A stretch of DNA of 64,000 bases from positions 794,636 through 858,635 of the forward strand of contig NZ_RJJE01000017.1 of NCBI RefSeq assembly GCF_003721565.1. The letters are read 5' to 3'. The notes beneath the pieces were generated by a model that made no database searches, was not told the DNA's origin, and saw only the letters and a program-made list of their open reading frames with translations. The position numbers and the translations under genes are program-made. The DNA is from Rufibacter immobilis (GTDB taxonomy: Bacteria > Bacteroidota > Bacteroidia > Cytophagales > Hymenobacteraceae). Positions 1 to 64,000 of the stretch are shown piece by piece; position 1 is the stretch's first letter, and each line of letters opens with the position of its first letter.

Positions 1-1
1 G

Positions 2-304
2 GAGGATTCCCAGGAAGCCAGCTCACATATTTTCTTCTCCCAGGGGGTAGACCCCACCCTGATCGGCCGCACACCGGGGAAAGGCCTGGGAGCAGGCTCA
101 GGATCGGATAAACGGGTTGCCTACAATATCTGGATCGCAAACAGCAAACCCGAAATGGACCTGCTCCTGGAGCCGGTTGATTTCTGCTACCGGTTCAACG
201 GCTTCAAAAGCAAAGTCACCGGCAGGCCCTATAAACTTTGGTTTAAAAATTATTGGATCACCAGCCTCGACCAGGGCAAGGAAACCCAGCAGCAAGCGAA
301 ATAA
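2..304 (+). CDS. Phage portal protein, C-terminal fragment
   Basis: An open frame enters from the left edge and stops with TAA at 302-304, leaving about 100 C-terminal residues. The piece contains a segment reading FFSQGVDPTLIGRTPGKG followed by a stretch with DKRVAYN and DLLLEP, which resembles the C-terminal part of portal proteins of Bacteroidota prophages; this match is from memory of the family. The portal would form the DNA entry ring of the capsid. Its stop overlaps the next start (TAATG), as expected of a packed late phage operon. The start and the catalytic or clip regions lie outside the window, so the name is an inference; another head protein is possible. Confidence 0.55.
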   Translation, partial: EDSQEASSHIFFSQGVDPTLIGRTPGKGLGAGSGSDKRVAYNIWIANSKPEMDLLLEPVDFCYRFNGFKSKVTGRPYKLWFKNYWITSLDQGKETQQQAK

Positions 305-1290
305 TGCCACTTTTCAAAAAATTAGAGGAAGTAAAAAAGTACGTGGCCGTCAACGCCAGTATCTATTTAGAGGATATCATGCCCTTTATCAGGAGGGCGG
401 AAAACCTGCAGATACGCCCCGCCCTGGGCCGAGAGCTCTACAACGAACTGCACACAGCCTATGAGGCTGACGCAGACCTGAGCGAGCCCATGAAAGCACT
501 GCTGGAGGTATGCCAGGACTGCCTGGCAAACTTCGCCTATCTGCTTTATATCCCCCATGGAGCCACGCAGATCAGCGCCTCGGGAATCCAACAGGTACAG
601 AACGCAACCAACAAACCGGCGACCCCTGAGCAGATCCAGAGACTGGAGAGCTCATATGCCACAACGGCCTACCGTGCCCTGGATGATTTGCTGGAGTACC
701 TGGAGGAAAATGCAAAGGACTACCCGCAGTACGACCAGCTGGAGAGCAGACGCTATTTTCTGCACAGTACCCGCCAATTCGCGCAGTACGTGAACATCGG
801 CGGGAGCCGGCGCACCTACATCGCGCTGCAGCCGGTCATGGCGAGGATAGAGCAAGGCCTGCTCTTAGAGCACCTGGGACCTAAACTGTTCCAGGAACTC
901 AAAAACTGGCACCAGGCGACAACACAGGAAACTACCACAGAGGCCCCGGATCTGGCGCTTCTGCTGGAGAAGGTGAAACCGGTGGTGGCTTTCCATACCA
1001 TAGCCAAAGGCATTGTGGAGCTTTCGCTGGCCATCACGGAAACCGGGCTACACATTTATTCCTCCAGCTCCACATTCGCGCTCACGCTCACGTTGCCGGC
1101 CGACGAAAAAAGGATCAACCGCCTGCTGCTGCAGTACCAGGGCGAAGCGGAGAAAGCGGAGAAGGAACTCACGAACTTTTTATATGCAAGAATTGACAAA
1201 TACCCGCTATTCAAAGAAAGTGGAGCATTTGTGGAGCCACAGGCTCAGCAAGACCCCAACGCGGCAGGTGAGAAATTCTTTATGGCCTAA
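304..1290 (+). CDS. DUF6712-family phage structural protein
   Basis: A 328-residue protein starting MPLFKKLEEVKKY. An ATG at 304 overlapping the previous stop is preferred over the upstream in-frame start at 253, because the DUF6712 family begins at about this point and the overlap is typical of the operon. It is rich in helices and has no signal peptide or membrane segment. DUF6712 proteins sit between portal and tail genes in Bacteroidota prophages and are thought to be head or head-tail connector components, but the exact role is unknown. The C-terminus has a run of E/K-rich helices (QGEAEKAEKEL). Confidence 0.7.
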   Translation: MPLFKKLEEVKKYVAVNASIYLEDIMPFIRRAENLQIRPALGRELYNELHTAYEADADLSEPMKALLEVCQDCLANFAYLLYIPHGATQISASGIQQVQNATNKPATPEQIQRLESSYATTAYRALDDLLEYLEENAKDYPQYDQLESRRYFLHSTRQFAQYVNIGGSRRTYIALQPVMARIEQGLLLEHLGPKLFQELKNWHQATTQETTTEAPDLALLLEKVKPVVAFHTIAKGIVELSLAITETGLHIYSSSSTFALTLTLPADEKRINRLLLQYQGEAEKAEKELTNFLYARIDKYPLFKESGAFVEPQAQQDPNAAGEKFFMA

Positions 1291-1294
1291 ACTG

Positions 1295-1516
1295 ATGCAA
1301 TCACATGAAAATATGGGGATTGTGAAGGTCTGGGGCCTTCTCTTCCTGAACGTGCTGACGGAGAACATTCTCCAGGCAAATCTGCTGCAGAACATCCTGT
1401 TCATGCTCTCCATCACCTACACCGCCATTAGAATTTACAAAGAACTAAAACCAGTCAAAAACAAGAGTAATGCAAAAACCGCTGATCACAGTAAGCCGGA
1501 TTCTTTACAACAATGA
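1295..1516 (+). CDS. Small holin-like membrane protein
   Basis: A 73-residue protein (67 residues if the second ATG at 1313 is used). One long hydrophobic region, roughly residues 8-48, contains VWGLLFLNVL and ILFMLSITYTAI, followed by a Lys-rich charged tail (KELKPVKNKSNAK). Size, membrane segments with a charged tail, and its place directly before a DUF5675 gene suggest a holin or a holin-like lysis protein. It starts 4 nt after the DUF6712 stop and overlaps the next gene by 47 nt, which is long for this operon. No family was recognised by sequence, so the function is inferred from position and topology. Confidence 0.55.
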   Translation: MQSHENMGIVKVWGLLFLNVLTENILQANLLQNILFMLSITYTAIRIYKELKPVKNKSNAKTADHSKPDSLQQ

Positions 1517-1922
1517 CGCAAGCGTCTCCACCTTCACCGTCAACGGCAAAGGTGTCTCCGGATTCGGCGTTGAGGACGAGCGCCGCAACACCAAGAAAAA
1601 AGGGGAAACCTGTATTCCGGAGGGCACCTATGAGCTGGGCTTCCACAAAAGCCCGAAATTCTCCGGGAAGTACGGCCACGACATGATCCACATCAAAAAC
1701 GTGCCAGGCTTCGAGTACATCCTGATTCACCCGGGAAACACCGACGACGACACAGAGGGCTGCTACATCCCCGGCACCAGCATCGGGATGCTGAACAACC
1801 AGGTAGCCGTGCTCACATCCACCGCACTTTACAAAAAGCTGTATGCCGCCGCAGCTCCAGAGATCAAAAAAGGCGGTGCCAAAATCCAATTCATCAATCT
1901 TTTCCCATTAGCAGCATTATGA
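1470..1922 (+). CDS. DUF5675 family protein (putative lysis/peptidoglycan-related)
   Basis: A 150-residue protein with the layout of DUF5675: an N-terminal strand (LITVSRILYNNDASVSTF), a central GETCIPEGTYEL segment, and an IHPGNTDDDTEGCYIPG block. The H...GC arrangement recalls the active site of L,D-transpeptidase-like proteins, but catalysis has not been shown as far as I know. It has no signal peptide. Next to a holin-like gene it probably belongs to the lysis module. It starts at ATG 1470 inside the preceding gene and ends in an ATGA overlap with the next gene. Confidence 0.7.
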   Translation: MQKPLITVSRILYNNDASVSTFTVNGKGVSGFGVEDERRNTKKKGETCIPEGTYELGFHKSPKFSGKYGHDMIHIKNVPGFEYILIHPGNTDDDTEGCYIPGTSIGMLNNQVAVLTSTALYKKLYAAAAPEIKKGGAKIQFINLFPLAAL

Positions 1923-2143
1923 GCGCAGAGGTAGAAAATTTGGCCACAGAGCCAAGCAAAGGAAAAAAGGTACTCAACACCGTCACAAAGGTGCTGAAGT
2001 TCATTGCCAAGCTAGGAGGCGCTGTATTCCTGCTGAAGGCCACCGGGAAGGTGAAGATTTCCCCAGGCCTGGAGAAAGCCGCCGAAATAGCCGGCGTTGC
2101 CGCAGATGTGGCAGAAGCTGTAAAAGATGTGGCCAATGAATAA
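1919..2143 (+). CDS. Small phage protein, unknown
   Basis: A 74-residue protein with a basic N-terminal half (KGKKVLNTVTKVLKFIAKLGG), a short apolar stretch (AVFLLKATG), and an Ala/Val-rich amphipathic C-terminal helix ending in VAEAVKDVANE. The start overlaps the DUF5675 stop (ATGA), and its own stop lies inside the start of the next gene. I do not recognise a family. Position next to the lysis genes and possible membrane affinity would allow a spanin-like or antiholin-like role, but nothing in the sequence proves it. Confidence 0.55.
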   Translation: MSAEVENLATEPSKGKKVLNTVTKVLKFIAKLGGAVFLLKATGKVKISPGLEKAAEIAGVAADVAEAVKDVANE

Positions 2144-2972
2144 AGTCACCCTTAACGGCAGGGAATTTAACGTTGCAGGCGCACTCAATGAGTTGAGTGC
2201 GCCTCAACTGCTTAAACTGACCAAGCTAATCCATTCAGGGAAACCGGTGGAACACGTGCTCAAAAGCAGTATTCTGATCCTGCTGCAGGTACGCCGCAAC
2301 CTGTACCTGCAGTGGCTGTTCTTCTGGCATCTGAAACTGGAGGAACTTGAATATCTCCTGCTGGAGCTGGAACCTATTTGTGGCTTCCTTTTCAGAAAAA
2401 GCACCCTGACAAAGCAGCTACTGCCTAAAATACGCATCCCTGGAACCCTAAAATGGCTGTATGGTCCTGCCGACCTCCTGGGTAACTGCAGTTTCCTGGA
2501 GTACATAAAGGCTGAGGCAGCCTACCTGGGTTACCACCGCACGAGAGATCAAAGATACCTGAACCGTCTGGTGGCCATCCTTTACAGACCGAGGAACAGG
2601 GCAAAGGAAACCGCCGACACGGCAACCGGAGACACCAGGGAGAAATTCAACGAGGCATTACTGGAGAGAAGGACCAAACAGGTAGCCCGGCTGCCGTTGG
2701 CCACACGGCAGGCAATCATGCTGTTTTTCGTCGGCTGCAGGCAGCAGATCGTGGAAAGGCACCGGGAGGTGTTCCCGGAACCGGAGCAAGGCGTTACGGA
2801 GCAGCGCAGAGCCGCCAACCTCGGTTGGGCGGGCATACTCAAGCAGCTGGCCGGCAGCATAAAGGACTATGAGCCCACAGGGGCCCAGAACATCCACACA
2901 GTATTATTTCACATGAAAGCATCCATCCTAGAGGAAAGGGAGAGAGAGGCGAAAGCAAAATCCAGTAAATGA
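2136..2972 (+). CDS. Phage protein of unknown function upstream of tail genes
   Basis: A 278-residue protein starting MNKVTLNGREFNVAG. The ATG at 2136 is chosen over 2127 because the next residues form a typical N-terminal beta hairpin. It is helical and basic, with an apolar Leu/Trp segment near residues 48-75 (SILILLQVRR, LQWLFFWHLKLEELEYLLLE) and conserved-looking Arg pairs later. Tail assembly chaperones often lie two to three genes ahead of the tape measure, so that role is possible, but I see no frameshift site and no family match. Ends in an ATGA overlap with the next gene. Confidence 0.55.
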   Translation: MNKVTLNGREFNVAGALNELSAPQLLKLTKLIHSGKPVEHVLKSSILILLQVRRNLYLQWLFFWHLKLEELEYLLLELEPICGFLFRKSTLTKQLLPKIRIPGTLKWLYGPADLLGNCSFLEYIKAEAAYLGYHRTRDQRYLNRLVAILYRPRNRAKETADTATGDTREKFNEALLERRTKQVARLPLATRQAIMLFFVGCRQQIVERHREVFPEPEQGVTEQRRAANLGWAGILKQLAGSIKDYEPTGAQNIHTVLFHMKASILEEREREAKAKSSK

Positions 2973-3469
2973 CACTAACCGCATACACCAACTATTTTGA
3001 GTTCCTGGCCACGTACTTCCGCCCCATCGGGCACAGCGGCAACCGCCAGCGCTTCGCCAGGGTGGATATTGAAGAAGTAATTACCCAGCTCAGAAGCAGG
3101 CTGGACCTGCAGGAGCCTTGCATGCTCCTGGAGTATTTCGAGGGTGAGCTCGGCGGAAACGGCGGTGACAACCACCTGAACCAGATGACCGGCGCTTTCT
3201 ACATCGTGCAGCAGGTAAGGGCGAATGATCTCAAAGACGAGAATCTGGTATTGAACCGCTGCCTGGAGTACGGGAAGGAAATAGTGGCCAGGATCTACAA
3301 AGATTCAGAGAAACGGACCATATACGGTTTCCTGAAGAATTTCAGACTGGAGAAGGTGAGCTACAACAAAGTTGGGCCTCTATGGGGCAACGTCTACGGC
3401 TACCGGTTTGAATTCCCTTGGTATGACAGTTTCGCACCGGTGACCTTCCCCAACAACTGGAGCGCATGA
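2969..3469 (+). CDS. Phage protein, possible head-tail or tail completion protein
   Basis: A 166-residue soluble protein beginning MTLTAYTNYFEFLATYFRPI. Aromatic-rich segments alternate with charged ones, and the C-terminus (VYGYRFEFPWYDSF) looks like a terminal beta strand. No recognised domain. It overlaps both neighbours by ATGA junctions, so it is translationally coupled in the late operon. Its place three genes ahead of the tape measure makes a neck or tail-terminator role plausible; that is inference only. Confidence 0.55.
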   Translation: MTLTAYTNYFEFLATYFRPIGHSGNRQRFARVDIEEVITQLRSRLDLQEPCMLLEYFEGELGGNGGDNHLNQMTGAFYIVQQVRANDLKDENLVLNRCLEYGKEIVARIYKDSEKRTIYGFLKNFRLEKVSYNKVGPLWGNVYGYRFEFPWYDSFAPVTFPNNWSA

Positions 3470-3921
3470 GCCAGCTGATTGATGTATTTGAGCTGGTGGA
3501 GGAATGGGCGGACCGCACCGACAGAATCCTGAAAGAGCAAATGAAACGCCTAAAAGTAGGTGAAAAAGGAGGAGGAGACAAAGAGCTGTTTTTCTCCCTC
3601 CGCTCAAACGTCTACGCCAAATACGGTGACAAAGTGCAGATGGATCTTTCATTCATTGAGCATGGCCGGTTCAGGGATATGGGTGCGGGATCTGGGAAAA
3701 AAGCCAAAATAGAAACCATGGCCGGAAACCTGGCATTGGCCACGGCCAGCGCCAGGAAGAGGAAAGGCAGAAAACCCGCCAAATGGTACTCAAAACCATT
3801 TTACGGCAGATTGAACGCGCTGCTAGGGGTAGTGAGCGGAGAAGTGCAGGAAGTAATCATTGAAACATTGAAAGAGGTGGCCACAGGGCCACAGCAAGCC
3901 CCCAAGACTAGGAGGAAGTAG
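3466..3921 (+). CDS. Phage protein, possible tail/neck component
   Basis: A 151-residue basic protein. The N-terminal helix reads LIDVFELVEEWADR; a central segment has LRSNVYAKYGDKVQMDLSF; the C-terminal half contains RKRKGRKPAKWYSKPFYG and an amphipathic helix. This pattern recurs in Bacteroidota prophages just before the tape measure gene, but I cannot assign a named family. The start overlaps the previous stop (ATGA). A purine-rich GGAGG lies just before the following tape measure start, one of few Shine-Dalgarno-like sites in the window. Confidence 0.55.
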   Translation: MSQLIDVFELVEEWADRTDRILKEQMKRLKVGEKGGGDKELFFSLRSNVYAKYGDKVQMDLSFIEHGRFRDMGAGSGKKAKIETMAGNLALATASARKRKGRKPAKWYSKPFYGRLNALLGVVSGEVQEVIIETLKEVATGPQQAPKTRRK

Positions 3922-3923
3922 GA

Positions 3924-6900
3924 ATGAGTGTTAGGCAGGACAAAGTACAGGTAGCCGTAGAGGTTGACGGCAGCCAGGGGATTAATGAGCTCGGTAAGCT
4001 CGAAATGAAGCAGAAGGACCTGCTCAAAACGCTGGGTGGCCTGAAAAACGGCACTAAGGCATACATTGAATCATTCAAGCAGCTGGAGGAAGTCAATGAT
4101 CTGGTAGACAAACAGCGCGAAAAACTCGGGCTTACCGGCATGACGATGAAGCAGCTCCGGAAATACCTGGGAGAGCTGAATCGTGAGCAGGCCACCGGCG
4201 CAACGTTCGGGACCGAGCGCTGGGACGAACTGCAGCAGAAAATTGATGCCGTCACCAATGAGATCCAGCGACAGGACCAGGTGAAAAAAGGCATTGCACC
4301 CTTCGTGAGCACCAAAGACCTGGCAGACCTGGATAAACTGGAGAAAGCGCAGACCAGGCTAACCCAGCAAATGCGCGGGCTCCAGGAAAACAGCAGAAAA
4401 TACCAGGAAGCCTACAAAGACCTGGAAGAGGTAAACGCCACCATTGCGGCACACCGGGAAGAACTCGGGATCACCGGCATGACCCTGGGCCAGCTGAAAA
4501 GCTGGTACAAAGACCTGGAAACTCAGATTGAGGGGATGGATTACGGTTCTGAGGCCTGGGTACAGGCCAAAGACAAAATGCAGGCTGTGGACGGCGCTAT
4601 TCAGAACCAAACCAAGAAAATAAAGGGATTGGGGGGTATGTGGCAGTGGCTGAAAAGCGAAGTCGCGCAGATGGGGATGCTTGCCGCCGTTTTCATGGGC
4701 CTCCAGCTGGCGGCGGAAAAAGTAAGCCAGGTGATCAGCTCTAACGCTGAGCTCTCAGACAGCTATGCCGACATAGAGAAATCAACCAACATGGCCACCG
4801 ACGAGGTGGAGAGGTTTGACAAAGCCCTGAAGAAAATTGACACCAGGACCAAAGCCAAAGACCTCCGGGATATTACCGTGATCGGCGGCCAGCTCGGCGT
4901 GGCCAATGATGAGCTGCTGAGCTTCGTGGAGAACGTTGACAAAGCCGTGGTGGCCCTGGGGGATGAATTCACGGGTGGGGCAGAGGAAGTGGCCAGAGAG
5001 TTGGGTGCACTGCAGAAACTCTTCAAGGAAACGGCGAAACTGGACGCAGGGGAAGCAATCAATAACATTGGTTCTGCCATTAACGCCCTGGGTGCAGATG
5101 GAGCCGCAACCGGTCCCGTAATCGCAGATTTCACAAAAAGATTGGGTGCCCTTGGAAACTTAGGGCCAAATATTTCGCAAACGCTCGGGCTAGGAGCCGC
5201 ACTACAGGAGCTGGGCCTAACCGCTGAAGTATCATCCGGAGGCGTGACCAATGTGATTCTAACCATGAACAAGCAGGCAGACAGCTTCGCCAAGTTCATG
5301 AAAATGGGCATTGCCGAGTACAAAGAAATGATGCAGAACAACCCTAACGAAATGCTCCTGACTATGGCAGAGCGCTTCAAAGGGGCCAGTTCAACGTCTA
5401 TTGTACAGACGCTGGAGAAACTGAACATCAACAGCCAGGAAGCGGTGAAAGTGGTGGCCCTGCTCTCCAACCAGACCCAAATAGTCCGGGAGAAACAGGA
5501 ACTGGCCAACCAGGCCATGAAGGAAGGGACCAGCTTAACGGACGAATTCAACAAGAAGAACAACAATTTCGCCGGGAAACTGGAGAAACTAGGCAAACTG
5601 CTGCATACCTCTTTCGTGAACAGCCCCATCAAAAGGGGCATGGAAAGTGTCGTTGACACCTTGCTGGGGATCGCCAAAGGGGCGGAAAACGCCACTGAGG
5701 CTTTCGGAAAATGGGAAAAGCAGTCTGAATTCGTGGAGAAACTGCAGGGAGGTTTCAGCGACCTGCTGAAGGAGTACGAAAGCCTCCAGGGAAAAACCAC
5801 ACGCACAGCTGAGGAAAACGAGCGCCTGGAAACGGTGATCTCAAAAATAGCGGAAGTGGTGCCGCAGGCCGTGACGGCCTGGGACAAATATGGCAACGCC
5901 ATGACCATCAACACGCAAAAGGCGCGTGATTTCATCAAGGAGCAGCAGGATGCCCTCAAATACATCAACAAAGAGAAAATTGAGGTCATTGAGAAGGAAA
6001 GGGCGCAGAAAAGCCTGGATCTAACCATTGCGAGGGCACAGCTTGATTCCGGGAAGAAAAGCAAAATGATCTCACAAAACACATCATGGGGCACCACTTC
6101 CATCCAGGAGGTCAAAATACCCATGACCGCGGCTGAATTCAACCAAGTAAGGGCCGATATAAACGCACTCCAGTCTGAACTCAACGGCATGGATGCGAAC
6201 CTGGCACTACTAAGGGGCGAGAAAACAAAGGCGCAGATTGCCCTGGAAAAAGAGAACGCGAAAAAAGACAATGACCCGGTAACAAAGGTAACGGAACTGG
6301 ATTTTGAAGACGCGGAGGCCAAAGCCAAGGAAGAGGAAAAGGCCCGCCACAAACAGGAAGCCGCACAGAAGAAAGCAGCTGACGCAAAACGCCGGGCCGC
6401 AGAGAAACTGGCCGAGGAACGCCAGCGCCAATTAAAGGAAATGCAGGAGATAGAGCGCCAGTACATGGATGCCTATATCGCCAATATTGCCGATGAATAT
6501 GAGCGTGAGCGTGAAATGAGCCGGCAGAACTTCATCCGCCAGATGGATGAGAGCAAGGCCCAGGGGACCGCGAGAATTGAGCTGGAGAAACTGCTTCGCC
6601 AGAAAATGAACGCTGAGATAGCGGCCGTGGACGCTAAGGAGGCGCTCAAAAAGAAAGAAACCGAGAAAGAGCTCTTTGACAAAAGGGCGCGGGATGCCAT
6701 GGCCGGTGCCAACCTCAACGTGATTGAGAAAGGCATGGAGCTGGATTTCGGGCCACAGGACGAAAAAAGCCAGAAGGAAGCAAGGGAAGCCTATAATAAG
6801 GCCAGGATTGAATCCATTGAGCTGGAGCGTGACCTGAAACTGGAGGAGCTGGAGATCACCAAAGGCACAGAGGCGGAAAAGAACCTCGTGATCGCGGAGA

Positions 6901-7811
6901 GCGAAGATGCGGTGGCGAAAATCCGGGCTGAGTACCGGGAAGACGAGAAACAGGCCATGGTGGACGCGGCAAACAACTTTGCCGACATCATGACCAATAT
7001 GATCAACGCGCTGAGTTCCTTCGCCCAGGCAGCCACGGAAGCGGATTTGCGCCGGGTGCAGAAACAAAAGGAATCTGCCCTGCAATCACTGGATGATCAG
7101 TATGGAAAGGGAACGCTCCGGAAAGCCAAGTACGAGAAGGAAAAGGAGAAAATTGAAAAACAGGCGGAGGAACGCCTCCGGAAAATCAAGAACGAGCAGG
7201 CGAAAAAAGACCGGGAGGCACAAATCGCCAATACCATCATCGCCGGATCAGTGGCCGTGTTGAGCGCCAGCGCCAACCCGCTCGGAATCCTTTCACCCCA
7301 GGCAGTGTCTACCGCCATTGCCGCAGGCCTGCAGCTGGCCACCGTGATCGCCCAGCCGATTCAGGAATACGCCGAGGGTGGATTGGTGCAGTTTTCCCCA
7401 AAACAGGCCAAATCCATCGCTGCCGGGGGAATGCAGACAGGCGGCGCTTTCCTTGCTTCCATGAACGAGGAAGGGCAGGAATACGTGGTCCCTAATTATT
7501 TGCTGCAAAATCCCGAGGTTGCGGACTATGTGAGCATCATAGAGGCCATGCGAACCGGCAACCACTACGGCCGGGGCTACGCAGAAGGCGGGCCAGGACC
7601 GGGGAACGGAAGCGATACCCAACTGCAGCGGCCGCAGACCGTGACGGAAAATCCGGAGAGCCGGCAATTAATGGAACAGACCCTGCAACAGATCCTGTAC
7701 CGCCTGGAGAATCCTTTGCCGGTGGAAGGTGTTTGGGATTGGGATTATTACCAGCGAAGCAAGGCAGAGATTGAGCAGATTAAATCAGAATCAATAGTAA
7801 CAGCCGCATAA
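3924..7811 (+). CDS. Phage tail tape measure protein
   Basis: A 1295-residue protein, the longest in the prophage. Residues about 20-125 and 130-235 form two tandem copies of a coiled-coil unit, each ending in a conserved block (LGLTGMTMKQL / LGITGMTLGQL). A predicted membrane segment follows (MLAAVFMGLQLAAEKV, near residue 245). The phage-tail TP901-type region follows, with long K/E/A-rich coiled coils from about 700 to 1080. The C-terminus has an apolar IIAGSVAVLSASANPLGIL segment and Gly-rich EYAEGG repeats. The length sets tail length and the protein is ejected ahead of DNA. It implies a long-tailed phage. The gene begins 2 nt after the previous stop and is followed directly by the next start. 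Confidence 0.9.
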   Translation: MSVRQDKVQVAVEVDGSQGINELGKLEMKQKDLLKTLGGLKNGTKAYIESFKQLEEVNDLVDKQREKLGLTGMTMKQLRKYLGELNREQATGATFGTERWDELQQKIDAVTNEIQRQDQVKKGIAPFVSTKDLADLDKLEKAQTRLTQQMRGLQENSRKYQEAYKDLEEVNATIAAHREELGITGMTLGQLKSWYKDLETQIEGMDYGSEAWVQAKDKMQAVDGAIQNQTKKIKGLGGMWQWLKSEVAQMGMLAAVFMGLQLAAEKVSQVISSNAELSDSYADIEKSTNMATDEVERFDKALKKIDTRTKAKDLRDITVIGGQLGVANDELLSFVENVDKAVVALGDEFTGGAEEVARELGALQKLFKETAKLDAGEAINNIGSAINALGADGAATGPVIADFTKRLGALGNLGPNISQTLGLGAALQELGLTAEVSSGGVTNVILTMNKQADSFAKFMKMGIAEYKEMMQNNPNEMLLTMAERFKGASSTSIVQTLEKLNINSQEAVKVVALLSNQTQIVREKQELANQAMKEGTSLTDEFNKKNNNFAGKLEKLGKLLHTSFVNSPIKRGMESVVDTLLGIAKGAENATEAFGKWEKQSEFVEKLQGGFSDLLKEYESLQGKTTRTAEENERLETVISKIAEVVPQAVTAWDKYGNAMTINTQKARDFIKEQQDALKYINKEKIEVIEKERAQKSLDLTIARAQLDSGKKSKMISQNTSWGTTSIQEVKIPMTAAEFNQVRADINALQSELNGMDANLALLRGEKTKAQIALEKENAKKDNDPVTKVTELDFEDAEAKAKEEEKARHKQEAAQKKAADAKRRAAEKLAEERQRQLKEMQEIERQYMDAYIANIADEYEREREMSRQNFIRQMDESKAQGTARIELEKLLRQKMNAEIAAVDAKEALKKKETEKELFDKRARDAMAGANLNVIEKGMELDFGPQDEKSQKEAREAYNKARIESIELERDLKLEELEITKGTEAEKNLVIAESEDAVAKIRAEYREDEKQAMVDAANNFADIMTNMINALSSFAQAATEADLRRVQKQKESALQSLDDQYGKGTLRKAKYEKEKEKIEKQAEERLRKIKNEQAKKDREAQIANTIIAGSVAVLSASANPLGILSPQAVSTAIAAGLQLATVIAQPIQEYAEGGLVQFSPKQAKSIAAGGMQTGGAFLASMNEEGQEYVVPNYLLQNPEVADYVSIIEAMRTGNHYGRGYAEGGPGPGNGSDTQLQRPQTVTENPESRQLMEQTLQQILYRLENPLPVEGVWDWDYYQRSKAEIEQIKSESIVTAA

Positions 7812-9512
7812 ATGGCACTCAGACTACTAAAAAGAGAAGTAACGCAAGGCGCAGACCTCAAATACTCAGGAAGGGAATATTATTTCAACGATGCCACCAA
7901 AGCCGTAGAAACGGTGCCGGTGGCATCGTTGCCGTTCAACAGCTCATTCTCCAGATCCACTGAAGAAAATGTTTTTACCGAGGATGCAATCCTGAAGGAT
8001 GGAATCTTCGTGACCATCTACCGACACGATGGTACCGGGGGAATTGTGAAGCTGGAGAAACAGGATTGGTATTATTTCACCATCACCAATGATAAACTTG
8101 CGCTAACGGTAAACCATGCCGGCATAGGTGAAAAAGGCTCCATTACAGCCTGGAAAAGCTACTCTGGTGAGCCGGGGGGAAGATTCGTGCTCTATAAAAT
8201 GCCGGAAAACGTCCAGGTGGACTACTCAGGGGATTTTGGGGTGGAGGAGTTTACCTTCCTGCAGGTTGCACCCGGGAAGTACCGCATAGATGTGGCCAGC
8301 GGTCCTTCCGGATCAATCAAGGCGGAAAAATTCGCCACCTTAGAAGAAAAAAGCCCAGAGCAGGGGGAGCCAATGCCGGAGCCGGAACCTACACCGGAGG
8401 AAAAAGTACTGCCGGCGCTGATCTTCACTAAATGTGCGTTAGAGATTTCGCACCAGGCACCGGGGCCAGCTGAAACCGTCACGCTTGAGATTTACATGGA
8501 AAGCGAATATATGACCGGGGATTACAGCAAAGTGGCAACCAGCTACAGGGACGCTGAAAACGATGGGGTAGCTACATTCAATATAGCAGACGCAATTAAC
8601 ACCAGACTGGAGGCAAGGCAGTTCCCCGGATATCCGGACCTTGAGCGAACAGCCACGCTGCAGATCAGGAACATGGCCAGGTTTTTCCTTCGCATTGGCC
8701 ATAAGGACCCCGAAACAAAACTGATGCGCTGGTACGTCAGCAACATTTGCACCGCGCTGGTGGGCGGGCTTCCGGAGGAAATAAACCAGCAGGAGTACTT
8801 CGCATGGATGCAACAGGAAAAGAAATTCATGACCTGGCAACCGGTGAAAAAGAAGGTGTACCCCAACCAACCCGAACTCTATTATTTCTTACTGGCCAAA
8901 GAGGAGCTGGAGAGCGTCAATCTTCGGGTGGAATTTATGAAAGGGGCAAACCCACAGCCGGTTGCCGTCAGAAAATACCCACTGGACCTTACAGGAAAGC
9001 CCTGGGCCTACAGGCTGCTGCAGTTCTCCCTACCCAACAGCGATTGGCCCAATGAAGCCGATAAAATAAGGCTGAACGTCTGCGATACCGCAGACCAGGC
9101 TATAAGCGAGACAAGGATTCTGGAAATACAGTGGCAAACAGATCCGGTAAGGAGCTTTCTTTTCAGGAACAGCCTTTGCGTCTATGATGTACTGCAGGCG
9201 ACAGGAGAAAAAACCGACAGCCTGGAAGTAGAGCAGCAAACCGCGGAGCGCTTCGGAGGCAAACAGTTCGTGTACCATCTGGAGGGCAGGAGAAGCCACA
9301 AAATCTCCACAGGCTACAAGACAAGGGAGTACCTGGAGTACCTGCAGGAATTTCTCCTATCCAGAAAAAAGGCCGAAATGGTGGACGGCAAACCAATGGA
9401 GATCATCCTGAGAACGAAAAAAATTGACTACCGCCAAGATTACCAAGGCCCCACAGGCTGGCAATTTGAATATGACCGGGCGCAAGCCACGAATTTCCAC
9501 GGAGCAAAATGA
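7812..9512 (+). CDS. Phage tail protein (distal tail/baseplate type)
   Basis: A 566-residue protein, beta-rich, placed between tape measure and a hub-like gene, the usual site of a distal tail protein. The N-terminal 200 residues are beta-strand-like with aromatic turns (QDWYYFTITNDKLAL). A Pro/Glu-rich linker follows near residues 180-195 (GEPMPEPEPTPEEKV). The rest has jelly-roll-like strands. No catalytic motif. The start ATG immediately follows the tape measure stop, and the end overlaps the next start (ATGA). Function is inferred from gene order; host binding is possible. Confidence 0.6.
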   Translation: MALRLLKREVTQGADLKYSGREYYFNDATKAVETVPVASLPFNSSFSRSTEENVFTEDAILKDGIFVTIYRHDGTGGIVKLEKQDWYYFTITNDKLALTVNHAGIGEKGSITAWKSYSGEPGGRFVLYKMPENVQVDYSGDFGVEEFTFLQVAPGKYRIDVASGPSGSIKAEKFATLEEKSPEQGEPMPEPEPTPEEKVLPALIFTKCALEISHQAPGPAETVTLEIYMESEYMTGDYSKVATSYRDAENDGVATFNIADAINTRLEARQFPGYPDLERTATLQIRNMARFFLRIGHKDPETKLMRWYVSNICTALVGGLPEEINQQEYFAWMQQEKKFMTWQPVKKKVYPNQPELYYFLLAKEELESVNLRVEFMKGANPQPVAVRKYPLDLTGKPWAYRLLQFSLPNSDWPNEADKIRLNVCDTADQAISETRILEIQWQTDPVRSFLFRNSLCVYDVLQATGEKTDSLEVEQQTAERFGGKQFVYHLEGRRSHKISTGYKTREYLEYLQEFLLSRKKAEMVDGKPMEIILRTKKIDYRQDYQGPTGWQFEYDRAQATNFHGAK

Positions 9513-11596
9513 GAAAACTCACAATAGAAGGCCAGGTGGTGGAGCTCAGGGCCGATATGCCGATCACATTTGAGAAAAACAGCACAATCCCTGATTTACT
9601 CCTGGAGCAAAACACGGCAGGGACCCATACCATGCCGTTCACCATTCCAGACACACCGCAGGCACGGCTGGCCATGGGCGACATCCAGCGCCTGGATAGC
9701 AGAGCTCAGGCACCAAAGAGCTTCCAGGCTACCTACGAGGAAGCAGGTTTTTACCTTAAAGGCTCATTTGAGCTGAGAAACTACGAACCGGGCGTTGGGT
9801 TCCGGGGAAACATGACTACTTCGGAAAAAGCGCTGGTAAAACATCTGAAAGAAGCCAGGCTAAGGAAAATGGAATTGGGAGGCAGTAAGATCTTAGGCGA
9901 AACCGAGCAGGAAGTAATCACGCACATGCTGGAGAAAACGGACCTGCAGCAGGTCCAGGAATATGTGTTCGGCCCGGTACACAACAGCGGGCTATATGCA
10001 GAGAACCAGGATTACAGCCTGTTCTACGGTCAATATCTGAACAGATATTTCCCAAATGCCAACGCCAAAACCGGAGGGAACGGCGAAATGGGCTTTTTCC
10101 CGCTCAACCAGGCAGAAGGAAACAACACCCTGGAATCAATCGGCTACACCTGGAATGTTAACGGGCCAAAGGTGTGCACGTCGTTCCCCATCTGCCCGTT
10201 CCCAAGCCTGAAATATCTGCTGCAGACAGGATTCGAGGAACTAGGCATTGAGGTGGAGGATCAATTCTTTGACCAGGAACTGAGCAATCTGGTCGTGATC
10301 AGCAACAGCGCACTGGATAACATTGAGCTGCACCTTTGGATCGAAGGGGTTACAAACTATGATTGGCTGGGCTACAACGGCGGTACCACCTATGAGCCGG
10401 GCATCTACCACTTCAAAAACAGCTTCAGGCGCTCTTTCAGGCTAAGGGAAATATTACCGGATATCTCCTTTTATGATCTTCTGAGAAAACTGCAGAACAC
10501 ATTCGGAATGTGCCTCACCGTCAACCTGGATGGAAGAATCAAACTTTCAAGGGTGGAAGCCAGGCTGAGCGAAAAAATAAGGAAGCCTCTGACCGGTAAA
10601 TTCCTTAAAAACTACGAAGAGGAATTTGCCGGCAAAAGTGGGCTGAAACTTGCCTACAGGACTGAGGGAGGTGACCAGGCGGCAGAAAACGAAATCAAAG
10701 ATTTCTCAGATGTGAACTACAAAGGGGAAGTGCCCACCATAAGCGGGTTGCCCGACTGGAGAACCGCAGAACTTAAAGACTGCTATTATGTGAAAGAGCA
10801 TAAATGCTATTATGTGTGGCAGTTAATGGAAGGAAAAATGATATGGGGCGGAATAGGTGAGTTCACCAGGTACGCAGGAGACTACAGGGGGCTGGAAATA
10901 GGCGAAGGAGTTACACCCTACACCATGGGTATCGCCACCACCATTGACCGGGAGCAGCCATTCCTGAATTTCAACTTCAAAGGCAGCATCTACGGGTGGA
11001 ATGATCTGGAGGCCATAGAAAACCCGGAGCTGGGCGACCTTTACCTGCTGGAGGTAGAAAACAAGTACTACATATGGGATTTGGTTTGGCCAGAGCAGCC
11101 GAACCAACATGATTACAAGCGCGTGGAGGACTGGACTTTCTTCTGTGACAACCATGCAGCCGCAAAACGTGACTGGTTCGCCAAATGGAAAATACCGGTG
11201 CTGGAAAAAGAGGGGTACAACCCCATGATCCCAACTACCGAGGAAAACCAAGAATTGCGCCTGGCTTTTTACCGGGGCATGCAACCGTTCAGCGAAGGGC
11301 CCATGGTTTACCCAATGCTCTCCGGAGACAATAGGAACGCCAAAGGGGAAATTGTTGGCGAGTACACCCTGAAATGGGAGGGCGAAGGCGGGATAGGAAA
11401 AAAATTCCTTGAATCCTGGATCACCCTAATGCAGGGAAGGCTGTTGAGGGGGAGCCTGGACTGGACGGCCGAACAGCTGGCTGATCTGAACGAGGATGAG
11501 CTCTATAGTTTTGAAGGGCAGAGAGCGATCATCAAGAAAATAAAATTCAGCCTTCCGCTCACGAAACCACCCCAGGTGGACCTCATTCTGTTTTAA
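9509..11596 (+). CDS. Phage tail/baseplate hub-like protein
   Basis: A 695-residue protein, last of the packed late operon. It opens with a short strand-rich segment (LTIEGQVVEL, ITFEKNSTIPDLL) and has a middle part with Trp/Tyr-rich strands (YYVWQLMEGKMIWGGIGEF). This N-terminus is seen in large tail-associated proteins of Bacteroidota prophages. Length and order after a distal-tail gene fit a baseplate hub or tail-fibre anchor. No peptidase or lysozyme motif is evident. The 55 nt after its stop are AT-rich and may hold a promoter for the three small genes that follow. Confidence 0.6.
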   Translation: MRKLTIEGQVVELRADMPITFEKNSTIPDLLLEQNTAGTHTMPFTIPDTPQARLAMGDIQRLDSRAQAPKSFQATYEEAGFYLKGSFELRNYEPGVGFRGNMTTSEKALVKHLKEARLRKMELGGSKILGETEQEVITHMLEKTDLQQVQEYVFGPVHNSGLYAENQDYSLFYGQYLNRYFPNANAKTGGNGEMGFFPLNQAEGNNTLESIGYTWNVNGPKVCTSFPICPFPSLKYLLQTGFEELGIEVEDQFFDQELSNLVVISNSALDNIELHLWIEGVTNYDWLGYNGGTTYEPGIYHFKNSFRRSFRLREILPDISFYDLLRKLQNTFGMCLTVNLDGRIKLSRVEARLSEKIRKPLTGKFLKNYEEEFAGKSGLKLAYRTEGGDQAAENEIKDFSDVNYKGEVPTISGLPDWRTAELKDCYYVKEHKCYYVWQLMEGKMIWGGIGEFTRYAGDYRGLEIGEGVTPYTMGIATTIDREQPFLNFNFKGSIYGWNDLEAIENPELGDLYLLEVENKYYIWDLVWPEQPNQHDYKRVEDWTFFCDNHAAAKRDWFAKWKIPVLEKEGYNPMIPTTEENQELRLAFYRGMQPFSEGPMVYPMLSGDNRNAKGEIVGEYTLKWEGEGGIGKKFLESWITLMQGRLLRGSLDWTAEQLADLNEDELYSFEGQRAIIKKIKFSLPLTKPPQVDLILF

Positions 11597-11651
11597 AAGA
11601 GGGTGCATAATTGTACCTTTATGAGTACGTTATAACTCCTTAGCTAAAACT

Positions 11652-11825
11652 ATGATTACAATAGCCTCAATAATTCTAACAGCGATTTGGCTGCTAGGCG
11701 TAGAGTTCGTCCTGGCCAATGCAGAATCAGTCGTTCCAGATGCCACAAAACGCGAAACCAGGCTAGCAGCTTGGTTTTGGCCATTCTGGTTGATTTGGAT
11801 GCTGATAGAGAACCGGAATAAATAG
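11652..11825 (+). CDS. Small membrane protein, unknown
   Basis: A 57-residue frame from ATG 11652 to TAG 11825. It has two hydrophobic segments: TIASIILTAIWLLGVEFVL near the N-terminus and a Trp-rich one (AAWFWPFWLIWMLI) near the C-terminus, separated by a short polar loop. It sits in the gap between the late tail operon and the HNH gene, after a 55-nt AT-rich leader with a weak TAnnTTT-like box at 11614-11621. No family recognised; such two-segment proteins in prophages can be holin-like or exclusion-type proteins. Coding status rests on the start, frame and composition only. Confidence 0.45.
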   Translation: MITIASIILTAIWLLGVEFVLANAESVVPDATKRETRLAAWFWPFWLIWMLIENRNK

Positions 11826-11844
11826 AAGAGGTTATTCCTGTTAA

Positions 11845-12267
11845 ATGCCTATACTTAAGGAAAATAAGCATCTTTACCCAAAGGATTGGAACGAGATAGC
11901 AAAACGCAAAAAAGAAAACGTCAACTGGAGATGCGAGAATTGCCAAATCAAACATGGAATCGTTGGTACCAGGGACGAAAAGATGAACTTCCGGGAAGAG
12001 CCGGAAATGGAGCACCTGAGCATTGAGAACCTTAAAACGATTAACGCCTGGCTAAACACCAGGTACATGAAAGTGATCCTGACAGTGGCCCATCTGGACC
12101 ACGACCCAACCAATAATGAGGATTGGAACTTAAAGGCACTTTGTCAACTTTGCCATAACAGGCATGACAGGAAACACCGGAACCTGACCATGCACCTTAA
12201 TAAGTACCGGCAGCAGCACAAACTCTTCCCCCAATATGAGCAGCAGATTTTTTCCAAACTCCAATAA
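11845..12267 (+). CDS. HNH endonuclease-like protein
   Basis: A 140-residue protein with the elements of an HNH/McrA-type nuclease. There is a CxxC pair near residue 31 (CENC), a VAHLDHDPTNN block with the likely metal-binding His and Asp, and ALCQLCHNRHDRKHR with the second Cys pair and final His. The two Cys pairs probably bind structural zinc. HNH proteins near phage packaging modules assist terminase cleavage; this copy lies at the far end of the prophage, so defence or lysogeny functions are also possible. It overlaps the next gene by 32 nt. Confidence 0.75.
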   Translation: MPILKENKHLYPKDWNEIAKRKKENVNWRCENCQIKHGIVGTRDEKMNFREEPEMEHLSIENLKTINAWLNTRYMKVILTVAHLDHDPTNNEDWNLKALCQLCHNRHDRKHRNLTMHLNKYRQQHKLFPQYEQQIFSKLQ

Positions 12268-12625
12268 GCGGCAGGACAAAGCCAAAATAAAAGCAGCCAT
12301 TAAGGTTAACAGAATCAGAATGGATAGGGCAGTGAATACCATAAACGGCATCAATACTGAGCTGGAGAGGAAAAAAGTGGACCGTCTGGTGGAAATGTTC
12401 AAGCCGATTTCCCAAGAGACAGCCGAGGCAATCAAAGAGAAAGGAGCACCCAAAAGAATATATGCTGGCTCCGAGATTTACCCCCACCTGGCAAAATTAG
12501 AGCCCTACGGAATCAGGATAATCCTGATGGACACCGGGAACATCAAACCAAGGCAATGGGTGTGCTCCTGGAAAGAAAATATAGAAGAGGATTGGGGCGA
12601 TGAACCAAGCTCCATCCAGAGTTGA
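12236..12625 (+). CDS. Hypothetical phage protein
   Basis: A 129-residue protein with a strongly basic N-terminal third (NKRQDKAKIKAAIKVNRIRM) and a more acidic C-terminus (WKENIEEDWGDE). It begins inside the HNH gene and ends just before a bidirectional terminator, so the two are probably co-transcribed. I recognise no domain. The basic start could bind nucleic acid and the partnership with an HNH protein may be functional, but both are guesses. Confidence 0.5.
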   Translation: MSSRFFPNSNKRQDKAKIKAAIKVNRIRMDRAVNTINGINTELERKKVDRLVEMFKPISQETAEAIKEKGAPKRIYAGSEIYPHLAKLEPYGIRIILMDTGNIKPRQWVCSWKENIEEDWGDEPSSIQS

Positions 12626-12656
12626 TTTCTTACGGTCTTACTGTCTTACCAAAGAA

Positions 12657-12686
12657 AATGCCGGCAACTTTGCCGGCATTTTTTGC
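12657..12686. terminator. Bidirectional terminator between phage operon and integrase
   Basis: Perfect 10-bp stem (AATGCCGGCA with its complement, loop ACTT) followed by a T run on the plus strand and preceded by A-rich sequence. It separates the convergent small phage genes and the integrase. Confidence 0.85.
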
Positions 12687-13906
12687 TAAAAAGCAGGGAA
12701 AAGTGCCTGGACCTCTTCATTGTCAAACAAGCCCAGGCCACGCAGATACTTCTCTGTCATGGCGATAGAAGAGTGCCGGCACTGCTGCTGGATCTTCCTA
12801 ATGTCTTTTATGGCCATATACAATTTAACCACACCGGTATGTTTCCAGGAATAAAGTGTCTGGCCATCATTAAGCCCCAGCTCACGGAGGCACAGAATGT
12901 GTTTATTGGAAAAATAGCTCAAACCTAAGTGCTTTGGTCCGGGCTGGCCCTTCTGGCCAAAAATGAAATAGTCAGCCGGGTAATTGCGGAGATTCAATTC
13001 ATTGATCACATTCTCCAGGCCGTCCGGGATCACAACCGTTTCCGCCTTACCATTTTTACTTACCCGCGTTTTCTTGCCGTTCACATAGATGTAACCAGGT
13101 ATGTGGATCTTCTTTTTCTGAATGTTTTTCACCTGCAGGAAGCGCAGCTCTGAGCGCCTAACGAAAGTGTAATACATGAACGTGCAGAATAACAGCAGTT
13201 GCGGATCGTGCAGCTCAAGGTATTCCTTAACCTGCAGCCGCTGTTCATCCAGGAAAGGTACGTGGGATTTCTCCTGCTCCGGAAGATTCTTAATAGAGCT
13301 GCAGGGGCTTTTCTCAATTATCTCACGGCGTACCAACAGATTGAAAATTGCCCTGGAGTAAAGCAAATAATTGTTGTGCGTGATGTTGTCAACCTTGCGT
13401 TCCAGTTTCAGATAGTCAAAAAACCGGCTCATAATACCAGGTGTCACGTCACCCAGGCGCAGATCCTCCAGAGCCGCCTCTTCAATCCAGGAAAACAAAA
13501 TATTCTTGATGCTCCGATAGGTGGACCCGGAACGGTCCGAAAGAGAGCCGGTCTTAATCTTGACGGCAAAAGAAATAGCTTCCTTCAGGGTAGAATCTAC
13601 AGTTATTTCAGGCGCACCCGGTGCAGGCGACACAGCTACTGGTGCAGGAGCAGGGGCCGCATCAACTTTCTTAATGATCTTTCCTGCCTTTAGCGCAGCA
13701 TCAATTTCGCGCTTTATTTCCTGGCCACGGCGCAACCGGTCCGCAACGGTCTTGTAGCTGTTGAGCGAAAAATCCTGCTTGCGGACCAGCTTGCCTTTAT
13801 TTTCATCCCAGACATAAAATTCCACATACCAGCGCTTAGAAAGGTCATTATTGCTGGTTTTGACAACGCAGAGGCGGTAAGGAAACTTGCGATCCTGTTG
13901 CTCCAT
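12686..13906 (-). CDS. Tyrosine recombinase/phage integrase
   Basis: A 406-residue integrase. The start is ATG 13906 (MEQQDRKFPYRLC); the longer frame to 13972 would run through a terminator hairpin and is rejected. The N-terminal arm-binding part is followed by a Pro/Ala linker near residues 93-115, a SAM-like core-binding domain (about 120-215) and the catalytic domain. Visible catalytic residues are Arg in VRRSELRFLQ, His in CRHSS, and the Tyr nucleophile in TEKYL. The box that is usually HxxR reads KHTGV, so the second Arg is replaced. The gene abuts the 3' end of tRNA-Met, the probable attachment site. Confidence 0.92.
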   Translation of the reverse strand: MEQQDRKFPYRLCVVKTSNNDLSKRWYVEFYVWDENKGKLVRKQDFSLNSYKTVADRLRRGQEIKREIDAALKAGKIIKKVDAAPAPAPVAVSPAPGAPEITVDSTLKEAISFAVKIKTGSLSDRSGSTYRSIKNILFSWIEEAALEDLRLGDVTPGIMSRFFDYLKLERKVDNITHNNYLLYSRAIFNLLVRREIIEKSPCSSIKNLPEQEKSHVPFLDEQRLQVKEYLELHDPQLLLFCTFMYYTFVRRSELRFLQVKNIQKKKIHIPGYIYVNGKKTRVSKNGKAETVVIPDGLENVINELNLRNYPADYFIFGQKGQPGPKHLGLSYFSNKHILCLRELGLNDGQTLYSWKHTGVVKLYMAIKDIRKIQQQCRHSSIAMTEKYLRGLGLFDNEEVQALFPAF

Positions 13907-13950
13907 TCCGTCTAAAGATTTGAGAAAAAGTGTTGCAAATGTTGTTGCAG

Positions 13951-13985
13951 TAAAGAAAAAGGCCCAATACAATGCGTATTGGGCC
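13951..13985 (-). terminator. Terminator of tRNA-Met
   Basis: Ten-base stem GGCCCAATAC with its complement, 5-nt loop, followed on the minus strand by TTTTTCTTT. It starts 6 nt after the tRNA 3' end and would insulate the integrase from tRNA transcription. Confidence 0.8.
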
Positions 13986-13990
13986 TCTAG

Positions 13991-14064
13991 TAGCGGGGAG
14001 CAGAATCGAACTGCCGACCTCAGGGTTATGAATCCTGCGCTCTAACCATCTGAGCTACCCCGCC
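13991..14064 (-). tRNA. tRNA-Met (CAT anticodon)
   Basis: A 74-nt cloverleaf reads on the minus strand. The acceptor starts GGCGGGG and pairs with CCCCGCT (G-T at the end). The D arm is AGCTCAGATGGTTAGAGC, the anticodon loop TTCATAA with CAT, the T arm GGCAGTTCGATTCTGCT, and the discriminator is A. CCA is not encoded. The first pair is G-T rather than the C-A mismatch of an initiator, so this reads as an elongator, although CAT can also mark tRNA-Ile2. It is the likely integration site of the prophage. Confidence 0.93.
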
Positions 14065-14076
14065 GTTTTGATGCTG

Positions 14077-14108
14077 CAAAAGTAGGGATAAGATTTATAA
14101 CCACACAA
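14077..14108 (-). promoter_or_regulatory. Promoter of tRNA-Met
   Basis: On the minus strand, TTG and TACTTTTG are separated by 21 bp, matching the Bacteroidota consensus (TTG, 19-21 bp, TAnnTTTG). Transcription would start about 6 nt before the tRNA. Confidence 0.7.
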
Positions 14109-14202
14109 GTTTTTTTGTATAAAATATTTTCCTTTACTTGAGAAGGACAACCGCCCCCAATCTTTACCCCATACCCTTTACCACACTTAAGCTTTATTGT
14201 CT

Positions 14203-14598
14203 ATGAGTAAAATAAAGTTTGTCAGAGAGTATCCTCTTAATGCGTCGCCGAAGATGCTGTACCCTTACCTGAGTACTGCCTCAGGGTTGGCGCAATGGCT
14301 TTGTGATGCTGCCCACCAGATTGGCGACCGCAAATACAACCTTGTCTGGGATAATCAGGAACACATCGCTGAAATGACCAGCCACCGCACCAATAAGTCG
14401 GTGCGGTTTACTTTTCCGGGTACCGGTAAAAACGGCTCGCACGATTACAGCTACATTGATTTCTCCATTGAAACCGGGGAGCTCACCCAAGAGCAATTTC
14501 TGCGCATTGTAGACTATACAGACGTAGGAGACGTTGAACAGCTAACGGAACTTTGGGACAACCAAGTGCTCACCTTGCGCGAGTTGATCGGCGGATAG
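14203..14598 (+). CDS. START-like domain protein
   Basis: A 131-residue protein of the SRPBCC/START superfamily type found across Bacteroidota, close to the AHSA1-like fold. It opens MSKIKFVREYPLNASPKMLYPYLS, a typical first strand and helix, and ends with a long C-terminal helix that closes the ligand cavity. ATG 14203 is chosen over the TTG at 14197. Ligand and role are unknown; a lipid or hydrophobic ligand is typical of the fold. It is the first bacterial gene beyond the tRNA and precedes an LPS-transport permease by 92 nt, which may or may not be meaningful. Confidence 0.8.
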   Translation: MSKIKFVREYPLNASPKMLYPYLSTASGLAQWLCDAAHQIGDRKYNLVWDNQEHIAEMTSHRTNKSVRFTFPGTGKNGSHDYSYIDFSIETGELTQEQFLRIVDYTDVGDVEQLTELWDNQVLTLRELIGG

Positions 14599-14620
14599 CC
14601 ATCCTTTCGGGCTATTTTCG

Positions 14621-14628
14621 TAAATTTG
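14621..14628 (+). promoter_or_regulatory. Putative -7 box for the LptF/LptG gene
   Basis: TAAATTTG fits the TAnnTTTG consensus, 62 nt before the permease start. The -33 element is weak (TTTC), so this is tentative. Confidence 0.4.
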
Positions 14629-14690
14629 AGCTGCTTTTCCCAAAGAGGACAGCCTGAAACGGCTGGTGCTGCGGAAAGCGGCTTCAACGC

Positions 14691-16103
14691 ATGAAAAAAT
14701 TAGATAAACTTATCCTTAAGTCCTTCATAGGGCCTTTTGTTCTCACGTTTGCGGTAGTAGAATTCATTCTGCTGCTTCAGGTTATCCTGAAGTACCTGGA
14801 TGATTTAGTGGGGAAGGGGCTGGGTGCCGCCGTTATCTCTGAGCTGCTGTTCTATTTCAGCCTCAACCTGGCGCCCATGGCGTTTCCGCTGGCAATTCTG
14901 CTCTCTTCTCTCATGACCTTCGGGAACCTGGGTGAACACCATGAGCTTACGGCCATCAAGACCTCTGGTATCTCCTTGGTACGTGCCCTGCGCCCGGTGT
15001 TCTTGTTTGCGGTAATTCTTACGGTGGCGGCATTCTTCTTCCATAACACCATTGTGCCTAAAGCCAACCTCAAGGCCTATAGTCTTATGTGGGACATCAG
15101 GCAGAAGAAACCTTCCCTTGATTTGAAGGAAGGCTCCTTCTACAACGGCCTGCCTAACCGCAGCATTCGGGTGGGTAAGAAGTTTGAAGACGGTCAGACG
15201 CTCAAAGACATCATGATCTATGACCATTCCAACGGCCAGGGAAACACTGTGGTCATGCTCGCCGATTCTGGGAAGATGTACACTCAGTACAATGACCAGT
15301 ACCTGGTGCTGGAGATGTTCAATGGGAAGACATTTGCCGAGGAGCGTCCCAGTGGCGCCAATGGGTATGCCCAAAACACAGGGTACCTGCGGCAGGGCTT
15401 CACTAAGAATAAACTGGTGGTGAACCTGTCTTCCTTTCAGATGACCCGCTCCAATGCCCAGGCGTTCGCTGACAATAAAATGATGAAGAACATCAATCAG
15501 CTCTCGCAGGTGACAGACTCGTTACAGAAGCAAATCACTAAGGAGACCACGCTGCTGGAGCCAAATGTGCGGCCATTCTATTCCCATTTCTCTACCCTTA
15601 AAGCGAGTGACACCCTTAAAATACAGGTTCCTGCTGCTAAAATCAGCAAGGAAATAACCCTACAGGATGTGCAGATGGCGGCTAATGCTGCCCGTAATGT
15701 GAAAAGTTTCACCAGTTCCTACGCCTCCAGGCTCACCAGTATCCAGCGGGAGCGGAACAACTATGAAATAGAGATTTACCGGAAGTTCACCCAAGCCTTC
15801 GCCTGTTTCATCATGTTCCTGATTGGCGCACCGCTGGGAGCCATTATCCGTAAGGGCGGCTTGGGAATGCCCGTGATCATCTCCATTGCCTTCTTTATTG
15901 TGTACTATGTCCTGAGCATACTTGGGGAGAAATGGGGCCGGGAAGGGGTTGCCCCGGTGGCCCTGGGCATGTGGGCGGCCAATATGATTCTGCTACCGGC
16001 CGGTTTGTTTTTCCTCTACCAGGCCCGTAACGATTCTAACCTGCTCGAATTTGATTTCTGGCGAAAAATTACGGCCCGGTTACAGCGAACAAAGGCGCAG
16101 TAG
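14691..16103 (+). CDS. LptF/LptG family permease
   Basis: A 470-residue inner membrane protein of the YjgP/YjgQ family, the permease part of the LPS-exporting ABC transporter with LptB. Three transmembrane helices lie in the first 130 residues (FVLTFAVVEFILLLQVIL; LAPMAFPLAILLSSLMTF; PVFLFAVILTVAAFFF). A periplasmic beta-jellyroll of about 220 residues follows, then three C-terminal helices (FACFIMFLIGAPLGAII; IISIAFFIVYYVLSI; ANMILLPAGLFFLY). The family's PKANLKAY block after helix 3 is visible. Bacteroidota often carry two such genes apart; the partner is not in the window, so F versus G is not assigned. Confidence 0.9.
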   Translation: MKKLDKLILKSFIGPFVLTFAVVEFILLLQVILKYLDDLVGKGLGAAVISELLFYFSLNLAPMAFPLAILLSSLMTFGNLGEHHELTAIKTSGISLVRALRPVFLFAVILTVAAFFFHNTIVPKANLKAYSLMWDIRQKKPSLDLKEGSFYNGLPNRSIRVGKKFEDGQTLKDIMIYDHSNGQGNTVVMLADSGKMYTQYNDQYLVLEMFNGKTFAEERPSGANGYAQNTGYLRQGFTKNKLVVNLSSFQMTRSNAQAFADNKMMKNINQLSQVTDSLQKQITKETTLLEPNVRPFYSHFSTLKASDTLKIQVPAAKISKEITLQDVQMAANAARNVKSFTSSYASRLTSIQRERNNYEIEIYRKFTQAFACFIMFLIGAPLGAIIRKGGLGMPVIISIAFFIVYYVLSILGEKWGREGVAPVALGMWAANMILLPAGLFFLYQARNDSNLLEFDFWRKITARLQRTKAQ

Positions 16104-16132
16104 CAGAAATAAACACTTTCCCAGATGAAATA

Positions 16133-16163
16133 TTTGAATGTTTGGGTTTGTTTGCTAACTTTG
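16133..16163 (+). promoter_or_regulatory. Promoter of rpsO
   Basis: TTTG at 16133-16136 and TAACTTTG at 16156-16163 with 19 bp between them match the Bacteroidota primary-sigma consensus closely. Confidence 0.75.
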
Positions 16164-16212
16164 CGCCTTATAATCTGAACTGCGATAAATAAGACAAGTA
16201 CAGTTACACGCA

Positions 16213-16488
16213 ATGAAATTAACTACCGAAGCGAAAAAAGAAATCTTCCAAACCAGCGGTTTTTCTAAGTCAGCCACCGATACCGGATCTGCTGAATCAC
16301 AAATCGCCCTGTTCACTGCCCGGATTAACCACCTGACAGAGCACCTTAAATCCAACAAAAAAGACTTTTCTACCCGTTTAGGTCTTTTGAAATTGGTAGG
16401 TAAAAGAAGAAGATTGCTGAATTACCTGACTAAAACAGACATTACGCGCTACCGTGCTATTATCGCTGAATTAGGCATCCGTAAATAA
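16213..16488 (+). CDS. rpsO: 30S ribosomal protein S15
   Basis: A 91-residue protein of usual S15 length, all helical. It has the conserved [13 protein letters not shown] segment, the [19 protein letters not shown] block, and the [14 protein letters not shown]-binding segment. S15 binds helices of the central domain of 16S rRNA as an early assembly protein. It lies upstream of pnp as in many bacteria, but a clear terminator stands between them, so pnp may need partial readthrough or its own promoter. Confidence 0.98.
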
Positions 16489-16500
16489 CATCCATAGAAA

Positions 16501-16539
16501 GATTAGGGAATTCATAAACGGGATTCCCTAATCTTTTTT
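16501..16539 (+). terminator. Terminator of rpsO
   Basis: Eleven-base stem (GATTAGGGAAT with its complement) followed by TTTTTT, 12 nt after the rpsO stop. Confidence 0.88.
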
Positions 16540-16628
16540 ATTGCCTCTGCTTTCCCACTTCTTTTAAGCGCCCTGGGCTCTTTGCCTGTGGGTGCCTTTT
16601 ACATTGATTGCCTCTTATACAAAGAAAG

Positions 16629-18779
16629 ATGTCATATAACGCTATAAATAAAACCATCCGCATGGCCAATGGCCGGGATATCACGATTGAAACCGGGAAA
16701 CTTGCAAAACAAGCTGACGGATCAGTGGTGGTGAAATGCGGAAACGCGATGCTATTGGCAACAGTAGTGTCAAACAAAGAAGCTCGTGAGGGAGTGGATT
16801 TTCTTCCGTTATCAGTTGATTACCAAGAAAAATTCGCCTCTTCCGGTAAAATTCCCGGTGGTTTCCTCAAAAGAGAAGCCCGCCTTTCTGACTATGAGAT
16901 CCTGATCAGCCGTTTAGTGGACCGCATTCTGCGTCCTATGTTCCCTGAGGACTACCACGCAGAAACACAAGTGATCATCAACCTGATCTCCGCTGACGCT
17001 GAGATATTGCCTGATGCTTTGGCAGCCCTGGCTGCTTCTGCGGCTATCTCCGTTTCTGATATTCCGTTCAACGGCCCTATCTCTGAGGTACGCGTGGCCC
17101 GCATTGATGGTGAGTATCAGATCAACCCATTGCTTTCTGACCTGAAACGTGCTGACATCGACCTGATCGTAGGTGGTTCCGCTGACAGTGTAGCCATGGT
17201 GGAAGGGGAAATGAACGAAGTGTCTGAGGCAGAAATGCTGGAGGCGATCCGGGTGGCACACGAGGCAATCAAAGGCCAGGTACAGGCTCAGATAGAATTG
17301 GCGCAGGAGGTAGGCAATACCACCAAGCGTGAATACAGCCATGAAACCAATGATCTTGAGCTAAAGGAGTTAATCTTCAAGGCAGTCTATGACAAAGCCT
17401 ACCAGGTAGCAGCCTCTGGTAACAATGTGAAAGCTGAGCGCAAAGCCGCTTTCAAAGCCATCAAAGAAGAGTTTGTAGCCTCCTTACCTGAGGATCATAC
17501 GTATGACGCCACGTTAATTGGCAAGTATTTCCATGATGCGGAGAAAGAGGCCGTACGTGACGTGGTTCTGAAAGAGCGCCGCCGTTTAGATGGCCGTCAA
17601 CTGGAGGAAATCCGTCCCATCTGGTCAGAGGTAAACTATTTGCCTTCGGCCCACGGTTCAGCTATCTTCACCCGCGGTGAAACCCAGTCGTTGACTACCG
17701 TTACCTTAGGTACCAAGCTGGATGAGCAGATGATTGACGGAGCCATGTTCTCCGGTTACAACAAGTTCATGCTGCACTATAACTTCCCTCCATTCTCTAC
17801 CGGTGAAGCCAAGCCAATGCGTGGTACAGGTCGTAGAGAAGTTGGGCACGGGAACCTAGCCATGCGTTCGTTGAAGAAAGTATTGCCACCGGAAGACGAA
17901 AACCCATACACCATCCGCATTGTGTCAGATATTTTGGAGTCTAACGGATCTTCATCTATGGCTACCGTGTGTGCTGGTACTTTGGCTCTCATGGACGCTG
18001 GTATCCAGATCTCTGCACCGGTATCTGGTATTGCCATGGGCTTAATCATGGACGAAGAAACCGGCAACTTTGCCGTACTTTCTGACATTCTGGGCGATGA
18101 AGACCACTTAGGTGATATGGACTTCAAAGTGACTGGTACCGCTAAAGGGATCACTGCTTGCCAGATGGACATAAAAGTGAAAGGTCTTTCCTTTGAAATC
18201 TTAGGCCAAGCATTAAATCAAGCTAAAAACGGTCGTCTGCACATCTTAGGCGAGATGACTAAAACCATCGCGCAGCCAAACGCTGACTTCAAGCCGCATA
18301 CTCCTCGTTCACAGAACATCATCATTGACAAAGAATTCATTGGTGCCGTGATTGGACCAGGTGGTAAAGTGATTCAGCAGATCCAGCGTGACTCTGGTGC
18401 GGTGATCCAGATTGAGGAGAAAAACGACAAAGGGTACGTGAACGTATTTGCCACGAACCAAGACGCTATGCAAATGGCGGTTTCCAAAATCAAAGCCATT
18501 GTTGCCGTTCCTGAAGTAGGGGAAGTATACACCGGTAAGGTGAAATCTATCCAGCCATACGGTGCCTTTGTAGAGTTCATGGCCGGCAAAGACGGTCTGT
18601 TGCACATCTCTGAGGTAAAATGGGAACGTTTGGAAAGTATGGAAGGTGTGCTGGAATTAGGCGAGGAAATCAAAGTGAAATTGGTGGACATTGACCCTAA
18701 GACTGGCAAATTCAAACTTTCACGCAAGGCGTTGCTGCCAAAGCCAGAGCGTAAAGACGCTGCCCCTAAAAACGACTAA
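16629..18779 (+). CDS. pnp: Polyribonucleotide nucleotidyltransferase
   Basis: A 716-residue PNPase, normal length. Start ATG 16629 ([15 protein letters not shown]) is preferred over 16608. Two RNase PH domains (about 15-230 and 320-545) flank the all-alpha linker. The second has the phosphorolytic core with [11 protein letters not shown] and [17 protein letters not shown] domain follows ([12 protein letters not shown]) and then an S1 domain ([18 protein letters not shown]). It degrades RNA 3' to 5' using phosphate and is part of the degradosome. It ends in a strong terminator. Confidence 0.98.
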
Positions 18780-18794
18780 CTTTTTTTCAGCCGG

Positions 18795-18841
18795 AACCCA
18801 GCTAAAGCTGCTCCAAACGGTGCGGCTTTGGCTGGGTTTTC
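18795..18841 (+). terminator. Terminator of pnp
   Basis: AACCCAGC pairs with GCTGGGTT around an inner hairpin (AAGCTGC/GCGGCTT), followed by TTTTCG. Confidence 0.8.
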
Positions 18842-18977
18842 GTGCTAATTCTTAAAAATAAGCTTACTAATTAAGTAGTTATGCTTGTTTTTTTAGAAAT
18901 AGAACTTTTGGAGCTGGGCTGGGTGTTAATTCACTAGTCCTACTTACACAGATACACACAGATAGAAATACACTCCA

Positions 18978-19841
18978 ATGAGACAGCTGAAAATAAGCAA
19001 GCAGATTACCAACCGGGAAAGCCAGTCCTTAGATAAATATCTTCAGGAGATTGGAAAGGTGGACTTGCTCACCCCAGATGAGGAGGTAACGCTTGCCCAG
19101 CGCATCAGAGAAGGCGATCAGTTCGCCCTCGAGAAATTAACCAAAGCCAACTTACGCTTCGTGGTGTCAGTGGCGAAGCAATACCAAAACCAAGGACTTT
19201 CCCTGGGCGACTTGATCAACGAAGGTAACTTAGGTCTGATCAAAGCGGCCAAGCGTTTTGATGAAACCCGTGGTTTTAAATTTATCTCCTACGCCGTATG
19301 GTGGATCCGTCAGTCTATCCTGCAGGCGTTGGCAGAACAGTCAAGAATTGTACGCTTGCCCTTAAACCGGGTAGGTTCTTTGAATAAAATCTCCAAGTCA
19401 TTCTCAGAGTTGGAGCAGAAGTTTGAGCGGGAGCCTTCTCCGGAAGAAATTGCCGAAGTACTGGAACTGACCACTGCCGAGGTAGTAGACACCCTGAAGA
19501 TCTCCGGCCGTCACGTGTCAGTAGACGCCCCTTTTGTGCAGGGCGAGGAAAACCGTCTGTTAGACGTGCTGGAAAACGAAGATGAAGAATCACCGGATAC
19601 CGGCCTGATGAACGATTCACTCCGTAAAGAAGTACAGCGTGCTCTTTCTACGCTGACCAAACGGGAAGCCGATGTAATCACCCTTTACTTTGGACTGAAC
19701 GGAGAGCATTCATTGACTTTGGAGGAAATTGGTGAGAAGTTTAACCTTACCCGTGAGCGCGTGCGCCAAATCAAAGAGAAAGCGATTCGTCGTTTACGCC
19801 ATACCTCACGGAGCAAAGCCTTAAAGCCTTATTTGGGATAA
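18978..19841 (+). CDS. rpoD: Primary RNA polymerase sigma factor (sigma-70)
   Basis: A 287-residue sigma factor of the short Bacteroidota RpoD type, with no acidic region 1.1. Region 1.2 includes [20 protein letters not shown]. Region 2 has [20 protein letters not shown] and the -10 recognition helix with [10 protein letters not shown]. Region 3 has [12 protein letters not shown]. Region 4 has the helix-turn-helix [20 protein letters not shown]. It directs recognition of the TTG/TAnnTTTG promoters seen in the window. It is monocistronic with its own terminator. Confidence 0.96.
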
Positions 19842-19860
19842 GTTACGTTTACATTTTTGA

Positions 19861-19898
19861 AAGCCTTGGCTTCTGTGGGAGCCAAGGCTTTTGTTTTG
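19861..19898 (+). terminator. Terminator of rpoD
   Basis: AAGCCTTGGC pairs perfectly with GCCAAGGCTT, followed by TTGTTTTGTT. Confidence 0.88.
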
Positions 19899-19914
19899 TT
19901 ATATTCTAATGATA

Positions 19915-19960
19915 AGTGCGTATAGGGGCTCTTTTTCTTAAAACTGCCCCTAAACGCACT
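19915..19960. repeat. Chromosomal palindromic repeat, copy 1
   Basis: AGTGCG and CGCACT flank a core with GGGGCT, CTTTTTCTT and GCCCCTAAA. This is the first copy in the window of a family with consensus CGTTTAGGGGCTGTTTTT, a 2-nt centre, and its complement. Confidence 0.8.
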
Positions 19961-20194
19961 TTCACAATACCAAAAGGAACTCTCACCCACCACAAGTGAG
20001 TTAATCTAAAACGGAATAATTCAATTGCCAGGCCAATAAAATTCCATAAATAGGAACTTTATAAATTACCAGGGCCGAGCAGAAACTTAGAGAGTTTGCA
20101 GGGGTGAAGCTGGCCTGACAGGGATAGACGCTGTTACTACTGACGTGTCTCTAAAATTATTTGTAATATTGCACTCCGAAAATCTTTACCTGAT
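19961..20194. other. Intergenic region before trxB with hairpin potential
   Basis: No gene is seen in these 234 nt of the 353-nt rpoD-trxB gap. It holds a small inverted repeat (CTCAC/GTGAG, 19982-20000) and a nested pair near 20070-20120: CAGGGCC with GGCCTG outside, AAACT with AGTTT inside. It could be a long 5' leader or a small RNA; no known family is recognised. Confidence 0.35.
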
Positions 20195-21139
20195 ATGGAA
20201 AACCAAAAGGAGCGCGTAAAGTGTTTGATCATAGGTTCCGGCCCTGCCGGATACACTGCCGCTATTTACGCCTCGCGTGCCGGTTTAAAGCCGGTGATGT
20301 ACCAAGGCTTGCAGCCAGGTGGTCAGTTGACCATTACCAACGACGTTGAAAATTACCCAGGATACCCTACCGGCGTGAATGGCCCTCAGATGATGGAAGA
20401 TTTCCGTCAGCAGGCGGAGCGTTTCGGAACGGATATTAGATATGGCATTGCCACATCCGTTGATTTCTCCGGTAAACCCCATAAAGTTACCATAGACGAG
20501 CAGAAAGAAATAGAGGCAGACACCGTGATCATTGCCACCGGGGCTTCGGCCAAATGGCTGGGGCTGGAGTCTGAGGCCCGCCTAAACGGGAGCGGTGTTT
20601 CTGCCTGCGCCGTGTGCGACGGGTTCTTCTACCGGGGCCAGGAGGTGGCCATTGTAGGAGCTGGTGACACGGCCTGCGAAGAAGCCCATTACCTGTCTAA
20701 CCTCTGCTCCAAAGTCTACATGATCGTTCGTCGGGATGAGATGAAAGCTTCCCTGATCATGCAGCAGCGCGTGCAGAACACGCCTAACATTGAAATCCTT
20801 TGGAACAGCGTAACAGAGGAAATTTTAGGTGAGTTTGGGGTGGAAGGAGCCCGTATCAAGGATACCCGCTCCGGAGAGACCAGAGACATTGCCGTGAAAG
20901 GATTCTTTGTGGCCATTGGGCATGAGCCTAATTCTAAAATCTTCCAGCCGTACCTGGAGCATGACGCCAACGGATATCTGAAGACCATTCCGGGAACGTC
21001 CAAAACCAATGTAGACGGCGTGTTCGCCTGCGGCGATGTGCAGGACAATGTGTACCGCCAGGCTATTACGGCCGCCGGAACAGGTTGTATGGCTGCCCTG
21101 GATGCCGAAAGGTATCTCGCTTCGCTGGAATATCATTAA
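20195..21139 (+). CDS. trxB: Thioredoxin-disulfide reductase
   Basis: A 314-residue low-molecular-weight TrxR. The N-terminal FAD-binding motif is GSGPAGYTAAIYASRAG. The redox pair is in SACAVCDGFF near residue 135. The NADPH domain is GAGDTACEEAHYLS. The C-terminal FAD motif is VFACGDVQDNVYRQAITAAG. It passes NADPH electrons to thioredoxin. No thioredoxin gene is adjacent. The gene appears to be monocistronic, with a 5' gap of 353 nt and a hairpin terminator downstream. Confidence 0.97.
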   Translation: MENQKERVKCLIIGSGPAGYTAAIYASRAGLKPVMYQGLQPGGQLTITNDVENYPGYPTGVNGPQMMEDFRQQAERFGTDIRYGIATSVDFSGKPHKVTIDEQKEIEADTVIIATGASAKWLGLESEARLNGSGVSACAVCDGFFYRGQEVAIVGAGDTACEEAHYLSNLCSKVYMIVRRDEMKASLIMQQRVQNTPNIEILWNSVTEEILGEFGVEGARIKDTRSGETRDIAVKGFFVAIGHEPNSKIFQPYLEHDANGYLKTIPGTSKTNVDGVFACGDVQDNVYRQAITAAGTGCMAALDAERYLASLEYH

Positions 21140-21148
21140 GAGATAATA

Positions 21149-21197
21149 GTAAAAGCCGCCGTGGCCTTTGTGCAAGCAATAAAACGGCGGCTTTTAC
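21149..21197 (+). terminator. Terminator of trxB
   Basis: GTAAAAGCCGCCGT pairs with ACGGCGGCTTTTAC across a 20-nt loop; a short T run closes the stem. Confidence 0.75.
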
Positions 21198-21249
21198 AGT
21201 TTTAAAGCCGAACCCAAGCTATGTTGGCTCCGGTGAATAATTGGATTAA

Positions 21250-22296
21250 ATGCTTTTAAGAAAAATACTCTTCTTTCTCGTGCTGGCCTGCTTCGCCTTT
21301 ACTGGGCATTTGGCGCAGGCCCAGAAAAAGAGAACTAATCGAGACCTCTTCAAAAGGAAAACGCCCAAGATCAACTATGTGAAGCCAGACACTTCTGTGG
21401 TGATCAAGCAGGAAACGCTGCAGGAAGGCGATCAACCCAAGCGCGGGGAGTTCAGCCCGGTGCGCAAGCTGTCTATCGTGAGCGAAGATACCAGTACCCT
21501 TGATCTGGGGGAACAGAGCATTGTGGAGATGTCTGAGGAGATTCAGGTAGACGACAGCGTCTGGATCAAGATCGCTGCCTATTATGCCATCTGGGATACC
21601 CGCAACATCAATCCTTACCGTAAAGATGGCCGCCAGATCAAAGACACCATTGCCCTTAAGTTATATGACGAACGGCATGCCTATAAAATGCCGCTGGTGA
21701 AAACCCCCATCACTTCTGACTTCGGCTTCCGGGGCTACCGGTGGCACTATGGCACTGACCTTGACCTAGATACCGGCGACTCCGTGAAAGCGGCGTTTGA
21801 CGGAGTTATCCGGATTTCTAAATGGGACGGCGGCGGCTACGGCAACTACCTGGTAGTGCGGCACGTGAACGGTTTGGAGACCCTCTATGGTCACTTAAGC
21901 CGACCGGTGGCCAAAGTGGGGCAATATGTGAAAGCAGGTGAGTTGATTGGCTGGGGCGGGAGCACCGGCCGTAGTTCAGGGCCGCACCTTCACTATGAGG
22001 TACGCTACGAGGGCAATCCCATTGACCCTGAGGAGTTGTACAATTTCCCCGGCTACTTGCTCAAAGATGAAAACTTCACTATCACCTCGGCTTTATTCAG
22101 TTATTACAACCGTACCGGTAAAAAGTCTTCCTCGGCCAGTAGAGCCCGCAGGACGGTATACCACAAGGTGAGAAGCGGGGAGGTATTGGGTTCTATAGCC
22201 CGTAAATACGGAGTATCGGTAAGTCAGATCACGCGTCTTAACCGCATTACCACCAGAACCACGTTGCGCGTAGGCCGCAGCTTGCGTATCAAATAA
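21250..22296 (+). CDS. M23 family metallopeptidase with LysM domain
   Basis: A 348-residue exported protein. A signal peptide is visible (ILFFLVLACFAFTGHLAQAQ). A basic, poorly conserved region reaches about residue 150. The LytM/M23 domain follows, with zinc ligands in WHYGTDLDLDTGD and in the HLHYEVR motif, and GHLSRPVAKVGQYV between them. The C-terminal 45 residues are a LysM repeat (YHKVRSGEVLGSIARKYGVS). It probably cleaves peptidoglycan cross-links or activates amidases in growth or division. It ends 7 nt before bshB1, so the two may be co-transcribed although unrelated in function. Confidence 0.93.
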   Translation: MLLRKILFFLVLACFAFTGHLAQAQKKRTNRDLFKRKTPKINYVKPDTSVVIKQETLQEGDQPKRGEFSPVRKLSIVSEDTSTLDLGEQSIVEMSEEIQVDDSVWIKIAAYYAIWDTRNINPYRKDGRQIKDTIALKLYDERHAYKMPLVKTPITSDFGFRGYRWHYGTDLDLDTGDSVKAAFDGVIRISKWDGGGYGNYLVVRHVNGLETLYGHLSRPVAKVGQYVKAGELIGWGGSTGRSSGPHLHYEVRYEGNPIDPEELYNFPGYLLKDENFTITSALFSYYNRTGKKSSSASRARRTVYHKVRSGEVLGSIARKYGVSVSQITRLNRITTRTTLRVGRSLRIK

Positions 22297-22303
22297 GCGA
22301 AAC

Positions 22304-23032
22304 ATGAAATTAGATATACTAGCCTTCGCCTCCCATCCAGATGATGCCGAGTTGGGATGCGTGGGTACACTTTTGGCCCATAAAGCCCAGGGAAAGAAAA
22401 TCGGGATAATAGATCTTACCAGGGGAGAACTAGGCACCCGGGGTACCCCTGAAACCAGAGCGCAGGAAGCCGCCGCCGCCGCCGCGGTTTTGCAACTGGA
22501 TGCGCGCGAGAATTTAGGGATGGCTGATGGATTCTTTAGGAACGACGAAGAACACCAACGGAAAGTGATTCAGGCCATAAGAAAGTACCAACCCGAGATT
22601 GTCTTGATGAACGCCGTGCAGGACCGTCACCCAGACCATGGGCGGGGAAGCCAGTTGGTTTCAGAATCTTGCTTCTTCTCGGGGCTTCGGCAGATCAAGA
22701 CCCTTGCCGCCGATGGTGAGGAACAACAGCCCTGGCGACCAAAGGCCGTCTATCATTACATCCAGGATCGGTTCATTACCCCAGATCTTATCGTAGACAT
22801 CACGCCGTACTGGGAGCAAAAGGTGGAGGCCATCAGAGCTTTCAAAAGCCAGTTTTTCACGCCAGCCAGTGAGAACACTTCAGAACCGGCCACCTACATC
22901 TCCTCGCCGGAGTTTATGCGGTTCATAGAGGCCCGAGCCCTGGAATTTGGGCATGCCATTGGGGCCGTTTACGGCGAAGGCTTCACCAAAGAGAGATACA
23001 TAGGAGTAAAGAACCTGTTTGATCTGATGTAA
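22304..23032 (+). CDS. bshB1: Bacillithiol biosynthesis deacetylase BshB1
   Basis: A 242-residue LmbE-type deacetylase. The zinc site motif is ASHPDDAELGC near the N-terminus and the second ligand lies in DRHPDHGRGS. The GELGTRGT loop is typical of BshB1. It removes the acetyl group from N-acetylglucosaminyl-malate in the second step of bacillithiol synthesis; bacillithiol is the main low-molecular-weight thiol of Bacteroidota. bshA and bshC are not in the window. The nearby trxB is another thiol gene, but no shared control is visible. Confidence 0.93.
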   Translation: MKLDILAFASHPDDAELGCVGTLLAHKAQGKKIGIIDLTRGELGTRGTPETRAQEAAAAAAVLQLDARENLGMADGFFRNDEEHQRKVIQAIRKYQPEIVLMNAVQDRHPDHGRGSQLVSESCFFSGLRQIKTLAADGEEQQPWRPKAVYHYIQDRFITPDLIVDITPYWEQKVEAIRAFKSQFFTPASENTSEPATYISSPEFMRFIEARALEFGHAIGAVYGEGFTKERYIGVKNLFDLM

Positions 23033-23061
23033 TAAGGCTAGAGGTTCTTTCCTTTCACATT

Positions 23062-23103
23062 CCTGTTTAGGGCCTGTTTTCAGAAAAACGGCCCCTAAAC
23101 AGG
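23062..23103. repeat. Chromosomal palindromic repeat, copy 2
   Basis: CCTGTTTAGGGCCTGTTTT, centre CAG, then AAAAACGGCCCCTAAACAGG: same family as 19915-19960, located after bshB1. Confidence 0.85.
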
Positions 23104-23135
23104 AATTCTTTTTTACGCTCATTGAGACCTAAAGT

Positions 23136-23169
23136 AAAAAAGGCCCGGCGTATTTGCCGGGCCTTTTTG
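23136..23169. terminator. Bidirectional terminator between bshB1 and accC
   Basis: AAAAAAGGCCCGGC and GCCGGGCCTTTTT form a strong stem with T runs on both strands between convergent genes. Confidence 0.9.
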
Positions 23170-23184
23170 CTGTAAAGCTATGAT

Positions 23185-23225
23185 GGGTTTAGGGGCCGTT
23201 TTTCCAAAAATCGGCCTAAACTGGG
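23185..23225. repeat. Chromosomal palindromic repeat, copy 3
   Basis: GTTTAGGGGCCGTTTTT, CC, AAAAATCGGCCTAAAC: same family, directly after the accC stop. The second arm lacks two bases of the consensus. Confidence 0.85.
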
Positions 23226-23228
23226 AAA

Positions 23229-24737
23229 CTATTTCATTCTGTTCTTCCGCCAGTCAGACATACCGCCCGTAGGCGTAACAGCAGCAGATGGGGTAGAGGT
23301 GGTTTTCTTGGCTTTACCGGCAAAAAGAGCAGCCAACACGGCCGCGATTTCCTCTTCCTCTGGAGCGGGCGAAGGCTTGAGAACCGAAGGGTCCTGGAAA
23401 TAGCGGTTGATGAATTTGGTGTCAAAGTTGCCGGAACGGAACGCCTCGTGCTCCATCACAAACCGCCCGAAAGGCAGCGTGGTCTCAATGCCGGTGATCT
23501 GGTACTCATCAATGGCCCTGATCATTTTATCTATAGCCTCTTGCCGGTCTTTCCCAAAGGTCACCAGCTTCGCGATCATGGGGTCATAGTAGATCGGGAT
23601 TTCCATGCCTTCCTCAAATCCGTCGTCCACGCGTACCCCCAATCCTTGAGGGCGCTTGTAGGTGGTGAGGGTTCCAATGTCTGGGAGGAAGTTATTGGTA
23701 GGATCTTCAGCGTACACGCGCAGTTCCAAGGCGTGGCCGTTAATGGTGAGGTCTTCCTGAGCGAAGGAGAGCGGGGCGCCCTGAGCCACCAAAATCTGCT
23801 CTTTCACAAGATCCAAACCGGTGATCTGCTCCGTTACGGGGTGTTCTACCTGTAGGCGGGTGTTCATCTCCAGGAAGTAGAAATTCAGGTTCCCGTCCAG
23901 GAGGAACTCCACGGTACCGGCGCCCACGTAGTTGCAGGCTTTGGCCACGTCTACCGCGCAGCGGCCCATCTGGTCGCGCAATTCAGGGGTGAGCACCGCA
24001 GAAGGAGCCTCTTCAATCACTTTCTGGTGACGGCGCTGGATGGAGCACTCGCGCTCAAACAGGTGCACAATATTGCCGTGGGTGTCTCCCAAAACCTGTA
24101 TCTCAATGTGGCGCGGCGAGCCGATGTATTTCTCTATAAACACCGAACCATCGCCGAAGGCGGAGGTAGCCTCGCTCACGGCCAGCTGCATCTGCTCCTC
24201 AAACTCAGAGACCCGTTCCACCACGCGCATTCCTTTTCCGCCGCCGCCGGCGCTGGCTTTGATCAGGATAGGGAACCCAATGTTAGTGGCTATGACTTTA
24301 GCTTCTTCAATGTCTGTGATGGCATATTCCGTGCCCGGTACCATGGGAATGTTGTACTGCGCCACGGCCGCTTTGGCCGCCAGTTTAGAGCCCATAAGTT
24401 CAATGGCTTCCGGGGACGGACCAATAAACGTGATGCCGGCCTCCTGCACCTGTTGCGCGAAACCAGCGTTCTCAGAAAGAAATCCGTAACCGGGGTGGAT
24501 GGCGTCAACGCCCAGGCGCTTGCACACGTCCAGAATCACATCGGCACGCAGGTAAGAAGCACTGGACGCAGGAGGGCCCACACAGACCGCCTCGTCGGCG
24601 TAGCGGACGTGCAGCGCCTGGCGGTCGGCCTCAGAGTAAATGGCCACGGTTTTAATGCCCATTTCGCGGGCAGAACGCATCACGCGCAAGGCTATCTCGC
24701 CGCGGTTAGCCACCAGTAGCTTTTCGATTTTCTTCAT
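23229..24737 (-). CDS. accC: Biotin carboxylase subunit (acetyl-/propionyl-CoA carboxylase)
   Basis: A 502-residue ATP-grasp enzyme that carboxylates biotin on a carrier protein. Start ATG 24737 (MKKIEKLLVANRGEIALR) is chosen because the family begins here; the frame extends further upstream without support. Visible are the Gly-rich ATP loop (KASAGGGGKGMRVV), the biotin/bicarbonate segment ECSIQRRHQKVIEEAP, and the active-site stretch EMNTRLQVEHPVTE. A 50-residue tail ends WRKNRMK and is more like propionyl-CoA type subunits. No accB or carboxyltransferase gene lies nearby, so its partner is encoded elsewhere. Confidence 0.93.
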   Translation of the reverse strand: MKKIEKLLVANRGEIALRVMRSAREMGIKTVAIYSEADRQALHVRYADEAVCVGPPASSASYLRADVILDVCKRLGVDAIHPGYGFLSENAGFAQQVQEAGITFIGPSPEAIELMGSKLAAKAAVAQYNIPMVPGTEYAITDIEEAKVIATNIGFPILIKASAGGGGKGMRVVERVSEFEEQMQLAVSEATSAFGDGSVFIEKYIGSPRHIEIQVLGDTHGNIVHLFERECSIQRRHQKVIEEAPSAVLTPELRDQMGRCAVDVAKACNYVGAGTVEFLLDGNLNFYFLEMNTRLQVEHPVTEQITGLDLVKEQILVAQGAPLSFAQEDLTINGHALELRVYAEDPTNNFLPDIGTLTTYKRPQGLGVRVDDGFEEGMEIPIYYDPMIAKLVTFGKDRQEAIDKMIRAIDEYQITGIETTLPFGRFVMEHEAFRSGNFDTKFINRYFQDPSVLKPSPAPEEEEIAAVLAALFAGKAKKTTSTPSAAVTPTGGMSDWRKNRMK

Positions 24738-24785
24738 TTTGGTGAGTACGGTTCGGTTAGTTTTCCAAAGAACGGGCATTCTGGG

Positions 24786-24793
24786 CAAAGTTA
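24786..24793 (-). promoter_or_regulatory. Putative -7 box for accC
   Basis: TAACTTTG on the minus strand, 49 nt before the accC start. No clear TTG lies at the expected distance upstream. Confidence 0.45.
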
Positions 24794-24826
24794 AAAGATG
24801 AATTTGTGTATCTGGCTGGCGCTTAC

Positions 24827-24857
24827 TTTGTATTTGAAGACAATCAATGTAAATTTG
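24827..24857 (+). promoter_or_regulatory. Promoter of the alpha-oxoamine synthase gene
   Basis: TTTG (24827-24830) and TAAATTTG (24850-24857) are 19 bp apart, a full consensus match. The 5' leader would be about 75 nt. Confidence 0.7.
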
Positions 24858-24939
24858 CCAACCTTTTAGGTACTTCAATTTGATTTAAGAAGGCTATAAT
24901 TCACCCTTCGCATCATTAACCGCCTTAACCTTATCTAAA

Positions 24940-26178
24940 GTGGATTTATTTGAAAAGTTATTGGCCAACCGCGGACCGCTTGGCAGCCATTCTCACTACG
25001 CACACGGTTACTTCACGTTTCCTAAACTGGAGGGCGAAATCGCTCCCCGTATGACGTTCAGGGGCAAGCAGGTATTGACCTGGAGCTTGAACAATTACTT
25101 GGGCCTGGCCAACCACCCCGAAGTAAGGAAAGCTGACGCCGATGCCGCTGCTGAGTTTGGGATGGCGTTGCCCATGGGTGCCCGCATCATGTCTGGTAAT
25201 TCCAATAACCATGAGCGCTTAGAAAATGAGTTAGCAGAGTTTGTGCAGAAAGAAGATGCATTCCTGCTTAACTTCGGTTACCAAGGGGTTGTTTCCATTA
25301 TTGATGCGATGGTAGACCGCCATGACGTTATTGTGTACGATGCCGAGTCACACGCCTGCATCATTGACGGCGTGCGTCTGCACCAAGGCAAGCGTTTTGT
25401 GTACCAGCACAACAACATTGAGAGCCTGGAGAAGCAGCTGCAGCGGGCCACCCGCTTAACCAACGAAACCGGCGGCGGTATTTTGGTGATCACCGAAGGA
25501 GTGTTTGGCATGAGCGGTAACTTGGGTAAACTGAAGGAGATTGTTGCCCTGAAGGAGAAATTCAGCTTCCGCCTGTTCATTGACGATGCACACGGGTTTG
25601 GTACCATGGGGGCCACGGGTGCCGGTACCGGCGAGCACCTGGGCGTGCAGGATGGCATTGACATCTACTTCTCTACCTTTGCCAAGTCTATGGCTAGCAT
25701 TGGTGCGTTTGTGGCAAGCAATGAGCAGGTGATTGAATACCTGCGCTACAACATGCGCTCACAGACCTACGCCAAATCATTACCCATGACTCTGGTGGTA
25801 GGAGCCCTGAAGCGTCTGGAACTGCTCCGCAACAAGCCTGAGCTGAAAGATAACCTTTGGAAAGTGGTGAACGCCCTGCAAAGCGGCCTGCGCGAGAAAG
25901 GCTTCAACATTGGGACTACAGAATCTCCCGTGACACCGGTGTTGCTGAACGGCCAGATTCCGGATGCAACCGCCCTTACGCTTGATCTGCGCGAGAATTA
26001 TAACATTTTCTGCTCTATTGTGGTGTACCCGGTGGTGCCTAAGGATGTGATCATGCTCCGCCTGATCCCAACGGCCGCCCACACCCTGGAAGACGTGGCC
26101 GAGACCATCGCTGCTTTTGAGGCAATTTCCGCCAAGCTAGATAAAGGACTTTATACTAAATCTTCGGCGACGGTCTAA
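24940..26178 (+). CDS. Alpha-oxoamine synthase, probable serine palmitoyltransferase
   Basis: A 412-residue PLP enzyme of fold type I with a GTG start. The PLP Lys is in TFAKSMASIGAF, the Asp that binds the pyridine nitrogen in FIDDAHGFGTMG, and NSNNHERLENELAEF matches the substrate-entry segment. The family includes serine palmitoyltransferase, KBL, BioF and CqsA. In Bacteroidota, which make sphingolipids, a stand-alone gene with this sequence type is most likely serine palmitoyltransferase, joining serine and an acyl thioester. No tdh, bio or heme genes are nearby to favour an alternative. The name is therefore probable, not proven. Confidence 0.75.
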   Translation: MDLFEKLLANRGPLGSHSHYAHGYFTFPKLEGEIAPRMTFRGKQVLTWSLNNYLGLANHPEVRKADADAAAEFGMALPMGARIMSGNSNNHERLENELAEFVQKEDAFLLNFGYQGVVSIIDAMVDRHDVIVYDAESHACIIDGVRLHQGKRFVYQHNNIESLEKQLQRATRLTNETGGGILVITEGVFGMSGNLGKLKEIVALKEKFSFRLFIDDAHGFGTMGATGAGTGEHLGVQDGIDIYFSTFAKSMASIGAFVASNEQVIEYLRYNMRSQTYAKSLPMTLVVGALKRLELLRNKPELKDNLWKVVNALQSGLREKGFNIGTTESPVTPVLLNGQIPDATALTLDLRENYNIFCSIVVYPVVPKDVIMLRLIPTAAHTLEDVAETIAAFEAISAKLDKGLYTKSSATV

Positions 26179-26289
26179 AAACAGGCATTGTTAATAAAAT
26201 AATACAAACGCTTATTTTTTTGCACCTTATTTTATAATTCCTATATTAGAGCCATTAAACGTAATGTTAAACCTTTAAAACAAGCTCTA

Positions 26290-26478
26290 ATGAACAATTT
26301 TTCCAAACTTAAGGATCTGGTTCTATCTCTGGAGAGTGACTTCGAGAAATTCTATGACAAGAAGAATTCAGCTGCCGGTACTCGCGTAAGAAAAGGCATG
26401 CAGGATCTGAAAAACATGGCCCAGGATATCCGTAAGGAAGTTCAGGATATGAAAAACAGCGAAGGTGCTGCTAAATAA
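26290..26478 (+). CDS. Histone H1-like Hc1 family protein
   Basis: A 62-residue protein, LKDLVLSLESDFEKFYDKKN followed by GTRVRKGMQDLKNMAQDI and a Lys-rich end. This is the Bacteroidota Hc1-type protein related to the N-terminal half of chlamydial HctA. It lacks the long Lys/Ala tail of the chlamydial protein. It probably binds DNA or RNA in the nucleoid. It is monocistronic with a strong terminator and an AT-rich upstream region of about 110 nt, consistent with high expression. Confidence 0.85.
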   Translation: MNNFSKLKDLVLSLESDFEKFYDKKNSAAGTRVRKGMQDLKNMAQDIRKEVQDMKNSEGAAK

Positions 26479-26502
26479 GTTGCTCTTTAATAAGATATTA
26501 TA

Positions 26503-26534
26503 AAAAAAGGTGGGTCTAACAACCCGCCTTTTTT
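26503..26534 (+). terminator. Terminator of the Hc1-like gene
   Basis: AAAGGTGGGT pairs with ACCCGCCTTT (one G-T pair), followed by seven T. Confidence 0.88.
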
Positions 26535-26560
26535 TATGCCCGCCAGTCGGGCGTATGTTC

Positions 26561-26614
26561 ATAAAAAAAATCCCGTTTAGGGGTCGTTTTTCCGGAAACG
26601 GCCCCTAAACGGGA
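26561..26614 (-). repeat. Palindromic repeat copy 4, likely tyrS terminator
   Basis: TCCCGTTTAGGGGTCG, a short centre, then CGGCCCCTAAACGGGA. On the minus strand, downstream of tyrS, the hairpin is followed by eight T, so this copy appears to serve as a terminator. Confidence 0.8.
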
Positions 26615-26641
26615 GAGATGAAAAGCTGTCTTTCTGTTGTT

Positions 26642-27946
26642 TTAGACGGCTTTTACCAGATAGTAGTTCTTCTTTCCTTTCTGTACCACCAGATAGCTGC
26701 CGCGCAGGAAATCCTGGGTAAGGAACTCATCGGGCTTGCCTACTTTCTGGCGGTTAATGCTTACGCCGCCGTTCTGGATCATTTTTTTTGCCTCACCCTT
26801 TGAGTCAAAAATATGGCTTTGGGTAAGCTCAGACAGGAAGTCCACCACGGGTGTCTCCGCCGATAGGCTTTCTTTGGGAACCTCAATCTGCGGCACGCCC
26901 TCAAACACGGCCAGCAGCGTAGCCTCCGGCAAGTTGCGCAGTGTCTCCAGGTCACCTTTCCCAAACAGAATCTGGGAGGCTTCCACCGCGCTTTCGTACT
27001 CCTCTTTGGAATGGACGGTAGTGGTTACTTCCTTGGCCAGGGCTTTCTGCAAGACGCGCAGGTGCGGGGCCTGCTGGTGCTCGGCTACCAGAGCGGCAAT
27101 TTCCTGCTGGTTGAGCAGGGTGAAACGCTTGATCAGGTTCTCGGCCTCTTCATCGGCTACGTTGAGCCAGAACTGGTAGAACTTGTAAGGGCTGGTCATG
27201 TTGGGGTCCAGCCATACGTTGCCGCTCTCAGACTTACCGAATTTGCTGCCATCAGCCTTGGTCACTAGTGGCGTGGTGAGCGCGTACGCCTTACCGCCTT
27301 CTATGCGCCGGATGAGCTCGGTGCCGGAGGTGATGTTGCCCCACTGGTCAGAGCCGCCCATTTGCAGGCGCACGTTCTTATGCTTGTAGAGGTGATAGTA
27401 GTCGTAGCCCTGTAGCAGCTGGTAGGAGAACTCGGTGAAGGAGAGGCCTTCGGCGCCGTTCTCGCCTTCCTGGGCCGTGATCCGCTTCTGCACCGACTCT
27501 TTCTTCATCATGTAGTTTACCGTGAGGTGCTTGCCCACGTTGCGCAGGAAATCCAGGAACGAGAACTCCTTGAACCAGTCATAGTTGTTCACGATCTCGG
27601 CGGCGTTCTCCACGCCGTCAAACTTCAGGAATTTCTCCAGTTGCTTTCTTATGCCTTCCTGGTTGGCGCGCAGCACTTCCTCAGAAAGCAGGTTGCGTTC
27701 CGCCGATTTCCCGGAGGGGTCCCCGATCATCCCGGTGGCCCCGCCTACCAGCGCGATAGGCTTGTGGCCCGCCCGCTGCAGCTGCACCAGCAGCATAATG
27801 GTAGCCAGGTTACCTATGTGTAACGACGAGGCGGTGGGGTCAAACCCAATGTAAGCGGTAGTCATGCCTGCGTTCAGTTGTTCTTCAGTGCCGGGCATGG
27901 TATCCTGCAACATGCCGCGCCAACGCAGTTCTTCAATTAAATTCAT
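26642..27946 (-). CDS. tyrS: Tyrosine--tRNA ligase
   Basis: A 434-residue class I synthetase, bacterial TyrRS length. The HIGH-type motif is in [12 protein letters not shown], tyrosine-site residues in AYIGFDPTA and the [10 protein letters not shown] segment, and the KMSKS-type loop is KFGKSESG. The C-terminal S4-like RNA-binding domain starts at about residue 365 ([17 protein letters not shown]). It charges tRNA-Tyr. Start ATG 27946 ([15 protein letters not shown]) matches the family. Confidence 0.97.
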
Positions 27947-28043
27947 GTGGCTTCAATTTTACAAGGGCCAAAGATACACATCTTTTAAAAGGATGGAAGG
28001 AGAGAGTTATGCCAGTTCATTTCCATTTTGGAACTCAATCACA

Positions 28044-29333
28044 CTACTTCCTCAGCAACTCTCGTAACCCGGTTTGAGCGAATAACAATTTCCCAATCTT
28101 AACTTCTGACCAACCTTCTGCCAAGCGGTAGTTAAAAGTTGCTTTATTGTCTTGCAGGGTGCAGGAGATGTGGCATTTTTTAATTTCAGGAGCCTGCACC
28201 TCCAGGTGGTTCTTTAAATTCTGAAGGTGGGTGGAAAAGAAAAACAGGCTGTTCTGGTGAGGCTTTAAGCCGTCAATGGTTTCTTGGAGAATCTCTTGGG
28301 CATCATCAGCGTCGGTGCCTTTGAAGATTTCATCAAATACCACAAAGCAGGAACTTCCATGGGCGGCGTGCTGCACTGCCGCCTTTAAAGCCATGAGCTC
28401 GTGCATGAAGTGGCTGTAACCGCTCATTAAGTCATCTTTGCTATTGATGTTGATAGATAATAGGGAGTAGAAAGGAAGGGTAAAAGCCGCCGCCGGGACT
28501 GCCAACCCCAAATGGGCTAAGTAAACGCAGAGGCCAATGGCTTTAAGTAAGGTAGATTTGCCGCTCATGTTGGGGCCTGTAAGCAATACCATGTTTTCTA
28601 CTTCTGTAAGCGAAAGAGAATTTTTCACGGGGTGTTTCAGGAGGGGATGATAGAATTCAGTGATGGTAAAAACTCCTTCCTGAAAGTGCGGAAAGGCAAA
28701 ACCGTATTTCAGCACACCTTTGGCAATAGAGAAATGAGCCTCAAAGGTGAAGAGGGCTTCCCATGCTTTATGGAGTAAACGGGGTTCCAGCCGAAGTAAA
28801 GTCTCCTCAAAGCGAAGGGCTTGGCGGTTCGTGAATCTGTTCTGTTTCACTATCGCACTTACCCCTTGGATATCAGCTTGTTCTACAAAAAGGTAGAAGG
28901 CCTTTAGTTCCTCCTGAAAGGAGGGAGGAAAAAGGCTGCTGTTTATGCTGTTGAAAAACCTGGAGGAGAGATGGTCAAACAGAAGCACCAGCTGAATAAG
29001 CTTAGATTTCTTCTGCTTTATTGTTTTGTTCTGGAGAAGTAAAAAGAGCCGTTTTGAGAAGCTATTGGACGATTTAGTTATCTTTTTATTAGATAAATAG
29101 GTGCAATACTCAAAGGCTTCCCTGAAGTCAATGTTTTGGTAATTGAATCGCTCTAAGACAGACCAATTTCTAATAAAACTCTTGATGATGGCTTGCCGCT
29201 CCAACACTTCCTCCAAACTAGAAGGTGCTTCAGAAAAAAATTGAAGCAATCGTTTCCTGCTTAATTCGGTGTTGGTGAAATCAAAGAAGGGAAGGATGCT
29301 GCGGCTAATTTCTAGATCTTGGATTAAATGCAT
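28044..29333 (-). CDS. MutS-related ATPase (short, non-canonical)
   Basis: A 429-residue protein. The C-terminal half is a MutS-type ATPase: Walker A LLTGPNMSGKSTLLKAI, the segment SGYSHFMHELMALK, and a Walker B-like region CFVVFDEIFKGTD. The N-terminal half is helical like the MutS lever domain. The mismatch-recognition domain I with the Phe-x-Glu motif is absent and so is a Smr domain, so it is neither MutS nor MutS2. Such short paralogues are common in Bacteroidota; the role may be in recombination or repair but is unknown. It is divergent from holA. Confidence 0.85.
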   Translation of the reverse strand: MHLIQDLEISRSILPFFDFTNTELSRKRLLQFFSEAPSSLEEVLERQAIIKSFIRNWSVLERFNYQNIDFREAFEYCTYLSNKKITKSSNSFSKRLFLLLQNKTIKQKKSKLIQLVLLFDHLSSRFFNSINSSLFPPSFQEELKAFYLFVEQADIQGVSAIVKQNRFTNRQALRFEETLLRLEPRLLHKAWEALFTFEAHFSIAKGVLKYGFAFPHFQEGVFTITEFYHPLLKHPVKNSLSLTEVENMVLLTGPNMSGKSTLLKAIGLCVYLAHLGLAVPAAAFTLPFYSLLSININSKDDLMSGYSHFMHELMALKAAVQHAAHGSSCFVVFDEIFKGTDADDAQEILQETIDGLKPHQNSLFFFSTHLQNLKNHLEVQAPEIKKCHISCTLQDNKATFNYRLAEGWSEVKIGKLLFAQTGLRELLRK

Positions 29334-29417
29334 GGTGGCGAAGGCGGTTATATGATATTGGATAAAGTAATAGGTATAACTGAAGTCTAGGAAATATAGT
29401 ATTTTATATATTAAAAC

Positions 29418-29456
29418 TGTTTAGCGCCTGTTTTTGGAAAAAGAGCCCCTAAACGG
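29418..29456. repeat. Chromosomal palindromic repeat, copy 5
   Basis: CTGTTTAGCGCCTGTTTTT, GG, AAAAAGAGCCCCTAAACGG, imperfect arms. It lies between the divergent MutS-like and holA genes. Confidence 0.8.
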
Positions 29457-29555
29457 CTTTTTCGCATTTTGTGCCTCCTCATAGTGGAATCCGAGGGCGG
29501 GAGTGGTAAATTGCGTTCCTAAAGTCAAACCTCCCAATCCAGAACTGTTCTGTCT

Positions 29556-30608
29556 ATGGCGCTTACCGCAGAAGACATCCTCAAGCAACTCAAGAACCGC
29601 GAATTTGCCCCTGTGTATTTTCTGCAGGGCGATGAACCGTATTATATTGACCTCATCTCTGACTACATAGAAGCCCATGCCCTCAATGACATGGAGAAAG
29701 GCTTCAACCAGGTGGTGATGTACGGCAAAGACACAGATGTGCCCACGGTGCTGCTGCAGGCCAAACGGTTCCCCATGATGTCTGACAAGCAGGTGGTGAT
29801 TGTGAAGGAGGCCCAGAACCTACCCAACCTGGAGGCCGACCCTGAGAAAGACCCGGCGGCCAAACAGCTGGAGGCCTACCTCAACAACCCGCTGCCGTCT
29901 ACCATTCTGGTGTTCTGCCACAAGCATAAAACCGTGGACGGGCGCAAACGGCTGGGCAAGCTGCTCAGTAAACAGGCGGTGTTCCTTACCACCAAGAAAC
30001 TCTATGAGAACCAGGTGCCCGCCTGGATCAACCAGTTCATCAAGACCAAGAACCTGATGGCCACCCCGCAGGCCGTCATGATGCTGGGCGAGTACATCGG
30101 GTCTGACCTTTCGCGGCTGGCCAATGAGATTGAGAAACTGTCCATTAACCTCAAACCGGGCCAGACCATAGATGAGCGCCTGGTGCAGGAGAACATCGGG
30201 ATCAGTAAGGAATATAACATTTTTGAACTGCAGAATGCCCTCACCCGACAAGATGTGCTCAAGGCGAACCGCATTCTCAACTATTTTGAGTCTAATCCCA
30301 AAGACAATCCGCTCATCCCTAACCTGGTGCTGCTGTTCTCGTTTTTCTCTAAGCTCATGACCTTGCACCTGCTGCCCCAGATTACGGAACAGACGGTAGC
30401 CAAGGAGCTGGGGAACCGCGGTTTTCTGGCCAAGGAGTACTTGCAGGCCCTCAGGGCATACCCGTACCAGCGGGTGCTGCAGATCATCACCTTCATCCAC
30501 CTGGCAGATCTGCAGAGCAAAGGCATTGAGGGCGGTTCACTTTCAGACGCGGCCATTCTGCGGGAACTCGTCTTCAAGATTCTGCACCCCGTGCCGGTGC
30601 TCCGCTGA
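29556..30608 (+). CDS. holA: DNA polymerase III subunit delta
   Basis: A 350-residue protein of HolA type. The N-terminal domain opens LTAEDILKQLKNREFAPVYF with the LQGDEPYYIDLISDYIE motif, where GDEPY is diagnostic. A middle helical lid and a C-terminal collar domain follow. Delta opens the sliding clamp as part of the clamp loader and has lost the ATPase site, as expected. It starts 222 nt from the divergent MutS-like gene; a palindromic repeat lies in that gap. No obvious operon partner. Confidence 0.93.
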   Translation: MALTAEDILKQLKNREFAPVYFLQGDEPYYIDLISDYIEAHALNDMEKGFNQVVMYGKDTDVPTVLLQAKRFPMMSDKQVVIVKEAQNLPNLEADPEKDPAAKQLEAYLNNPLPSTILVFCHKHKTVDGRKRLGKLLSKQAVFLTTKKLYENQVPAWINQFIKTKNLMATPQAVMMLGEYIGSDLSRLANEIEKLSINLKPGQTIDERLVQENIGISKEYNIFELQNALTRQDVLKANRILNYFESNPKDNPLIPNLVLLFSFFSKLMTLHLLPQITEQTVAKELGNRGFLAKEYLQALRAYPYQRVLQIITFIHLADLQSKGIEGGSLSDAAILRELVFKILHPVPVLR

Positions 30609-30610
30609 TT

Positions 30611-30652
30611 TCCGTTTAGCGGCCATTTTTCCCAAATTAGCCCCAAAACAGG
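30611..30652. repeat. Chromosomal palindromic repeat, copy 6
   Basis: TCCGTTTAGCGGCCATTTTT, CC, CAAATTAGCCCCAAAACAGGA, a diverged copy directly after the holA stop. Confidence 0.75.
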
Positions 30653-30750
30653 AATTTTTAGCGAAGGGTTAAATGCTAAAATCACTATATTATCGTTTGC
30701 ACCAAAAGGCTAACCTGTCATTTAAGCTGCCGGTTACCCGCATTTTTTTC

Positions 30751-30758
30751 TAATTTTG
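30751..30758 (+). promoter_or_regulatory. Putative -7 box for the TPR-barrel-TonB operon
   Basis: TAATTTTG fits TAnnTTTG, 67 nt before the TPR gene start. The -33 element is not clear. Confidence 0.4.
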
Positions 30759-30825
30759 AAGGACGGGCCAGTCGTGGTGACGCAGAAATGTTTTCCGCTG
30801 GCGGCTGCCTTAAGCCTATTTGCAT

Positions 30826-33800
30826 ATGAAACTACCTCACAAGTTTGCTTTGGCAACGGTTTTGCTGGGAGGGGCTCAGGTTGCGCACGCGCAGCATCCG
30901 CTCACCTTCCGCTCTGAAGAGCGCTTCTTCCACGAAGGACTGGAACTCTTTGACCGCGAAAAGTTTGGGGCAGCCCAACAAGCCTTCGGCGAGTACATCC
31001 GGCTCATCAATGATCCGCAGAAAACCGCCGACGCGCAGTATTACTACGCCATCAGTGGCCTGCATCTCTTTCACCCAGACGCTGAGCAGTTGGTCTTGCA
31101 GTTTGCCGCGCGCTACCCGTCGCACCCCAAGGCGGCCACGGCTTTCTTTGAGCTGGGGACCTCCCTGTTTGACAGTAAGAACTATGACAAGGCCATCGAG
31201 TATCTGGAGAAAGCCCCAGCTGACCGCTTGGACGAAGAGCAGCTGAAAGAATCAGACTTCAAACTGGGCTATTCCTACTTCATCAAGAAGAACTACACCA
31301 AAGCCAAGCAGCTGTTTGACCGCAACAAGAAAGGCAACCACAAGTATGCCTATGCCTCCAGCTATTACGCCGGTTACCTCGCGTACCGCGAAGGCGACTA
31401 CATCGGGGCTAAATTAGACTTGAAAGTGGCCGAGCAGGACGAGAATTACCGCACGGCGGTGCCGTACATGCTCACCGAGGTGCTGTACAAGGAGAAGAAC
31501 TTTGCGGAGGTGATCAGCTACGGCGAGAAGTCTCTGTCCATGAGCCCGCGCGTGCAGAACCCCGAAGAGATTGAACTGCTGGTAGGCGATGCCTATTTCC
31601 AGCGCAATGATTTTAAGTCGGCGTCTAAGTACTTCAAAGGCTACGCTCAGGGGAAAAGAACTCTGGATAAAACCGTGCAGTACAAAATGGGGATCGCGGA
31701 TTACAAGAACAACGATTTCAAGAGCTCTATCCAGAACCTGAAGGCGGTGGCGTTTCACTCAGACTCACTGGGCCAGAACGCTTCTTACCACCTGGGGTTG
31801 AGCTACCTCAAAGACAATAACAAGCAATTCGCCTTGGGTGCATTTGACCAGGCCCGGAAGCTTAACATTGACCGTAACGTAAAAGAGGGAGCCACCGTGA
31901 AATATGCGCAGCTGAACTATGAGCTGGGTAATTTCTCTGAGGTCATCAACTCGCTGGCTTCCTTCTCCAAAGACTTCCCGGAATCAAGGTTCAGTGACGA
32001 AGTGGATGACATCCTGAGCGAGGCGTACCTGAACTCCAGCAATTACCTGGAGGCCATCCAGCACATTGAGAAACTGCCAAGACGCAGCCACCGCATCAAT
32101 GAAACCTACCAGCGGGTAACGTATTACCAGGCCGTGAAGCTGTACAACGACCAACTGTTTCAGCAAGCCGTGGCCATGTTGGATAAGTCTCTGGGCTTCC
32201 CGTATGACAAAGAAATCCAAGCGGGCAGCAACTTCCTCAAAGGCGAAGCCTATTCCATTGGGCAGCGCTGGCCGCAAGCCATCAATAGCTACGGAGCGGT
32301 GTTCCAGACACCCAACTCGGGCCGCACGGAATTCTATGTGAAGTCTCGCTACGGCATTGGGTACGCGTACTACAATGACAAGCAGTATGACAAAGCCCTC
32401 ACACACTTCAAGGCTTACCTCAACGACAATAGTGTAAGAGCCGGCAACCCGAACTACACAGATGCCATGATCCGTCTGGCCGATTGCTACTATGTGACGA
32501 AAGACTACAGCCAGGCGCTCACGTATTATGATCAGGCCTTGGCCTCCAAAACCCCGGATGCCGACTACGTACATTTCCAGAAAGGCGTGGTCTACAACCT
32601 CACCAACCGTAGAGACCAGGCTATTCAGAGTTTGCAGACCTTGCTGCGCTCGTACCCCAAATCGCGCTACGCTGATGATGCGGTGTACCAGAAAGGGGTG
32701 ATTGACTTTGAGAATGCGAACTACGCCCCGGCCATTGCCTCTTTCAGCGACCTGATTGATAACCACTCCGGCAGCACCTTAGTCCCTAATGCGTTGCAGA
32801 AACGGGGGGTAGCCAACATGAACCTGCGCCGCCAAAACGAGGCAATTGCAGATTTTAAGCGGGTGATTGATCAGTACCCCACCAGCCCGGTGGCCAATAG
32901 TGCACTTTACTCGTTGCAGGAGGCCTTAGGAGCCGCCAACCAGACCGAGCAATTAGATACCTACCTAGCAAAATTCAAGGCTGCCAACCCAGAAAGTGAT
33001 GCTTTGGAAAGTGTTGAATTTGAAGCTGCTAAATCACTTTACTTTAATGAAAAGTACAAACAGGCCATTCCTAAGTTTGAGGCTTTCCTGAAGAATTATC
33101 CGGCCAGTTCCTCGGTGCCTAATGCCCGCTACTTTCTGGGTGATTCCTACTACCGCAGCAATGACAAAGAGAACGCCTTGCGCAGCCTCAAAGAGGTTGC
33201 CATACAGGGCAAGTCTGAGTACCTAAGCAAAGCCGTTCAGCGCGTGGCTGATATGGAGTTTGAGAATGGCAATTATACCGAGGCCGCTAATTTTTACTCC
33301 CGTTTGCGCGATCTGGCAGTGAATAAGAAGGAGCAGGCAAATGCTTTGATGGGTCTTATGAAGAGTTTCTACTTCACCAATGACTTCAACAATACCATCC
33401 TGATTGCCGATGAATTGATTGCCCGTGGCAATGCTACGTTGAACGCTTATAACTCTGCGCTGCTGTACAGAGGGAAAGCCAGCTATGCCTTGGGACGTTT
33501 AGATCAGGCGGAGAAAGAATTCCGCACGGCGGCCACCTCGGCCACCGACGAGAACGGAGCCGAGGCCCATTATCTGCTCGCGGAGATCTTCTACAAGCAG
33601 AAGAAGTACAAAGAAGCCCTGGACCAGGGATTTGCCTTCAGCCAGACCTTTGGCGACTATGACCTGTGGTTGGGCAAGACTTTCTTATTGATTGCCGATG
33701 TGTACGTTGCCCAGAATGAGGCCTTCCAGGCGAAAGCCACGTTGAACTCCATTATTGAGAATTCGCCGCTGGAGGAAATCAAGTCAGAGGCCAGAGCCAA

Positions 33801-33852
33801 ACTGGCGGAGTTGGAAAATACTGTTTCACCGGCAAATGCCCCTAAGAACTAA
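30826..33852 (+). CDS. Large periplasmic TPR protein
   Basis: A 1008-residue exported protein; ATG 30826 is chosen over a TTG two codons earlier. A signal peptide is visible (FALATVLLGGAQVAHAQ). The rest is a solenoid of about 25 tetratricopeptide units, recognisable by repeats such as FELGTSLFDSKNYDKAIEYL, YGIGYAYYNDKQYDKALTHF and ARYFLGDSYYRSNDKENALR. It has no enzyme domain. TPR solenoids scaffold protein complexes; with a barrel protein, ExbB/ExbD and TonB-like proteins downstream it may be the periplasmic hub of an envelope machine. The repeat pattern recalls CpoB/YbgF of the Tol system, but it is far longer. Confidence 0.85.
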   Translation: MKLPHKFALATVLLGGAQVAHAQHPLTFRSEERFFHEGLELFDREKFGAAQQAFGEYIRLINDPQKTADAQYYYAISGLHLFHPDAEQLVLQFAARYPSHPKAATAFFELGTSLFDSKNYDKAIEYLEKAPADRLDEEQLKESDFKLGYSYFIKKNYTKAKQLFDRNKKGNHKYAYASSYYAGYLAYREGDYIGAKLDLKVAEQDENYRTAVPYMLTEVLYKEKNFAEVISYGEKSLSMSPRVQNPEEIELLVGDAYFQRNDFKSASKYFKGYAQGKRTLDKTVQYKMGIADYKNNDFKSSIQNLKAVAFHSDSLGQNASYHLGLSYLKDNNKQFALGAFDQARKLNIDRNVKEGATVKYAQLNYELGNFSEVINSLASFSKDFPESRFSDEVDDILSEAYLNSSNYLEAIQHIEKLPRRSHRINETYQRVTYYQAVKLYNDQLFQQAVAMLDKSLGFPYDKEIQAGSNFLKGEAYSIGQRWPQAINSYGAVFQTPNSGRTEFYVKSRYGIGYAYYNDKQYDKALTHFKAYLNDNSVRAGNPNYTDAMIRLADCYYVTKDYSQALTYYDQALASKTPDADYVHFQKGVVYNLTNRRDQAIQSLQTLLRSYPKSRYADDAVYQKGVIDFENANYAPAIASFSDLIDNHSGSTLVPNALQKRGVANMNLRRQNEAIADFKRVIDQYPTSPVANSALYSLQEALGAANQTEQLDTYLAKFKAANPESDALESVEFEAAKSLYFNEKYKQAIPKFEAFLKNYPASSSVPNARYFLGDSYYRSNDKENALRSLKEVAIQGKSEYLSKAVQRVADMEFENGNYTEAANFYSRLRDLAVNKKEQANALMGLMKSFYFTNDFNNTILIADELIARGNATLNAYNSALLYRGKASYALGRLDQAEKEFRTAATSATDENGAEAHYLLAEIFYKQKKYKEALDQGFAFSQTFGDYDLWLGKTFLLIADVYVAQNEAFQAKATLNSIIENSPLEEIKSEARAKLAELENTVSPANAPKN

Positions 33853-33856
33853 TAAA

Positions 33857-35527
33857 ATGAGATATACAACAAAATGGGCAGGCGTGTCTGCTCTCTTTTT
33901 GCTGGGCTTATTACCGGCCGCTCATGCTCAGACGGGTTGGGGCGAAGGCAACAAGTTGGAGAGCACCGAAATTGTGGTGGAGAAGAACCGCGTGCTGGAA
34001 TTGCCGGAGGCGAACCGCAACTTTGAAAAATTCCTGATTCAGCCTCCCAAGTTGGGCGACAGAAAGGTGACCTACCGTTTCAATGAATACCGGTTGCCGG
34101 AGCATTACATCAACCTGCCCATGAAAGTATTAACCATACAGCAGGAGCAACTGCCCACCCTGTATGGTAACTACGTGAAAGGTGCGGTTGGAAATTACGG
34201 TACAATCTATGCCAAAGGCTATTTCCATAACAACCGCAGCGACAAGTCTTCCTTTGGCGCACAAGTAGGGCATCTGTCGTCAGCGCACGGTCCTATCGAG
34301 AATTCGGGCTCTTCCACCAGTTACATCAAAGGGAACGGAGATCTCTATCTGGGGCCAATCACGGTGGGCGGAAGCTTAGGTTATGAGCGGGATCAGGCGT
34401 ATTTCTACGGAAGAAAAGATGTAGCTGAAGTAGATAAAAATACTATTAAACAGGTATATAACCGTTTTGCCGTGGAGGGCCACTTAAACAACCTGGCCGA
34501 CGAGAAGAACATCTTCCACTACAATGGCAAACTTGGCCTGAACTATACCGGCGATGACTTTAATGCCAAAGAAACCCATCTGTTCGGGAACGTGAAGTTT
34601 GGGTATGACCTGAGCCAGGAGTCACAGGTAGTGGTAGACGCGGAACTGGCGTACACCAACCTCAAAGGGGAAGATTCTTACGGCAGAGGTTTGTTCAAAA
34701 TCAGGCCTACCTATCAGCTGCAAAAGGATAAAGTAGCCCTTACATTGGGAGCCACCATTGCCTATACCGGAGACACCATCAATGATGCCCGCAAATTCAA
34801 CATTTACCCGGCCCTGGAGGCAAAGTACCAGGTGATCCAGAACAAGCTGGTGATTTTTGCCGGAGCCGGCGGAGATCTCCAGCGAACCACGCTGTACACG
34901 CTAAGCAAAGAGAATCCGTTCCTGAACCAGAACCTGCAAATTGCCGATGTAAATAAAGGACTTGAGTTTTACGGTGGGATGAACGGCAGCATCAGCAAAT
35001 ACGTGCAGTTTACGGGCCGTATTGCGTACCAGAACTTCCGGAACTTGTATTTCTACAACAACGCCGTTTCAGATTCGTCCAAGTTTGACCTTGTCTATGA
35101 CGACGGCGTCACCAAGGTATTCCAGTTCTTCGGGCAGCTGACCTTTAACCAATCAGAGAGATTACGACTGGGGGCTAAGGTAGAAAGCAACAACTACTCA
35201 ACCGCCTCATTACGAGAAGCATTCCACAGACCAGACATGGTAGTGACCGCCTTCGGGACGTATAATCTTTCAGACAAGATTCTCTTGAACAGCGAACTTT
35301 ACTATATTAGCAGTTCGTTTGGGGAAATAACCCGGGCAGACGGAACGAAAGTACTGCAGGAGACAGACACCGTAGTAGACCTCAACCTGAAGGGAGATTA
35401 CCGCATTACGCCGCGTTTTTCCGTGTTCCTGATGGGGAATAACCTTTTGGGCAGCAAGTACCAACGTTTCGTGAATTATCCAACCCAGGGCATCTCGTTC
35501 CTGGGCGGGGCTACTTATTCATTCTAA
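33857..35527 (+). CDS. Outer membrane beta-barrel (TonB-dependent receptor-like) protein
   Basis: A 556-residue protein with a signal peptide (AGVSALFLLGLLPAAHAQ). ATG 33857 is used, 4 nt after the TPR stop. No plug domain or carboxypeptidase-like N-terminal domain is seen; strands with alternating aromatic residues fill the protein (IYAKGYFHNNRSDKSSFGAQ; LGLNYTGDDFNAKETHLFG). The C-terminus ends FLGGATYSF, with the terminal Phe expected for BAM insertion. It resembles the barrel part of TonB-dependent receptors and is probably a structural or transport partner of the TPR protein encoded just before it. Confidence 0.8.
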   Translation: MRYTTKWAGVSALFLLGLLPAAHAQTGWGEGNKLESTEIVVEKNRVLELPEANRNFEKFLIQPPKLGDRKVTYRFNEYRLPEHYINLPMKVLTIQQEQLPTLYGNYVKGAVGNYGTIYAKGYFHNNRSDKSSFGAQVGHLSSAHGPIENSGSSTSYIKGNGDLYLGPITVGGSLGYERDQAYFYGRKDVAEVDKNTIKQVYNRFAVEGHLNNLADEKNIFHYNGKLGLNYTGDDFNAKETHLFGNVKFGYDLSQESQVVVDAELAYTNLKGEDSYGRGLFKIRPTYQLQKDKVALTLGATIAYTGDTINDARKFNIYPALEAKYQVIQNKLVIFAGAGGDLQRTTLYTLSKENPFLNQNLQIADVNKGLEFYGGMNGSISKYVQFTGRIAYQNFRNLYFYNNAVSDSSKFDLVYDDGVTKVFQFFGQLTFNQSERLRLGAKVESNNYSTASLREAFHRPDMVVTAFGTYNLSDKILLNSELYYISSSFGEITRADGTKVLQETDTVVDLNLKGDYRITPRFSVFLMGNNLLGSKYQRFVNYPTQGISFLGGATYSF

Positions 35528-35531
35528 ACCT

Positions 35532-36749
35532 ATGGTCCAGAGCCACATTAAATCGCTGCTGTACGCTTATGACTGCGTGATCATCCCAGATTTTGGGGGG
35601 CTGATCACGCATTATGCGCCGGCCAAGATCCATCCGGTAAAGCATACGTTTACACCGCCCTCTAAACGCATTGCGTTCAATGAGCAGCTCAAAGTAAACG
35701 ATGGCCTCCTGATCTCAACCCTTGCCCAGCAGCAGCGGTGGCCCATGTCCCAGGCGCAGCAGGCCGTGGCAGAATTTGTACAGGAGCTGAAAGAGCAATT
35801 GCTTTCCCAGCATAGATTTGAGCTGAAAGACGTGGGCGTTTTCCGTTACAACGCGGAGCGGAAGGTGGTATTTGAAAACCTGGACAGCGATAATTTCTTG
35901 GAGCACGCTTTCGGGTTACCGGAGCTGGTGGCTAAGCCAATTGCTGGCAAAGACACACTGGTGCTGAGAGGCAAATACCAGGACCAGCCAGCGCACCAGC
36001 ACCTAGAAAGCAAAAAAGCACCTAGCCGTTTCCGGAAACTCTACCGCGTTGGCGCCAGCCTTATCATTGGTGGTATTTCGGTGGCGGGCATTTACCTGCT
36101 GTCTTTGCAGCAGGAGGTGGCTTTGGGTTCTCTTAACCCGCTTGCGTTGTTTTCTACCTCAGAGAATGCCGCCCCTGTAGCTTCGCCTTCTGAACAAGTA
36201 GTTGAAACAGATGCTTTTGAGCAAGCTCAGTTAACAGAACAATACAAGTCGGCGTTGCCTATTGAACCTTCCATTGAGGCGGAACTGGCCATGGAAGACT
36301 CAGTTTTGGCTAAATTCCCAAAAAACAGCCCCGAAACGCAAATGGCCTCGGTAGCTTCGGCAGAAGTAGTTGTGCTAGAGAAGGAAAACCTTGCCACTGC
36401 TCCTAAATCGGTAGAAGTTGCTGCCCCAGCAACTCCGGTAAAAGCTGAGGAAAAGGCAGTGCGCCCTGCCGCTAAAAAAGAGGAGGCCGTAGCCAACGCT
36501 ACTACAATTAAAAGAAAGACAGGCCGTTTCTACGTCATTATGGGTGTGTTCTCATTAGATGGCTATGCCGCCACTAACCAAAAGCGGCTGATGAAGAAGG
36601 GCTACGATGCCAAAATTGTCACTCCCGCCCATGACACCAAGCGGCAACGCGTTTCCGTAGCAGATTACGCTACCGAGGCCGAAGCCCTCGCAGCTCTACC
36701 GGCGTTGCGCGATAAAATCAGCAATGAACTTTGGGTATTTAACTATTAA
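35532..36749 (+). CDS. HU-CCDC81 and SPOR domain protein
   Basis: A 405-residue protein typical of Bacteroidota. Two N-terminal HU-CCDC81 domains (about 1-130) include IKSLLYAYDCVIIPDFGGLI and HRFELKDVGVFRYNAERKVV. A transmembrane segment lies near residue 178 (VGASLIIGGISVAGIYLLSL). A long Ala/Val/Glu-rich linker leads to a C-terminal SPOR domain (RFYVIMGVFSLDGYAATNQ). SPOR domains bind denuded glycan at division sites, so the protein likely links cytoplasm and septal peptidoglycan. A palindromic-repeat-like segment lies inside its frame at 36301-36339. The next gene begins immediately. Confidence 0.9.
   Translation: MVQSHIKSLLYAYDCVIIPDFGGLITHYAPAKIHPVKHTFTPPSKRIAFNEQLKVNDGLLISTLAQQQRWPMSQAQQAVAEFVQELKEQLLSQHRFELKDVGVFRYNAERKVVFENLDSDNFLEHAFGLPELVAKPIAGKDTLVLRGKYQDQPAHQHLESKKAPSRFRKLYRVGASLIIGGISVAGIYLLSLQQEVALGSLNPLALFSTSENAAPVASPSEQVVETDAFEQAQLTEQYKSALPIEPSIEAELAMEDSVLAKFPKNSPETQMASVASAEVVVLEKENLATAPKSVEVAAPATPVKAEEKAVRPAAKKEEAVANATTIKRKTGRFYVIMGVFSLDGYAATNQKRLMKKGYDAKIVTPAHDTKRQRVSVADYATEAEALAALPALRDKISNELWVFNY
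36301..36339. repeat. Palindromic-repeat-like segment inside the HU/SPOR gene
   Basis: CAGTTTTGGCTAAATTCCC followed by AAAAAACAGCCCCGAAACGC matches the intergenic family, especially the 54864 copy, but the consensus TAA reads GAA, keeping the frame open. It encodes about LAKFPKNSPETQ in the variable linker. Confidence 0.6.
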
Positions 36750-36750
36750 C

Positions 36751-37455
36751 ATGAACGCTTTCCTTCTCCAGATCACCACATCTGCCGCCGTTGACACTAC
36801 TGCCGCCGCCACTACCGCTGAGGCCACGCAAGAATCAGTATCGTTGTTAGACTTAACCATGGCCGGCGGATGGGCAATGTTTCCTTTAGCTGCTCTGTCT
36901 ATTGCTGCCATTTACATCTTTGTGGAACGTTATCTTACCATCAAGAAGGCGTCCAGGAACCCCTCAGATTTTCTGGGCAGGTTGAAGAGCCTGGTCATTG
37001 CCGGCGATGTTCAGGGAGCCAGAATGCTGTGTGCCCAAACTAATTCACCTATCTCGCGCATGCTAGAGAAAGGGATTTCCCGCATTGGCCAGCCGCTGAA
37101 AAGCATAGAGGCCTCTATTGAGAACGTAGGAAAAATTGAGATTGCCAAGCTGGAGAAAAATCTTTCCGGATTGGCGACCGTGGCCGGTGCTGCTCCCATG
37201 CTGGGCTTCTTGGGTACGGTAACGGGGATGATTGGCGCTTTTATCGCTATTGCCCAAGCAGAGGGTTCTATCAGCCCCAAACTGCTCTCCGGTGGTATCT
37301 ATGAAGCCATGGTAACTACCGCAGCCGGTCTTATCATTGGTTTGCCTGCTTACGTGGGCTACAACTTCCTGGTATCAAAGATTGACAGCATTGTGCATGA
37401 CATGGAGTACAGCTCCATTGAGTTCATTGACTTATTACAGGAGCCGCAAGCCTAA
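36751..37455 (+). CDS. MotA/TolQ/ExbB proton channel family protein
   Basis: A 234-residue membrane protein. ATG 36751 is used. Three transmembrane segments are visible: GGWAMFPLAALSIAAIYIFV near residue 50, then two close to the C-terminus (GAAPMLGFLGTVTGMIGAFI and AAGLIIGLPAYVGYNFLV). The middle cytoplasmic loop and the GFLGTVTGMI signature are typical of TolQ/ExbB, which forms a pentamer that uses the proton gradient. It overlaps the following exbD-like start by one base, so the two are translationally coupled. Confidence 0.93.
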   Translation: MNAFLLQITTSAAVDTTAAATTAEATQESVSLLDLTMAGGWAMFPLAALSIAAIYIFVERYLTIKKASRNPSDFLGRLKSLVIAGDVQGARMLCAQTNSPISRMLEKGISRIGQPLKSIEASIENVGKIEIAKLEKNLSGLATVAGAAPMLGFLGTVTGMIGAFIAIAQAEGSISPKLLSGGIYEAMVTTAAGLIIGLPAYVGYNFLVSKIDSIVHDMEYSSIEFIDLLQEPQA

Positions 37456-37856
37456 TGAATTTACGTTCTAAAAACAGAATCAGCGCAGAGTTCAGCATGT
37501 CGTCTATGACAGACATCATCTTCCTGTTGCTGATCTTCTTCATGCTTACCTCCAACTTCGTGACCCCTACGGCACTGCCCGTGAACTTGCCCTCTAGTTC
37601 AAAAGGCAGTATTGTGATGCAGAAGGTGAGCGTGACCATTACCTCAGACCTCAGATATTTCGTAAACGAACAACCCTCCAGCCTGGAAAACCTTAGAACC
37701 GATCTTGGGAATGCCCTGGGAGGAACCGAAGAAGGCATGGGGGTTGTTGTGTTGAATGTAGACAAAAGCGTACCAGTGGAGTACCTGGTGAAGGTGGGCA
37801 GCGTTGCCAATGACCTGAAGGCCAAAATCTCCATTGCTACCCAGACCGAAGAGTAA
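37455..37856 (+). CDS. ExbD/TolR family protein
   Basis: A 133-residue protein with an N-terminal tail, one transmembrane helix and a periplasmic domain. The helix has the essential Asp in SMTDIIFLLLIFFMLTSNFV. The periplasmic part contains VTITSDLRYFVNEQPS and a C-terminal ending EYLVKVGSVANDLKAK. ExbD/TolR dimers sit in the ExbB/TolQ pore and relay proton motive force. It overlaps its neighbour by one base and is followed within 2 nt by a TonB-like gene. Confidence 0.94.
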   Translation: MNLRSKNRISAEFSMSSMTDIIFLLLIFFMLTSNFVTPTALPVNLPSSSKGSIVMQKVSVTITSDLRYFVNEQPSSLENLRTDLGNALGGTEEGMGVVVLNVDKSVPVEYLVKVGSVANDLKAKISIATQTEE

Positions 37857-37857
37857 T

Positions 37858-38703
37858 ATGATTGCCACTACACAGGAAGAAGAAAAAAACAAACGCATAG
37901 CCATGGGGGTAAGCCTAGCGGTGCATGCGCTGTTATTGCTTTTTCTCTTTTTCTTCTTGGTTGGGCAGCGCCCAGATCCTGAGTTAGATCAATTGGGCGG
38001 GATAGAGATGTCCTTCGGAACTACGGAAACCGGGGGCGGCGATGTGCACAGCAAAGCGCAGCCCAATGATTCGCCTAACGAGGAAGACAGCCAGCCGGCT
38101 GCCGAATCTCCCAAAGCCACCCCAACTCCCCAGCCCCAACCACAACCCGAAGTAACCGCCCAACCCGAGAAAGTGGTGACCACCACCATGGAAGCTCCGG
38201 TGAGCGTGAAGGAGGAGCCCAAACCCAAAGTGGTGGAGCAGCCCAAGGTAGAAGAAAAGAAAGTTGACACCCGCGCCCTCATGGGCAAAGCTAAAACGGG
38301 TGCCGGTAACGGTGTAGCCGGTTCCAGCAATCAGCCTACCGGCAACAACAACGGCGACGAAGGAACCGTAGGCGATAAAGGAAATCCAGCCGGAATGTAC
38401 CCCGGCAAGAAGACCGGGAAAGGCGGCAGTGGCGGCGGATCTCTTGATATGCCCGGTTGGCGCTATGATATTGAGCCACGGCCAGACCCGTATGAGAACG
38501 AAAGCGGGATCATCAAATTCAGAATTAAAATAGACGGCGACGGAGAATTAGTGAGTTTGCAGGTGGTAGAGTACAGCGTAAGCCCGCAAGTGGTGGAGTG
38601 GTACAAGAAACAGGTGCAGAGAACTTCCTTCAGCCGCATCAACAATTCGTCCTCCAGTGCCGGGGCGACCGGAACCATCACCTTCATCATTAAATCAAAC
38701 TAA
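37858..38703 (+). CDS. TonB/TolA-like energy transducer
   Basis: A 281-residue protein; ATG 37858 is used. It has a cytoplasmic start and one membrane helix (VSLAVHALLLLFLFFFLV). A long Pro/Glu/Lys linker follows (TPTPQPQPQPEV, VKEEPKPKVVEQPKVEEKK), then a Gly/Asn-rich part and a C-terminal beta-alpha domain that contains FRIKIDGDGELVSLQVVEYS. This is the TonB/TolA plan for reaching outer membrane partners, probably the barrel protein of this operon or the TonB-dependent receptor at 44507. The C-terminal domain is short and lacks a clear YP motif, so TolA-like or TonB-like cannot be settled. Confidence 0.85.
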   Translation: MIATTQEEEKNKRIAMGVSLAVHALLLLFLFFFLVGQRPDPELDQLGGIEMSFGTTETGGGDVHSKAQPNDSPNEEDSQPAAESPKATPTPQPQPQPEVTAQPEKVVTTTMEAPVSVKEEPKPKVVEQPKVEEKKVDTRALMGKAKTGAGNGVAGSSNQPTGNNNGDEGTVGDKGNPAGMYPGKKTGKGGSGGGSLDMPGWRYDIEPRPDPYENESGIIKFRIKIDGDGELVSLQVVEYSVSPQVVEWYKKQVQRTSFSRINNSSSSAGATGTITFIIKSN

Positions 38704-38714
38704 AGACGACCTTC

Positions 38715-40007
38715 GTGACCTACGAACAAGCCTTAGACTATCTCTACCAGCAGTTGCCGATGTTTCACCGCATCGGCAACGCTGCTTTTAAGAAGAGCCT
38801 GGACAATATCATTGCGCTCACCCAAGCCTTAGATAACCCGCAGCAGCACTTCAAGACGGTGCATGTGGCGGGCACCAATGGCAAGGGGAGCTCTTCTTCT
38901 ATGCTGTCGGCCGTTTTGCAGGCGGCTGGCTATAAAACTGGTCTCTATACCTCACCGCATCTGAAAGACTTCACAGAGCGCATCAGGGTGAACGGGGAGA
39001 TGATCTCCAAAGAGAAAGTAGCGCAGTTTACAGAGCGGCACCAAGCGCTTTTTGAGCAGGTAAAGCCTTCGTTCTTTGAGATGACGGTTGCCTTGGCCTT
39101 TGAGCATTTCGCCCAGGAGCAGGTAGATATTGCCGTGATTGAAGTAGGGCTAGGCGGAAGGCTAGATTCCACCAACATCATCACCCCGCTGGTATCGCTC
39201 ATCACCAACATTGGGTTAGACCACCAGAGCCTCTTGGGGAACACCCTGCCGGAGATCGCCCAGGAGAAAGCCGGTATCATCAAGCCTGGCGTTCCTGCCG
39301 TGGTTAGTTTAACGCAGCCCGCAGTTTCGGCCGTTTTTGAGAAAAAGGCCGCTGAAACGCAATCTACGCTGGTCTTCGCAGATCAGGTATACCAGGTGGA
39401 GGCCAAAGGCATTTCCGGTTTACACTCTTCCTTTGAGGTCTATTTCAACCAGGAACTTCTACTGGGAGACTTAAAGCTTTCTCTTTTAGGAAACTATCAG
39501 AAATTCAACCTGCCGGGAGTGCTGGCTACGGTTGAAGAATTGAGACGGCAAGGCTTTGTTATCTCAGCCGACCATGTGCGTGAAGGGCTGGAAAAGGTGC
39601 AGGAATTTACCGGTTTACAGGGCCGCTGGCAAGTACTGGCCCAGGAGCCCCTCACCATCTGTGACACGGGCCACAACATAGATGGAATCACCCACGTGGT
39701 GAAGCAGTTGCTGGCGCTCAGGCCCAAGCAGGTGCACTTTGTATTTGGGGCCGTGAACGACAAAGACATCCAGAGCGTGCTGCGTTTGCTTCCGGTTTCT
39801 TACCGCTACTACTTCTGCGAAGCCCAAATCCCGAGGGCGCTGCCCGTGCAGCAGCTCTGGGAAGAGGCCCAATTCGCTGGGTTGAAGGGAGCCGCCTATC
39901 CTACGGTACAGGACGCTATTTTGTCGGCGAAAGCGCATGCGCAGCCAGATGAGGTAATATTCATTGGAGGCAGTACCTTTGTGGTGGCAGAAATACCCGA
40001 ACTATAA
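38715..40007 (+). CDS. folC: Folylpolyglutamate/dihydrofolate synthase
   Basis: A 430-residue Mur-ligase-type enzyme with GTG start at 38715. The ATP loop is VHVAGTNGKGSSSSML, the folate loop includes YTSPHLKDFTERI, and the magnesium-binding region contains GLGGRLDSTNI with ITNIGLDHQSLLG. The C-terminal domain starts near residue 300. It adds glutamate to dihydropteroate and folates. A palindromic-repeat-like segment at 39321-39360 encodes AVSAVFEKKAAETQ in a surface region. It follows the TonB-like gene by 11 nt and precedes trmB by 3 nt. Confidence 0.95.
   Translation: MTYEQALDYLYQQLPMFHRIGNAAFKKSLDNIIALTQALDNPQQHFKTVHVAGTNGKGSSSSMLSAVLQAAGYKTGLYTSPHLKDFTERIRVNGEMISKEKVAQFTERHQALFEQVKPSFFEMTVALAFEHFAQEQVDIAVIEVGLGGRLDSTNIITPLVSLITNIGLDHQSLLGNTLPEIAQEKAGIIKPGVPAVVSLTQPAVSAVFEKKAAETQSTLVFADQVYQVEAKGISGLHSSFEVYFNQELLLGDLKLSLLGNYQKFNLPGVLATVEELRRQGFVISADHVREGLEKVQEFTGLQGRWQVLAQEPLTICDTGHNIDGITHVVKQLLALRPKQVHFVFGAVNDKDIQSVLRLLPVSYRYYFCEAQIPRALPVQQLWEEAQFAGLKGAAYPTVQDAILSAKAHAQPDEVIFIGGSTFVVAEIPEL
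39321..39360. repeat. Palindromic-repeat-like segment inside folC
   Basis: GCAGTTTCGGCCGTTTTTGA with GAAAAAGGCCGCTGAAACGC matches the intergenic repeat layout; the second arm fits GAAAAAGGCCGCTAAACGC with one extra base. Confidence 0.55.
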
Positions 40008-40010
40008 TTC

Positions 40011-40664
40011 ATGGGCAGAGGAAAATTAGAGAAATTTGCAGTAAATGCCACCCGGGCTAACGTGGTGGAACCTGGTAAAGAGAATTTTGAGAAACTGAAA
40101 GGGCGCTGGAACCAGGATTTCTTCCTGAAGGAGCAGCCCCTGGTGTTGGAAGTAGGGTGCGGGAAAGGTGAGTACACCTTGGGCATGGCCGAACGCTTCC
40201 CGAACAAGAACTTCATCGGGATTGATATCAAAGGCAACCGCATCTGGAAGGGAAGTACCCTGGCCGAAGAAGCCGGCCTGTATAACGTAGGGTTCCTCCG
40301 GATCTTTCTGGAGAACATTGACCAGCACTTCGGGGAGCAGGAGGTAGACGAGATCTGGATTACCTTCCCAGACCCGCAGCCCCGCAAGCGCGACATCAAG
40401 CGCCGCCTTACTTCGCCGCGCTTCCTGGACATGTACGCGCGTATCCTTAAGCCCGGCGGTAAACTCCACCTGAAAACCGACAGCGAGCTTCTGTTTGACT
40501 ATTCGTTGGAAGTGTTGGAAGAAAGAAAAGCCAAAAATCTGCTCTATACCAAAGATTTGTACCAGTCAGATTTGCAGGAGCATACCATGGGCATCTATAC
40601 CACCTTTGAGAAGAAGTACCTGGAGTTAGAGGTGCCCATCAAATACCTACAGATAACGGTTTAA
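40011..40664 (+). CDS. trmB: tRNA (guanine-N7)-methyltransferase
   Basis: A 217-residue SAM-dependent enzyme that methylates G46 in tRNA. The SAM motif is LEVGCGKGEYTLGMAERFP, followed by NFIGIDIKGNRIWKG. The TrmB signature is EIWITFPDPQPRKR, which holds the catalytic Asp-Pro. It is the last gene of the co-directional run that began at 30826 and is followed by two palindromic repeats. Confidence 0.95.
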   Translation: MGRGKLEKFAVNATRANVVEPGKENFEKLKGRWNQDFFLKEQPLVLEVGCGKGEYTLGMAERFPNKNFIGIDIKGNRIWKGSTLAEEAGLYNVGFLRIFLENIDQHFGEQEVDEIWITFPDPQPRKRDIKRRLTSPRFLDMYARILKPGGKLHLKTDSELLFDYSLEVLEERKAKNLLYTKDLYQSDLQEHTMGIYTTFEKKYLELEVPIKYLQITV

Positions 40665-40676
40665 CAGATCTAAGAC

Positions 40677-40719
40677 TGCGTTTAGCGGCTCTTTTTCTGA
40701 AATAAGCCCCAAAACGCAC
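40677..40719. repeat. Chromosomal palindromic repeat, copy 7
   Basis: TGCGTTTAGCGGCTCTTTTT, CTG, AAATAAGCCCCAAAACGCA: a diverged copy just after trmB. Confidence 0.8.
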
Positions 40720-40763
40720 GTGTGCTGCTTGGCGGCTAAATCAGCTGCTTTTACAGTTAATAT

Positions 40764-40821
40764 AAAGGTCTTCCGTTTAGGGGCTGTTTTTCCAAAAACA
40801 GCCCCTAAACGGAAGACCTTT
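40764..40821. repeat. Chromosomal palindromic repeat, copy 8 (perfect)
   Basis: A perfect inverted repeat with 28-bp arms around CC: AAAGGTCTTCCGTTTAGGGG continues to GCTGTTTTT and then its exact complement. It is the best-preserved copy and lies between convergent trmB and the TrpF-like gene. Confidence 0.95.
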
Positions 40822-40886
40822 CTAATTTTCTCCGGAAGTAGATGTAGCTACTTAGCTTGCGCTATATAGCCCATCCCATTTAGGCC

Positions 40887-41507
40887 TTAGTCTTCCAACT
40901 GCTCAAAAATCTCTTCCAGTTCATCAAAGTTCTTGTAGCCTGGTCTGATCTCTTCGCCGCCTTTAAGGGCGATTCCCGCCGGCTGAATTTTGTCCAGGGC
41001 CTCCCGGGTGTTCTCTTTCGTGAGCCCGAAGCCCAGCAGAATAGGGAACCGCTTAGAGATATCGCGCAGAAAGCGGCGGTTGGTCTCGTCTATGGAAGTG
41101 AAATCCTCAGAATCTATCAAAAAATACTCCACGTGCTGTTGGTAGAGTTCCAGGGTATTGATGATGTTTTCCTCTACGGTGTCTTTGTCAATGAGAATCC
41201 GCAGAATGATGGGCAGGGGGAGGTCGTCCAGCTCTTCAATGAAGTAAAGGCTGTTGAGCTGGAGCATGTCTACTTTGTATTCCAGCAGAAGCTCTTCCAA
41301 TTCCGCCACGGGCAGGTTGTCAACCTCGCCCACCAGTTTCACGCCAGACACCCATCCGGAAATTTCCTTGAAGGCGGCGGCATCTATGTGCTGTGGCTGG
41401 CCCGGCTGCAGGGAGAAGCCCAGCATTTCCACGCCCATGCCGGCGCAGTAGCGGGCATCGCTCAGGTTGGTAATCTGGTTCACCAGGACAATTGTATTCA
41501 GTGCCAT
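40887..41507 (-). CDS. TrpF-like TIM-barrel protein lacking catalytic Cys
   Basis: A 206-residue protein aligned by eye with phosphoribosylanthranilate isomerase: ITNLSDARYCAGMGVEMLGF matches the PRAI strand-helix 1, FLIDSED the strand with the acid Asp, and LLGFGLTKENTREAL the phosphate-binding turn. The invariant KICG of PRAI reads LVNQ here, so the general-base Cys is missing, and the Arg of the next loop is replaced by Gln/His. It is unlikely to be a standard TrpF. No trp genes are nearby. A regulatory or altered isomerase function is possible but unknown. Confidence 0.75.
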   Translation of the reverse strand: MALNTIVLVNQITNLSDARYCAGMGVEMLGFSLQPGQPQHIDAAAFKEISGWVSGVKLVGEVDNLPVAELEELLLEYKVDMLQLNSLYFIEELDDLPLPIILRILIDKDTVEENIINTLELYQQHVEYFLIDSEDFTSIDETNRRFLRDISKRFPILLGFGLTKENTREALDKIQPAGIALKGGEEIRPGYKNFDELEEIFEQLED

Positions 41508-41560
41508 TTCTTTTCTTGGTTGTTTGTAAAAAACAGGCTTAGGTAGACCTGTTCTGTAGC

Positions 41561-41568
41561 CAAAAGTA
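41561..41568 (-). promoter_or_regulatory. Putative -7 box for the TrpF-like gene
   Basis: TACTTTTG on the minus strand, 54 nt before the start; no clear -33 TTG. The rest of the 284-nt gap to mnmA shows nothing else recognisable. Confidence 0.45.
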
Positions 41569-41733
41569 ATGCCTTTCCCTTTTTAAGCCTACAGTATTTC
41601 GTTAAAAGTGCCTGTTCTTGCGGTGAACAATTCACTGGCTTCCATTAAACTAATTTAAGGGGGGCAGGGTTAGGGAAAGTACAAGCGCCTAAGTGCCTGA
41701 TCTACAGAAGAAGGCAGATCGCTTTAAAATCAC

Positions 41734-41741
41734 TATATTTG
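41734..41741 (+). promoter_or_regulatory. Putative -7 box for mnmA
   Basis: TATATTTG fits TAnnTTTG, 51 nt before the mnmA start; the -33 element is weak. Confidence 0.5.
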
Positions 41742-41791
41742 CAGCATTGTTTTTCGGCGGGACTGTGAATCCCGTTTCAGCTTAGAAAAAA

Positions 41792-42898
41792 ATGAGTTCA
41801 AAAGGAAGAGTATTAGTCGCCATGAGTGGCGGAATTGATTCCTCTGTGGCAGCGGTGCTGTTGCACGAGCAGGGGTACGAAGTAGTGGGCATGACCATGA
41901 AAACCTGGGACTACTCCAGTTCCGGGGGAAGTAAAAAGGAAACCGGCTGCTGCAGCCTTGACTCCATCAATGATGCCCGTGACATTGCCGTTCAGCTGGG
42001 TTTCCCGCATTACATCATTGACATTAGGGAGGAATTCGGGGATTACGTCATCAACCATTTCACAGACGAATACATTGCCGGCCGCACGCCCAATCCTTGT
42101 GTGCTGTGCAATACGCACATCAAATGGGATGCCTTGCTTCGCCGCGCCGATAAGTTAGGCTGTGATTTCATTGCCACCGGTCATTACGCCAACATCAGGC
42201 AAGAGAACGGCCGGTACGTCATCTCCAAGGGGAAAGACCATAACAAAGACCAGTCGTATGCGTTGTGGGGTATCTCGCAGGAAAGCCTGAGCCGCACTAT
42301 TTTCCCGCTGGGTCAGCTGCATAAAACCGTGATCCGGCAGATGGCCATGGATCGCGGGTTTGATGCGCTGGTGAAGAAAGCCGAATCCTATGAGATCTGT
42401 TTTATCCCGGACAACGATTACCGCAGTTTCCTGAAGCGGCGCGTGCCCACTTTGCAGGCCGAAGTGGCGGGCGGTGAATTTGTTCTGGAAGACGGCACCG
42501 TGATAGGCAAACACGATGGTTACCCGTTCTACACCATTGGCCAGCGCAAAGGCTTGGGTGTAGCCCTGGGCTATCCGGCGTTTGTAACCCGCATAGAGAA
42601 AGAAACGAATAGGGTAGTACTGGGGAATTACGAGCAACTGGCCAAGAACGGCATGAACGTGGGCAAACTGAGCATGTTAAAATACGAGAACCTGCACGGC
42701 CTGCCCACTGAGACTGTGACCAAAGTGCGCTACAATGACCCAGGCACCGCCGCTACCATTGAACAGGTGGGCGATAAGATGCTAGTGAAATTCCACGCCG
42801 GCGTGAATGCCATCGCACCGGGCCAGGCCGCCGTTTTCTATGAGGGCGACGATGTGATTGGCGGCGGATGGATTGAGACCAGCTTCATGCTTGACTAA
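41792..42898 (+). CDS. mnmA: tRNA 2-thiouridine(34) synthase MnmA
   Basis: A 368-residue PP-loop ATPase. The PP-loop is VAMSGGIDSSVAAVLL; catalytic Cys residues are seen in TPNPCVLCN and YEICFIPDNDYRSFL. The GHYA motif near residue 130 (ATGHYANI) is present. It thiolates U34 of tRNA-Lys, -Glu and -Gln using sulfur from a relay. The Bacteroidota form with a KKETGCCSLDS insertion near residue 50 is visible. It is followed within 20 nt by an unrelated lipoprotein gene. Confidence 0.96.
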   Translation: MSSKGRVLVAMSGGIDSSVAAVLLHEQGYEVVGMTMKTWDYSSSGGSKKETGCCSLDSINDARDIAVQLGFPHYIIDIREEFGDYVINHFTDEYIAGRTPNPCVLCNTHIKWDALLRRADKLGCDFIATGHYANIRQENGRYVISKGKDHNKDQSYALWGISQESLSRTIFPLGQLHKTVIRQMAMDRGFDALVKKAESYEICFIPDNDYRSFLKRRVPTLQAEVAGGEFVLEDGTVIGKHDGYPFYTIGQRKGLGVALGYPAFVTRIEKETNRVVLGNYEQLAKNGMNVGKLSMLKYENLHGLPTETVTKVRYNDPGTAATIEQVGDKMLVKFHAGVNAIAPGQAAVFYEGDDVIGGGWIETSFMLD

Positions 42899-42917
42899 AA
42901 GACTTTACTTGCTGTCT

Positions 42918-43640
42918 ATGAGAAAAATCTTGCTCTTTGCATTCCTGCTGACCAGCCTGTTTGCCACTTCCTGCGGAGACGAGGAAATCACCAGAGATCC
43001 TGACGCCATCGGGTACCAGTATTATCCTTTGGAGGTGGGCAACTACTGGATTTTCAACGTAACGGAGAACACCTACCGGCGCAACGAGGTGGAGAACACC
43101 ACCACTTACCAAACCCGCGAACGGATAGATGCCATCACCAAAGACCAGGAAGGCCGCGAGTGGTACCGGGTGGAACTGAGCCGCAGAAGCACCGAAGGCA
43201 GTAATTGGGTCATCAATGGCGTGAGATTAATTTCAAGGTCAGCTACAGATTTGCGGGTGCAGGAGAACAACAGCACGTACGTACGCATGGTATATCCGGT
43301 AGAGGAAGGCCGTTCCTTCATCACCAACGCCTTCCTGGGCGGAGGCAGTGAAACCAAGGTTTACCTCACTTACCAGGATCTAGGCAAACCCTATGCAGAA
43401 GACGGCCTTGATTATGCCACCACGTTAACGGTAAAACAGGCAGATTTTGAGGAATTTTTAGATAAGAAAGAAGCCACTGAGGTACTGGCCTGGGGCGTGG
43501 GTCCAATCAAACGCAGCACCATCAACTATGATTACTGTAACCCTGCCTCCGGCGAAAGCGACTGCGCAGTGGGCACTAACTTTATTGTCTCTGGTACAGA
43601 CAAGACGGAACTTCTGGTGAGTTCAGGTAAAGCCGAGTAA
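42918..43640 (+). CDS. Hypothetical lipoprotein
   Basis: A 240-residue protein with a lipoprotein signal: KILLFAFLLTSLFATSC, lipobox FATSC. ATG 42918 fits the signal; the longer frame overlaps mnmA. After acylated Cys come GDEE, an acidic +2 to +5 set like the export signals reported for Bacteroidota surface lipoproteins. The mature part is beta-rich (YYPLEVGNYWIFNVTE), the start of a fold shared by several Bacteroidota lipoproteins of unknown function. It is probably co-transcribed with mnmA and ends at a strong terminator. Confidence 0.8.
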   Translation: MRKILLFAFLLTSLFATSCGDEEITRDPDAIGYQYYPLEVGNYWIFNVTENTYRRNEVENTTTYQTRERIDAITKDQEGREWYRVELSRRSTEGSNWVINGVRLISRSATDLRVQENNSTYVRMVYPVEEGRSFITNAFLGGGSETKVYLTYQDLGKPYAEDGLDYATTLTVKQADFEEFLDKKEATEVLAWGVGPIKRSTINYDYCNPASGESDCAVGTNFIVSGTDKTELLVSSGKAE

Positions 43641-43663
43641 GTGGGCAGAGATAAAAGCTTGAA

Positions 43664-43700
43664 TAAAACCTCGTTATGGCATCATAGCGAGGTTTTATTT
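43664..43700 (+). terminator. Terminator after mnmA-lipoprotein
   Basis: TAAAACCTCGTTATG pairs with CATAGCGAGGTTTTA (one mismatch-wobble), followed by TTT. Confidence 0.85.
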
Positions 43701-43717
43701 TATAGGTGGCATCAGGG

Positions 43718-43756
43718 CGTTTAGGGGCTCTTTTTCCGAAATTAAGCCTAAAACAG
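43718..43756. repeat. Chromosomal palindromic repeat, copy 9
   Basis: CGTTTAGGGGCTCTTTTTCC followed by GAAATTAAGCCTAAAACAG, a diverged copy upstream of rpe. Confidence 0.75.
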
Positions 43757-43843
43757 TCTAGAACTGCCTCTGCATCAGTTTTCGGTCAGAATTGTTTTTT
43801 GCCCTCAGAAATTGTTGCTTTGCAGAAGATTAAACCCATTAGA

Positions 43844-44500
43844 ATGCCTCATTTAATTGCTCCCTCCGTTCTGGCCGCAAACTTTGGCCAATTAGACAAA
43901 GATGTAGAAATGCTGAACCACAGCACCGCTGACTGGATTCACGTAGATGTGATGGATGGCCGCTTTGTGCCCAACATCTCCTTCGGTTTCCCGGTGCTGC
44001 ACGCCATCAATAAAGTTGCCCAGAAACCTCTGGATGTACACTTAATGATAGAGCACCCTGAGTTGTACATTGAACAGTTCAGAGCCGGCGGAGCCAGCGT
44101 GATTACCGTGCATTATGAAGCTTGCCCGCATTTACACCGCACGGTGGAGCAAATTAAAGCCACCGGTGCCCAAGCCGGCGTTGCTTTGAACCCACATACT
44201 CCGGTTGCCTTCCTTTCCGAGATTATCCAGGATCTGGATGTGGTTTGCCTTATGTCTGTGAACCCGGGGTTTGGCGGTCAGAAATTCATTGCCCATACCT
44301 ACCACAAAATAAAAGAACTGAAGGCGCTTATTGAGTCAAAAGAATCTGGTTGCCTGATAGAGATTGACGGTGGCGTAAACCAAGATAACGCACCTTTACT
44401 GTTAGCAGCCGGAGCAGATGTGTTGGTGGCCGGTTCCTATGTCTTCAACTCCCAAAATCCAGCCCAGACGATTCTGGATCTTAAACAAATCAAAAAATAG
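43844..44500 (+). CDS. rpe: Ribulose-phosphate 3-epimerase
   Basis: A 218-residue TIM-barrel metalloenzyme of normal length; ATG 43844 starts MPHLIAPSVLAANFGQL. Metal ligands are in WIHVDVMDGRFVPN, LDVHLMIEHPE and the IEIDGGVNQDN segment. The phosphate site includes VNPGFGGQKFI. It interconverts ribulose 5-phosphate and xylulose 5-phosphate. A palindromic repeat lies 90 nt upstream. Only 6 nt separate it from the receptor gene, so the two are probably co-transcribed. Confidence 0.96.
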   Translation: MPHLIAPSVLAANFGQLDKDVEMLNHSTADWIHVDVMDGRFVPNISFGFPVLHAINKVAQKPLDVHLMIEHPELYIEQFRAGGASVITVHYEACPHLHRTVEQIKATGAQAGVALNPHTPVAFLSEIIQDLDVVCLMSVNPGFGGQKFIAHTYHKIKELKALIESKESGCLIEIDGGVNQDNAPLLLAAGADVLVAGSYVFNSQNPAQTILDLKQIKK

Positions 44501-44506
44501 GGATAG

Positions 44507-46966
44507 ATGAAGAGCTGCAGGGGGTGGGGGTTAGGGTTTGTTCTGATGCTGGTCAGTTTCACTTTGCAGGCGCAACAAGCGTATTTGCAGGGAGTGGTGC
44601 AGGATGCACGACAGAATCCATTGGTGGGCGCTACCATTTCGGTACAGAACAAGTCACTTACCACCTCCTCAGACACTCAGGGAAGATTTACACTAGCGCT
44701 TGAAGCCAATCGGATTTACATAGTATCCGTCAGTTATATAGGCTATAAAACCATAAGCCAGGAAGTGCAGCTGCTGCCCCAGGAAAAAAGGTTTGTGACG
44801 CTTGAGTTGCAGGAAGTGAACAGCCAACTGCAGGAAGTGCGGGTCTTGGGCAGAAGCGCTACTGATACCAGAGACCAAGTCAGCATAACACGGCTGGACC
44901 CGCGCCTGACCCAAACGCTGCCCGCCCCATTTCAGGAATTCAATAAAATCCTGCTCACGCTGCCAGGGGTTACCAGTAACAATGAGCTTTCCTCCAGTTA
45001 TTCGGTGCGCGGCGGAAATTTTGACGAGAACCTGGTCTATGTAAACGGGATGGAGGTGTACCGTCCGTTCCTGAACGTGAGCGGGCAACAGGAGGGGTTA
45101 AGCTTCGTGAACCCAGACTTGGTGCAGGATGTGGTGTTCTCATCGGGCGGCTGGCAACCTAAGTATGGTGATAAGCTTTCCTCCGTGCTGGACATCCAGT
45201 ATCGTACCCCCACCAAAGCGGCTGCCTCCGTTTCCGGAAGTTTGACCGGAGGCTCTGTCCACGCGGAGGGAACAGCCGCCAAGGGCAGATTCGGATTTTT
45301 GGTAGGAGCCCGGCACAAAAACGCAACTTACCTGCTGAACAGCCTGGAGGTGGAAGGGGATTATCGGCCTAAATTCTCTGATGTGCAGACGTACCTTACC
45401 TATGATTTATCATCTGAGGAACATAGAACGGCTTATTCAGAACCCAAGACTCAGCTCAGCTTTTTAGGGAGTGTCGCCCAAAATAATTATCAGGTTAGGC
45501 CGGAGACGCGGGAAACTACGTTTGGTAACCAGTTCCAGACCTTACGCCTGTTGGTGGGGTATGACGGGCAAGAGCAGATGAAGTACACCACTTATCAGGG
45601 GAGCCTGCGCCTACAGCACGATTTCACCTCAACCTTCCGGGCCGAAGCAATTTTGTCAGGTTTGTACAGCCAGGAACGGGAGGTACGGGATCTGGAAGCC
45701 GGGTATCGGTTTTGTGATGTGATGCCCACGCCTGGTGTTTCATCTTTTAACAAATGCGCTGGCGAACGCGGCGTAGGCACCCGCTATGAATTTGCCAGGA
45801 ACCGTCTGCGGGCTTCTCTACAGACATTTGAGATTAGGGCTACGTGGGCGGCCTCTGCCAAAAGCCAGTTCAGCGGAGGCATTAAGGGGGGAAATGAATC
45901 TATTAGAGATGCGTTGCAGGAATATTCCTTTCAAGACTCGTCAGATTATGTTTTTGACCTGAGAAGCCTGAACAGCCAACAATCGCTTTCTTCCTCCCGC
46001 TACCAAGGCTTTGCCCAACACCAACTGACGCTGGACAGTCTCAAGACCTTGACCTATGGAGTTCGGTTCCATTACTGGTCCGTGAACCGGCAACTTTCCA
46101 TCAGCCCAAGAGTACAGTTGGCTTTGCAGTACCCAACACTTCCCAGTTGGTCTTTCAAAATGGCTGCGGGTATGTACGTGCAGTCACCGCTCTACCGGGA
46201 ACTGCGCGATGTACAGGGCCAACTGAATAAAGACCTGGAGAACCAGCAATCTTGGCACTTTATCACTGGTTCTGAATACCGCTTTCAGAAATGGGGGCGT
46301 CCTTTCAAATTAACCGCGGAGGCTTTTTATAAATATCTACCTACTGTTATCCCGTATGAGCAAGACAACATGCGCATTAGGTACTTGCCAAACGTAAATG
46401 CCACAGCCTACGCCATGGGGGTAGATGTGCGGTTTAACGGGGAGTTTATCAAAGGAGAAGAATCCTGGTTTAGCGTGGGCTTCCTGAGAACGAGGGAGAA
46501 TCTGATGGGAGACTCCACTGTTGTCAGAGATCCCCAGAGTGGAGAAGTGGTGAAAAAAGAGCCGAAGGGATATATCCGGAGGCCAACGGATCAATTGCTG
46601 AACTTTGGAGTATTTTTCCAGGATCACCTGCCCAACAATCCTACGCTGCGGATGTACCTGAACATAGTGTTCAGCACCGGCTTACCGTTTGGCCCATCGG
46701 GAGACATCAACCAGCGCAGTTCCTTTCCGGGGCCAGCCTATAAGCGAGTGGACATTGGGTTTTCCAAACTGATTACTTTACGCGGAACGGAGTCGGCCGG
46801 ATTCGGTTTCAAAAGCCTTTGGCTGAGCCTGGAGGTCCTGAACCTGATTGCAGCCAATAACGTGATTTCCTACAACTACGTGCGGGACTACAATGGCTAT
46901 ACCTACGCAGTGCCAAATTACCTGACGGGGCGGCTGGTGAATGTGCGGTTCATCGCAAAATTCTGA
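44507..46966 (+). CDS. TonB-dependent receptor
   Basis: An 819-residue outer membrane receptor. Signal peptide (GFVLMLVSFTLQAQQ). The N-terminal carboxypeptidase-like regulatory domain runs about 25-110 (VQDARQNPLVGATISVQNKS). The plug follows (LLTLPGVTSNNELSSSYSVR, GGNFDENLVYVNGMEVYRP), then a 22-strand-type barrel ending NVRFIAKF. There is no SusD-like partner gene, so a glycan PUL is unlikely; the ligand is unknown. The nearest energy-transduction genes are ExbB/ExbD/TonB-like at 36751-38703. Confidence 0.93.
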   Translation: MKSCRGWGLGFVLMLVSFTLQAQQAYLQGVVQDARQNPLVGATISVQNKSLTTSSDTQGRFTLALEANRIYIVSVSYIGYKTISQEVQLLPQEKRFVTLELQEVNSQLQEVRVLGRSATDTRDQVSITRLDPRLTQTLPAPFQEFNKILLTLPGVTSNNELSSSYSVRGGNFDENLVYVNGMEVYRPFLNVSGQQEGLSFVNPDLVQDVVFSSGGWQPKYGDKLSSVLDIQYRTPTKAAASVSGSLTGGSVHAEGTAAKGRFGFLVGARHKNATYLLNSLEVEGDYRPKFSDVQTYLTYDLSSEEHRTAYSEPKTQLSFLGSVAQNNYQVRPETRETTFGNQFQTLRLLVGYDGQEQMKYTTYQGSLRLQHDFTSTFRAEAILSGLYSQEREVRDLEAGYRFCDVMPTPGVSSFNKCAGERGVGTRYEFARNRLRASLQTFEIRATWAASAKSQFSGGIKGGNESIRDALQEYSFQDSSDYVFDLRSLNSQQSLSSSRYQGFAQHQLTLDSLKTLTYGVRFHYWSVNRQLSISPRVQLALQYPTLPSWSFKMAAGMYVQSPLYRELRDVQGQLNKDLENQQSWHFITGSEYRFQKWGRPFKLTAEAFYKYLPTVIPYEQDNMRIRYLPNVNATAYAMGVDVRFNGEFIKGEESWFSVGFLRTRENLMGDSTVVRDPQSGEVVKKEPKGYIRRPTDQLLNFGVFFQDHLPNNPTLRMYLNIVFSTGLPFGPSGDINQRSSFPGPAYKRVDIGFSKLITLRGTESAGFGFKSLWLSLEVLNLIAANNVISYNYVRDYNGYTYAVPNYLTGRLVNVRFIAKF

Positions 46967-47025
46967 TTCTCTCAAGCAGGGCACTTTGACCTTTCTGCAT
47001 CTATTCTTTAAGAAAAGCTTTTCCA

Positions 47026-47061
47026 GTTTGGCTCTTTTTTCAGAAAAAGAGCCCCTAAACG
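47026..47061. repeat. Chromosomal palindromic repeat, copy 10
   Basis: GTTTGGCTCTTTTTT, CAG, AAAAAGAGCCCCTAAAC; left arm shortened. Confidence 0.75.
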
Positions 47062-47092
47062 TAAATTAGAAAGGATAGAACATGCATTTACA

Positions 47093-47146
47093 CCTCCTAA
47101 ACAAGCAAGCCTGACTTACTAAAGTCAGGCTTGCTTGTTTAGGAGG
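47093..47146. terminator. Bidirectional terminator, perfect 25-bp stem
   Basis: CCTCCTAAACAAGCAAGCCT plus GACTT, loop ACTA, then the exact complement. It lies between the convergent receptor and DUF2911 genes. The T content near the stem ends is low, so it may instead be a mobile-type inverted repeat. Confidence 0.7.
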
Positions 47147-47154
47147 CTGGGAGA

Positions 47155-48030
47155 TTAATTAACAGCAAACCGCTTTTCTCTCCAGAGAATGGCCGCATCT
47201 TCAATCTCATCGGCGTAAGCGTGGTAAGTGTCTTTTGATTTTTTCCCGAGCTTTTGGGCCTTTTTGTTCAGCTCCAGCGCCTCCATGTATTCATTCTTTT
47301 GGGCCAGAAGTTTTGCCTTGAGCCAGACATTGTAGAAGTTTTCCTCCATTTCAATGGATTTGTTCACCCACTGGAGCGCCTGTTCATGGTCTGTGTTTTG
47401 CAGGATGAGGTAATTCACGGCCAAAGCATACACTGTCCAGTCAGTAGAGCTGGCGATGCTCAATGAGTCTTTAATCTGGTTCATGGTCTGCTTGTGCGTT
47501 TCCACCAGAATTGGCACCACCAGCTTTTTGTTTGCCCAGTGCAGGTGCAGCCTTCCGCTGTTGGTGGTAATGTCCTTGATGGAGTACTCCAGGGTTTCCT
47601 GGAAAGGAGCAGTCTGCGGACTGAAGGGCAACCGGATGAAATCCTCTTTAGGATCATAGCCATCGGTTCCCCAAAGGCCTTTCTGCTTGCTCAGGATCAA
47701 GGTCCAATTAGCGGAATCAACGGGCAAAACATAGAGGGTATAGGTGCCGGCCGGAATTGTCTCTTGGGAAATGCGTACCTCGGTGCTGAATTTAATAGAG
47801 GTACCCTCATTGGCGCCAGCCCGCCACACCTGTCCGTAGGGCACCAGCTTGCCCCATACTTCGCGGTTTTTAACCCCAGGGGCTCCGTAATTAATGGTGA
47901 CATCGGTTACGCCAATAGTATAAGTAAGGTGGGCTCTTGGGCTAGCTTGCGGTAATTTAAGTAAAGTTTGTGCTTGTGCTGAGCAACACAGAAGAAGTAA
48001 AGAAATCAGTGGGGCAAAAAATACTCTCAT
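47155..48030 (-). CDS. DUF2911 domain protein
   Basis: A 291-residue exported protein; start ATG 48030. Signal peptide: FFAPLISLLLLCCSAQAQ. The DUF2911 domain covers about 25-180, with INYGAPGVKNREVWGKLVP and WRAGANEGTSIKF as signature blocks. The C-terminal 100 residues are TPR-like (ALQWVNKSIEMEENFYNVWL; YMEALELNKKAQKLG). Function is unknown; common in Bacteroidota envelopes. It is divergent from the his operon. Confidence 0.88.
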   Translation of the reverse strand: MRVFFAPLISLLLLCCSAQAQTLLKLPQASPRAHLTYTIGVTDVTINYGAPGVKNREVWGKLVPYGQVWRAGANEGTSIKFSTEVRISQETIPAGTYTLYVLPVDSANWTLILSKQKGLWGTDGYDPKEDFIRLPFSPQTAPFQETLEYSIKDITTNSGRLHLHWANKKLVVPILVETHKQTMNQIKDSLSIASSTDWTVYALAVNYLILQNTDHEQALQWVNKSIEMEENFYNVWLKAKLLAQKNEYMEALELNKKAQKLGKKSKDTYHAYADEIEDAAILWREKRFAVN

Positions 48031-48206
48031 AATGAAACGCTTTATATCGTTTGCGTATGCTAGGAACAACGTTTCTTCCTCAGAAGATCAATTATTTACT
48101 TAAATCATTAATCTTTTAGTATAATAATTTCAATAATCAATGTATTTAAACAAAGATAGCTGATAATCTTCTACATAAGCAAACAAATACGGAACGAATA
48201 ATTGAC

Positions 48207-48236
48207 TTGTTTATTGAAAATACTTGGTTACCTTTG
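48207..48236 (+). promoter_or_regulatory. Promoter of the his operon
   Basis: TTG (48207-48209) and TACCTTTG (48229-48236) with 19 bp between. Transcription would begin near 48243, only a few bases before the leader-peptide ATG. Confidence 0.72.
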
Positions 48237-48246
48237 GCCCATCTTA

Positions 48247-48336
48247 TGAGCAGCACCTATCAAAATATTTCCCTTTCTTCTGCCGCAACCGCGGTACACG
48301 GGGTGCATTGCCATCATTTCCATCATTCCTCTTAGG
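48247..48336 (+). CDS. hisL: His operon leader peptide
   Basis: A 29-residue open frame, ATG 48247 to TAG 48336, not related to any domain. Its last 12 residues read HGVHCHHFHHSS, so seven of 29 codons are His, with two HH pairs. It lies between a consensus promoter and hisG. This is the classical layout of ribosome-mediated attenuation: scarcity of His-tRNA stalls the ribosome and alters the RNA fold downstream. Codon enrichment is seen directly; the mechanism is inferred. The ATG lies very close to the likely transcription start, so translation may be nearly leaderless. Confidence 0.82.
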
Positions 48337-48464
48337 AGGAATCATATCATCATATCGCCCGTACTGGGGCTAGGCCCCATTAAACCGCCGCATTTCCGAG
48401 AGAAACGCGAATCTGGTTCTATCTTTGTTTTTCATACATCACGCTCTAGAGCAACCATACTTTT
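48337..48464 (+). promoter_or_regulatory. Candidate his attenuator region
   Basis: After the leader stop there is a small GC stem (GGGGC/GCCCC, 48366-48378). An imperfect hairpin follows (GAGAGAAAC with GTTCTATC, 48398-48423) and then TTTGTTTTT, which would be the terminator. Which strands pair in the antiterminator is not resolved by eye. Confidence 0.55.
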
Positions 48465-49316
48465 ATGATCCGGTTAGCCATCCAAAAATCCGGGCGCTTG
48501 TCAGATGACTCCCTGAAGCTCATCCGTGAGTGCGGTATTTCTTTCCTCAGTGCTTCTTCCAAACTGAAAACAGAGGCCACCAATTTCCCCCTTGAGATTC
48601 TTTTCCTGCGCGACGACGATATTCCCGGTTACGTGGCCGACGGCGTGGCCGACATTGGCATTGTGGGCCAGAACGTGCTGGTGGAGGAAGGTTTGCAGCA
48701 ATTGACGGTGAAAAACCTGGGCTTCAGCAAATGCCGCCTGTCATTGGCCGTATCTAAAGGCGATGCCTACGCCGATGTTACGTCGCTACAGGGCAAAAGC
48801 ATTGCCACTTCGTATCCCAACCTGCTGCAGGAGTTCCTGACTTCTAAAGGTGTGCAAGCTGACATCCATACCATAAGCGGCTCAGTGGAGATTGCGCCTA
48901 GCATTGGCCTAGCCGATGCGGTGTGTGACATTGTCTCTTCGGGTTCTACCTTAATCAGCAACGGCCTGCGTGAAGTGGAAACGGTTTTTAAATCTGAGGC
49001 GGTCTTGGTTGCGAACCAGAATCTGGATGCTGAAAAGAACCGTCTGTTACAGCAACTGCTGTTCAGAATGGAGGCGGTGCAGAAAGCGCAGAAATCCAAA
49101 TATGTGGTCTTAAATGCACCAAACTCCGCTATTCCGCAGATCAAGCCGCTGTTGCCCGGCATTAAATCGCCTACCATTATTCCGCTGGCCGAGGAAGGCT
49201 GGAGTTCCCTGCACTCGGTGGTGAATGAAGACGATTTCTGGGACATTATCCAGAAGCTGAAAGAGGCAGGGGCCGAGGGTATTCTGGTGGTTCCCATTGA
49301 AAAGATGATTGGCTAA
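48465..49316 (+). CDS. hisG: ATP phosphoribosyltransferase (long form)
   Basis: A 283-residue enzyme of the long HisG type, which has a C-terminal ACT-like regulatory domain and needs no HisZ. It starts MIRLAIQKSGRLSDDSLKLI; the PRPP-binding loop is DAVCDIVSSGSTLISNGLRE. The regulatory domain starts near residue 215. It condenses ATP with PRPP, the first and feedback-inhibited step of histidine synthesis. It is first in the operon, 128 nt after the leader peptide. Confidence 0.97.
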   Translation: MIRLAIQKSGRLSDDSLKLIRECGISFLSASSKLKTEATNFPLEILFLRDDDIPGYVADGVADIGIVGQNVLVEEGLQQLTVKNLGFSKCRLSLAVSKGDAYADVTSLQGKSIATSYPNLLQEFLTSKGVQADIHTISGSVEIAPSIGLADAVCDIVSSGSTLISNGLREVETVFKSEAVLVANQNLDAEKNRLLQQLLFRMEAVQKAQKSKYVVLNAPNSAIPQIKPLLPGIKSPTIIPLAEEGWSSLHSVVNEDDFWDIIQKLKEAGAEGILVVPIEKMIG

Positions 49317-49317
49317 G

Positions 49318-50598
49318 ATGAAAACCTATCTTTATCCTGAACGCGAGGAATGGGCTGCCCTTACCCAACGTCCGGTCCAGAAACTGGACCAACTGCGGGC
49401 GGGCGTTCAGCAGACCTTCGACCTGGTACAACAGCGCGGCGATGCAGCTTTGATTGAACTGGCGGCCAAATTTGACAAAGCCACCTTGCAAAACGTTTGG
49501 GTTACTGACAAAGAAGTTGCCGCTGCCGTTCCGCAAGTAGCCCAAGAGTTAAAAGACGCCATTGAGCTAGCGTACAACAACATAAACCGTTTCCATGAAG
49601 CGCAGCGGGAGGCGGTGCAACAGCTTGAAACCATGCCAGGAGTGACCTGCTGGCGTAAATCGGTGGCTATCCAGAAAGTGGGTTTGTACATCCCGGGGGG
49701 CTCGGCGCCGTTGTTCTCTACGTTACTCATGTTGGGCATTCCGGCCCAGATTGCGGGTTGCCGCGAGATTATTCTGACCACGCCTCCTAGTGCAGACGGC
49801 TCCATCAACGCCACCATTCTCTACACCGCTCACCGGCTTGGCATCAAACGCATTCTCAAAGCGGGCGGGGCGCAAGCCATCGCGGCCCTGGCTTTCGGCA
49901 CCGAGACGGTTCCGGCGGTAGATAAAATCTTTGGACCCGGAAACCAATACGTGACGGCCGCCAAGCAGATGGTCACCCAACTGGGCGTAGCCATTGACAT
50001 GCCGGCGGGTCCGTCAGAAGTTTTGGTCATCGCCGATGATTCAGCGGATGCCGACTTCGTGGCCGCCGATTTGCTTTCCCAGGCCGAACACGGTCCGGAT
50101 TCCCAAGTTGTTTTCGTCACGAATTCAGAAAAACAGCTCCTAAACGTACAAGCCGCCGTGGCGGAACAAGTGGCGAAACTGCCTCGGCAGACGGTGGCCC
50201 AGCAAGCCTTGGATAATAGCGTGGGCGTGGTGGTAGGTTCTTTAGACGAAGCGTTAGCCTTCTCTAATCTGTACGCCCCAGAGCACTTAATTCTGTCGGT
50301 GGCAGAGCCGGAGGTTTTGGCGGAAGGCGTTACCCAAGCCGGTTCGGTCTTCATGGGACACTTCAGCCCGGAGAGTGTAGGAGATTATGCCTCTGGTACT
50401 AACCACACCTTGCCAACCAACGGCTACGCCCGCAACTACAGCGGCGTGTCCTTAGACAGTTTCGTGAAGAAAATCACCTTCCAGCAACTCACCCGCGAGG
50501 GACTGGAGCGCATCGGCCCCGCCGTAGAAACCATGGCTGAGGCCGAAGGTCTGCACGCCCATAAAAACGCGGTGACGATTCGCCTTGCGAAGATTTGA
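49318..50598 (+). CDS. hisD: Histidinol dehydrogenase
   Basis: A 426-residue zinc enzyme that oxidises histidinol to histidine in two steps. ATG 49318 follows the hisG stop by one base. Signature blocks are PGGSAPLFSTLLMLG, AGGAQAIAALAFGTETV with FGPGNQYVTAAKQ, and DMPAGPSEVLVIAD; the catalytic Glu-His lie in APEHLIL, and GTNHTLPT is near the C-terminus. Positions 50124-50146 match the right arm of the palindromic family. Its TGA stop lies within the repeat that fills the hisD-hisC gap. Confidence 0.97.
   Translation: MKTYLYPEREEWAALTQRPVQKLDQLRAGVQQTFDLVQQRGDAALIELAAKFDKATLQNVWVTDKEVAAAVPQVAQELKDAIELAYNNINRFHEAQREAVQQLETMPGVTCWRKSVAIQKVGLYIPGGSAPLFSTLLMLGIPAQIAGCREIILTTPPSADGSINATILYTAHRLGIKRILKAGGAQAIAALAFGTETVPAVDKIFGPGNQYVTAAKQMVTQLGVAIDMPAGPSEVLVIADDSADADFVAADLLSQAEHGPDSQVVFVTNSEKQLLNVQAAVAEQVAKLPRQTVAQQALDNSVGVVVGSLDEALAFSNLYAPEHLILSVAEPEVLAEGVTQAGSVFMGHFSPESVGDYASGTNHTLPTNGYARNYSGVSLDSFVKKITFQQLTREGLERIGPAVETMAEAEGLHAHKNAVTIRLAKI
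50124..50146. repeat. Half palindromic-repeat-like segment in hisD
   Basis: TTCAGAAAAACAGCTCCTAA then ACG matches the right arm of the family (compare TTCAGAAAAACGGCCCCTAA). The left arm is not recognisable, and the encoded SEKQLL fits the HisD family, so chance is possible. Confidence 0.4.
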
Positions 50599-50878
50599 AA
50601 ATAAGAAGATGTGAAGATTTGGAAATAAGAAAATTATTTTTGCCAACACATCTAATCAACATAACTGACCTCCTTTGTCATCCTGAAAGAATCTTGGTGG
50701 CAAACGGTAGAAGCGGTTGAGCTTCTGCTTTTCTAGTTTGCCCACAAGGTCCTTTCAGGATGACTAAAGGGAAAAGAAGGCTTAGCTTGTATAAATAGAA
50801 AAGTAAAACAATGAAATAAGATTTGGTGCAGGAAGCCATTTTTAAATTTCCTCATCTCCAAATCTCCAAATTTGAAAC
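50591..50878. repeat. Nested inverted repeats in the hisD-hisC gap
   Basis: Outer pair: AAGATTTGGAAATAAG-type sequence at 50591-50640 and its complement (CTCATCTCCAAATCTCC) at 50844-50878. Inside, an imperfect 35-bp inverted repeat: TTTGTCATCCTGAAAGAATC (from 50673) against its complement ending GGATGACTAAAG (to 50768). No gene lies in this gap. Confidence 0.65.
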
Positions 50879-51946
50879 ATGTTCACCATAGAGAATTTCA
50901 TCCGTCCGCACCTCAAGTCACTGAAGCCCTATTCCTCTGCGCGTGATGAGTTTGAGGGGGAGGCCAGCGTCTATCTGGACGCGAACGAAAACAACTTGGG
51001 CAGCCTGGCCGGGGGCGTGGATTACAACCGCTACCCAGACCCGTACCAGAAAACTATCAAAGAGAAGCTGAGCAAGCTGAAAGGCGTACGGCCGGAGCAA
51101 ATCTTCATCGGGAACGGGTCAGACGAGGCCATTGATTTGCTGGTGCGGCTGGTGTGTGAACCGGGCCGCGATGAGGTGCTGTTGCTGCCGCCCACGTACG
51201 GCATGTATGAGGTGAGCGCGAACATCCATAACGTGGGCATTCAGCGGGTGCCGCTGGATGAGCGTTTTCAGCCTGTTTTTGAAAAAATAGCCGCTAAACA
51301 GACGGAGCGTACTAAGATTTTGTTCCTGTGCTCGCCCAACAACCCCACCGGAAATATTCTGGACTCTGCCACGGTTGAGCAGCTCATCCGGTCTTTCAAC
51401 GGCTTGGTGGTGGTAGATGAGGCCTACATTGACTTCACCGACGAGCCCAGCTGGAGCACGCGTTTAGATGAGTTTCCGAACCTGATGGTGTTGCAGACCC
51501 TTTCCAAAGCCTGGGGCATGGCCGGTCTGCGACTGGGTATGGCCTTCGCCTCGCCGGAAATTATAGGTTACCTGAACAAGATTAAGCCGCCGTACAACAT
51601 TAATGTGGTGACGCAGGAGTTGGTAAGTGCCGCTTTAGATAAAACCGCCCAACTAGACGATATGCTGCAAGTTATCATCCAGGAACGGACCCGTTTGGTG
51701 GATGCATTTGCGGCGCTTCCGCTCGTTGAAAAGGTGTATCAGTCAGATGCGAACTTTGTGCTGGTGCAGGTGCCCAACGCCAATGAACTGTATGGCTATC
51801 TGCTGGAGCGGGGCGTGGTGGTGCGAAACCGTTCTACCCAACCCGGTTGCGCCAACTGCCTGCGCATCACGGTGGGAACGCCCGCAGAAAACGACAATCT
51901 GCTGGAGGCACTGCAAAACCTCACCCCCCAACCCCCTCTCCAATAG
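50879..51946 (+). CDS. hisC: Histidinol-phosphate aminotransferase
   Basis: A 355-residue PLP aminotransferase of fold type I. It has the N-terminal LDANENNLGSL block, LFLCSPNNPTGNILD, VVVDEAYIDF, and the PLP Lys in QTLSKAWGMAGLRLGMAF. It converts imidazole-acetol phosphate to histidinol phosphate. Two repeat-derived parts are seen: positions 51261-51301 encode FQPVFEKIAAKQT, and the last residues (LTPQPPLQ) come from a C-rich repeat that supplies the stop codon. The core fold appears complete. Confidence 0.96.
   Translation: MFTIENFIRPHLKSLKPYSSARDEFEGEASVYLDANENNLGSLAGGVDYNRYPDPYQKTIKEKLSKLKGVRPEQIFIGNGSDEAIDLLVRLVCEPGRDEVLLLPPTYGMYEVSANIHNVGIQRVPLDERFQPVFEKIAAKQTERTKILFLCSPNNPTGNILDSATVEQLIRSFNGLVVVDEAYIDFTDEPSWSTRLDEFPNLMVLQTLSKAWGMAGLRLGMAFASPEIIGYLNKIKPPYNINVVTQELVSAALDKTAQLDDMLQVIIQERTRLVDAFAALPLVEKVYQSDANFVLVQVPNANELYGYLLERGVVVRNRSTQPGCANCLRITVGTPAENDNLLEALQNLTPQPPLQ
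51261..51301. repeat. Palindromic-repeat-like segment inside hisC
   Basis: AGCGTTTTCAGCCTGTTTTT followed by GAAAAAATAGCCGCTAAACA closely matches the family, including the intergenic copy 660 bp downstream (51963-52009). Confidence 0.65.
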
Positions 51947-51957
51947 AGAGGGGGAAT
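51919..51957. repeat. C-rich hairpin repeat at the hisC 3' end
   Basis: CCTCACCCCCCAACCCCCTC then CCCTCTC..GAGAGGGGG hairpin. A similar CCCTCTCC/GGAGAGGG element with GGGTGAGG lies at 54931-54966 just before hisF. Confidence 0.7.
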
Positions 51958-51962
51958 CCCGC

Positions 51963-52009
51963 TTTTCCGTTTTTAGCCTGTTTTCCAGAAAATAGGCCAA
52001 AAACGGAAA
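51963..52009. repeat. Chromosomal palindromic repeat, copy 11
   Basis: TTTTCCGTTTTTAGCCTGTT, short centre, AGAAAATAGGCCAAAAACGG; the arms are the TAGCCTG variant. Confidence 0.85.
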
Positions 52010-52019
52010 TCAAGAACTA

Positions 52020-52148
52020 CTGGCGCGAGTCTCTGGACTCGTGCCGATGGATGAACGGAGTCTCCAGACTCCACAATTTGGCCTGTGGTTACTAGCGAGT
52101 CTGGAGACTCGCTTCATCCCAAGTCACGAGTCTGAAGACTCGCGCCAG
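52020..52148. repeat. 129-bp terminal-inverted-repeat element, copy A
   Basis: The ends CTGGCGCGAGTCTCTGGACT and, on the other strand, CTGGCGCGAGTCTTCAGACT form 24-bp inverted termini. Inner palindromes of the type GAGTCTCCAGACTC. No coding frame. A second copy lies in the hisA-hisF gap. Confidence 0.85.
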
Positions 52149-52161
52149 AGAAAAATAATGT

Positions 52162-52201
52162 ACGTTTAGCGGCTCTTTTTCTGAAAACAGCCCAAAAACA
52201 G
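52162..52201. repeat. Chromosomal palindromic repeat, copy 12
   Basis: ACGTTTAGCGGCTCTTTTT, CTG, AAAACAGCCCAAAAACAG, a diverged copy. The remaining 94 nt to hisB show nothing recognisable. Confidence 0.75.
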
Positions 52202-52295
52202 AAATAACTTCGGCACAAGCAGATGCTTGGCTTGCGCCTCACATACTTAACCTTGTCGTGCTACTTGCTACGCGATACGTGCTACTACTAAACGA

Positions 52296-53390
52296 ATGAA
52301 AAAAGTCTTATTCATTGACCGCGACGGGACCATTCTGCTGGAACCGCCCACCGATTACCAGGTAGATTCTTTCGAGAAGTTCTCATTTTACCCGAAGGTC
52401 ATCCGGAACCTCTACAAAATCTTTACCGAGCTGGATTACGAGTTTGTGATGGTGACCAACCAAGACGGACTGGGCACTGATTCATACCCGGAAGACACCT
52501 TCTGGCCGTACCAGAACAAGATGCTGGAGATTCTGGAAGGCGAGGGCATTACATTCGCGCACATCCACATTGACCGCAGCTTTGAGCACGAGAACAGCCC
52601 TAACCGCAAGCCGCGTCTGGGCATGCTGGGCCAGTACCTGTCCGGCGAATATGACCTGGCGAACTCCTACGTGATTGGTGACCGCCTGACGGATGTGCAG
52701 ATGGCCAAAAACCTCGGCTCTAAAAGCATCTTGCTGCAGGAAGGCACCAATGAAGACGCCACTTTCGTGAGCACCGATTGGGACGAAATCTACAACTTCC
52801 TGCGTTTGCCCGCCCGCAAAGCCACCATTCAGCGCAACACCAACGAGACGCAGATCAGCGTGGAGATAAACCTGGACGGCGAAGGAAAATCAGACATGCA
52901 GACCGGCCTCGGGTTCTTTGACCACATGCTGGACCAACTGGCGCGCCATTCCGGCGTTGACATGCGCATCCACGTGAAAGGCGACCTGCACATTGACGAG
53001 CACCACACCATTGAAGACACCGCTCTGGCCTTGGGCGAAGCTTTCGCGCAAGCCATTGGCGACAAACGCGGGATCAGCCGTTACGGCTTTTTGCTGCCCA
53101 TGGATGATGCCCTGGTGCACGCCGCCATTGACTTCTCGGGACGTCCGTGGTTGGTGTGGGACGCAAAGTTTACCCGCGAGAAAGTAGGAGACATGCCCAC
53201 CGAGATGTTTCTGCACTTCTTTAAATCGTTCTCAGATACCTCTAAGGCCAACCTCAATATCAAGGCTGAAGGCGAAAACGAGCACCACAAAATAGAAGCG
53301 ATCTTCAAAGCCGTGGCCAAAGCTATTAAAATGGCCTTGGTCCGCGACGTGAATAAGATGGAAATCCCCAGCACCAAAGGCGTCCTGTAA
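52296..53390 (+). CDS. hisB: Bifunctional histidinol-phosphatase/IGP dehydratase
   Basis: A 364-residue fusion. Residues 1-165 are a HAD phosphatase: [19 protein letters not shown] with the nucleophile Asp, [11 protein letters not shown], and [14 protein letters not shown]. Residues 175-364 are imidazoleglycerol-phosphate dehydratase: [33 protein letters not shown] and the [16 protein letters not shown] metal sites. The phosphatase and dehydratase act at two steps of histidine synthesis. It follows a 349-nt repeat-filled gap and overlaps hisH by one base (TAATG). Confidence 0.97.
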
Positions 53391-53971
53391 TGAAAATCGT
53401 CATCGTAGATTATAAAGCCGGAAACGTGCAGAGCGTACTCTTCGCGCTGGAACGACTTGGTGCCCAGGCTACCGTTTCTTCCAACGCCGAGGAAATTAAG
53501 AGCGCAGACAAGGTGATTTTCCCGGGCGTGGGCGAGGCTTCCTCGGCCATGCGCGCCCTCAAAGCGAATAACCTGGACACGCTGTTGCCTACCTTAACGC
53601 AGCCTTTTCTGGGCGTTTGTCTGGGCATGCAATTGCTCTGCCAACACTCAGAGGAAGGCGATACCGAGATGCTGAACATCATTCCGGTGCCCGTACGCAA
53701 GTTTGATGCGGCTATCAAAGTACCGCACATGGGCTGGAACAATCTGCACCACCTCAAGAGCGGTTTATTCGCTGGTATCAAGGAAGATGAATATGCCTAC
53801 TTCGTGCACAGCTTCTATGCGCCGGTCACGGAGCATACCATTGCGCAGAGTTCGTATCCAGAGCCGTTCAGTGCCGCCTTGCAGTACAAAAACTTCTACG
53901 CCGTTCAGTTTCATACCGAGAAAAGCGGTCCCGCGGGGGCGCACATTCTCCAGAACTTCTTAAATCTCTAA
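53390..53971 (+). CDS. hisH: Imidazole glycerol phosphate synthase, glutaminase subunit
   Basis: A 193-residue class I glutamine amidotransferase. The nucleophile Cys is in FLGVCLGMQLL; the His and Glu of the triad are in YAVQFHTEKSG. KVIFPGVGEASSAM is the oxyanion-side loop. It supplies ammonia to HisF. It overlaps hisB and lies 3 nt from hisA. Confidence 0.97.
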   Translation: MKIVIVDYKAGNVQSVLFALERLGAQATVSSNAEEIKSADKVIFPGVGEASSAMRALKANNLDTLLPTLTQPFLGVCLGMQLLCQHSEEGDTEMLNIIPVPVRKFDAAIKVPHMGWNNLHHLKSGLFAGIKEDEYAYFVHSFYAPVTEHTIAQSSYPEPFSAALQYKNFYAVQFHTEKSGPAGAHILQNFLNL

Positions 53972-53974
53972 GCC

Positions 53975-54694
53975 ATGGAAATTATTCCAGCAATAGATCT
54001 GATTGAGGGCAAATGCGTCCGGTTGACCGAGGGTGACTTCGCGCAGCAGACCACTTACCACTCAGACCCCGTGGAGGTAGCCAAACAGTTTGAAGGCCTC
54101 GGGCTGCGCCGCCTGCACCTGGTGGACCTGGACGGTGCCCGCGCCAAACAGCCGGTGAACCTGCCGGTGCTGGCCCGCATTGCCCGCGAGACCAGCCTGC
54201 ACATTGACTACGGCGGAGGCCTGCAAAGCAGCGAAGCCATTCAACAAGCTTTTGATGCAGGTGCCCAGCAGGTCACCGCCGGCAGCATTGCCGTGCGCGA
54301 ACCCAAGACCGTGCAGAAATGGTTGAAGGAATATGGTGCCGATAAAATTATTGTGGGCGCCGATTTCAAAGACAACCGCATCGCCATCAATGCCTGGGCC
54401 GAGCAGAGCGACCTCACCTTGGAGGCGTTTTTGACCTCTTTTTCTGAAAAAGGCGCTAAAACGTTCATCTGCACTGATGTGAGCAAAGACGGAAAACTGC
54501 AGGGATCCTCGCTGGAGATTTACCAGCAGTTGATTACAAAGTTCCCCACCTTGCAGTTCATCGCCAGCGGCGGCGTGACTACCATTGAAGAAGTCCGTCA
54601 GCTCCGCGATGCCGGTTTGCATGGCGCCATCATCGGCAAAGCCATCTATGAGGGTACCATTAAGTTGGAAGACCTGGCTAAGGAAGTTCGGTAG
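53975..54694 (+). CDS. hisA: ProFAR isomerase
   Basis: A 239-residue TIM-barrel isomerase. The N-terminal Asp is in IIPAIDLIEGKCVRLTEGD; the C-terminal catalytic Asp is in ICTDVSKDGKLQG; the phosphate sites include YGGGLQSSEA and IASGGVTTIEE. Positions 54424-54464 resemble the palindromic family and encode AFLTSFSEKGAKTF, on the way to the catalytic Asp. It acts between HisIE and HisHF. Confidence 0.97.
   Translation: MEIIPAIDLIEGKCVRLTEGDFAQQTTYHSDPVEVAKQFEGLGLRRLHLVDLDGARAKQPVNLPVLARIARETSLHIDYGGGLQSSEAIQQAFDAGAQQVTAGSIAVREPKTVQKWLKEYGADKIIVGADFKDNRIAINAWAEQSDLTLEAFLTSFSEKGAKTFICTDVSKDGKLQGSSLEIYQQLITKFPTLQFIASGGVTTIEEVRQLRDAGLHGAIIGKAIYEGTIKLEDLAKEVR
54424..54464. repeat. Palindromic-repeat-like segment inside hisA
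   Basis: GGCGTTTTTGACCTCTTTTT then CTGAAAAAGGCGCTAAAACG matches the TTTTTCTGAAAA family variants on both arms. Confidence 0.6.
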
Positions 54695-54712
54695 CGTTCT
54701 ACTGGCTATTAA

Positions 54713-54842
54713 CTGGCGCGAGTCTCCATACTCGTGACAAAGGATGATGCGAGTCTCCAGACTCGCCGGGAACCACCAGCCGGAATACGGGAGTCTGGAG
54801 ACTCCACGCATCCGTGGGCACGAGTCCAGAGACTCGCGCCAA
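54713..54842. repeat. 129-bp terminal-inverted-repeat element, copy B
   Basis: CTGGCGCGAGTCTCCATACT at the left and CACGAGTCCAGAGACTCGCG at the right give the same termini as copy A. Copies A and B differ in the interior but keep the GAGTCT..AGACTC palindromes. Confidence 0.85.
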
Positions 54843-54863
54843 TTGAATTCATAAATTGTAAAG

Positions 54864-54906
54864 TTGTTTTAGAGCTGTTTTCAGAAAAAGAGCCCCGAAA
54901 CGCAAT
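54864..54906. repeat. Chromosomal palindromic repeat, copy 13
   Basis: TTGTTTTAGAGCTGTTTT, CAG, AAAAAGAGCCCCGAAACGCAA: same family, with GAAACG in place of TAAACG. Confidence 0.8.
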
Positions 54907-54974
54907 TAAGAACAAATCAGAAAAGCCTGAAAGTCCCTCTCCGTGGGAGAGGGATTTAGGGTGAGGTCAACCAA

Positions 54975-55727
54975 ATGCTCACAAAACGAATTATCCCTTG
55001 CCTAGACATTAAGAACGGACGTACTGTGAAGGGCGTGCGGTTTGAAGACATCCGGGATGCCGGCGACCCGGTGGAACTGGCGGCGCTGTACGCCAAACAA
55101 GGCGCCGACGAACTGGTGTTTCTGGACATCACCGCCACTAATGAAAAGCGGAAGACCCTGGTGGAACTGGTGCGCGAAGTGGCCCGCTACATTGACATTC
55201 CGTTTACCGTGGGCGGCGGCATTAGTGCCGTGGAAGACGTGGAAGTGCTGTTACAGAACGGTGCCGATAAAGTATCGGTGAACTCCTCGGCCATTCACCG
55301 TCCGGAGCTGATCACGGAGCTGGCCAGCCGGTTCGGAAGCCAGTGCGTGACCGTGGCCATTGACACCAAAAGCACCCCGGAAGGATGGAAAGTTTTCAGC
55401 AAAGCGGGCACCATGGATACAGGCCTGTGGGCCATGGACTGGGCCAAAGAAGTAGTGGAACGCGGCGCCGGAGAGATTCTGCTTACGTCCATGAGCAACG
55501 ATGGTACAAAGAACGGCTTCGCGCTAGACATTACGGGGGAGATTTCCCGTAACGTGATTGTGCCGGTCATCGCCTCCGGCGGAGCCGGGAATGCCCAACA
55601 CTTCTTAGATGTTTTTGAAGCTGGGGCCGATGCCGCGCTGGCTGCCAGTATCTTTCACTTCCAGGAAGTACCGCTGCCCGGACTGAAGCAGTTTTTAGCA
55701 GAGAATAAGATTGATATTCGTATTTGA
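54975..55727 (+). CDS. hisF: Imidazole glycerol phosphate synthase, cyclase subunit
   Basis: A 250-residue TIM-barrel. The catalytic Asp pair is in [19 protein letters not shown] and [14 protein letters not shown]; phosphate sites are [13 protein letters not shown] and [13 protein letters not shown]. With HisH it makes imidazole glycerol phosphate and AICAR. It follows a 280-nt repeat-filled gap, and its stop codon lies at the edge of the next inverted repeat. Confidence 0.97.
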
Positions 55728-55797
55728 GATATAAGACACAAGACATATAAGAAGAGAAAAAATCTTATGTTTTGAGTCTTATATCTTGTGTCTCAAC
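55725..55797. repeat. Inverted repeat in the hisF-hisIE gap
   Basis: TGAGATATAAGACACAAGAC against its partner ending TCTTATATCTTGTGTCTCA: imperfect arms of about 30 bp, AT-rich, filling almost all of the 79-nt gap. Confidence 0.7.
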
Positions 55798-55806
55798 CAC
55801 AAACAA

Positions 55807-56457
55807 ATGACCATAGATTTCAAAAAAGGAGAGGGGCTGGTGCCCGCCATCATACAGAATGCCGCCACCGGAAAAGTACTGATGCTGGGCTACATGAACG
55901 AAGAAGCCTTTCAGCAGACACAAACAACCGGCTTGGTCACCTTTTTCTCCCGTTCCAAGAACCGCCTCTGGACCAAAGGCGAAAGCTCCGGCAATACGCT
56001 CCAAGTGGTGAAGATAGAACTGGACTGCGATCAGGACACGCTCCTGATTCTGGTAAATCCCACCGGGCCCGCCTGTCACCGCAACACCGAAACCTGCTTT
56101 GATGTGGAGGGAGATGCAGATTCTTACCACCAAAGAAGTTTCCAGAACTTTTCACCTACTGAGAAAGCCTTGCAGTTCATCTCCAAGCTGGAACAAACCA
56201 TCAAAGAGCGGCGCAGAAATCCAATAGAAGGTTCTTACACCAACTTCCTGTTTGACAAAGGTCTGAACAAAATGGCCCAGAAAGTAGGCGAAGAGGCCGT
56301 GGAGGTAGTCATTGACGCGGTAGCCGGTAAAACCGATACCATGAAAGGCGAAGCGGCTGATTTGATTTTCCACCTGCTGGTGCTGCTGGAAGCTTCTGGT
56401 CTTTCATTAGCGGAGGTAGTGCAAGTGTTGGAGAGCCGGCACAAACCCAGAGAGTAG
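55807..56457 (+). CDS. hisI: Bifunctional phosphoribosyl-AMP cyclohydrolase/phosphoribosyl-ATP pyrophosphatase
   Basis: A 216-residue HisIE fusion; ATG 55807. The cyclohydrolase (1-110) shows LMLGYMNEEAFQQT, LWTKGESSGN and the zinc site in the ACHRNTETCF segment. The pyrophosphatase (about 115-205) has GEEAVEVVIDAVAGKTDTMK and GEAADLIFHLLVLLEA. It performs steps two and three of the pathway, completing the set encoded here. It is the last gene of the operon and ends at a terminator. Confidence 0.96.
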   Translation: MTIDFKKGEGLVPAIIQNAATGKVLMLGYMNEEAFQQTQTTGLVTFFSRSKNRLWTKGESSGNTLQVVKIELDCDQDTLLILVNPTGPACHRNTETCFDVEGDADSYHQRSFQNFSPTEKALQFISKLEQTIKERRRNPIEGSYTNFLFDKGLNKMAQKVGEEAVEVVIDAVAGKTDTMKGEAADLIFHLLVLLEASGLSLAEVVQVLESRHKPRE

Positions 56458-56459
56458 TA

Positions 56460-56497
56460 CTAAAAAAGCCACGCCCAAAAGGTGTGGCTTTTTTAGT
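56460..56497. terminator. Terminator after the his operon
   Basis: CTAAAAAAGCCAC pairs with GTGGCTTTTTTAG; A and T runs make it usable on both strands between hisIE and the convergent tetR-type gene. Confidence 0.9.
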
Positions 56498-56503
56498 ACG
56501 GCT

Positions 56504-57076
56504 TTAGCCATTCAAGTAATTTTTAAGTTGGAGCAAATACCTGATCACTACATCCTGCAATGGAAAAGTAGGCAGGGTAAGGTAATGCTGAGCAATACCG
56601 TCTAAAGTGGCCAGCATCAGGGCAGCCTCCGCCGAGGGGGAGTGGGAGCCCGCCGCAGCAAGTTTGCTAGTTAACATAGTACTCTGCATCCATGACTCAT
56701 TCTCCTCCTCTGTCCCCATGGCTTTCAATACTGCTGGTTGCATACGCAGGCTGTGGTGCAGCCGCCAAAAGGTAGGATTTTGCTGCAAGGCCTCAAAGGT
56801 GCTGCGTACATGATGCTCTATGTACTGAAAAGGGGGGACTCCCTCAGCGGGTTGTTTCAGAAAAGCCTTGTTCGCTTGCCTCGCTTTTAACATGATCCCC
56901 TTCAGCAGTTCTTCCTTACTGCTGTAGTAGTTGTACAACAAGCCTAAAGATACACCCGCCTTTTCTGCGATCTTCCTGATGGAGGTACGGTCATACCCTT
57001 CCTCAGCGAACAATACCATAGCCACGTCCTGAATTTTCTGAACCGTTTCCTCACGCTGAATTTCTCGTTTATTCAT
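56504..57076 (-). CDS. TetR/AcrR family regulator
   Basis: A 190-residue repressor. The N-terminal helix-turn-helix is IQDVAMVLFAEEGYDRTSIR followed by IAEKAGVSLGLLYNYYSSKE, typical of the family. The C-terminal ligand domain is Leu-rich and unspecific. No efflux or enzyme gene is adjacent, so the target is unknown. A palindrome TGAACGTTTGTTCA lies 7 nt before the start and could be an autoregulatory operator. Confidence 0.9.
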   Translation of the reverse strand: MNKREIQREETVQKIQDVAMVLFAEEGYDRTSIRKIAEKAGVSLGLLYNYYSSKEELLKGIMLKARQANKAFLKQPAEGVPPFQYIEHHVRSTFEALQQNPTFWRLHHSLRMQPAVLKAMGTEEENESWMQSTMLTSKLAAAGSHSPSAEAALMLATLDGIAQHYLTLPTFPLQDVVIRYLLQLKNYLNG

Positions 57077-57083
57077 AAATGAT

Positions 57084-57097
57084 TGAACGTTTGTTCA
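57084..57097. promoter_or_regulatory. Putative operator of the TetR-type gene
   Basis: TGAACGTTTGTTCA: 5-bp perfect arms with 4-nt centre, 7 nt before the start codon. TetR operators are palindromes in this place; binding is inferred. Confidence 0.5.
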
Positions 57098-57131
57098 TTT
57101 TTTTATTATTTTAAAGTAATTGCTAAAAAAA

Positions 57132-57173
57132 GGCGTTTAGGGGCTGTTATTCCAAAAACAGCCCCTAAACGCC
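57132..57173 (-). repeat. Palindromic repeat copy 14, likely terminator of the LytTR gene
   Basis: GGCGTTTAGGGGCTGTTATT, CC, AAAAACAGCCCCTAAACGCC (one mismatch). On the minus strand it is followed by seven T, placing a terminator after the LytTR gene. Confidence 0.85.
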
Positions 57174-57197
57174 AGGAATAAAAATGAATCTAAATTG

Positions 57198-57920
57198 TTA
57201 AAGCTTGTTGATGCGGCTGTAGAATTTGCTCTGGTAAGAGCCGCCAATAGGGATGTACTTGTCCTGCATAAGCACTGAATCATCCTCAATCAGTTCAATC
57301 TTCTTGAGGTTGATAATGAAGGACCGGTGAATGCGCAGAAACATCTCAGGGGGTAGTTTCTGGTCAATCGCGCTCATAGTAGTATAGACAATGTGTTTCT
57401 TGTTGTCCGTGTTAATCACCACATAGTCACCGCGGGCCTCTATGTAAGAGATATTGTTCAGGTTCAGCTTAATGATCTTGTTGTCTACCTTTACAAATAG
57501 CTCATCGGGTGCAGCGGCAGCCGGGGCAGGAGCCGCCGCTGCTGTATTTTCCAATTTCTTCACCACGTTCAGCACGGCTTGGGTGAAACGGGTGAACTCC
57601 ACCGGTTTCATCAGGTAATCGGCTACCTGTAGCTCAAAGGCCTGTAGCGCGAAATCTTTGTGGGAAGTGATCAGGATGGTTTGCGGCTTAGAAGGCAGCG
57701 TACGCAGCAATTCCAGCCCGGTCATTTCTGGCATTTCCACGTCCAGGAACAGCAGGTCTACACCGTCATTTTGCAAAAGCCAAGCCAGGCCCTCTACACT
57801 GGAGCCAAAAACTTGTACCAGTTCAAGGGAGGGAGTGGCCTTAATGTGGCGCTCCAGAATCAAGCGACTCAGTTCATCGTCGTCTATGACAATTGTTCGG
57901 ATCGGGGTCTCCTTTTTCAA
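57198..57920 (-). CDS. LytTR-family response regulator
   Basis: A 240-residue regulator with a TTG start (MKKETPIRTIVIDDDELSR); no in-frame ATG lies upstream. The receiver domain has the DDD acid pocket, the phosphoacceptor Asp in LLFLDVEMPEMTGLELL, the Thr/Ser in ILITSHKDF, and the Lys in YLMKPVEF. An Ala/Pro linker follows. The LytTR DNA-binding domain begins near residue 140 (FVKVDNKIIKLNLNNISYIE, FLRIHRSFIIN). The histidine kinase partner is not nearby. It is divergent from the C39-RimK operon across a 247-nt gap in which I see no clear promoter. Confidence 0.93.
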   Translation of the reverse strand: MKKETPIRTIVIDDDELSRLILERHIKATPSLELVQVFGSSVEGLAWLLQNDGVDLLFLDVEMPEMTGLELLRTLPSKPQTILITSHKDFALQAFELQVADYLMKPVEFTRFTQAVLNVVKKLENTAAAAPAPAAAAPDELFVKVDNKIIKLNLNNISYIEARGDYVVINTDNKKHIVYTTMSAIDQKLPPEMFLRIHRSFIINLKKIELIEDDSVLMQDKYIPIGGSYQSKFYSRINKL

Positions 57921-58167
57921 TAGCCTGTAGTTAAAATGAAGAATGGATTACGGTAAACTCCAAATATATCACTCTTAACCGTTCCCACGGCATTTTATAC
58001 ACTGAAAGCATGAAAAACAAATGGTTAGGCAACTTTAAATAGTGCCGAAAACAAGTGTCCATTAGTGCTTCGTGATTACGATGCAGAATGTTACGTTCTA
58101 TCCGGTTTTATTTCTAGTAACCTGTAAGTAGAAACACGTATAAGTGAGTCAAAAAGATTAAGAAGAC

Positions 58168-58899
58168 GTGCTTCCAGTAAAACTACTCAATTCGCTCCGG
58201 ATTCTCACCCAACCAGATGATTCCACCTGCGGTCCTACCAGTTTACATGCCGTTTACCAATATTACCAGGACATACTCCCCCTGGAGCAGGTAATTTCTG
58301 AAGTATCATTCCTGGAGGAAGGTGGCACGCTGGGCGTCATGTTAGGATGCCATGCTCTGCGCAGAGGCTACAGGGCCAGAATCTATACCTATAACCTGCA
58401 CGTGTTTGACCCCACCTGGTTCAAGCTGAAGAACGATGATTTGGTTAAAAACCTGCGGGAGCAGATGCTTTATAAAGGTGACCCCAAACTGCACATAGCC
58501 AGCAAGGCCTACATTGAATTTTTGGAGCTGGGGGGCGAAATCTGTCACAAAGACTTAACCGTTGACCTACTGGACAATTACTTCTCCAAGGGAATTCCGC
58601 TGCTCACCGGGCTCAGCGCCACCTACCTGTACAACTGCGCCCGGGAGCGCACCAATGACCGTGGTGAGGCAATCTATGACGATGTACGGGGGGAGCCGCT
58701 TGGGCATTTTGTGGTCCTGGCCGGTTTTGACAATGAACAGGAAAAAGAGCACGTGATTGTGGCTGATCCTTATCAGGAAAACCCGCTTTTCAGAAACAAC
58801 TATTATAATGTGACTATCTCCCGCCTGATCAATGCCATCATGCTGGGCATCGTTACCTATGATGCCAATCTGTTGGCCATAGAACCTAAAGCATCCTAA
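58168..58899 (+). CDS. C39-like papain-fold peptidase
   Basis: A 243-residue protein; GTG start. It carries a papain-like C39 catalytic set: Cys in QPDDSTCGPTSLHAVYQYY, His in GHFVVLAGFD, and Asp in VIVADPYQEN. No signal peptide and no transporter domain, so it is cytoplasmic and not part of a bacteriocin exporter. It is followed 29 nt later by an ATP-grasp ligase, so it likely cleaves or transfers acyl groups on the ligase product. This pairing is the start of a four-gene operon. Confidence 0.85.
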   Translation: MLPVKLLNSLRILTQPDDSTCGPTSLHAVYQYYQDILPLEQVISEVSFLEEGGTLGVMLGCHALRRGYRARIYTYNLHVFDPTWFKLKNDDLVKNLREQMLYKGDPKLHIASKAYIEFLELGGEICHKDLTVDLLDNYFSKGIPLLTGLSATYLYNCARERTNDRGEAIYDDVRGEPLGHFVVLAGFDNEQEKEHVIVADPYQENPLFRNNYYNVTISRLINAIMLGIVTYDANLLAIEPKAS

Positions 58900-58928
58900 A
58901 CCAATACCCATAGAACACTCCAACCTTC

Positions 58929-60395
58929 ATGCGCAAACTAGTAGTGGTCAATAATACCAAAGACTGGGATCTTGACGTAGAAGATGTAGAAGTGGTTGAC
59001 GCGCAACGTTACCTCACAGACCCTACTTATACAGAGCTTAAAAGCGCCCGCATCTTTAACCTGTGCCGGTCCTATAAATACCAAAGCAGCGGCTATTATG
59101 TCTCACTTCTGGCAGAAGCCCGGGGCCACAGGCCCATTCCCAACGTGACCACTATCCAGGATTTAAAGTCGCAGACCATTGTGCGGGCTATCACGGATGA
59201 AATCAATGAGACCATCCAGAAGAGTCTGTCAAAGCTAAAGTCCAAAAACTTCACCTTGAGCATTTATTTTGGGCAGAACGTGGCCAAGCAGTACGAGAAG
59301 CTGAGCAAGCAGCTGCATGACCTGTTTCAGGCCCCTCTGCTTCGGGCACAGTTTGTCTATAATAAAGAGTGGACGCTGGAAAGCATCAGTCCCATCCCGG
59401 TGAACGAGGTGCCGGAACATCACCTACGGGATCTGTATAGATTTTCTAAGGCCTACTTTGCCCGCAACCGCTTTGCCGGAAGCCGCATCAACAAGAAGAT
59501 CTATGACCTGGCCATTCTGGTGAACCACGCCGATGCTGATCCGCCGTCTAACGACAAAGCCATTCAGAACTTTATGGAGGCTGCCGAAGGGCTAGGATTC
59601 TATACTGAACTTATCACCAAGGAAGACTACCGACGGCTTTCTGAGTTTGATGCGCTGTTCATCAGGGAAACTACCTCTGTGAACCACCATACCTACCGTT
59701 TCGCGCGCAGAGCCCATGCCGAGGGGTTGGTGGTCATTGATGATCCTGTATCTATTTTGCGCTGCACGAACAAAGTATATCTGGCCGAGCTGCTCACCAA
59801 AGCCAAAGTTTCCATTCCCAAGAGCATGATCATCCACAGGGAGAACTGTTGTAAAGTGGTGGAGGAACTAGGTCTGCCGTGCGTGCTCAAGAAACCCGAT
59901 TCTTCTTTCTCCCAGGGCGTGGTGAAAGTAAAAACCGAGGAGGAACTCGCTGAGCAATTGCAGGAGATGCTGTCAGAGTCAGATTTGATTATTGGCCAGG
60001 AATTCACCCCCACTGATTTTGACTGGCGCATTGGTGTACTGGACAAGCAGCCGCTGTATGCCTGTAAATACTTTATGGCCAAAGACCATTGGCAGATCTA
60101 CAACTGGGAAGGCAAAAAGAAAGACATCACCGGCGATTTTGAAACCGTTCCTTTTGAGCAGGTGCCTTTTTTTGTACTGCACACCGCCTTGAAAGCCGCC
60201 AATCTTATTGGCGACGGGTTATATGGCGTAGACTTAAAGGAAATAGATGGCAAGGCCTACGTGATTGAGGTGAACGATAATCCTAACATTGACCACGGGG
60301 TAGAGGATAAAATCCTGAAGAAAGATCTGTACCAGACCATTCTGAAATCCATCAAGCGCCGCATTGACAACCAAAAGAAATTTGAACAGGCATGA
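58929..60395 (+). CDS. RimK-like ATP-grasp ligase with RLAN domain
   Basis: A 488-residue protein. The N-terminal part (about 1-160) begins KLVVVNNTKDWDLDVEDVEV and matches the RimK-like ATP-grasp N-terminal (RLAN) domain. The C-terminal ATP-grasp (about 290-480) shows PCVLKKPDSSFSQGVVKV, an acidic magnesium site, and VDLKEIDGKAYVIEVNDNPN. RimK enzymes add amino acids, mostly Glu, to C-termini of proteins or peptides. The usual target in this system is unknown. The stop overlaps the next start (ATGA), so the products are likely made together. Confidence 0.9.
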   Translation: MRKLVVVNNTKDWDLDVEDVEVVDAQRYLTDPTYTELKSARIFNLCRSYKYQSSGYYVSLLAEARGHRPIPNVTTIQDLKSQTIVRAITDEINETIQKSLSKLKSKNFTLSIYFGQNVAKQYEKLSKQLHDLFQAPLLRAQFVYNKEWTLESISPIPVNEVPEHHLRDLYRFSKAYFARNRFAGSRINKKIYDLAILVNHADADPPSNDKAIQNFMEAAEGLGFYTELITKEDYRRLSEFDALFIRETTSVNHHTYRFARRAHAEGLVVIDDPVSILRCTNKVYLAELLTKAKVSIPKSMIIHRENCCKVVEELGLPCVLKKPDSSFSQGVVKVKTEEELAEQLQEMLSESDLIIGQEFTPTDFDWRIGVLDKQPLYACKYFMAKDHWQIYNWEGKKKDITGDFETVPFEQVPFFVLHTALKAANLIGDGLYGVDLKEIDGKAYVIEVNDNPNIDHGVEDKILKKDLYQTILKSIKRRIDNQKKFEQA

Positions 60396-61633
60396 GCTCC
60401 GTAAAGAAATTAGGTTTGTTTGAGGGCTACGGAGTAGAGATAGAATACATGATTGTAGACCAGGACACGCTGGAGGTTAAGCCCATCTCTGATGAAGTTC
60501 TTAAAGCCGAGGCCGGAATGTTGACCTCAGATGTGGAGCGGGACACCATGGCCTGGTCAAACGAACTGGTGCTTCATGTGCTGGAACTTAAAACCAACGG
60601 ACCGGCGGATTCACTCACAGACTTGGCCCATCAATTCCATACCGAAGTGCAACGGGTAAATACTTTGCTGTTGCCATTCAAGGCGATGTTGTTGCCTAGC
60701 GGTGCCCATCCGTTCATGGACCCGCATACCCAGACCGTGCTTTGGCCCCACGACGCCAGCGAGATCTACGAAGCCTACAACCGCATTTTCAACTGCCAGG
60801 GCCACGGCTGGTCTAACCTGCAAAGTACGCACGTGAACCTTCCGTTTGGGACGGATGAGGAATTTGGAAGACTTCATGCCGCCATAAGGTTGGTGCTGCC
60901 GCTCATCCCGGCGTTGAGTGCCGCTTCGCCTTTACTGGATGGGAAATTCACAGGTTATTTAGATGCCCGCCTGGAGGTGTACCGTACCAACCAACAGAAG
61001 ATTCCGCTTATTGCCGGTGAAGTAGTTCCAGAGGCGGTGTTCAGCCAAAAGGACTATGAGGCGGAGATTTTTGAGCCCATGTACCAGGCCATTGCGCCCT
61101 TTGATCCGGAGGGGGAACTACAGGACGAATTTCTCAATTCCCGAGGCGCCATTGCTAGGTTCAGTAGGGGGGCTATTGAAATCAGGATCATTGACAACCA
61201 GGAGTGCCCGCTCGCCGACATCGCCATTGTGGCCTTCGTTTCCGAAGTTTTGAAAAAACTGGTGGCTGAGCAGTGGAGCACCTATGCAGACCAACAGCAG
61301 GCAGACACTTCCAGGTTGGCAACCGTGTTCAGGGCCTCACTGAAAAACGGGTTTGAGACGATTATTGAGGATGCGGATTATCTGCGGCTTTTGGGCATGG
61401 CTGTTGAGAGAGCTTCCTTGCAGCAGGTGTGGCAACACCTGTGGCAGGAAATACGGGAAGAGAATACTTTGACAGCTGAAATACGCCACGCAATTGAGAC
61501 TATTTTGGAACAGGGGAACCTGTCCCAGAGAATTTTACAGGTTTTAGGGGAAAATCCTTCCTTAGAACAAATAAAAGGCGTATACAGACAGTTAGCTAAG
61601 TGTCTGGCTTATAATAAATTATTCACACCTTGA
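60392..61633 (+). CDS. GCS2-type glutamate-cysteine ligase family protein
   Basis: A 413-residue protein of the carboxylate-amine ligase GCS2 family (PF04107 type), a glutamine synthetase-like fold. It opens LGLFEGYGVEIEYMIVDQD, the first strand with the catalytic Glu pair; TNGPADSLTDL and GCQGHGWSN-like segments (NCQGHGWSNLQSTHVNLPFG) hold other metal and substrate residues. Cysteine is not necessarily the substrate. In a bacterium with bacillithiol, glutathione synthesis is not expected, which favours a special ligase role. Overlaps both neighbours by 4 nt. Confidence 0.88.
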   Translation: MSSVKKLGLFEGYGVEIEYMIVDQDTLEVKPISDEVLKAEAGMLTSDVERDTMAWSNELVLHVLELKTNGPADSLTDLAHQFHTEVQRVNTLLLPFKAMLLPSGAHPFMDPHTQTVLWPHDASEIYEAYNRIFNCQGHGWSNLQSTHVNLPFGTDEEFGRLHAAIRLVLPLIPALSAASPLLDGKFTGYLDARLEVYRTNQQKIPLIAGEVVPEAVFSQKDYEAEIFEPMYQAIAPFDPEGELQDEFLNSRGAIARFSRGAIEIRIIDNQECPLADIAIVAFVSEVLKKLVAEQWSTYADQQQADTSRLATVFRASLKNGFETIIEDADYLRLLGMAVERASLQQVWQHLWQEIREENTLTAEIRHAIETILEQGNLSQRILQVLGENPSLEQIKGVYRQLAKCLAYNKLFTP

Positions 61634-62331
61634 AAGACGAGCGTTTAAAAGTTCTGGTCACCTGTGAGCACGGCGGAAACGAAATTCCGCCGGAGTATGC
61701 TTCTGCCTTTGAAACGGCGGAAGAGGTGTTGGCTACGCACAGGGGGTACGACATTGGCGCGCTGGAACTGTTCAAGAAACTGCGGAAAATCTCAGACTTC
61801 TCCCTCTACAGCACCACCAGCCGGTTGGTGGTGGAACTGAACCGCTCGTTGCACCATCCGCATTTGTTCTCTGAATTCATGCTCCCGCTCTCTACCACCC
61901 AGGCCGAAGGGGTTTTGCGCCAGCATTACTATCCGTACCGCAAGCGCGTGGAAGACCAGATAAAGGAGTGGGTGGAGCAAGGGCACCACGTAACGCACGT
62001 TTCGGTGCACAGTTTCACTCCGGTCATCAGTGGCAAACAGCGAAAAGCCGACATTGGATTGCTGTATGACCCCAAACGGGAGCGGGAACAACTTTTTGCG
62101 GCCCGGTGGCGCCAGAAGATACAGCTGCTCAACCCAGACTATAAAATTAGATACAACTACCCCTATAAAGGTACTGCCGATGGATTGACCACGCACCTGC
62201 GCAAACTTTTCTCTGATGAAAAATATGCGGGGCTGGAACTAGAGGTGAACCAGCGCTACCCTGCCACCAACCCAGAGCTTTGGCAAGAACTTCAGGCGGT
62301 ATTGCAGCAATCTTTAGCGGGTGCGCTTTAA
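61630..62331 (+). CDS. N-formylglutamate amidohydrolase family protein
   Basis: A 233-residue protein. Start is a TTG at 61630 overlapping the previous stop (TTGA), giving MKDERLKVLVTCEHGGNEIP. CEHGGNEIPPEY is the family signature with the zinc His and Glu; HVSVHSFTPV has the second His and LYDPKRERE the Asp-Arg block. Family members cleave N-formylglutamate or, in other contexts, gamma-glutamyl or related amides. There is no hut gene nearby, so histidine degradation is unlikely. As the last gene of the operon it may deblock or trim the product of the two ligases. Confidence 0.88.
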   Translation: MKDERLKVLVTCEHGGNEIPPEYASAFETAEEVLATHRGYDIGALELFKKLRKISDFSLYSTTSRLVVELNRSLHHPHLFSEFMLPLSTTQAEGVLRQHYYPYRKRVEDQIKEWVEQGHHVTHVSVHSFTPVISGKQRKADIGLLYDPKREREQLFAARWRQKIQLLNPDYKIRYNYPYKGTADGLTTHLRKLFSDEKYAGLELEVNQRYPATNPELWQELQAVLQQSLAGAL

Positions 62332-62417
62332 CCAAATCCTGAAAAGAAGAGTATATGTTTCCAGGGAGGGCAAAGGCCATTCCTACTACTCAAGTTCTAA
62401 CTAAACTATGAAAAAAA

Positions 62418-62810
62418 ATGAATCTGATTCTTGACCTCCTCCTCAGTGCCGGTGTGCTACTGTTGCTCGCGTACATTATGCCGCAGGTTACCGTTAAAAG
62501 TTTCTGGACTGCCCTTTGGGTAGCCATTCTAGTAGGAATCCTTAATGTACTCATCGGGTATATCTTAACCTTTATCCTGAACCTGGTGACGTTCTTCCTG
62601 CTGGAGTTCCTGGTGAAGCTGATCGTTTCGGCAATCGTGATCAAAATAGCGGATAAGTTGGTGCGCAATTTCGAAATCAAAGGTTTCTGGCCCGCTTTGG
62701 TCATTGCTCTGGCCTTGTCTTTGGTAAGCACATTCGTGAACCGTTCAGATGAGGAAGACCGTGCCGAGTACAGCGCTCTGCCTATAACTACCCCAACTCA
62801 GGTTAGCTGA
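62418..62810 (+). CDS. Phage_holin_4/YvlD-like membrane protein
   Basis: A 130-residue protein with four hydrophobic segments: LILDLLLSAGVLLLLAYIM, FWTALWVAILVGILNVLIGY, IVSAIVIKIADKL with its preceding apolar helix, and FWPALVIALALSLVSTFV. This is the PF04020/YvlD layout, chromosomal despite its phage name. The C-terminus is polar. It starts at ATG 62418; the ATG at 62408 is out of frame and stops after eight codons. It is 86 nt after the C39-RimK operon, so co-transcription is uncertain. Function unknown. Confidence 0.85.
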   Translation: MNLILDLLLSAGVLLLLAYIMPQVTVKSFWTALWVAILVGILNVLIGYILTFILNLVTFFLLEFLVKLIVSAIVIKIADKLVRNFEIKGFWPALVIALALSLVSTFVNRSDEEDRAEYSALPITTPTQVS

Positions 62811-62836
62811 CACGTTCCCTGAATTAATATTTATTG

Positions 62837-62876
62837 AAAACGCCCGCTCCCTTCCTAGAGAGCGGGCGTTTTGTCT
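62837..62876. terminator. Terminator after the YvlD-like gene
   Basis: AAAACGCCCGCT pairs with AGCGGGCGTTTT; T-rich on one side, A-rich on the other. It overlaps the left arm of the next repeat. Confidence 0.85.
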
Positions 62877-62905
62877 TTGTTTTAGGAAAAACAGCCGCTA
62901 AACGC
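62866..62905. repeat. Chromosomal palindromic repeat, copy 15 (degenerate)
   Basis: GCGTTTTGTCTTTGTTTT, AGG, AAAAACAGCCGCTAAACGC: the right arm matches, the left is poor and shares bases with the terminator. Confidence 0.6.
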
Positions 62906-62941
62906 AACCTCAGTCTCTGGTAATGTTTTTAAGTTAAAGCG

Positions 62942-63877
62942 CTAATATCCCTGTGACAGATCAATTTTATCAGCCACGGCTTGGCCTGCCAAAAAGGTGT
63001 TGAGGTTCATCAGGAAACGTTCAATTTTGCCTTCCAACTCCTGATCCTGGCCTCCGCCGGTGTGCTGGGTAAGCAACACATTCTGCATCTTCCACAGGGG
63101 ACTGTTTGCGGGTAAAGGTTCTGTTTCTGTGACATCCAGGACGGCGCCGGCTAAATGATTTTGCTGCAAAGCGCAGATCAAAGCGCTTTCATCTGTGGTA
63201 TTGCCGCGGCCCACGTTGGCGTACACACTGCCTTTCTTCATTTGCCAGATGAACTCCTTAGATACATAGTTGGTCAAATTACCGGGTAAAGTATTCACCA
63301 CAACATCAGTGTGGGGGAGATGGCTCAACAGGGCTTCCTTGGAATGGATGTCTGCGTCGGGATTGGTGCGGGCCGTGAGTTTCACCTGCGTCCCGAAACC
63401 CTCCAAAATCTTCTTCACGGCTTTACCAATGGTACCGGCCCCTAACACAATAGCTTTTTTATTACCCAGCAGCCTAAGCTCTGAGCGCACTATTTTGCCC
63501 TGCCAGTTCTGTTGCTCCTGTAACCGAACCAACGTATTGATGCCACGGTATAGGGCCAAAAGACCGGCCACCATGGTTTCGGCGCAGGCTTGCGCAAAAA
63601 AATTGCCCATATTAGCCACCGTAGCCTTTAGGGAGAGGCCCTGGTACTGGTCAAATCCCGCTGATTCAAGCTGCCAATACTGTAAATTGGAAGGGGAGGT
63701 ACTCAACCACTCCACCGGCGGATTCCCGAAAAGAAGTTGCGCTTTGGCGAGGAAGTCTCTGCTCTGGGCGTCTGTGCCAAGGGCGTGAAAGCAGGTAGTA
63801 TATGTGGGCGGAAGCTGTTGGGTCAGGTAAAGTTGTTGGGCAGGGGAGAGATCAGCGTAAACGAGCAGGTTCATCAT
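62942..63877 (-). CDS. D-2-hydroxyacid dehydrogenase family protein
   Basis: A protein of 311 residues from ATG 63877 (MMNLLVYADLSPAQQLYLT); ATGs at 63886 and 63874 are alternatives. The NAD-binding domain includes VLGAGTIGKAVKKILEGFG; the catalytic Arg is in the VYANVGRGNTTDESAL region and the His in LLTQHTGGGQDQ. The family oxidises D-2-hydroxyacids or reduces keto acids such as glyoxylate and hydroxypyruvate. The substrate is not evident. It is convergent with the YvlD-like gene. Confidence 0.9.
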   Translation of the reverse strand: MMNLLVYADLSPAQQLYLTQQLPPTYTTCFHALGTDAQSRDFLAKAQLLFGNPPVEWLSTSPSNLQYWQLESAGFDQYQGLSLKATVANMGNFFAQACAETMVAGLLALYRGINTLVRLQEQQNWQGKIVRSELRLLGNKKAIVLGAGTIGKAVKKILEGFGTQVKLTARTNPDADIHSKEALLSHLPHTDVVVNTLPGNLTNYVSKEFIWQMKKGSVYANVGRGNTTDESALICALQQNHLAGAVLDVTETEPLPANSPLWKMQNVLLTQHTGGGQDQELEGKIERFLMNLNTFLAGQAVADKIDLSQGY

Positions 63878-63894
63878 GGACGGCATTTAGAAAA

Positions 63895-63936
63895 GAAAGC
63901 AGGGGAGGCCGTAGTGGTTGGCTTCCCCTGCTTTCT
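63895..63936. repeat. Inverted repeat upstream of the dehydrogenase
   Basis: AGAAAGCAGGGGA(A/G)GCC pairs with GGCTTCCCCTGCTTTCT around GTAGTGGTT; probably a terminator for a gene to the right or a repeat. The last 60 nt of the window hold nothing recognised. Confidence 0.6.
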
Positions 63937-64000
63937 ATATAGACGTAACTCAGCCCGCAGGTGTTTTCAGAGAATGACAAAGGCTAAAGATTCTCTTGGC

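Follow-up and report, generated by a model that had tools for sequence, protein, structure and literature searches.

A four-gene cassette of Rufibacter immobilis was found to possess a core of two ligases, namely an ATP-grasp ligase with an RLAN domain and a GCS2-family carboxylate-amine ligase, to which a C39/papain-like protein and an N-formylglutamate-amidohydrolase-like (FGase) protein are accessory, each of these two hydrolases being separately dispensable. It is tentatively suggested, at somewhat less than even confidence, that the cassette serves to make a small N-capped peptide, which many hosts would also turn over. Within the window, i.e., the whole stretch of 64,000 nucleotides that was analysed, the cassette comprises four plus-strand open reading frames across positions 58168-62331, the same coordinates as had been read from the sequence alone:

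58168..58899, plus strand: C39/papain-like protein, 243 aa, GTG start; Pfam Peptidase_C39_2 (PF13529), 2.8e-7
58929..60395, plus strand: RLAN and RimK-type ATP-grasp ligase, 488 aa; Pfam RLAN 5e-51, RimK 2.4e-10
60392..61633, plus strand: GCS2-family carboxylate-amine ligase (glutamine-synthetase-fold), 413 aa; Pfam GCS2 6.7e-32
61630..62331, plus strand: FGase protein, 233 aa, TTG start; Pfam FGase 4.8e-23

The C39 and RLAN genes are separated by 29 nt, the RLAN and GCS2 genes share a 4-nt ATGA overlap and the GCS2 and FGase genes a 4-nt TTGA overlap. From this spacing the sequence-only reading had concluded that the genes form one unit, which is borne out by the verified coordinates and gaps and by a linkage that is conserved across phyla; its description of the unit as two ligases and two hydrolases agrees with the Pfam matches, which lie above the gathering score for all four proteins. 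None of the four reached the cut-off of any NCBIfam model, hence they are regarded as members of unnamed subfamilies. In a scan with one genome per species, the closest relatives were Rufibacter species, family Hymenobacteraceae. A gene for a small membrane protein of 130 aa (window positions 62418-62810) lies 3' of the cassette in most Rufibacter loci; this protein is also present in the congener G009 and is absent from distant carriers.

For the distribution of the cassette, 80 RLAN loci were collected from the GTDB species set (one genome per species) and their neighbour genes were scored by six-frame profile scans. GCS2 was identified near 66, FGase near 54 and C39 near 43 of the 80 loci, nearly always in the order C39-RLAN-GCS2-FGase on one strand and usually with an overlap or a short gap at the RLAN-GCS2 junction, a linkage that is far from chance. 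Among Bacteroidota, the carriers include Hymenobacteraceae and further groups; outside this phylum they include Ignavibacteriota and Fibrobacterota, one MAG each of Desulfobulbaceae and Leptospiraceae and two isolates of Legionella. Rufibacter, Pontibacter and Legionella are among the culturable carriers, and a three-gene form occurs in Salegentibacter. The search of conserved neighbourhoods that had been proposed earlier as a check found the four families together, with unchanged gene order, in several distantly related phyla. The flanking genes vary between lineages, open reading frames of 60-80 aa or more revealed no further conserved member of the cassette, whether a fifth gene or a small carrier protein, and no gene for a substrate protein is conserved there. 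As RLAN was present in 31 of 247 sampled genomes of the phylum, its distribution is patchy. Among the individual records, a 9-kb piece filed as a Legionella adelaidensis plasmid (L090) carries RLAN-GCS2-FGase together with fur and dapF and may be a misfiled chromosomal piece. The RLAN reading frame is fragmented at L123 and L085, and at L123 the GCS2 frame as well, which probably reflects assembly errors.

The constancy of the two ligases was identified in a sample of 59 related genomes, in which the GCS2 subfamily was called at >500 bits. It was present in all 27 genomes with RLAN and in none of the 32 without (Fisher test 2e-17; a second co-occurrence test gave 7e-16; both ignore relatedness). 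C39 was found at full score in 26 of the 27 RLAN genomes and in none of the remaining related genomes, and FGase resides at the cassette in most of the 27, being absent from G031 and located at other loci in G012 and G035. Among more distant carriers, a genome-wide search revealed no full-score C39 in 14 flavobacterial and other genomes which carry RLAN, GCS2 and FGase (G252, G280, L062, L063, L065, L066, L068, L069, L073, L075, L076, L078, L058 and L053), the control genome G088 scoring 362 bits in the same search; L061 likewise possesses no full-score C39 genome-wide and GCS2 is missing there, too. FGase in turn is absent genome-wide from many other carriers, e.g., G080, G160, G179, G202 and G324-G330. 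As C39 or FGase can be missing from an entire genome while RLAN and GCS2 are constant, the ligase pair is assigned as the core and the hydrolases as accessory. The earlier proposal of synthesis and trimming by the four genes is consequently retained for its synthetic core, but the hydrolases are dispensable and the four genes do not constitute one obligate set.

Where GCS2 is lacking, RLAN mostly has one of two settings: it is either part of a GNAT-RLAN-ATP-grasp fusion, about 650-720 aa long, as in Prolixibacteraceae, Labilibaculum and Delongbacteria, or it adjoins a papain protein of the GNAT-DUF3335 type, as in L093 (Tistrella), L092 (Azospirillum) and L152. The GCS2 subfamily was absent in 15 of 15 GNAT-type RLAN genomes, with both positive controls scoring >620 bits, which fits two interchangeable amine-capping enzymes. 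The data are thus suggestive of GCS2 being replaceable by a GNAT acetyltransferase as partner of RLAN, whereby the RLAN tree requires no more than two switches from one of these partners to the other, so that the exclusivity rests on few events. Two exceptions were encountered: L061 carries RLAN and FGase with no GCS2 nearby, and in the short contig of L040 neither GCS2 nor GNAT was found beside RLAN.

The RLAN-ATP-grasp protein combines both domains in one chain, RLAN (PF14401) scoring 172.7 bits against a cut-off of 25 and RimK (PF08443) 40.8 bits against a cut-off of 21. The RLAN domain occupies residues 25-167 and represents an additional N-terminal domain of about 145 aa, and ATP-grasp signature residues, among them K321, D435, E447 and N449, are invariant in 32 orthologues. 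The structural model (pLDDT 84, pTM 0.60) was searched in full length and returned ATP-grasp matches, which cover the ATP-grasp part and identify a resemblance of this part to RimK, LysX and ArgX (TMt ~0.72-0.83). By profile, RimK, LysX and MptN are closest to the ATP-grasp part, with glutathione synthetase being weaker (PRK12458, 6e-12). Identity with canonical ribosomal protein S6 RimK was rejected, given scores of 65.9 bits against a cut-off of 143.4 for rimK_fam and of 24.8 against 331 for the S6 ligase, and a separate canonical RimK is kept in the host and its cassette-free relatives (252, 252 and 250 bits, the host locus scoring 252 bits). Among the papers searched in full text, no experimental work on RLAN proteins came up. 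On the Pseudomonas aeruginosa plasmid pZYPA1927, an RLAN-RimK gene stands alone (L089, 6908-8497); none of the genes annotated around it is C39, GCS2 or FGase.

The GCS2 protein belongs to a divergent subfamily of its family. Its invariant columns, derived from 22 orthologues, include G14/E16/E18, H147 and R251/E263/R265; no solved relative was found at E<=0.001, profile search included, and the alignment with YbdK is marginal. Because of this strong divergence, a prediction of the substrate from the GCS2 protein fails.

The C39 protein scores 31.6 bits with PF13529 (cut-off 24), a model that matches 19 of 19 members. Residues C21, H180 and D200 do not vary across 19 diverse orthologues and Q15 is present, in accordance with the earlier statement that Cys, His and Asp are intact; no obvious signal peptide is seen and the protein is predicted to be a cytosolic cysteine hydrolase or transacylase. 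In its AlphaFold model (pLDDT 85), the best solved folds are tied at Z ~15, namely the C39 domain of PCAT1, PeiR and the phytochelatin synthase Alr0975. PeiR is a pseudomurein endoisopeptidase, which cleaves isopeptide bonds, and phytochelatin synthase processes glutathione. Fold matches of this kind do not define activity. The phytochelatin synthase model PF05023 matched 2 of the 19 members (best E 0.072), and Alr0975, with a fold Z of 14.9, is tied with C39 peptidases. A putative specific descent of the protein from the papain domain of GNAT-DUF3335 is suggested by a profile match (93%, E 2.6e-7, 21% identity), but the C39 and C39_2 models fit the protein equally well or better.

For the FGase protein, identity with HutG and a role in histidine degradation were rejected (TIGR02017, 12.8 bits against a cut-off of 278.75), and a profile match to the solved protein Atu2144 (2odf) was found at 1.8e-31. 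In one congener (L143 in G009, positions 6200-7849) most of the cassette has been lost from the same site: C39 and RLAN are missing, and of GCS2 about the last 35 codons are left beside an intact FGase gene. Through this deletion of natural origin, FGase is set apart from the other cassette genes.

Beyond the observed genes, domains, conserved active sites, gene order, co-occurrence and missing parts, we infer each reaction, the order of the steps and the product, the cap and extension steps being modelled by analogy. Initially, the GCS2 protein would link glutamate, through its gamma-carboxylate, to the amine group of X, which is an amino acid or an amine, yielding gamma-Glu-X. Next, the RLAN-ATP-grasp protein would activate a free carboxylate of gamma-Glu-X, or of a related acceptor, and add a residue Y. 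Its relatives RimK, MptN, CofF and LysX often add glutamate. The overall logic would resemble that of GshA and GshB in glutathione synthesis with a different product being formed. The C39 protein may then act on the product as hydrolase or transpeptidase, like phytochelatin synthase does on glutathione, or as isopeptidase, and the FGase-like enzyme would hydrolyse an N-acyl-glutamate-type amide; that these hydrolases are individually dispensable is to be expected of turnover or tailoring steps. In related systems, an acetyl cap introduced by GNAT would stand in place of the GCS2 cap, as in Ngg. This single enzyme N-acetylates one glutamine and ligates it in an ATP-dependent manner to a second, and its gene shares an operon with that of a peptidase (PMC8070244). 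The Ngg/NAGGN osmolyte pathway thus resembles the GNAT-RLAN-ATP-grasp fusions in uniting acetylation and ligation in one protein, but no RLAN, GCS2, C39 or FGase is reported there (PMC8070244), and no NAGGN model was among the NCBIfam hits of the fusion at L088.

A capped peptide is favoured by the constant ligase pair, by GNAT standing where GCS2 is absent, with Ngg as precedent, by the RimK, LysX and MptN likeness of the ATP-grasp part, by the folds tied with that of the C39 protein and by the lack of a conserved substrate or carrier gene. It is opposed by the fact that the carboxylates used by RimK and LysX belong to proteins, which by analogy makes a protein acceptor possible. Protein tagging is the main rival, according to which the RLAN-ATP-grasp protein would ligate amino acids onto protein carboxylates, the GCS2 protein would branch or extend the tag by gamma-glutamyl bonds and C39 and FGase would remove it; we hold this to be possible if rather unlikely. 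The nearest solved ATP-grasp structures, RimK and ArgX/LysX, include some with a bound protein, RpsF or LysW, and the additional N-terminal RLAN domain could bind a protein. A precedent is given by RimK, which glutamylates RpsF and is counteracted by the protease RimB, which removes the added residues (PMC12239564). Like this ribosomal protein S6 system, the cassette unites a RimK-type ATP-grasp ligase with a peptidase; unlike it, the cassette adds the RLAN domain and GCS2, and cysteine and FGase-type hydrolases replace the retropepsin RimB. Tagging is opposed by the lack, in every lineage, of a gene for a candidate target protein beside the cassette and by the canonical RimK which the host and cassette-free relatives keep separately. 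Moreover, the genome-wide loss of either hydrolase in carriers means that tag reversal is not essential.

Recycling or tailoring of cell-wall (murein-type) peptides, with the papain-like and FGase proteins cutting and the ligases re-ligating, is considered improbable. Murein-type peptides contain isopeptide gamma-D-Glu bonds, and the C39 fold is tied with that of the pseudomurein endoisopeptidase PeiR. In Rufibacter and another Hymenobacteraceae genus, an FGase paralogue (260-286 bits) adjoins a gene for an S66 LD-carboxypeptidase, which is muramoyltetrapeptide carboxypeptidase-like (L153, 4913-6629; L154, 3656-5349; L146, 4949-6671). However, this pairing resides at a locus separate from the cassette, Mur, Mpl, AmpG and epimerase genes were not noted alongside the cassette itself and the presence of RLAN in a minority of the phylum's sampled genomes is ill-suited to a general wall-recycling step. 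Equally little probability is given to the catabolism of amines or amino acids via gamma-glutamylated intermediates, similar to the Puu route for putrescine, in which the hydrolases would free glutamate. A GCS2-type ligase acting on amines could pair with an FGase-family amidohydrolase, the one for making and the other for release, but the cassette is not accompanied by any conserved oxidase, dehydrogenase, aminotransferase or transporter, the ATP-grasp ligase finds no obvious place in such a route and the FGase protein is not HutG.

Concerning thiols, the host genome encodes BshA (567 bits) and BshC (434 bits), both above cut-off, which substantiates the earlier description of the organism as a bacillithiol producer; no glutathione synthase scored over cut-off there, and the sub-cut-off match overlaps the canonical RimK locus. 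The two Legionella carriers possess a glutathione synthase over cut-off elsewhere in the genome and no BshC. Models for glutamate-cysteine ligase and glutathione synthase remained far below cut-off for both the GCS2 and the RLAN-ATP-grasp protein. With a BshA/BshC host without glutathione synthase over cut-off on the one hand and Legionella with its own on the other, the cassette is not the cell's source of glutathione, as the sequence-only reading had presumed for the GCS2 protein; and as the cassette occurs in both thiol backgrounds, its product is not the bulk thiol and its presence is independent of which bulk thiol is made. A glutathione or bulk-thiol route, with GCS2 making gamma-glutamylcysteine and the ATP-grasp ligase adding glycine, is hence very improbable: the GCS2 family name and the weak likeness of the ATP-grasp part to glutathione synthetase speak for it, but the host's thiol genes, the separate full-scoring Legionella synthase and the failure to reach any glutamate-cysteine ligase equivalog cut-off led to its rejection.

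Iyer et al. 2009 (Mol Biosyst 5:1636) reportedly predicted peptide-ligase neighbourhoods in which RLAN-RimK stands beside a papain-like protein, GCS2 and other peptidases. Their GNAT/DUF3335 association is reported by PMC10318531. The cassette shares with these neighbourhoods RLAN-RimK next to a papain-like protein, with an acyltransferase or another ligase as further partner, C39 and GCS2 being found beside RLAN here and GNAT-papain at L092, L093 and L152; it differs from the GNAT-DUF3335 type by a stand-alone C39 protein without GNAT, by GCS2 and FGase and by its fixed four-gene order. With known enzyme types and an association that was broadly predicted earlier, the cassette is a variant of the predicted kind. 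GshA/GshB together with phytochelatin synthase likewise offer a GCS2-type ligase, an ATP-grasp ligase and a papain-like enzyme acting on a gamma-glutamyl peptide, but the cassette proteins reach no equivalog cut-off and are found both in hosts that make bacillithiol and, in Legionella, together with a glutathione synthase.

A constant RLAN and GCS2 pair, dispensable hydrolases and GNAT where GCS2 is absent narrow the problem to the joint product of the GCS2 and ATP-grasp ligases. If this product is a tag, the cassette would represent a new protein modification. If it is a new capped peptide, a common bacterial metabolite would so far have been missed; it is conceivable, albeit doubtful, that a novel and widespread gamma-glutamyl peptide exists beside glutathione or bacillithiol which, with a parallel acetyl-capped version made by GNAT-RLAN proteins, would constitute a third, modular family of small capped bacterial peptides.
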